Shown piece by piece: positions 1 through 20,570 of a DNA stretch of 20,570 nucleotides (its first letter is position 1; each line of letters opens with the position of its first letter). Below the pieces are notes generated by a model. It had not been told where the DNA came from, did not search any database, and worked only from the letters and a program-made list of their open reading frames with translations. A program made the translations under genes and the position numbers. Origin of the DNA: a virus; the IMG/VR virus record IMGVR_UViG_3300025423_000107, positions 1 through 20,570 of that record; one strand, written 5' to 3'.

Positions 1-165
1 AAAACAAAAAAAGATAACACTGCGATTACTTTTGAAGTAGGCCCTGAAATTAAAGATTATTTGACAAATCCAATGAAGATTGATGATGGAAGAACAATAG
101 GCCAAGCCAATCGTGATGGCCTTCACGCCCGTCTAGATGCATTGCTGGACGCAAATTTGGAGTAA
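1..165 (+). CDS. Hypothetical phage protein, 5' end outside the window
   Basis: Frame 1 is open from the first base to the TAA at 163-165, giving the last 54 residues of a protein that begins upstream. The visible part starts KTKKDNTAIT and ends LDALLDANLE. It is soluble, mixed charge, with a helical-looking acidic C-terminus and no motif I recognise. It ends 2 nt before the next start codon, so the two are probably co-transcribed. Without the N-terminus no family can be assigned. Confidence 0.6.
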   Translation, partial: KTKKDNTAITFEVGPEIKDYLTNPMKIDDGRTIGQANRDGLHARLDALLDANLE

Positions 166-167
166 CC

Positions 168-368
168 ATGGATAAGCTAAAAGCCATTTTGTTTTTAATT
201 AAATGCGTTGCATGGATCTCATGGCAAATAATTTTGGGCCGCAAATGGAACATGATCCAAGTAAACCTAGAACAACCCAATGGAAAAAGATTGCATGTAA
301 CTTATCAAAAAACCTTTAAAGGTTATGAGCTACATCAATGGATGCAAGAAAGGTATCCTGAAAAATGA
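168..368 (+). CDS. Small hypothetical protein with hydrophobic N-terminus
   Basis: A 66-aa product. Residues about 6-24 are strongly hydrophobic (AILFLIKCVAWISWQIILG), which could be a single membrane segment or a buried amphipathic helix, interrupted by one lysine. The remainder is polar (QPNGKRLHVTYQ...). The start is preceded by TTGGAG at 158-163, which overlaps the upstream stop and gives plausible Shine-Dalgarno spacing. It overlaps the next gene by the 4-nt ATGA at 365-368, indicating translational coupling. I do not recognise the family; membrane association is inference. Confidence 0.6.
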   Translation: MDKLKAILFLIKCVAWISWQIILGRKWNMIQVNLEQPNGKRLHVTYQKTFKGYELHQWMQERYPEK

Positions 369-703
369 ATCAGAAAGACATTAACGACGCAGTAGATTAC
401 CTATACACCCATGGTAAGAAGTACGCAGAAGCCAAGGCCCAGCGTACCTACCTTGAGGAGTACCGCAAAAGCCAAAAGGCTATGCTGATGAAGACAGCTA
501 TGCAAAACGGCGTAAAGACCGTTGCGGCGGCTGAAATAGAAGCTTATGCAGATGCATCCTACCTAGAGGTGCTAAAGGGCCTAGCGGCGGCTGTAGAGGC
601 CGAAGAGACACTCAGATGGGGATTGGTATCAGCTCAGGCCCGTATTGAGGTTTGGAGGTCTACAGAGGCCAGCAATAGAGTCATGGACAGAGCGGCAATG
701 TAA
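365..703 (+). CDS. Conserved phage protein of unknown function, alpha-helical
   Basis: A 112-aa, almost entirely helical, Ala/Glu/Lys-rich protein. It matches a pattern I recall from small phage proteins near recombination genes: AxAxRxYLEEYRKS, then AxxxEAYADxxY, then LxAAVEAEExLRW and AxxRIEVWR. It has no Cys/His cluster and no membrane segment. The start codon overlaps the stop of the upstream gene (ATGA), so translation is probably coupled. The family resemblance is from memory and the function is unknown. Confidence 0.75.
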   Translation: MNQKDINDAVDYLYTHGKKYAEAKAQRTYLEEYRKSQKAMLMKTAMQNGVKTVAAAEIEAYADASYLEVLKGLAAAVEAEETLRWGLVSAQARIEVWRSTEASNRVMDRAAM

Positions 704-713
704 GGGGATAAAA

Positions 714-1007
714 ATGAAAAGAATTGACGAGAAAGCAGTATTTTCAAAAGAACAATTAGCAAGGGATCACCGATTAGCAGTCATAGCAATGATCCAGCAA
801 CAGATCGATGTAGTCCAAGGCATCATGGAAAGGCATCAGGAGCTCGTTAAGGGCCCGATCCACTACAACATGTGTGCTGGCCTTATCGATCAGTTAAAAG
901 CTCATGCAGTAGCCGCATTTAACGATTCCGGTTCCACTGCCCCATCTACTCCTGATGGGGCCCCTACAACCTATTTTCAATTCCCTGACGAAAAATTTGG
1001 ACTATGA
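714..1007 (+). CDS. Hypothetical phage protein
   Basis: A 97-aa product. The open frame extends upstream to an ATG at 645 inside the previous gene, but the ATG at 714 has AAGGGGA at 702-708 just upstream and starts after the preceding stop, so 714 is preferred. The first 75 residues look helical (KEQLARDHRLAVIAMIQQQID...). The last 25 are Ser/Thr/Pro/Asp-rich and end in an aromatic tail, FQFPDEKFGL. It overlaps the HNH-like gene by ATGA. No function is assigned. Confidence 0.6.
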   Translation: MKRIDEKAVFSKEQLARDHRLAVIAMIQQQIDVVQGIMERHQELVKGPIHYNMCAGLIDQLKAHAVAAFNDSGSTAPSTPDGAPTTYFQFPDEKFGL

Positions 1008-1276
1008 ATAATAGCCTGACGAAGAAAGAACGGGAATGGATAGGACGAGTAAAGGAGCTACCTTGCTCAGTCTGTGGACAGGAAGGCCCCAGCGATGCCC
1101 ACCATATCAAGCAAAGCTGTAGTTATGCGGTCGTAGCCCTGTGCAAGTCATGCCATCAGGGGTCAAGAATGGGTTGGCATGGGGAGAAAACTGCTTGGCG
1201 TATAGCCAAAATGGAAGAAATTGACGCTTTGAACGTCACATTGAAGAATTTATTTGCTCAAAAGCAACAATATTAG
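1004..1276 (+). CDS. Ref/HNH-like zinc-binding nuclease candidate
   Basis: A 90-aa protein with a compact metal-binding signature: C21-x2-C24 (LPCSVCG), the pair H33-H34 in DAHHIKQ, C39, then C47-x2-C50-H51 and H59 (WHGEK). A CxxC then HH then CxxCH order is typical of small HNH/treble-clef nucleases in phage recombination loci. It most resembles the P1 Ref (RecA-dependent nuclease) and DUF968-type proteins. I infer a single-strand-directed or structure-directed nuclease role in phage recombination. It is shorter than P1 Ref and may lack Ref's DNA-binding N-terminal part. It overlaps the upstream gene by ATGA and is followed by a promoter-bearing gap. The zinc site is visible; the specific activity is inferred. 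Confidence 0.75.
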   Translation: MNNSLTKKEREWIGRVKELPCSVCGQEGPSDAHHIKQSCSYAVVALCKSCHQGSRMGWHGEKTAWRIAKMEEIDALNVTLKNLFAQKQQY

Positions 1277-1308
1277 GGTTTTCCTTAGAAAAATAAATCA
1301 AAAAAGAC

Positions 1309-1336
1309 TTGCAAGACTCTAACTTTCTGTTACAGT
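1309..1336 (+). promoter_or_regulatory. Promoter P1 with TCTAAC-N5-GTTA dyad
   Basis: A weak sigma-70-like promoter: TTGCAA at 1309-1314, a 16-bp spacer and TACAGT at 1331-1336. The dyad TAAC-TTTCT-GTTA at 1320-1332 runs over the spacer and the first two bases of the -10 box. The same dyad in the same register occurs at 3889-3901 and 4621-4633, so it is probably an operator or activator site shared by three transcription units. It drives the gene at 1379. Confidence 0.5.
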
Positions 1337-1344
1337 CTTACTTA

Positions 1345-1358
1345 CTGCAACGTCGCAG
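1345..1358 (+). promoter_or_regulatory. 5'-terminal mRNA hairpin, copy 1
   Basis: CTGC (1345-1348), loop AACGTC, GCAG (1355-1358), followed by GTTTATTTA and then the ribosome binding site. It begins 9 nt after the putative -10 box, so the transcript would start at or just before the stem. A near-identical leader occurs at 3913-3926. A role in mRNA protection or translation control is inference. Confidence 0.4.
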
Positions 1359-1378
1359 GTTTATTTAAGGAAATGAAA

Positions 1379-1699
1379 ATGATCACAGAAATCCAAGCAA
1401 ACATCCAAGCTCTCGCAACTGTCGAGTCATTGGTAAACGAAATCGACGCATTGTATGTGCTCGATCAAGAAGCCAAAGCATTGGCTGACAAAGTTAAAGC
1501 AATGAAGTCCGACATCGCCAACAAGTACGGCGAAGGCAAACACGCTGGCGAATTGCACAGCGTAGAAGTTAAGTTGGTTCAAGTTTCCGGCACAGTTGAC
1601 TACGCCGCTTTGTGCGTTGAGTACGGCATTACAGAAGAGACACTCAACAAGTTCCGCAAAGAAGGTCGTGCTGACATTCGTGTTTCACCTAAAAAATAA
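1379..1699 (+). CDS. Small conserved phage protein, probably highly expressed
   Basis: A 106-aa product starting at the ATG at 1379. An in-frame ATG lies at 1373, but AAGGA at 1367-1371 is 7 nt from 1379 and only 1 nt from 1373. The N-terminal half is a long helix (IQANIQALATVESLVNEI, then DQEAKALADKVKAMKSDIANKYG). The C-terminal half has a VDYAAL...YGITEETL segment and ends ADIRVSPKK. It resembles small phage proteins encoded near recombination or exonuclease genes, but I cannot name a family. It has its own promoter, a 5' hairpin and a following C(TTCG)G hairpin. Leucine is mostly TTG and arginine CGT/CGC, as in the capsid gene, consistent with high expression. Function unknown. Confidence 0.8.
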   Translation: MITEIQANIQALATVESLVNEIDALYVLDQEAKALADKVKAMKSDIANKYGEGKHAGELHSVEVKLVQVSGTVDYAALCVEYGITEETLNKFRKEGRADIRVSPKK

Positions 1700-1702
1700 T
1701 TC

Positions 1703-1720
1703 ATGGGGCTTCGGCCCCAT
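1703..1720 (+). terminator. C(TTCG)G tetraloop hairpin, possible intrinsic terminator
   Basis: ATGGGGC (1703-1709), TTCG, GCCCCAT (1714-1720) form a perfect 7-bp stem with the very stable C(UUCG)G loop, 4 nt after the TAA of the upstream gene (1697-1699). An A-rich tract precedes it (AAAAAATAATTC). Only CTTTACTT follows, not a clean U-run, so termination may be partial or the hairpin may stabilise the 3' end. Confidence 0.55.
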
Positions 1721-1738
1721 CTTTACTTGGAGAATCAA

Positions 1739-1936
1739 ATGACAACAGCATGGACTAAAGAAAACGTAGTAGTGATGCACAACGACTACGACAATACTTG
1801 GACAGTTAAAACCATTCCATTAACCTACCTACAAGCTGTACGGTTTGTAATGGCTAAACGCTGGAACTACGCACTTAACAAAGGCACAGTCAAGATCGTG
1901 ACCTTAGATCAACTTGAAAATATGGGAGTCGCATAA
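1739..1936 (+). CDS. Small hypothetical phage protein
   Basis: A 65-aa product. The frame is open from an ATG at 1703, but that codon lies inside the hairpin and lacks a ribosome binding site. The ATG at 1739 follows TTGGAGA (1727-1733) with good spacing. The protein is mixed alpha/beta, rich in aromatic residues (MTTAWTKENVVVMHNDYDNT, then RFVMAKRWNYALNKGTV). It overlaps the next gene by one base (TAATG). No family is recognised. Confidence 0.65.
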   Translation: MTTAWTKENVVVMHNDYDNTWTVKTIPLTYLQAVRFVMAKRWNYALNKGTVKIVTLDQLENMGVA

Positions 1937-2319
1937 TGTACGGATCACTAATTAATCGCCTGCAAGAACGCATGGTAGTCGGGGCTCCGGCCCCAACAGT
2001 TGGCATGGGAGTCACGATGACTTCCTACTCTGATCGCCACGCTGGCACCATCATCAAAGTAGAGAAGGCAGGCAAGGGCTTGCTAATCCACGTTCAGCAA
2101 GATAATGTAAAACGTATCGACAACAACGGGATATCCGAAAGTCAGGACTATGAGTTCTCACCAAACCCTAACGGCCCTGTGTATTACTACAAGCAAAAAG
2201 AACCTAATTGCCGCTGGGTTCAGATGTATATCAATCCTGAAACTGGTAGATTTAACAAAACAGATGCCGGGGGTTTATTTGTAGGTGAGCGTGACGAGTA
2301 CTACGACTTTTCTTTTTAA
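1936..2319 (+). CDS. Conserved phage protein with SDR...TI and DNNGISESQDYEF motifs
   Basis: A 127-aa, beta-rich protein. It has the order GMGVTMTSYSDRHAGTIIKV (about 23-42), QQDNVKRIDNNGISESQDYE (about 54-73), and a C-terminal GLFVGERDEYYDFSF. I recall this pattern from unannotated proteins in many tailed phages, often in early or accessory regions. There are no catalytic motifs I can name and no Cys cluster. Its start overlaps the upstream stop by one base. A GGGGC-TCCG-GCCCC inverted repeat at 1981-1994 lies inside the coding sequence. Conserved, function unknown. Confidence 0.75.
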   Translation: MYGSLINRLQERMVVGAPAPTVGMGVTMTSYSDRHAGTIIKVEKAGKGLLIHVQQDNVKRIDNNGISESQDYEFSPNPNGPVYYYKQKEPNCRWVQMYINPETGRFNKTDAGGLFVGERDEYYDFSF

Positions 2320-2328
2320 GGAGGCAGT

Positions 2329-2541
2329 ATGCATAAAGACAATGATCACATTTGGACATCGGCAGGTACCGATATCACCATTCGCTGGCGTGCCCTTGGC
2401 TGGGTGCCTGCCAGCGAGCTGGAAGAGTACAAGACAAAGTGGAAGTACTACCAAGAGCTTCCACTGCGTAAGCTGGACGACCTTGGACGTAAACAGTACG
2501 AAGAGGTTTTACGCCGGGCCAAAGTGTCGAGGATTAGATGA
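2329..2541 (+). CDS. Small hypothetical phage protein
   Basis: A 70-aa product preceded by the strong Shine-Dalgarno AAGGAGG at 2319-2325, which fixes the start. The N-terminal half has tryptophans (DHIWTSAGTDITIRWRALGW), as in short beta-hairpin phage proteins. The rest is a charged helix rich in Lys, Arg and Glu (ELEEYKTKWKYYQEL... RRAKVSRIR). It overlaps the next gene by ATGA. An overlapping frame (2285-2551) has no comparable binding site and is rejected. Function unknown. Confidence 0.65.
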   Translation: MHKDNDHIWTSAGTDITIRWRALGWVPASELEEYKTKWKYYQELPLRKLDDLGRKQYEEVLRRAKVSRIR

Positions 2542-2774
2542 AGCCACATAGACATGCACAACTAATCAAAGCATGGGCTGATGGTGCTCAAATTGAATAT
2601 TGGGATTTCAAGGGAGATTGGGTAGAAGTATCAAATCCTTGTTGGGAACTAGAAATGTATCGAATTAAACCTGAATCTAAACCATTTCAACGATCAATGA
2701 TTTTGGAATTGGAATTGCTTTTAGAAAAAGATGGCCCATTGATGCGTATTGTTGATGCCAAAATTAGAAAATGA
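2538..2774 (+). CDS. Conserved phage protein of the HAxLIKAWADGAxIxYW type
   Basis: A 78-aa product. It starts MKPHRHAQLIKAWADGA, then an aromatic strand EYWDFKGDWVEVSNPCWELE and MYRIKPESKP. I recognise this pattern from small proteins encoded in many phages of Gram-negative bacteria: a helix with AWADGA, a W-x-D/E strand and YRIKP. No function is established that I know of. The start is coupled to the upstream stop (ATGA), and its own stop overlaps the next start in the same way. It contains one Cys and no membrane segment. Confidence 0.75.
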   Translation: MKPHRHAQLIKAWADGAQIEYWDFKGDWVEVSNPCWELEMYRIKPESKPFQRSMILELELLLEKDGPLMRIVDAKIRK

Positions 2775-2983
2775 AATCAAATAAAAAAAACATTAGCCAA
2801 GAATCATTGGAAAATCTAGTAATTGCTCTTATGCAATGCCGGGACGAGGATGGATTGCTTTTGAATATCAATCCTGCCTTGGCATTCCAAGAGTGGCTAG
2901 TAAATATGTACCCTGAAACACTGAGAAACCATTGGTATGGCATCCATACCTACGAAACACCTGAGAGGAAACCGAATGACTGA
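2771..2983 (+). CDS. Small hypothetical phage protein
   Basis: A 70-aa, acidic-to-neutral product with helices (SQESLENLVIALMQCRDEDG) and an aromatic C-terminal half (FQEWLVNMYPETLRNHWYGIHTYETPERK, given here only as a description of residues 40-68). Translation is coupled to the upstream gene by ATGA at 2771-2774. The 3' end overlaps the next start by 8 nt. No recognisable family and no catalytic motif. Confidence 0.6.
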   Translation: MKSNKKNISQESLENLVIALMQCRDEDGLLLNINPALAFQEWLVNMYPETLRNHWYGIHTYETPERKPND

Positions 2984-3290
2984 AAAGAAGGAAATGAGCC
3001 AATTGCAACGTCAACTACTTGGGGGCGGTGGAGCTATCACATTGTTCACCCAGCAAGAGTTCGATGAGGCAATGGACGTTGAGCAGGGCAAGATCATGAT
3101 GATCGCTATGCAAGCCGCTAAGAAGGCTGTGGAGCTGGAGCGTGAAGAGTGTGCAAAGGTAGCAGAAGCCATGGCGAATGATGAAGATGAAGGTGAAATT
3201 TGTACCGCTATCCGTGATGTTGCCAAAGCCATCCGTACTCGTTTAGACAATAAAAAGGAGGCTCAAAATGGGGTTCTCAAGACGGATTGA
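2976..3290 (+). CDS. Charged helical phage protein with LEREECAKVAE motif
   Basis: A 104-aa product. The frame extends upstream to 2937, but GAGAGGAAA at 2963-2971 points to the ATG at 2976. It begins MTEKKEMSQLQRQLLGGGG, then is mostly helical. The stretch AVELEREECAKVAEAMAND (about 55-73), then an acidic patch and AIRDVAKAIRTRLDN, follows a pattern often seen in small phage proteins (ER-x-CAKVAE ... AIR). No function is known to me. Its last 23 nt overlap the next gene. Confidence 0.65.
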   Translation: MTEKKEMSQLQRQLLGGGGAITLFTQQEFDEAMDVEQGKIMMIAMQAAKKAVELEREECAKVAEAMANDEDEGEICTAIRDVAKAIRTRLDNKKEAQNGVLKTD

Positions 3291-3525
3291 TCCAGTAGCA
3301 CGAATCAGAGAGCAGATTGATGTACAAGAAAAGGTAGAACGCCTTGGGATGAGTATTCCCTTGGAGTTCAAGAACGAGGACATGGAGAACTTGGCAATCT
3401 TTGCCCGGTGCTATGTATTCAGCGGACAACGTCTCAATGAATTCGTGGATGAGATCGTTAAAACAGCATACGAAGAGACTTTTAATTTACTAAAACGCAG
3501 AATGGCGGTGGAAGATGAAGCCTGA
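3268..3525 (+). CDS. Small hypothetical phage protein
   Basis: An 85-aa product. Its start is fixed by a strong AAAAAGGAGG Shine-Dalgarno at about 3252-3261, although it lies inside the 3' end of the preceding gene. The protein is helical and charged (DPVARIREQIDVQEKVERLG), with a central ENLAIFARCYVFSGQRLNEF segment and a helix ending in acidic VEDEA. It overlaps the next gene by 11 nt. No domain is recognised; the size and single helical fold resemble small regulators, but no DNA-binding motif is visible. Confidence 0.65.
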   Translation: MGFSRRIDPVARIREQIDVQEKVERLGMSIPLEFKNEDMENLAIFARCYVFSGQRLNEFVDEIVKTAYEETFNLLKRRMAVEDEA

Positions 3526-3850
3526 AGAGATGGCAAAGGTCAAAGAGATCCTAGAGAAGCTTGACCCTGTCATCCATAAGCACCTGACTAAGCTTATCGC
3601 CAATGAAGGCATCAGTGTGGCCTTAAGTGTCATTACGAACGTCTCTACGACCCTTTTAGCCACTGCTGTGCTCATTGTGGAGAAGCACGAAGGTAATCTT
3701 GACGACTTTATGGCTGTAACACTGGCAGAAACCAAGGCAAAGTACAACTTCGCCCATGCCACAGATAAGACCAGCAAACTTCTAAATAAGGTTATGGGGG
3801 TCAAATCAGAGACTTTTACATGCAATCCCATAAATCCAACAAAGCACTAG
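3515..3850 (+). CDS. Hypothetical phage protein with a 23-residue hydrophobic segment
   Basis: A 111-aa product with an N-terminal charged helix (KPEEMAKVKEILEKLDPVI), a hydrophobic stretch at about 33-55 (ISVALSVITNVSTTLLATAV then LIV) and a Lys/Thr-rich C-terminus. The hydrophobic stretch is long enough to cross a membrane but contains Ser/Thr/Asn, so it could also be a packed helix. The start at 3515 has GGTGGAAG upstream; an internal ATG at 3530 preceded by GAAGAG is an alternative. It is the last gene before promoter P2. Function unknown. Confidence 0.6.
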   Translation: MKPEEMAKVKEILEKLDPVIHKHLTKLIANEGISVALSVITNVSTTLLATAVLIVEKHEGNLDDFMAVTLAETKAKYNFAHATDKTSKLLNKVMGVKSETFTCNPINPTKH

Positions 3851-3863
3851 GGAAAACACCTAG
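3847..3863 (+). terminator. Weak terminator-like hairpin
   Basis: CTAGG (3847-3851), loop GAAAACA, CCTAG (3859-3863) overlaps the stop codon of the upstream gene and precedes ATAAATAATTGTT. The stem is only 5 bp and there is no uniform U-run. Its location just before a new promoter is the main support. Confidence 0.25.
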
Positions 3864-3874
3864 ATAAATAATTG

Positions 3875-3905
3875 TTGACACAAGAATCTAACTTTGAGTT
3901 ATACT
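3875..3905 (+). promoter_or_regulatory. Promoter P2 with TCTAAC-N5-GTTA dyad
   Basis: A perfect -35 TTGACA at 3875-3880 and -10 TATACT at 3900-3905. The spacer is 19 bp, longer than the usual 17, which suggests help from a regulator. The dyad TAAC-TTTGA-GTTA at 3889-3901 has its last two bases as the first two of the -10 box, the same register as at 1320-1332 and 4621-4633. It drives the gene at 3946. Confidence 0.65.
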
Positions 3906-3912
3906 GTCACCA

Positions 3913-3926
3913 CTGCAACGATGCAG
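3913..3926 (+). promoter_or_regulatory. 5'-terminal mRNA hairpin, copy 2
   Basis: CTGC (3913-3916), loop AACGAT, GCAG (3923-3926), then GTTTATTTAGGAGA. It starts 8 nt after the -10 box, so the transcript would begin at the stem. It matches the leader at 1345-1358 in stem, loop start and the following GTTTATTTA. Confidence 0.4.
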
Positions 3927-3945
3927 GTTTATTTAGGAGAACCAA

Positions 3946-4614
3946 ATGACTTTTAGAGATTATTCACACGTCGAGCACCCTGAAGCTTACGCTCAGGCTG
4001 TACGGGCCAACATCATTGGCAACGCCCAAAAGACTTGGCGTAAAAACACTCCCGATCATGCAGTGATCGAAGCCTTCATTAGCACTGGTCGTGACGTTGA
4101 AATCCATGGAGTTGTGTATTCAGACAACTTCGTAGGTAGCTTGGCTAAAGCTTTTGACACCTACGGCAAACTGACTGAAAAGCAATCTGCCGCTGTACTC
4201 AACATGATTGCTAAGGCTGACGAGCGTCGTGCCGCAATGACTAAAGCCATTGAAGAGCAAAAGGCCCGTAGTGCTCACTTAGGTGTAGAGAACGAGCGTG
4301 TACAGCTCAAGTTGCATGTGGACAAAGTAGTTGAAGTAGAAGTACAGAAGTTCTCCTACTATGACAGCTCTACCATGTACATCTACCTGATGCGTGATGA
4401 GGCTGGCAACCGTATCGTTTACAAGACCAAGGCAGTTCTTGGCCTGAGCGTTAAGGGCGATGACTTCAATCAGTTCTTCCCAGTATTGGAAAAGGCTGAT
4501 ATCGAGCTCAAAGCTACCATCAAGGCCCACGCAGAGTACAAGGGTGAGAAGCAAACCATTATTCAGCGTGCCAAAGTAACCCTAATCGAAACAAAAGAAA
4601 CAGAAGAGGCGTGA
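3946..4614 (+). CDS. 222-aa phage protein with probable nucleic-acid-binding C-terminal domain
   Basis: Start fixed by AGGAGA at 3935-3940. The N-terminal part (about 1-60) is mixed. Residues about 65-105 (SLAKAFDTYGKLTEKQSAAV then LNMIAKADERRAAM) form a helical module I recall from phage and plasmid DNA-metabolism proteins. Residues about 115-218 are beta-rich (ERVQLKLHVDKVVEVEV, then TMYIYLMRDEAGNRIVYKT) and end with IKAHAEYKGEKQTIIQRAKV. That final IKxHxEYKGxKQTxxxRAK signature recurs in small phage and actinobacterial proteins that look like OB folds. I infer single-strand or RNA binding in replication or recombination. It has its own best-quality promoter and CGT-biased arginine codons, suggesting high expression. 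The exact function is not established. Confidence 0.8.
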   Translation: MTFRDYSHVEHPEAYAQAVRANIIGNAQKTWRKNTPDHAVIEAFISTGRDVEIHGVVYSDNFVGSLAKAFDTYGKLTEKQSAAVLNMIAKADERRAAMTKAIEEQKARSAHLGVENERVQLKLHVDKVVEVEVQKFSYYDSSTMYIYLMRDEAGNRIVYKTKAVLGLSVKGDDFNQFFPVLEKADIELKATIKAHAEYKGEKQTIIQRAKVTLIETKETEEA

Positions 4615-4621
4615 TGCCTCT
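4605..4621 (+). other. Hairpin over the stop codon
   Basis: AGAGGC (4605-4610), loop GTGAT, GCCTCT (4616-4621): a perfect 6-bp stem whose loop holds the TGA stop (4612-4614). It abuts and shares one base with the dyad at 4621-4633. No U-run follows, so it is not a standard terminator; it may be an attenuating or processing hairpin between P2 and P3 transcripts. Confidence 0.3.
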
Positions 4622-4637
4622 AACTCAATGTTAGAAT
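4621..4637 (+). promoter_or_regulatory. Promoter P3 -10 region with TCTAAC-N5-GTTA dyad
   Basis: The dyad TAAC-TCAAT-GTTA (4621-4633; the preceding TC gives TCTAAC as in the other two) runs into TAGAAT at 4632-4637, a 5/6 match to the -10 consensus. No convincing -35 lies upstream. Register of dyad and -10 is the same as in P1 and P2. The hairpin leader of those two is absent here. It would drive the gene at 4657. Confidence 0.45.
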
Positions 4638-4656
4638 CTATTCACTGGAGAACAAA

Positions 4657-4923
4657 ATGATGGACGAATTTAAAACAATGGCAGAGATCACAAACAAAGC
4701 TTTTGAGCAGGCCACAAGCCTCATGGCTTATTGTGATTACATCGCTGAATTGATTAGCAAAGAGATGAAGGCAGAAGACGACAAGTACATGCGTCTGCTT
4801 GGTAGCGTAAGCCGCCCCCAATACGACCTTGGCCCACAAGGCCAGTTCCAGTCAACCAAGAAGACCATCAACGTAGAAGACCGTTATGGCAAGAAATACA
4901 AAATCACAGTGGAGGAGGCATGA
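4657..4923 (+). CDS. Small hypothetical phage protein
   Basis: An 88-aa product. ATG codons at 4657 and 4660 are both compatible with TGGAGA at 4646-4651, so the start may be one codon later. Residues about 1-40 are a helix (EITNKAFEQATSLMAYCDYI). The centre is Gly/Gln/Pro-rich (SRPQYDLGPQGQFQSTKK), and the C-terminus has a short strand pair (YGKKYKITVEEA). It is the first gene after promoter P3 and overlaps the membrane-protein gene by ATGA. No family is recognised. Confidence 0.65.
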   Translation: MMDEFKTMAEITNKAFEQATSLMAYCDYIAELISKEMKAEDDKYMRLLGSVSRPQYDLGPQGQFQSTKKTINVEDRYGKKYKITVEEA

Positions 4924-5141
4924 ATGTCTACAAGGTACAGGAGGAGTCGATCCTCGATCGGATCATCATTGGTGCATTGTTTATTATCTCTGTGTTTGCC
5001 TTGGCTTTTGCTCCTGATGTGTTTATGGTCGAGCAAGTAACCTATGACTGCCGGATGGCATCTTACCCAACAGCAGTAGACGTGCCCCAGTCAGTTATTA
5101 GAGAATGTAGAAACCAACTTAAGGATCATCATGGCAACTAA
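4920..5141 (+). CDS. Small single-pass membrane protein with two Cys
   Basis: A 73-aa product with one clear membrane segment at about residues 14-35 (RIIIGALFIISVFALAFAPD). A short N-terminal tail precedes it, and the C-terminal tail carries two cysteines (YDCRM... and IRECRNQ). If the C-terminus is periplasmic, a disulfide is possible. I recall similar tails (YDCRxA ... P ... xxCR) in small phage proteins of unknown role. The start is preceded by GTGGAGGAGG and coupled by ATGA. It could be a holin, a superinfection factor or a membrane anchor; the sequence does not decide. Confidence 0.7.
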   Translation: MNVYKVQEESILDRIIIGALFIISVFALAFAPDVFMVEQVTYDCRMASYPTAVDVPQSVIRECRNQLKDHHGN

Positions 5142-5391
5142 AGCACCAGTAAAGAAAGCGGCAATCCTGACGGCAAAGCCTGCTGTTAAGAAACCAGCTA
5201 AGGCAGTGGAAAAAAAGTTTGACATGCCGCAGGAAGTATCTGACTGGATCGAGAGGGCCTCAAGCATCATGAAGAACCAAAAAGGGCAGATTGACGAGCT
5301 TAAGGCAGAAAATAAAGATCTCAAGTCATACCGGGCATGGGCAGAGAAGCGTATCTTGCAGATGGACATTGCAGATAGAGAGAACAACTAA
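5131..5391 (+). CDS. Lys/Ala-rich histone-like tail plus coiled coil
   Basis: An 86-aa product. The first 30 residues are Lys/Ala/Pro-rich (MATKAPVKKAAILTAKPAVK then KPAKAVEKK), like histone H1-type tails. The rest is a charged helix with heptad character (MKNQKGQIDELKAENKDLKS). AAGGA lies upstream at about 5120 and the start overlaps the upstream gene by 11 nt. I infer nucleic-acid or membrane-surface contact through the basic tail and self-association through the coiled coil. The family is unknown and the role is inference. Confidence 0.65.
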   Translation: MATKAPVKKAAILTAKPAVKKPAKAVEKKFDMPQEVSDWIERASSIMKNQKGQIDELKAENKDLKSYRAWAEKRILQMDIADRENN

Positions 5392-5397
5392 AGACTA

Positions 5398-5469
5398 TGG
5401 GGAAGGGCTGACACTATTCGGCACAGGCTATATGAAGCGACATGTATACAAAAAGACTGTCCTTCCCCA
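5398..5469 (+). ncRNA. 72-nt structured element closed by an 11-bp stem
   Basis: TGGGGAAGGGC (5398-5408) pairs with GTCCTTCCCCA (5459-5469) through ten Watson-Crick pairs and one G-U. Inside, GCTG (5407-5410) and CGGC (5419-5422) can form a second short stem that competes for two bases. TGTATACA at 5443-5450 is a perfect palindrome. The element fills most of the gap between the stop at 5389-5391 and the start at 5489. Its size and acceptor-like stem followed by CCCA recall a tRNA, but no T-loop or anticodon stem can be drawn. It could be a non-coding RNA, a 5' UTR switch, a processing site or a decayed tRNA. Confidence 0.35.
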
Positions 5470-5488
5470 CCCAATAAGGCATAAGAGA

Positions 5489-5740
5489 ATGGCTAAGATA
5501 ATTCCAGCAAAAGAAGTAGCCAAGGCAATAAACGACGATTGGAATGCATGGGTAGATGCTCGTAAAGCATTTTTAGGTGAACACCATATTTGGTGTAATT
5601 TCTTTTTGGATGAACCTGCTGAAACCTGTTCAATGTGCTCAGATCTTAAAAAGAATTACCCTATCAATAATCAGTCGGAAGATGAGCTTCTTGCCAAGCA
5701 TTTTCCGCAAGTCAGAAAGGTTCAGAATGAACGCAAATGA
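5489..5740 (+). CDS. Small Cys/His protein, possible zinc binder
   Basis: An 83-aa product. The frame is open far upstream (to 5291), but that would run through the structured gap and the previous gene; the ATG at 5489 after AAGAGA is preferred. Key residues are H32-H33 and C36 (EHHIWC), then C47-x2-C50 (ETCSMCS), a plausible zinc knuckle. The N-terminus is a helix (AKEVAKAINDDWNAWVDARK). I recall similar phage proteins with W-x-D/N-x-R, EH-x-WC and CxxC. Function unknown; zinc binding is inference. Overlaps the next gene by 14 nt. Confidence 0.65.
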   Translation: MAKIIPAKEVAKAINDDWNAWVDARKAFLGEHHIWCNFFLDEPAETCSMCSDLKKNYPINNQSEDELLAKHFPQVRKVQNERK

Positions 5741-6029
5741 ACTAGCTGATGAGTTGGATAGCATTTCTTATGATTGCTCTCTTGAAGAATGGAGGGCATC
5801 GCCTATAGGTAATGCCGCCGCCATGCTTCGCCAGCTACAAACTGAGAATGAGTCTTTAAAAAAGTCATGCCTTGATGAGATATTCAAACGAACCTATGCT
5901 GACAGAGCCGCAGAAGTTATGTGCGAATATTGGATGGAATCACAATCTGAAATCAAAGCGTTGCTTAAGTTTATTGATGAGCGTGCCGAAACAGGTCAAT
6001 TAATTATTTGGCAGTCAAAACAAAAATGA
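5727..6029 (+). CDS. Phage protein with N-terminal ELADEL motif
   Basis: A 100-aa product starting after AGAAAGG (5714-5720). An upstream extension to 5577 lies in another gene's frame space and is rejected. It opens MNANELADELDSI, has AAAMLRQLQTENESLKK at about 30-46, then acidic/aromatic helices. The MN-x-ELADxL ... AA-x-xLRxxxxxIxxL layout recurs in the product at 6603-6794, three genes downstream, so the two share a motif. I recall this as a common short phage module with a coiled-coil-like segment. Function unknown. The stop overlaps the next start by ATGA. Confidence 0.7.
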   Translation: MNANELADELDSISYDCSLEEWRASPIGNAAAMLRQLQTENESLKKSCLDEIFKRTYADRAAEVMCEYWMESQSEIKALLKFIDERAETGQLIIWQSKQK

Positions 6030-6223
6030 ACAATATCCCACACATAGTAGACACAGGTGCCAGCGTCCAGCTCCCGGAACCAGCAGGATGGATGGGATAT
6101 CAGGATGGCGAATTTATATGCTTTCTGATCAATCGTAAGAAAGTAAAGCGATTCATTGAGGCCACAGACAACAAAGGCGTAGTAGTGCCTGTTTACTTTC
6201 ACCCAACAAGGGAAAACAAATGA
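6026..6223 (+). CDS. Small PEPAGW ... PVYFHP-motif protein
   Basis: A 65-aa product. A TTG at 6008 is in frame, but the ATG at 6026 overlaps the preceding stop (ATGA), the pattern used by its neighbours. It has PEPAGWMGYQDGEF (about 18-31) and VVVPVYFHP (about 53-61). This is the same layout as the next gene: PxAxW at the front and VPLYTHP at the end of the module. Such modules (EPVAW ... PLYTHP) are common in small phage proteins with no assigned role. Function unknown. Confidence 0.7.
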   Translation: MNNIPHIVDTGASVQLPEPAGWMGYQDGEFICFLINRKKVKRFIEATDNKGVVVPVYFHPTRENK

Positions 6224-6606
6224 TTAATGAACCAGTAGCGTGGGCAGTATGGGAAGGAAACCCGCATGATGTATTTCTTTATAAAGAAGAAGCAGATGAA
6301 CTGTGCCGTCTTAAAGGTGGTGATGCTAAATCTGTACCACTCTACACCCATCCAGCAAAAGAACTACACCTATCACTTCAAAAAAGTAAAGAAACAGGTG
6401 AACTACTAGCTGTTACTTATACAGATGATGAGCATAGGATTGTGGAAGTGTTATGGCAAAAACCACCAGCAAAGACACTAACAGATGCTGTAGTAAACGA
6501 ATTGTGGGCAGAATCACAGGAAGATGGTATTGCTATGCAACAAGGTTTTACTACACAACAACATTATTTTGCTTATCTAATACTAAGAAAGGCACAGGAG
6601 ATATGA
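6220..6606 (+). CDS. EPVAW ... PLYTHP-motif protein with C-terminal extension
   Basis: A 128-aa product. The first 46 residues form the module EPVAWAVWEGN ... VPLYTHPAK, shared in outline with the 65-aa upstream protein. A linker follows, then a helical C-terminal region (TLTDAVVNELWAESQEDGIA and QQHYFAYLILRKAQ). The start is coupled to the upstream stop by ATGA, as is the next gene. I infer a duplicated module fused here to a second domain. Function unknown. Confidence 0.7.
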   Translation: MINEPVAWAVWEGNPHDVFLYKEEADELCRLKGGDAKSVPLYTHPAKELHLSLQKSKETGELLAVTYTDDEHRIVEVLWQKPPAKTLTDAVVNELWAESQEDGIAMQQGFTTQQHYFAYLILRKAQEI

Positions 6607-6794
6607 ACAGACATGAACTAGCAGATCGTTTGGAAGAGCTTTACATTGGCACGCACATCACTGAAGCCGCTAACCTTATACGTTATCAAGATGCCAAAAT
6701 CAAAATGCTTGAAGCAGTCAATGCACGTTTAACAGAGCTAACTCAAAACCACATTGGAAATCTAACCAAAATCGCCGAGAATCTACATAAATGA
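6603..6794 (+). CDS. Short ELADRLEEL-motif protein
   Basis: A 63-aa product starting MNRHELADRLEELYIG, followed by EAANLIRYQDAKIKMLE and a helical tail (NARLTELTQNHIGNLTKIAE). It is a shorter relative in layout of the 5727-6029 product. The frame extends upstream to 6453, but the CAGGAG at 6596-6601 and the ATGA overlap with the previous stop support 6603. A coiled-coil-forming small protein is likely. Function unknown. Confidence 0.65.
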   Translation: MNRHELADRLEELYIGTHITEAANLIRYQDAKIKMLEAVNARLTELTQNHIGNLTKIAENLHK

Positions 6795-6970
6795 CTACCT
6801 TCACAACCGAAGACCGGAAAGAAGCAGAGAAGAGATACACATGCTCAACATGTGCCTGTGAGTTCACAGAGGGAGAGGGAGGCACTAGTGGATACTTCGG
6901 ATCCATCCCAGTATCATTTTGTCCATACTGCCTATCCTCTATACATGAGATGCTGGATCATCAAGAATGA
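6791..6970 (+). CDS. 59-aa double-CxxC zinc-ribbon protein
   Basis: The frame MTTFTTEDRKEAEKRYTCST... is open to the TGA at 6968-6970. Two knuckles are present: C18-x2-C21 followed by C23 (YTCSTCACEF), and C44-x2-C47 (SFCPYCL), with a Gly/Ser-rich turn between. This is the layout of a small zinc ribbon. The start overlaps the upstream stop (ATGA) and the stop overlaps the next start (ATGA), making it one of a chain of coupled genes. Such proteins often bind nucleic acid or act as adaptors; the specific role is unknown. Confidence 0.7.
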   Translation: MTTFTTEDRKEAEKRYTCSTCACEFTEGEGGTSGYFGSIPVSFCPYCLSSIHEMLDHQE

Positions 6971-7191
6971 ATCCAAACCCAGCCTGCGAACAGGATTGCC
7001 GATTTCAAATAGGAATGAGCACAACTACTTGCATGTACTTTCCACCTGTATACGATAAACATGGGAATAACCTAAACCCTGATGGGAACATCACTACTAC
7101 TCAGATACATTGCAGAGTATGTGGAAAGTCTTGGGTAGGATCTACAAAGCTGGGATCTACAACTTACATAGAGATACCAAGTCAGGTATAG
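6967..7191 (+). CDS. Conserved Cys-rich phage protein, zinc-ribbon candidate
   Basis: A 74-aa product with C7, C11 and C22 (ACEQDCRF; TTTCMYFPPVYDKHGNN) and C49-x2-C52 (HCRVCGKSW). The order NPxxxCxxxCxFxIGxSxTTCxYxxPxYDKxGxNxNPDGN, then CxxCGKxW, is one I recall from many phage genomes. A metal site from C7/C11 or C22 with C49/C52 is likely. The start is coupled by ATGA. It is the last gene before the regulatory gap that precedes TerS. Function unknown. Confidence 0.75.
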   Translation: MNPNPACEQDCRFQIGMSTTTCMYFPPVYDKHGNNLNPDGNITTTQIHCRVCGKSWVGSTKLGSTTYIEIPSQV

Positions 7192-7199
7192 CCAAAGCC

Positions 7200-7216
7200 T
7201 GTAATAATCGATTACA
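7200..7216 (+). promoter_or_regulatory. TGTAAT-N5-ATTACA operator-like dyad
   Basis: TGTAAT (7200-7205), AATCG, ATTACA (7211-7216): 6-bp perfect arms with a 5-bp centre, typical of a homodimer binding site. It lies 9 nt after the stop of the upstream gene and about 120 nt before TerS, in the only sizeable gap near the packaging genes. A role in turning on the late block is inference. Confidence 0.4.
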
Positions 7217-7229
7217 CTTCCTATCATCA

Positions 7230-7255
7230 ATGCACTGAAAATATGTGTGAAAGGA
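7230..7255 (+). repeat. Leader repeat, copy A (before the packaging genes)
   Basis: ATGCACTGAAAATATG then TGTGAAAGGA. It matches 15100-15126 except for three single-base indels, and both end in AAAGGA a few bases before an ATG. Its placement at the head of the packaging module and of the capsid module suggests a shared late promoter/leader. No clear -35/-10 pair is visible, so the promoter role is inference. Confidence 0.45.
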
Positions 7256-7261
7256 TAGAAG

Positions 7262-7348
7262 ATGTATATGCAATTACAAACGATAGTAGTCACTAACATC
7301 CTGAATAAACAATTCAAAAATATTGGGGTGAGATATGACTACAGCTAA
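7262..7348 (+). CDS. Possible 28-aa leader peptide
   Basis: ATG at 7262 follows AAAGGA (7250-7255) with 6-nt spacing and opens a 28-codon frame (MYMQLQTIVVTNILNKQF...) that ends inside the TerS start region at 7346-7348. The leader repeat that supplies this binding site also supplies that of the GroES-like gene, which argues for translation here. It may couple translation to TerS. The peptide has no recognisable motif and could be non-functional. Confidence 0.3.
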   Translation: MYMQLQTIVVTNILNKQFKNIGVRYDYS

Positions 7349-7685
7349 GAAAGGTGCTGGCAGACCAGCAGGAAGCCCCAACAAGAGCACAGGAGAGGCA
7401 CGACAGGCCATAGCCCTATTCGTAGACTCGAACGCTCCTAGGCTCACTGAGTGGCTCGAAAGGGTTGCTGATGGTGTGAAGGATGAAGAGGGCAAATACG
7501 TTGTCCCACCTAACCCAGCCAAAGCATTCGACATGTTCCAAAGCGTGGTGGAATACCATGTGCCTAAACTAGCAAGGACTGAAATAGCCGGGGATCCCAA
7601 TGCCCCAGTGAGAGTTGAGGGCCAGTTCGATATATTCGACGAGCTCTTGAAGCATTACTCTATGTCTAGGCAAGAAGGTCAATGA
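7335..7685 (+). CDS. terS: Terminase small subunit
   Basis: A 116-aa product. It starts MTTAKKGAGRPAGSPNKSTG, a GRP(K/A)GSPNK-type basic N-terminus common to phage small terminases. It continues with a helical core and SVVEYHVPKLARTEIAGDP (about 70-90), a YHxPKLARTE signature I associate with small-terminase-like proteins. It lies directly upstream of TerL with an ATGA overlap, the usual TerS-TerL order. Its role would be recognition of the phage genome packaging site and recruitment of TerL. GGGGTGAG lies 4-11 nt upstream. The C-terminus is acidic/aromatic and may contact TerL. Confidence 0.8.
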   Translation: MTTAKKGAGRPAGSPNKSTGEARQAIALFVDSNAPRLTEWLERVADGVKDEEGKYVVPPNPAKAFDMFQSVVEYHVPKLARTEIAGDPNAPVRVEGQFDIFDELLKHYSMSRQEGQ

Positions 7686-9115
7686 GCTCGATAGTCGAGC
7701 TATTAAAGAGCCCCGACATCAGGGATAGGTTTAGAAGCCTAGACCCTAGAGAGCAGATCACCTTCGAGTGGCGTGCTAAATGGAACAGTAAGGCCCACAA
7801 GTTCCAACTGGAACCTGCTGGCGACTGGAACATATGGCTTATGCTCGGTGGGCGAGGCTCAGGTAAGACACGCACCAGTGCTGAGACACTTGGCTACTGG
7901 GCCGCTAGTGAGCCCAATACTCGCTGGCTCGTATCCGCTCCGACTAGCTCGGACTTACGCAATACCTGCTTTGAAGGTGAGTCCGGCCTATTGGCTGTAA
8001 TCCCTAAAGAGCTCGTGGTCGACTACAACAAATCCCTGCACCAGCTCAAGCTGTGGAATGGCTCCATCATTACTGGCGTGCCAGCGTCAGAGCCTGAGCG
8101 TCATCGTGGTGGTCAGTACCATGGAGCGTGGCTAGATGAGCTCGCCGCATGGGACTATTTGCAAGAGACGTGGGACATGATCCAGTTCTCTGTACGTCTG
8201 ATCGGTAAGCGTGGCACCAAGATACTGTGCTCTACCACGCCCAAACCAAAACCATTGATCATGGATCTGCTCCACCGAGAAGGTGACGACGTAACAGTGA
8301 CCAAGGCATCAACCTACGTCAACATCAAGAACCTCGCCCCATCCTTTCAGAAACAGATCCTCCAGTACGAGGGCACGAACCTAGGCCGCCAAGAGATCCA
8401 CGCAGAGATCATCGACCCTGAAGAGGGAGGCATCGTCAAGCGTGAATGGTTCCGACTATGGCCTGATGGTAAGAAATTTCCCAAGTTCGAGTACGTCATC
8501 CAGTCATACGACTGTGCGACATCCGATAAGACCTACAACGATCCGACAGGCTCGATCACCATGGCGGTATTCAAACCATTGGATGGCGGCATGTCAGTAC
8601 TAATCCTTGATTGCTGGCAGGAACACCTTCAATACCCTGACCTTCGACCCAAGGTGCTGGAAGAGTTCGAGGTCGTCTATGGTGAGGGCCGAGACCGTAA
8701 GCTGGTTGACATCGTACTAGTTGAGGACAAGTCAGCAGGCATCAGTCTTATACAAGACTTGCAACGTGCCCATCTGCCAGTCCATGCATATAACCCCGGC
8801 AGAGCTGACAAAGTCCAGCGGCTATCGATCGTGGCGAACATCATCAAAGCAGGCCGAGTGTGGGTGCCTGAGTCATCAGTACGCAGGGGATTTGTAAGAG
8901 ACTGGGCCGAGGGCATGGTCAGTCAGATCTGCTCCTTCCCTGAAGGCACAGCTCATGACGAGTTCGTCGACTGCATCAGCCAAGGGCTCCGCTATCTGCG
9001 TGATGCCGGGTGGATCAGTATCGATGCACCACCAAGAGAAGAGATTGAACAAGAGGACATTTCTGATGCAGAGATCTACAATAGTCGTGGTAGAGAGAAC
9101 CCTTATTCAGCATAG
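7682..9115 (+). CDS. terL: Terminase large subunit (packaging ATPase/nuclease)
   Basis: A 477-aa product. The ATPase half has Walker A GGRGSGKT at 56-63, Walker B AWLDE at 149-153 with E153 as the expected catalytic glutamate, and the coupling motif CSTTP at 183-187. The RNase H-like nuclease half has D277 (QSYDCATSDK), E348-D349 (VLVEDKSAG) and D426/D430 (HDEFVDC), the expected acidic set. The protein cuts concatemeric DNA and drives it into the prohead through the portal. Length and motif order fit a complete, intact TerL. Its start overlaps the TerS stop (ATGA). Leucine and arginine codons differ strongly from the capsid gene (few TTG; AGA, AGG, CGA and CGG used). Confidence 0.97.
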   Translation: MSSIVELLKSPDIRDRFRSLDPREQITFEWRAKWNSKAHKFQLEPAGDWNIWLMLGGRGSGKTRTSAETLGYWAASEPNTRWLVSAPTSSDLRNTCFEGESGLLAVIPKELVVDYNKSLHQLKLWNGSIITGVPASEPERHRGGQYHGAWLDELAAWDYLQETWDMIQFSVRLIGKRGTKILCSTTPKPKPLIMDLLHREGDDVTVTKASTYVNIKNLAPSFQKQILQYEGTNLGRQEIHAEIIDPEEGGIVKREWFRLWPDGKKFPKFEYVIQSYDCATSDKTYNDPTGSITMAVFKPLDGGMSVLILDCWQEHLQYPDLRPKVLEEFEVVYGEGRDRKLVDIVLVEDKSAGISLIQDLQRAHLPVHAYNPGRADKVQRLSIVANIIKAGRVWVPESSVRRGFVRDWAEGMVSQICSFPEGTAHDEFVDCISQGLRYLRDAGWISIDAPPREEIEQEDISDAEIYNSRGRENPYSA

Positions 9116-9119
9116 CAAT

Positions 9120-9147
9120 ACTAATTAAATTAGTAAGGGAAAACCCT
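9120..9147 (+). promoter_or_regulatory. Palindrome pair after TerL
   Basis: ACTAATT-A-AATTAGT (9120-9134) is a perfect 7-bp-arm palindrome. AGGG-AAAA-CCCT (9136-9147) follows one base later. The gap between TerL and the next gene is only 46 nt, so the pair fills most of it. No U-run follows, so an operator or mRNA structure is more likely than a terminator. Confidence 0.35.
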
Positions 9148-9161
9148 AGGAAAGGATGAAG

Positions 9162-9383
9162 ATGAGTGATGACTACATGTACTACAAAAAAGACCACGAG
9201 ACGTACGAGCGAACGCTCTATCTCGATGGGGTTCGATGTACTGTCAGAAACAATAGCTTCGAGATCAGCGTCCAAACCAACACCGAAATTTGGGAACAAC
9301 TCGCCGTCCAACAACTCAGAGAATGGATCAAGTGGAGAAAAGAGCAAGCGGAGTTGCGAGAGTCTCGGAGTGTGCCAAGGTGA
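9162..9383 (+). CDS. Small hypothetical protein after TerL
   Basis: A 73-aa product. ATG codons at 9156 and 9162 are both possible; AAAGGA at 9151-9156 has better spacing to 9162. The sequence is polar and aromatic (DDYMYYKKDHETYERTLYLD), with a strand region (VRCTVRNNSFEISVQTN) and a tryptophan-rich basic helix (QLREWIKWRKEQAELRE). The overlapping frame at 9166-9417 is Thr/Ser-rich and rejected. It might be a small packaging accessory by position only. No family is recognised. Confidence 0.55.
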   Translation: MSDDYMYYKKDHETYERTLYLDGVRCTVRNNSFEISVQTNTEIWEQLAVQQLREWIKWRKEQAELRESRSVPR

Positions 9384-9446
9384 TGGGCGTTGCCCTAATT
9401 GCCCTCCCATAGCATAATTACACTATTACTCAAATTGGATACTATC

Positions 9447-12071
9447 GTGCCCGACAAGTTACCCCCACACATTCGTGCTCAGATCGAAGACTTCAAGCGT
9501 AAAGCCACGCACAACGAAGCACTGAGTAAAGAATACCGGGACAAGTACGATCGGACGCACACACCTAACCAACCGACCTATGAGCAATGGCTCAAGGACA
9601 ACGGTAAGCAAAGAATGGCTAAAGGCGGCACCGCAGACCTAAAAGAGATGCGTGAATACATCCTCCAGCGTGAAGGCACCCATGGGGCAAAACGTCTAGA
9701 GCGTGCCGCTGATGAGATACCCAACCTTGAGAAGATGTATCACACTGATGCCCTAAAGAGTGCGTTTAGTGGTGACAACGCTAGAGCTGTAGCTACCATT
9801 AATCCCAAAGACTTTGAGAAGTACGCCATGCCACTTCCCATGAGTTTGGCTAATGACAAAGCTTATTTTAGAGATAACGCTCGTAATCCTACTATGCGTG
9901 AAGCATTTATGGCATCAGGTCTGACCAATGAACAATGGCACGAATTGAGCGATGTGCAAAAAATGGACGTGTTTAATGCATTCAGTAAGAAGCATTCTAA
10001 GATGCGTGTCAATCAGCCTATGGACTATGACCAGTACATCAAGCACTTGGCAAAGCTTAAGGGTGGATTCTCTGACGTGCCATTCCTGCAATTAAACAAG
10101 CAGGAGCAAGGATTGCCTATCACGCCCCACATCAGTGGGCATGAAGGCCGTCACCGTAGCCGAGCTCTCGCATCCAAAGGCGTAAATAAATCTTTGGTAC
10201 AAGTCCACCCACGAGCTGAACTGCGTGAACCATTCCCTCGTCGTAGTCATGAGGAGTACATTGATGCATTGCGTAAAGAAATGGCAATGACTGGAAACAT
10301 GGTTCGCCCTGAAGATGAAGACATCTATGGCTCAGGACAGATCAAGACAGTTAAACGCCCACCGATTCAATTGCCTGACCTCTATGCAGGAGGCGGCGAC
10401 GTACAAGGAAAACCTATGAATACCCCAACACTGGCACAGATGCGTCATAGCATCAACACCCATGGCAATCCTGAAATCATGGACAACATTGGTATCAATG
10501 AAGCCATGGACATGGATCCCAAGATCTTTGTTAGTCCTAACCCACACGATTCAGGAGTTCCTGCAACAGGTGGCGTAGCTGATAGCCATGGCCTGCCAAT
10601 TGGTGGAGTAGATACCAATAACATGCAACCCGGACAACAGTTAAACCCACAAGATCCTAGTCAACAGCAACAACCCGGTCAGGCACCACAAGCTGGACAG
10701 CCTCCAGCTCCCGGCGGTATGCCTACAGGTGCACCCGGTGGAATGCCAAGTGGCCCAACACCTCCTGAAGGCAATATGCTGTCTATGACTCCTCAAGGTC
10801 AGACCATGCAAGCTATGCAAGGTGACCAAGGCCAGCAACAACAGCAACAGCCACAGGGATTAGCAGAAGGTGGACAGCCTAAGCGTATGTTCAAAATCCA
10901 AACAGCTCATCAACATGAGGCGAGAAAAGAACCTGAGTTCACGCCCTATGAGCCAAAAGACATCAGCATTAAGAAATTGGCACGAGCATTCGATGAGGCA
11001 ATAGCTCACCACAGGAGCCTGCCAAACGAAGAGCGGATCATGAATAGCTTCAATGCCGCACAGAAGCTGGGCAAGATTATTGGCGTGAACCCTAACGGAA
11101 TGACTAAAGACTTGCTGGGTAAGAATGCCAAGTTGCTCAAGACCGAGCAAGGCAAAGTAGAAGAACTCAAGCTTCCTGATGGACGTGGCGTAGAGACTAC
11201 TGGTTTGGCCTTGGCTCCAGCGTACGAAGAAGAAGGATTTACCACCTGCCCTAATTCAGCATCCTGTAAGAAAGAGTGCTTGGGTAAGACATCGGGCAAC
11301 TATCATAAGCTGGGTGGCGGTGCTGACCTTTCCGAGTTCAAAGGCCCACGTTTGAACAGTCTAAAGAAGACTCAGGCGTTCTTGCATGACCCACATTCAT
11401 TCGCAGTACGTCTACACGATGAGATCCAAGCCGCTAAAGAGATGGCTGGAGCAAACAACAATCACCTAGGCGTACGCTTAAACGTACTATCGGACATCAA
11501 CCCACGAGTACACAAGTCTATTATCGAAGCACACCCTGACGTTACCTTCTATGACTACACCAAGAACAACACTAATCCGATAGCACCGAACCACCATTAC
11601 ACCTACTCTTCTACTGGTGTAAGCCAAGAAGGCGTAGAGAATCCAAACACCAACTGGAAGCAGATGCGTAAGCGTCTAACTGGTGGCGACAACGTAGCCA
11701 TGGCATTTAGCCACAAGGGCCACATTCCTGAGACTGTTCATGATGAAGAAACAGGCCAAAAGTTCCGAGTAATCAATGGTGACACCCATGATTTCCGTCC
11801 GATGGATCTGCAACCGGAAGGGAAACATGGAGTTATTGTTGGTCTTAAGAACAAGAAAGCAACTGGTAGAATGAACGAGGCTCATATCGATTCACAGGGA
11901 TTCTTTGTTCACCATGATCCTAAAGAAAAGATTGTGCTCAATAAGAGTGGTAAGCCGATCTATGCAAGAGATGCTAAAGGCAAGACCATTGCACAGAATA
12001 AAGAAGTACGGATCAAGCCACAGTATGAAGAAATGAAACTGGCTACTAATGATGATGGGGATAAAGTATGA
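9447..12071 (+). CDS. Large composite phage protein: ParB-like N-part, Pro/Gln linker, DUF7227-like C-part
   Basis: 874 aa from the GTG at 9447 (TTGGA upstream); an in-frame TTG at 9399 would add 16 residues. Residues about 50-125 hold a YILQREGxxGAKRLERAADxIPNLE module I recall from large virion-associated phage polyproteins. Residues about 231-241 are GHEGRHRSRAL, similar to the ParB/Srx nucleotide-binding box. A Pro/Gln/Gly/Met-rich linker spans about 393-478. The C-terminal part has C601/C607/C611 (CPNSASCKKEC), NVLSDIN near 681 and FYDYTK near 702, resembling DUF7227. KGG/GGG/EGG punctuation occurs at the domain joins (AKGGTAD, YAGGGDV, LAEGGQP). It lies between TerL and portal. I infer an internal virion or DNA-modifying protein; neither is proven. 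Confidence 0.8.
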   Translation: MPDKLPPHIRAQIEDFKRKATHNEALSKEYRDKYDRTHTPNQPTYEQWLKDNGKQRMAKGGTADLKEMREYILQREGTHGAKRLERAADEIPNLEKMYHTDALKSAFSGDNARAVATINPKDFEKYAMPLPMSLANDKAYFRDNARNPTMREAFMASGLTNEQWHELSDVQKMDVFNAFSKKHSKMRVNQPMDYDQYIKHLAKLKGGFSDVPFLQLNKQEQGLPITPHISGHEGRHRSRALASKGVNKSLVQVHPRAELREPFPRRSHEEYIDALRKEMAMTGNMVRPEDEDIYGSGQIKTVKRPPIQLPDLYAGGGDVQGKPMNTPTLAQMRHSINTHGNPEIMDNIGINEAMDMDPKIFVSPNPHDSGVPATGGVADSHGLPIGGVDTNNMQPGQQLNPQDPSQQQQPGQAPQAGQPPAPGGMPTGAPGGMPSGPTPPEGNMLSMTPQGQTMQAMQGDQGQQQQQQPQGLAEGGQPKRMFKIQTAHQHEARKEPEFTPYEPKDISIKKLARAFDEAIAHHRSLPNEERIMNSFNAAQKLGKIIGVNPNGMTKDLLGKNAKLLKTEQGKVEELKLPDGRGVETTGLALAPAYEEEGFTTCPNSASCKKECLGKTSGNYHKLGGGADLSEFKGPRLNSLKKTQAFLHDPHSFAVRLHDEIQAAKEMAGANNNHLGVRLNVLSDINPRVHKSIIEAHPDVTFYDYTKNNTNPIAPNHHYTYSSTGVSQEGVENPNTNWKQMRKRLTGGDNVAMAFSHKGHIPETVHDEETGQKFRVINGDTHDFRPMDLQPEGKHGVIVGLKNKKATGRMNEAHIDSQGFFVHHDPKEKIVLNKSGKPIYARDAKGKTIAQNKEVRIKPQYEEMKLATNDDGDKV

Positions 12072-12298
12072 TCAAGAAGACTAAACTAGCCGTCGAAGAC
12101 TTTTACCATCAGTTCCATGGTCATGAGCACCACAACGATCCGGGCACCTATAACAAACCTGAGTGGCATGAAGTAAAAGGACGTGGTAAGCATCGTGGTT
12201 TAGACCTGCGTGCCCTTCGCAATACCAAGATTAGGGGCACGAAGTTGGCACAGACTATCGAGCAAATGCGTCAAGAACTAATGAAGAGAGCTAAATAA
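12068..12298 (+). CDS. Small His-rich basic protein upstream of the portal
   Basis: A 76-aa product with a His cluster near the N-terminus (FYHQFHGHEHHNDP) and a basic, Gly/Arg/Lys-rich middle (EVKGRGKHRGLDLRALRNTK), ending in a charged helix (AQTIEQMRQELMKRAK). The start is coupled to the upstream stop by ATGA and its stop overlaps the portal start by one base (TAATG). The His cluster might bind metal and the basic part DNA; both are inference. No family recognised. Confidence 0.65.
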   Translation: MIKKTKLAVEDFYHQFHGHEHHNDPGTYNKPEWHEVKGRGKHRGLDLRALRNTKIRGTKLAQTIEQMRQELMKRAK

Positions 12299-14751
12299 TG
12301 GCAGACGATATTAACATTGACGAACAAGATGATGGCTCTGCATTCGTTGACATGCCCAGCATGGATACTGAAGAGCAAGCTGATGGTTCAGCAATCATTG
12401 AGTTAGATGATGGCCCTGAATTCAATCCTGAGTTCTATGACAACTTAGCAGATACAGTCGATGCTGGTACATTGGGAGATCTAGTATTTCAATACATGGA
12501 TCTATTGGAAAGCGATAAACAAGCTCGTGAACTAAGAGATAAGCAGTATGAAGAGGGTATTAAACGGACTGGTATGGGCAATGATGCCCCCGGAGGTGCG
12601 ACCTTTATGGGTGCTTCTAAAGTCGTGCACCCTGCTATGGCTGAAGGATGCGTTGACTTCGCCGCACGAGCAATTAAAGAAATGTTCCCACCGGATGGCC
12701 CGGTCAAATCCAAGATCATTGGTAAGCAGGATGACCTCAAAGCGGCGGTAGCAGAACGCAAGGTCGACTACCTTAACTGGCAGATTACCGAGCAGATCGA
12801 AGAGTTCCGGGATGAGCAAGAACAGCTCCTGACTCAGCTACCACTAGGTGGCTCACAGTACTTCAAGCTTTGGTTTGATGAGGATAAGAAACGCCCATGC
12901 GTTGAGTTCTTGCCTATCGACCGAGTGATCCTGCCTTTTGCGGCAACAAATTTCTATACCGCTCAACGTGCGGCTGAAGTCCACGAGATTACTACCTATG
13001 AATTTGAGCGTCGTATCAGATCCGGTATGTATCGTGACATCAGCTACGCAAAAGCGACTGAGAATTTAGAAGAGGGCAAAGTAGCCCAAGCCAACAACAA
13101 GATTGAAGGCAAACAATACGAATCAAACAAAGATGGCCTGCGTAAGGTCTATCACATCTATACATGGTTGGAGCTAGACGACGATAAATCCACTAAAGGT
13201 AAAAACGCCCCTTACATCTTGATGATCGACGAGCTCGATAACGAGGTAGTGGGCTTGTACCGCAACTGGGAGGAGTCCGATGAGACCCGAACTAAGCTTG
13301 ATTGGATTGTTGAATTTAAATTTATACCTTGGCGTGGTGCCTTTGCTATTGGGCTCCCTCATCTTATCGGTGGTCTTAGTGCCGCTCTTACTGGTTCATT
13401 GCGTGCTTTACTGGATAGTGCACACATTAATAATGCGGCTACGATGCTCAAGCTCAAAGGAGCAAAGATCAGTGGACAAAGCCAGCAAGTAGACGTTACA
13501 CAAATCGTAGAAATCGAAGGTGCACCCGGCGTGCAGGACATTCGCCAAATTGCGATGCCTATGCCATTCAATCCACCTAGTCAGGTTCTATTTGAGCTCC
13601 TAGGCTTCTTGGATAAGGCTACAAGCTCCGTAGTAACCACTGCTGAAGAGAAGATAGCTGACATCTCTGCAAACGCTCCTGTGGGCACTACACAAGCTTT
13701 GATTGAGCAGGGCTCACAAGTTTACTCATCGATCCACGCCCGACTCCATGAGTCACAAGCAAGGGTTCTTAAAATCCTTTGCCGACTCAATCGCTGGCAT
13801 TTTGATGACATGCAAAAAGGGGACATTGTCTCCGACTTGGATGTAACTCGTGAAGATTTCTCCAAGAACACAGATGTGGTTCCTGTCTCTGATCCGCATA
13901 TATTCTCCGAGACTCAACGGATGGCACAGTCACAAGCTGTGCTCGCCTTGGCTGAGAAGCATCCTGATCAGTTTAAGATGGGCCCAGTAATTGCCCGGTT
14001 CCTAAAGCAGATGAAGATACCAAACATCAATGAGATTATGGTTGACACTCCTGCTCCGGAACAACGTACCTCGGCAGATGAGAATGCGGCATTACTGATT
14101 GGACAGCCTGCCTATGCTTATATCCAGCAGGATCATATTGCTCACATTCAGGATCACTTGCAGTTTGCGATGAACCCATTCATGGGCCAGTCACCATTTG
14201 CAGATCCATCCTATCTGAACAATCTGATCGAGCATCTCAAGCAACATATGACCCTTTGGTATCTCAACCGTTCCAATGGTTATGTGCAAGAAACCACCAA
14301 GAAGCCTGTGGACGATTACGAGAATCCAAACTACACACCAATCATCGACAAGCTGTACACGACTGTTGGTGCCCATGTGATGATGGACGTAACCGAAGTG
14401 ATGGGTCAGTTTGCCCCATCGTTCCAAAAACTTATTCAAATGGCACAAGCCAAGAATGCACCTCCACAATTGCCACCTGATGCACAAGTGGTTAAGGACA
14501 CTGCAACGGCTGAGACACAACGTAAGACTGCTAAAGATCAAGCTGATGCACAGATTGCACAGGCTAAGATCACAGCAGACGCACAAAAAGCCGCTCTTGA
14601 TAATCAAACCAAGATTGAAATTAAGAACGCAGAATTGACGCATCAAACGATACAAAATATCGCTAATGCTCAACCGCAGGCCCAACCGCCTGCACCCCCA
14701 GTAGCACCAACCCCTCAACAAGGAGAACCAAATGGCAACATCGTCGGATAA
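12298..14751 (+). CDS. Portal protein
   Basis: An 817-aa product, in the size range of large podovirus-type portals (P22- or N4-like rather than HK97-like). The acidic N-terminus (1-41) carries two DGSA motifs at 11-18 and 28-35. Residues about 105-138 (GASKVVHPAMAEGCVDFAAR then AIKEMFPPDGPV) match the HPxMxExxxxFxAR...PxDGPV region of such portals, followed by QLPLGGSQYFKLWFD. The C-terminal ~100 residues are an Ala/Gln/Lys helix (ATAETQRKTAKDQADAQIAQ...) and a Pro/Gln tail, as in portals with a helical barrel. The portal forms the dodecameric DNA channel at one capsid vertex and docks TerL. The 3' end overlaps the next small gene. Confidence 0.92.
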   Translation: MADDINIDEQDDGSAFVDMPSMDTEEQADGSAIIELDDGPEFNPEFYDNLADTVDAGTLGDLVFQYMDLLESDKQARELRDKQYEEGIKRTGMGNDAPGGATFMGASKVVHPAMAEGCVDFAARAIKEMFPPDGPVKSKIIGKQDDLKAAVAERKVDYLNWQITEQIEEFRDEQEQLLTQLPLGGSQYFKLWFDEDKKRPCVEFLPIDRVILPFAATNFYTAQRAAEVHEITTYEFERRIRSGMYRDISYAKATENLEEGKVAQANNKIEGKQYESNKDGLRKVYHIYTWLELDDDKSTKGKNAPYILMIDELDNEVVGLYRNWEESDETRTKLDWIVEFKFIPWRGAFAIGLPHLIGGLSAALTGSLRALLDSAHINNAATMLKLKGAKISGQSQQVDVTQIVEIEGAPGVQDIRQIAMPMPFNPPSQVLFELLGFLDKATSSVVTTAEEKIADISANAPVGTTQALIEQGSQVYSSIHARLHESQARVLKILCRLNRWHFDDMQKGDIVSDLDVTREDFSKNTDVVPVSDPHIFSETQRMAQSQAVLALAEKHPDQFKMGPVIARFLKQMKIPNINEIMVDTPAPEQRTSADENAALLIGQPAYAYIQQDHIAHIQDHLQFAMNPFMGQSPFADPSYLNNLIEHLKQHMTLWYLNRSNGYVQETTKKPVDDYENPNYTPIIDKLYTTVGAHVMMDVTEVMGQFAPSFQKLIQMAQAKNAPPQLPPDAQVVKDTATAETQRKTAKDQADAQIAQAKITADAQKAALDNQTKIEIKNAELTHQTIQNIANAQPQAQPPAPPVAPTPQQGEPNGNIVG

Positions 14752-14899
14752 AGAGCAGAAAGGCATTGACGTGCGTTACCACGCTCGTTTAGCCATGGGC
14801 GTTAAGCTCGATGGCACATCAATGCAACCTAAAGGTGGCAGTGAAGAATCAAAAGCAAAATCAGGTGGTCTTTCTCACGCAAGTAAGAAAAATAAATGA
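14732..14899 (+). CDS. 55-aa basic phage protein
   Basis: ATG at 14732 lies inside the end of the portal gene and follows a strong AAGGAGA (14720-14726), so the start is well supported. The product begins MATSSDKEQKGIDVRYHARL and continues Gly/Ser/Lys-rich with KGG and SGG turns (QPKGGSEES, KSGGLSH), ending SKKNK. The KGG-type turns are like those in the 19763 and 9447 products. Length and position (after the portal) suggest a minor virion or assembly peptide; function is unknown. Confidence 0.6.
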   Translation: MATSSDKEQKGIDVRYHARLAMGVKLDGTSMQPKGGSEESKAKSGGLSHASKKNK

Positions 14900-15075
14900 T
14901 TGAGCAGTTGATTCACAGAGTTAAGATACGACAAGCAGAATTACAGTTGGCCCTAGCTTCAGGGTCACCTATAAACTGGGAATCGTATCAAAGACTTGTC
15001 GGTGAGTATCAAGGGCTCCAAAAAGCCATGGATATGATCGACGAAATGTTGGACGAAGAAAAGAATCAAGATTAA
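14896..15075 (+). CDS. 59-aa conserved helical phage protein
   Basis: A short frame MIEQLIHRVKIRQAELQLAL followed by ALASGSPINWESYQRLVGEY and QGLQKAMDMIDEML, ending EEKNQD. It is two helices with a conserved ASGxxxxWExYQRxVGExxG centre, which I recall from small proteins after phage portals. The start overlaps the upstream stop by ATGA. Its function is unknown; by position it may assist head assembly. Confidence 0.65.
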   Translation: MIEQLIHRVKIRQAELQLALASGSPINWESYQRLVGEYQGLQKAMDMIDEMLDEEKNQD

Positions 15076-15081
15076 CCCCCT

Positions 15082-15126
15082 GCACTGAAAAGTGCGTATA
15101 TGCATCTGAAATATGATGTGAAAGGA
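15082..15126 (+). promoter_or_regulatory. Leader hairpin and leader repeat, copy B
   Basis: GCACT-GAAA-AGTGC (15082-15095) is a 5-bp stem with a GNRA-type GAAA loop. It is followed by the leader repeat at 15100-15126 (ATATGCATCTGAAATATG, then ATGTGAAAGGA), which matches 7230-7255 apart from three single-base indels. It supplies the AAAGGA of the GroES-like gene. The two sites may mark the starts of the packaging and capsid transcripts. Confidence 0.45.
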
Positions 15127-15131
15127 AAACA

Positions 15132-15593
15132 ATGAGTGAGCAACAACCTATTCCCACTATTGATGGGAATGACGGAACGCCTGATCCAACTGAGTTGGCT
15201 TGGGCCTTTCCTGATGTAAAGCCGGGACAGCGTCCTTTTGGCGGTCGAGTGATTATTCAACTGCGTCGTATTAAAAAAACCGCAGGCCGAATCATCATCG
15301 TAGATGAAACTAAAGAGAATGAGAAATGGAACAACATGATCGGTAAGGTCGTGGCTGTTGGCCCATTGGCATTCAAGAACAGAGACACTATGCAACCATG
15401 GGCTGAAGGCTCTTGGGCTGAAGTTGGTGACTATGTTCGTGTTCCTAGGTGGGGTGGTGATCGTTGGGAGCGTTTTGACCCAGCAGAAACTGACTCAGAC
15501 TACAAAGAACCAGTTTTATTTATGACTATTAATGACCATGAACTGATTGCGGCAGTCACTGACGACCCGTTATCGTTCAAAGCCTACGTTTAA
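15132..15593 (+). CDS. GroES-like co-chaperonin
   Basis: A 153-aa product. Residues 36-57 (FGGRVIIQLRRIKKTAGR then IIIV) match the first strand and mobile loop of GroES, in which a hydrophobic tripeptide binds GroEL; here it is within RIIIV. GKVVAVGP at 71-78 is the central GroES signature. VGDYVRVPRWGG at 98-109 matches the GDxVxxxxYxG region, and a C-terminal INDHELIAAVTDD matches the closing strand. It is longer than GroES (~97 aa) by an N-terminal tail and an insert (FKNRDTMQPWAEGSW). By analogy with T4 gp31 and RB49 CocO it may replace or adapt host GroES to fold the capsid protein. AAAGGA precedes the start by 5 nt. Confidence 0.85.
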   Translation: MSEQQPIPTIDGNDGTPDPTELAWAFPDVKPGQRPFGGRVIIQLRRIKKTAGRIIIVDETKENEKWNNMIGKVVAVGPLAFKNRDTMQPWAEGSWAEVGDYVRVPRWGGDRWERFDPAETDSDYKEPVLFMTINDHELIAAVTDDPLSFKAYV

Positions 15594-15603
15594 GGAGACC
15601 TAA

Positions 15604-16599
15604 ATGGCTGATACAAATCAAACAGAATTAGCACTAGACGCAATAGAGGCAGATGATGGCTCTGCGGTAGTGGAAGTCGACCCAAAATTGCTAACTCCGG
15701 AAGAAAATACCGAGCAAAATGGGTTTGAGAGAGCAAAAGAAGGTGGAGAAGTCACAGATCCTGCTGACGAAGACCACGAAGACGACAATGAAGAGCTCAG
15801 AGCGGCTAAACGCAACCGTCGTCGTGCCAAAAAAGACTTGGTTCGCAAGACAAATCAAGAAAAAGACGCACGATTACAGATGCTTCAGCGTGAAAACGAA
15901 GAATTTAAGCGTCGTTTGAACCAATTGGAGCGTAGCACCAAGACCGAAGGGCTAATTCGTATCGATAAGAACATCGAAGACGCTCAAACTCGCTTGGAAT
16001 ACGCAAAAATGAAGATTGCCGAGGCCACACAGAACGGTGATGGTCAAGGAATGGTAGAAGCACAGACTTTGATGCAGAACGCATCAGAAGAAGTACGCCA
16101 TTTAAACAATCTACGTTACCAAGCTGACAAAGAACTCAAGCAACGTCCTCAACAAAACAACCAACCTGCTGTAGATCCTGATGCCGCACGCTTGGCACAG
16201 CAATGGATGAGGAAAAACTCTTGGTATAACCCACAAAACAATGATGCCGATAGCCGTATTGCTAAACGTATCGATGATTTGATGGCGGCAACCAATTGGG
16301 ATCCAGCAGATCCTGATTATTGGGAGGAATTAGATAGCCGTTTGCAAAAAGAATTACCTCATAGATATAATGGAAACAATGACGACGATTCCCGTAATGT
16401 CAGACGACCAAGGAATGTTGTGGGGAGTTCAGGAAGAGAAGCATCAGCCGCCTATGGGGGATCTAATCGCTCCCAGTTCGTACTATCGCCTGATAGGGTG
16501 AGAGCTATGAAGGATGCTGGAGCTTGGGAAAATCCTGAACGTAAAGCTAAGATGATTAAGCAATTTATTGCTTATGATCGTGCAAATCGAAACAACTAA
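15604..16599 (+). CDS. Scaffold-like capsid assembly protein
   Basis: A 331-aa product. The acidic N-terminus (1-65) carries one DDGSAVVE motif at 17-24 also found in the portal. A Lys/Arg/Glu-rich coiled coil follows (about 75-180; RRAKKDLVRKTNQEKDAR, EEFKRRLNQLERSTK). The C-terminal third has QQWMRKNSWYNP and a Ser/Arg region, ending DAGAWENPERKAKMIKQF. Acidic N-terminus, long coiled coil, basic C-terminal helix and position just before the capsid gene block fit a scaffolding protein, which would be removed during maturation. The start follows AAGGAGA. The role is inferred from architecture and order; a tape-measure function is unlikely at this length. Confidence 0.65.
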   Translation: MADTNQTELALDAIEADDGSAVVEVDPKLLTPEENTEQNGFERAKEGGEVTDPADEDHEDDNEELRAAKRNRRRAKKDLVRKTNQEKDARLQMLQRENEEFKRRLNQLERSTKTEGLIRIDKNIEDAQTRLEYAKMKIAEATQNGDGQGMVEAQTLMQNASEEVRHLNNLRYQADKELKQRPQQNNQPAVDPDAARLAQQWMRKNSWYNPQNNDADSRIAKRIDDLMAATNWDPADPDYWEELDSRLQKELPHRYNGNNDDDSRNVRRPRNVVGSSGREASAAYGGSNRSQFVLSPDRVRAMKDAGAWENPERKAKMIKQFIAYDRANRNN

Positions 16600-16616
16600 T
16601 CTAAGGGGAATACATT

Positions 16617-17159
16617 ATGGAATCACGTTTAAAAAAATCTTTGAATGCTGGTGGTCGCCAAGACCGTTCAAATGGGGAAGCAAGCCACACAGCACCCGAA
16701 GAGAAGTTCATTTCAACGCAGGAACGTAAAAATATGTGGAGCGAGGAATGGACGCAATCAGCATTGCCCAAACTACCCAGTATGGACGGGTGGCATCTTT
16801 GCTGGCTCTCAACAACCAACAGTTATGATTCAATCGATAAGCGGATTCGCTTAGGGTACGTTCCAGTTAAGTCTGAAGAGTTACCCGGCTATGAAGATTA
16901 CCGAGTGAAGTCAGGTGAACATGTTGGATATATCTCATGTAACGAGATGTTACTGTTCAAGTTACCAATGGAAATTTTCCAAGAGGTCATGACTCATATG
17001 CATCACGATAAACCTCGTGAAGAAGCAGATAAGATCAAAGTCCAGTTGGAAAGCCTCCAAGGTCGTGACAGTCACGGTCGTTCATTAGTTAGCGTTGAAG
17101 GCGAAGGTATGGGTTCTATTGATCAGCAACCAACCAAATTGCCTGTATTTTCAGGCTAA
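16617..17159 (+). CDS. Conserved phage head-region protein of unknown function
   Basis: A 180-aa product with AAGGGGAAT upstream. It has a disordered N-terminus of about 45 residues. A conserved region follows, KLPSMDGWHLCWLSTTNSYD then SIDKRIRLGYVPVKSEELPG (about 52-92), and NEMLLFKLPMEIFQEVMTHM-H-HDKP (about 108-132). The GWHLxWLSxxNxxDSIxKRxRLGYxPV and NEMLLFKxP pattern recurs in proteins between scaffold and capsid genes in related phages, from memory. No catalytic motif is visible. It may be a head-completion or minor structural protein; this is inference from position. Confidence 0.7.
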   Translation: MESRLKKSLNAGGRQDRSNGEASHTAPEEKFISTQERKNMWSEEWTQSALPKLPSMDGWHLCWLSTTNSYDSIDKRIRLGYVPVKSEELPGYEDYRVKSGEHVGYISCNEMLLFKLPMEIFQEVMTHMHHDKPREEADKIKVQLESLQGRDSHGRSLVSVEGEGMGSIDQQPTKLPVFSG

Positions 17160-17176
17160 CTTTTAGGAGAATTGAT

Positions 17177-17767
17177 ATGTCAGCAACTTCAGCTCCGTTT
17201 GGCTTGCGTCCTGCGTTCCATCCCTCCGGTTTGGATCGTGCTCAGGCGTTAGCTGGCGGCATTACATCGGGTTATGCAACCCAAATTCTTAAGGGCCAAC
17301 CAGTTGCTTATTCAGCTTCTGCTGGTGTTATCGTTCCTGTTACTGCTAACAGCACCAATGCCGCATGGTCAGGTGCTTTCGCAGGTGTACAGTGGACTGA
17401 TACTACTGGACGTGCTCGTGTGTCTAACTATTGGCCTGCAAACACTGCTTACACAGCAGGTACTTGCACAGCTTACTTCTACAACGACAACAACATCGTT
17501 TATGAAATCCAAGCTGATGCTTCAATGGCTCAGACCACAATTGGTAACGAATATTTGTTCACCAATGTGACCAATGGTTCATCTACTACAGGTTTGTCAC
17601 AAGCAACTTTAGGTGCTTCGACTGCTGTTGGTAATGCAACTCAAGGTCAAATGCGTGTTGTTGACTTAGCACCATATGTCGACAATGCATGGGGCGATTC
17701 ATACACAATTGTACGAGTCGTAAACAGTAACTCACAAATGTTCGGTGCCTTCACCGCTTTTGCTTAA
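17177..17767 (+). CDS. Capsid decoration-like protein
   Basis: A 196-aa product. It starts SATSAPFGLRPAFHPSGLDR then AQALAGGITSGYAT, a pattern I recall from proteins encoded immediately before the major capsid gene in freshwater phages. The rest is Gly/Ser/Thr/Ala-rich with beta strands (GAFAGVQWTDTTGRARVSNY, VYEIQADASMAQTTIGNEYL). No Cys and no membrane segment; low charge suits a surface virion protein. TAGGAGA precedes the start, and it is followed by the capsid gene 17 nt later. A head-decoration role is inferred from composition and gene order. Confidence 0.7.
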   Translation: MSATSAPFGLRPAFHPSGLDRAQALAGGITSGYATQILKGQPVAYSASAGVIVPVTANSTNAAWSGAFAGVQWTDTTGRARVSNYWPANTAYTAGTCTAYFYNDNNIVYEIQADASMAQTTIGNEYLFTNVTNGSSTTGLSQATLGASTAVGNATQGQMRVVDLAPYVDNAWGDSYTIVRVVNSNSQMFGAFTAFA

Positions 17768-17783
17768 TCTAGGGAGCTAAATC

Positions 17784-18698
17784 ATGGCCGCACCGATGAG
17801 AAGTACGGACTTCCGATCAATCGTTGAACCAATCCTCAACGAATGTTTCGATGGAGTTTATGACCAACGTGCAGACGAATGGAGCCGAGTATTCCGTGAG
17901 GAAGACGGTATTCCACGCAACTACCACGAAGAACCAGTCCTTTATGGATTTGGAGCCGCTCCACAATTGCCTGACGGTACACCTGTTACCTATCAGCAAG
18001 GTGGCGTATTGTTCCTCAAGCGTTACCTATACAAAGTGTATGGCCTTGCCTTCGCTTTGACTAAGGTATTGGTTGAAGACGGCGACCATATTCGTATCGG
18101 TCAAGTATATGCACGTCACTTGGCACAATCCTTGGTGGAAACCAAAGAATTGTTAGCCGCTAACGTGTTGAATACAGCTTTCAACTCTGCCTATCCGGGC
18201 GGCGATGGCGTGTCTTTGATTAACACTGCACACCCAATCGTAAACGGTACATTCAGCAACCAGTTAGCTACAGCCGCTGTTCTGTCACAAACATCTTTAG
18301 AACAGATGTTGATTCAGATCCGTCAAGCAGTAGACAACAACGGTAAGCGTATTCGTTTGGTTCCACGTCAATTGATCGTGGCTCCGGGCAATATCTTCCA
18401 AGCTGAAGTATTGTTGAAATCTGTATTGCGTACTGGTAACGCAAACAACGACATCAACCCAATCAAGTCTATTGGCTTGCTTGACGAAGGTGCCGCTGTA
18501 TTGTCACGTTTGACATCAGCAACTGCTTGGTGGGTTCAAACCGATGCTCCTGAAGGCTTTAAGCTTCTGATGCGTCGTCGTTTGGAGAAAACCATGGAAG
18601 GTGATTTCGAGACTGACACAATGCGTTACAAGGCTACTGAGCGTTACGATTTGGGCTTTACTGACCCACGTTGTGCGTACGGTACACCCGGTATCTAA
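17784..18698 (+). CDS. Major capsid protein (HK97-fold, Mu gpT-like)
   Basis: A 304-aa product. Its central region (about 145-165, LINTAHPIVNGTFSNQLAT) and AVDNNGKRIRLVPRQLIVAP (about 183-202) match the capsid pattern INxxHPxxxGxFSNxL...DxxGxxxxxxPxxLxVxP of gpT-type HK97-fold proteins. Close to the C-terminus, TSATAWWVQTDAPEGFKLLM and RYDLGFTDPR fit the family's last strands. It would build the icosahedral shell. Leucine is mostly TTG and arginine CGT, consistent with very high expression. AGGGAG precedes the start, and a strong terminator lies 8 nt after the stop. No protease gene is visible in the window. Confidence 0.9.
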   Translation: MAAPMRSTDFRSIVEPILNECFDGVYDQRADEWSRVFREEDGIPRNYHEEPVLYGFGAAPQLPDGTPVTYQQGGVLFLKRYLYKVYGLAFALTKVLVEDGDHIRIGQVYARHLAQSLVETKELLAANVLNTAFNSAYPGGDGVSLINTAHPIVNGTFSNQLATAAVLSQTSLEQMLIQIRQAVDNNGKRIRLVPRQLIVAPGNIFQAEVLLKSVLRTGNANNDINPIKSIGLLDEGAAVLSRLTSATAWWVQTDAPEGFKLLMRRRLEKTMEGDFETDTMRYKATERYDLGFTDPRCAYGTPGI

Positions 18699-18706
18699 AG
18701 TTGTAT

Positions 18707-18733
18707 GGGTCGGCGTAAAAACCGACCCTTTTT
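18707..18733 (+). terminator. Rho-independent terminator after the capsid gene
   Basis: GGGTCGG (18707-18713), loop CGTAAAAA, CCGACCC (18722-18728), then TTTTT (18729-18733). A perfect 7-bp GC-rich stem plus a five-T run, 8 nt after the capsid stop. It is the best intrinsic terminator in the window and would limit read-through from the capsid block. Confidence 0.92.
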
Positions 18734-18772
18734 AAAATTTATTTATGTCAAGCTTTTCAAGGAGAAGACAAA

Positions 18773-19750
18773 ATGCCACAATTCGGTGATGATTTATTCT
18801 TAGGTGGAAATAGCGGTCAGACCTATATGGGTACTGGGCCACAATCAGCTACTTCCGTTTTTACAGGTTCTATTACAACTACAACTTTGACTGTTAATGC
18901 TTTGTTGTCAGGCGACCCATTGGTTGTCGGTCAATACATTACTGGCTCAGGCGTAACAGCTAATACATACATTACAGCTTCATTAGGTCAAAATTCTAGT
19001 GGACTCAACACATACACATTATCTGCTTCTACTACATCAGTAAGTTCAGTAACTATGTATGCCGCTGGTAATGCATTGTTAGGAGATCCATCCCCAATGT
19101 CTTTAGGTGTTGGCCCATTAGGTCGTATCTATATTTGGGACACAATTCCACAAACATTGCAAACAGCAAACGTAGCCGCTTCTCAAGCTCCAGCCGCATC
19201 AGGTTCGTTGACTTTGACAGCAGGTACATCTGCTAAGTCCATCGTTCGTCAAGATGGCACAACTGTTATCCAGTTGGACGTACCTCGTGCATTGCAAGTT
19301 AACTCTTCAACCACTGCTCGTACATTCACAGTAAGCGGTTGGGATTACTATGGTCAGCCAATGACTGAAAGCATCGTTGTTGCTACTGCAGGCACACCTA
19401 AGTTTGGTAAAAAAGCTTGGTATCAAATCTCAAGCGTTACCATTTCAGGTTCTGCAACAGCCGTAACTGTTGGTACTACCGACATTTTAGGTTCTCCAGT
19501 TCGTATTATTGATGGTGGATACATCATTGATCCGGGTTGGGCTGGTGCATTAGCTCCTGATACTGGAACATTCGTAGCCGCAGATACAACCAATCCTGCT
19601 ACAAGCACAACTGGTGACGTTCGTGGTACTTACCAACCATCTTCAGCAACCAACGGTTCAAGCCGCTTAGTTATGTCGATTGCAGTTCCAGCTATCGCTG
19701 TAGGCCCTAATGCAACACGCACTGGTGCTCTTGGCGTAACCCAAGCTTAA
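18773..19750 (+). CDS. Beta-rich virion protein with inserted LTV/GxGVT domain
   Basis: A 325-aa product with AAGGAGA upstream. Residues about 30-97 ([56 protein letters not shown]) match a promiscuous module of the form LTV-x-x-SG-x-x-VGQxITGxGVTxxTxIxA...YTxSxS found inserted in many phage and bacterial surface proteins. The flanking sequence (DLFLGGNSG; then [20 protein letters not shown] onward) reads as one continuous protein if residues about 30-97 are removed. It is rich in Ser, Thr, Ala and Gly with no Cys. It is a structural protein of head or neck by position; its exact place in the virion is unknown. Confidence 0.7.
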
Positions 19751-19762
19751 TAGGAGACAAAA

Positions 19763-20570
19763 ATGTCTGAATTTAAACCAATGGTAAAGATGTACACCGA
19801 TGAGCCTTCAGTATCTTTGAAACTCAAAAAAGGTGGTAAGGTCAAAGCCAAGCATCACAAAGAAGGTGGTGAGCATCATGGTCATAAGAGCATGGAGCAT
19901 CACGCTATGGGTGGTATGCATCACGCTTTTGAATCAGAGCATGGCAAAGCCCCTAAAAAGCCTTCAATGATGGAGCGTATGAAGGCAATGAACCCTAATC
20001 AGTACAAAAAGGGTGGCAAAGTTGCTCATAAGGTTATGGGTGGCGGTATGCCAATGGCTAATCCAGCAATGGATCCGGGTCGTGCTCCTATGACTCCAAT
20101 GGGCCCTAAAGCAATTGGTGCAATGAATCCTATGCAACGTAATGCTCGTGCAATGGCTGTTCGCAAAGCACTTACAGGCATGAAAAAAGGTGGATCTGCT
20201 GACCATAAGATGATTGAGAAGCTTGAAAAAGAACTCCATCACCATGAGTCATTACCAATGTCTAAAGCCCATCACAAGGCTTCCGGCGGTGCTATCGATC
20301 GTGATGAAACTCGTACAACTATTGAAAAAGGCGTTAAGAAATTTGCCAAGACTAAAGTAGATGACGGTGATCATAAAGATCGTGCACATGGCACAGGAAT
20401 GATTAAAGAAGGTCGTCCGGGTGGTTATGCCCATGGTGGTAAAGTTCATCGTATTTCAGGTCATCCTGAAGGTTCACATGAGCATCACAAAGCTATGGCT
20501 AAACATCACAAGAAAATGTGTGATGAAACTGGCTCTGCACACCATGCTCGCAAGTGCGAAGAGCACAAGC
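19763..20570 (+). CDS. His/Lys/Gly/Met-rich phage protein, 3' end outside the window
   Basis: The frame is open from the ATG at 19763 (AGGAGA upstream at about 19752-19757) to the window end, giving 269 codons. It is extremely rich in His, Lys, Gly and Met and almost free of aromatics. Short KGG turns recur: KLKKGGKVKAK, QYKKGGKVAHK, MKKGGSADHK, SGGAIDRDE and AHGGKVHR, separated by His clusters (EHHGHKSMEHH, LHHHES, HEHHKAMAKHH). It looks like a low-complexity virion or DNA-associated protein. Similar KKGGKV-punctuated proteins occur in aquatic phages, from memory. Metal binding by the His clusters is possible but unproven. Confidence 0.7.
   Translation, partial: MSEFKPMVKMYTDEPSVSLKLKKGGKVKAKHHKEGGEHHGHKSMEHHAMGGMHHAFESEHGKAPKKPSMMERMKAMNPNQYKKGGKVAHKVMGGGMPMANPAMDPGRAPMTPMGPKAIGAMNPMQRNARAMAVRKALTGMKKGGSADHKMIEKLEKELHHHESLPMSKAHHKASGGAIDRDETRTTIEKGVKKFAKTKVDDGDHKDRAHGTGMIKEGRPGGYAHGGKVHRISGHPEGSHEHHKAMAKHHKKMCDETGSAHHARKCEEHK

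What the first reader, a model, noticed from the sequence alone, without database searches (positions are those of the whole stretch)
9447..12071. Composite 874-aa protein joining a ParB-like box and a DUF7227-like Cys domain
A GHEGRHRSRAL box, an ~85-residue Pro/Gln/Gly/Met linker and a CPNSASCKKEC domain with NVLSDIN and FYDYTK are in one polypeptide between TerL and portal. ParB/Srx folds bind CTP or ATP; the C-terminal Cys trio could hold a metal or Fe-S cluster. If packaged, it could be an injected effector; if not, a DNA- or nucleotide-modifying enzyme that acts near packaging.
Basis: partly seen in the sequence, partly recalled or inferred. Interest (0 to 1): 0.6.

Follow-up and report, generated by a model that had tools for sequence, protein, structure and literature searches.

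The report
Mix-and-match phage cargo protein
This virus gene makes one large protein built from swappable modules, probably packed into the virus head and injected into the host bacterium with the DNA; related viruses swap modules in the same slot, and many of the joints carry the same short "A-x-G-G" tag, which may be where the protein is cut apart.

Summary
The reading frame is real: one uninterrupted 874-890-aa protein (start probably TTG 9435) between TerL and portal. The box, the Pro/Gln/Gly/Met linker and the cysteine trio lie where stated. The C-terminal half is Pfam GP88 (PF17338, E=7e-20), not DUF7227. Its fold is a confident model; its only three Cys form a conserved C-x5-7-C-x3-C after strand 1, as in radical-SAM enzymes, but no fold match is significant. 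The larger point was missed: this is one member of a hypervariable modular family in the TerL-portal slot of many phages (at least 177 viral loci encode the N-module). Relatives fuse the same modules to ART-PolyVal, LPD23, PcfJ, GNAT, lysozyme and GDSL domains, so it belongs with 'polyvalent proteins', predicted to be injected. Modules tend to be bounded by a protein-level motif, [YMKF]-A-x-G-G-x-[V/I]; near-identical phages swap cassettes at the base after one such motif (window 9630). Most likely a polyvalent cargo protein with AxGG module junctions, possibly cleavage sites. No protease was identified; packaging, injection and cleavage are inferred.

The parts
9435..12071 (+). Modular polyvalent-type protein, 878 aa if started at TTG 9435 (874 from GTG 9447, 890 from TTG 9399)
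   Evidence: homologous start in L041
9435..9611 (+). N-terminal tail module (up to aa 55 of the 874 numbering), 79-90% identical in L004, L029, L041, L092
9612..9629 (+). AxGG junction 1, RMAKGG; DNA identity with L094/L029/L004 (96-97%) ends at base 9630
9630..10379 (+). ParB/sulfiredoxin-like module (aa 62-311)
   Evidence: AlphaFold2 pLDDT 92.2, pTM 0.84; Foldseek Osa, PadC, ParB, Srx; at least 177 viral loci
10137..10169 (+). GHEGRHRSRAL box; H-E-G-R-H-R invariant in 56 aligned sequences
10380..10397 (+). AxGG junction 2, LYAGGG; the module ends in P-[D/E]-x-Y-A-x-G-G in 77 of 79 distinct ORFs
10398..10856 (+). Linker module: conserved TPTLAQMR...NIGINEA segment, then Pro/Gln/Gly/Met-rich stretch
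   Evidence: in L016-L022 the reading frame begins here
10857..10874 (+). AxGG junction 3, GLAEGG
10875..12068 (+). GP88 (PF17338 / phrog_1617) domain with preceding helices
   Evidence: PF17338 E=7.4e-20, phrog_1617 E=4.7e-31; AlphaFold2 pLDDT 89.1, pTM 0.87
11247..11279 (+). Cys triad C601-x5-C607-x3-C611, the only cysteines in the protein
11475..11570 (+). RLNVLSDIN ... FYDYTKNN strand-end motifs (R-L-N, S-D, F-Y-D-Y-T-K-N-N invariant in 38 sequences)

Best explanation
The gene encodes a phage polyvalent-type cargo protein: a string of independent domains made as one polypeptide from a hypervariable slot between TerL and portal. I infer that it is loaded into the head and delivered with the DNA. 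In this phage the cargo is a ParB/sulfiredoxin-like domain, probably an NTP-binding NTPase or nuclease working through the GHEGRHR arginine box, plus a GP88 domain, probably an Fe-S protein on a radical-SAM-like partial barrel. Modules are joined at a short linear motif, [YMKF]AxGGx[V/I], the common junction through which modules are exchanged between phages and perhaps cut apart by a protease acting in trans. Shown: one reading frame, GP88 assignment, modularity, enrichment of the motif at junctions, fixed genomic slot. Inferred: packaging, injection, enzyme activities, cleavage.
For: GP88 match. Confident models of both halves, ParB/Srx proteins heading the fold matches of the N half. Relatives combine the same modules with ART-PolyVal (E down to 2.9e-37, up to three copies), LPD23, PcfJ, GNAT, GH108 lysozyme and GDSL; ART, GNAT, lysozyme and LPD domains are typical of polyvalent proteins (PMC5512222). 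Slot: 44 N-module ORFs have TerL upstream and portal downstream, no counterexample seen. A.GG 153 observed vs 37.7+-5.8 in shuffles; similarity breakpoints within 15 aa of a motif 53% vs 11% random; ART modules end 10 aa before the motif in 18 of 22 instances; 141 low-similarity contexts show Y/M/K/F at -1 and V at +5 with varied synonymous codons. DNA mosaic: window about 97% identical to L094 and L029 up to base 9630, then a foreign cassette, then 96% again from 10365 with L029.
Against: The window's own protein carries no Pfam domain named for polyvalent proteins; the link is through relatives. No zincin MPTase or other protease was found in the polyproteins scanned, or in the 20 proteins scanned from the complete relative ctpbd312. 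Foldseek PDB hits for both halves are individually non-significant (best E 0.04 and 0.28). No virion proteomics. In other phages GP88 is a stand-alone late gene beside the portal, so fusion is not obligatory. The statistical instances are partly homologous, not independent; about 47% of breakpoints are not within 15 aa of a motif.
Confidence: 0.68

Rival explanations
1. The AxGG motifs are not cleavage sites but docking or packaging tags: each module ends in a short peptide that binds portal, scaffold or capsid interior, so that any module inserted between two tags is loaded.
For: Tags also lie near the very C terminus with only a short tail after them; 20 of 186 low-similarity downstream contexts carry an amphipathic xxMRxxL-like peptide vs 3.5 in shuffles; no protease found; another late protein also holds several tags, the 449-aa protein near MCP of ctpbd312.
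Against: A double glycine with fixed Ala and an aromatic or Met before it resembles sites of GG-specific proteases (general knowledge); Gly-Gly is an unusual core for a binding peptide.
Confidence: 0.3
2. The motifs are only flexible hinges left by repeated recombination; the protein acts intact, possibly as an internal head protein without enzyme activity.
For: Low-complexity Pro/Gln/Gly/Met linker; late-gene location.
Against: The motif has specific neighbours (Y/M/K/F at -1, V at +5) over 141 contexts, more than a neutral hinge needs; modules in relatives include catalytic families (ART, GNAT, lysozyme, GDSL); active-site-like boxes are invariant.
Confidence: 0.2
3. The protein is not packaged: it is a late intracellular enzyme (nucleotide- or DNA-modifying) that works near the packaging machine, as in the first reader's second option.
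For: Always next to TerL and portal; ParB/Srx-like and Cys-cluster domains could both fit nucleotide chemistry.
Against: The same slot accepts lysozyme and ART-PolyVal modules in relatives, which make most sense during or after injection; the modules share no packaging-related chemistry.
Confidence: 0.15

Closest known systems
Phage polyvalent proteins (Iyer et al. 2017, PMC5512222)
   Same: Several unrelated domains in one polypeptide, variable domain order, late-gene location in terminase-portal phages; relatives carry ART-PolyVal, LPD23, GNAT and lysozyme.
   Different: No zincin metallopeptidase detected; recurrent AxGG module junctions, not found in the searched text of that paper; N module not matched by any Pfam ParB family; GP88 and PcfJ not mentioned in that paper's main text.
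GP88 / Gene product 88 (PF17338, phrog_1617)
   Same: Whole C-terminal domain matches, well above the curated cut-off (72.2 vs 24.4 bits).
   Different: Here fused in a multi-module protein, while several hits in isolated phages are short stand-alone proteins.
DdrB-like ParB domains (phage P1 type, polyvalent)
   Same: ParB/Srx-type fold next to virion genes in multidomain phage proteins; conserved arginine.
   Different: No Pfam match to any ParB family in 56 members even at E<=1.
Osa / PadC / ParB / sulfiredoxin (solved structures)
   Same: Best-ranked fold matches of the N module.
   Different: E 0.28 or worse, TM-score about 0.3 or less; extra N-terminal helices; no such match in the PDB profile search.
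Radical SAM enzymes (QueE, viperin, LIAS, HydE)
   Same: Cys triad in the loop after strand 1 of a beta/alpha repeat fold; they appear among the weak fold matches.
   Different: Cx5-7Cx3C instead of Cx3Cx2C; no significant fold match.

Membership tests
Polyvalent proteins | Two or more domains of unrelated activity in one polypeptide | tested here: met
   ParB/Srx-like plus GP88 in one frame; relatives with ART, GNAT, PcfJ, lysozyme, GDSL
Polyvalent proteins | Shares the polyvalent domain network (ART-PolyVal, LPDs) | tested here: met
   Met in relatives by homologous modules (L004, L032, L045, L095, L097, L101, L123), not in the window protein itself
Polyvalent proteins | Late-gene location near virion genes of a terminase-portal phage | tested here: met
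   TerL-portal slot
Polyvalent proteins | Packaged and injected with DNA | not testable with these tools
   needs virion proteomics
Polyvalent proteins | Zincin MPTase processing domain (common, about 36%, not required) | tested here: not met
   no peptidase domain in the window protein or the 14 relatives scanned
GP88 (PF17338) | Score above Pfam gathering cut-off over most of the model | tested here: met
   72.2 bits vs 24.4, model 5-219 of 230
DUF7227 | Match to the DUF7227 profile | tested here: not met
   no DUF7227 hit in the Pfam scan to E=1 or among 38 GP88 relatives to E=10
ParB/sulfiredoxin superfamily | ParB/Srx fold | tested here: inconclusive
   top five Foldseek hits all ParB/Srx, but E 0.28-1.0
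ParB/sulfiredoxin superfamily | Conserved arginine box in the nucleotide pocket | tested here: inconclusive
   H-E-G-R-H-R invariant in 56 sequences, but its place in a pocket was not verified
ParB/sulfiredoxin superfamily | Sequence-profile match | tested here: not met
   no ParB family at E<=1 in 56 members
Radical SAM superfamily | Cx3Cx2C cluster motif | tested here: not met
   Cx5-7Cx3C
Radical SAM superfamily | (beta/alpha)6 partial barrel | tested here: inconclusive
   confident model with beta/alpha repeats, weak hits to QueE, LIAS, viperin, HydE
Radical SAM superfamily | Binds [4Fe-4S] and SAM | not testable with these tools
   biochemistry needed

The most novel reading that the evidence does not exclude
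A large group of phages keeps a hypervariable cargo slot between TerL and portal in which unrelated effector modules are joined and exchanged through one common peptide, [YMKF]AxGGx[V/I], cut by a protease acting in trans so that one gene delivers a swappable set of separate effectors: a phage counterpart of a viral polyprotein.
Probability: 0.33. Interest if true: 0.8.

Novelty: new variant of a known kind. Interest (0 to 1): 0.58.

Why it matters
If right, the AxGG junction gives a sequence handle for finding and parsing phage cargo proteins in metagenomes, predicts domain borders for many uncharacterised modules, and makes testable how multidomain phage effectors are loaded and released. 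It also places GP88, for which I found no assigned function, in an injected-effector setting and gives it a testable Fe-S hypothesis.

Tried and rejected
NCBIfam, and PDB sequence searches with the whole protein and both halves: nothing meaningful. DUF7227 assignment: no hit. Homology of GP88 with the alternative Cys module of L041/L045/L083 (CPGQTxGCGGG): hhalign probability 8%, E 0.004, while Pfam GP88 hits that module in L083 above cut-off (2.9e-7); left as likely but unproven. DNA-level recombination signal as the sole reason for the motif: synonymous codons vary, so a protein-level reason is favoured. Motif in the searched literature: no relevant paper. A protease in the complete relative ctpbd312: none found by Pfam among the 20 proteins scanned; the rest was not scanned. 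N module in isolated phages: no match.

Full report
Observation. The window is a 20,570-base linear IMG/VR viral contig. Frame 9447-12071 is open over 874 codons and can extend upstream to TTG 9399; comparison with L041 points to TTG 9435 as the start. The low-complexity stretch is far from chance: 63 of 85 residues are P/Q/G/M, while 1000 shuffles reach 40 at most. The same full-length gene occurs in contigs from two other metagenomes, so the fusion is not an assembly error.

C-terminal domain. This half is Pfam GP88 (E=7.4e-20) and phrog_1617 (E=4.7e-31); DUF7227 was not hit. An alignment of 38 sequences gave an AlphaFold2 model with pLDDT 89 and pTM 0.87. The protein has only three cysteines, 601, 607 and 611. 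Columns 105 and 109 of the alignment are Cys in 38 of 38 sequences and column 99 in 32 of 38; in the divergent sequences inspected the first Cys is merely shifted, giving C-x5-7-C-x3-C. In the model the Cys loop follows the first strand and is followed by beta/alpha repeats. Foldseek found no PDB match at E<=0.001; QueE, LIAS, viperin and HydE, all radical-SAM enzymes, are among the weak hits, and viral models named radical-SAM or Fe-S oxidoreductase appear below the GP88 proteins in BFVD. A radical-SAM-like Fe-S domain is therefore an inference, not a result.

N-terminal domain. Residues 62-311 have no Pfam family. A scan with its alignment found at least 177 viral loci encoding a relative, of which 80 were kept. 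A 56-sequence alignment gave a model with pLDDT 92 and pTM 0.84. The five top PDB hits are Osa (two entries), PadC (two chains) and ParB-CDP, all of the ParB/Srx superfamily; sulfiredoxins, Noc and other ParBs follow; every single E-value is weak (0.28 or more). I take the ParB/Srx fold as likely on the consistency of the list.

Modularity. Relatives differ in architecture. L004 carries an extra ART-PolyVal module of about 200 aa. L041, L045 and ctpbd312 (L083) have a different Cys-containing module in place of GP88. L010 and L015 have PcfJ modules, L015 also GNAT; L032 has two ART-PolyVal stretches. Larger N-module relatives have up to three ART-PolyVal stretches, LPD23, PcfJ, GH108 and GDSL. 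In L014 and L015 the protein is split into two genes at the junction after the N module, and in other phages GP88 is a stand-alone gene, often just 3' of the portal. The slot is constant: 44 N-module ORFs have TerL upstream and portal downstream, with no exception seen (some contigs are represented twice under different locus ids).

The junction motif. A.GG occurs 153 times in the 71 family ORFs against 37.7+-5.8 in composition shuffles, and A[^P]GG is 2.8 times denser than in other ORFs of the same loci. Breakpoints of pairwise similarity lie within 15 aa of a motif in 53% of 130 clusters against 11% for random positions. The ParB-like module ends in P-[D/E]-x-Y-A-x-G-G in 77 of 79 distinct ORFs wherever it sits in the chain, and the unrelated ART module ends 10 aa before the motif in 18 of 22 instances. 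Over 141 low-similarity contexts the element is [YMKF]A[KED]GGx[V/I/A], with varied synonymous codons. These instances are partly homologous, so the counts are not independent events; the stronger point is that unrelated module types end in the same peptide. At DNA level the window is about 97% identical to L094 and L029 and 96% to L004 up to base 9630, the first base after the GGC-GGC of RMAKGG; then comes an inserted ART cassette and a diverged N module (53-67% aa), and identity returns to 96-99% at or after the LYAGGG junction.

Mechanism. The published polyvalent-protein framework (PMC5512222) predicts packaging into the head, injection, and often processing by a zincin domain. Here no zincin or other protease domain was found in the scanned polyproteins, so if AxGG is a cleavage site the protease acts in trans and is unidentified. 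A docking role for the motif is the main rival; the C-terminal tags and the downstream xxMRxxL-like peptide (20 of 186 contexts vs 3.5 expected) keep it open.

Verdict. Observation confirmed; interpretation partly supported; the finding is a new variant of the polyvalent-protein theme with an apparently undescribed junction motif (no description was found in the searched open-access library, which does not exclude one elsewhere).

Noticed in passing
15132-15593: A GroES-type co-chaperonin (Cpn10, PF00166 E=8.9e-6) lies in the head operon; in relatives it starts about 2.8-3.1 kb after the end of the modular protein.
   Followed up: partly
L166 27302-28651 (-), ctpbd312: A 449-aa protein near the major capsid gene has six A-x-G-G motifs (QYAKGG, GKASGG, GYATGG, GFAKGG, AFATGG, KFAEGG) and no Pfam match; a second possible cargo-type protein.
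   Followed up: no
L036-L044, ORFs up- and downstream of the GP88 gene: Large neighbouring ORFs (460-1313 aa) each hold 3-6 A-x-G-G motifs, so some phages seem to have several such proteins in a row.
   Followed up: no
L041 9100-10134, L045 5003-6592, L083 6505-8244: Alternative C-terminal Cys module (NTCPGQTxGCGGG...GTCFAPNAESQY) replacing GP88; weakly related to GP88.
   Followed up: partly
L014 ORF 1067-3187 and L021 ORF 5195-6010, C termini: Two ORFs in the same slot share the C-terminal tail PLIPKFKE.
   Followed up: no
1004-1276: Small ORF with VCGQEGPSDAHHIKQ, an HNH-like pattern, but no significant Pfam match.
   Followed up: partly
L166 12438-13382 (-), ctpbd312: A beta-ketoacyl synthase (PF02801 1e-15) is encoded among the late genes of the relative.
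   Followed up: no
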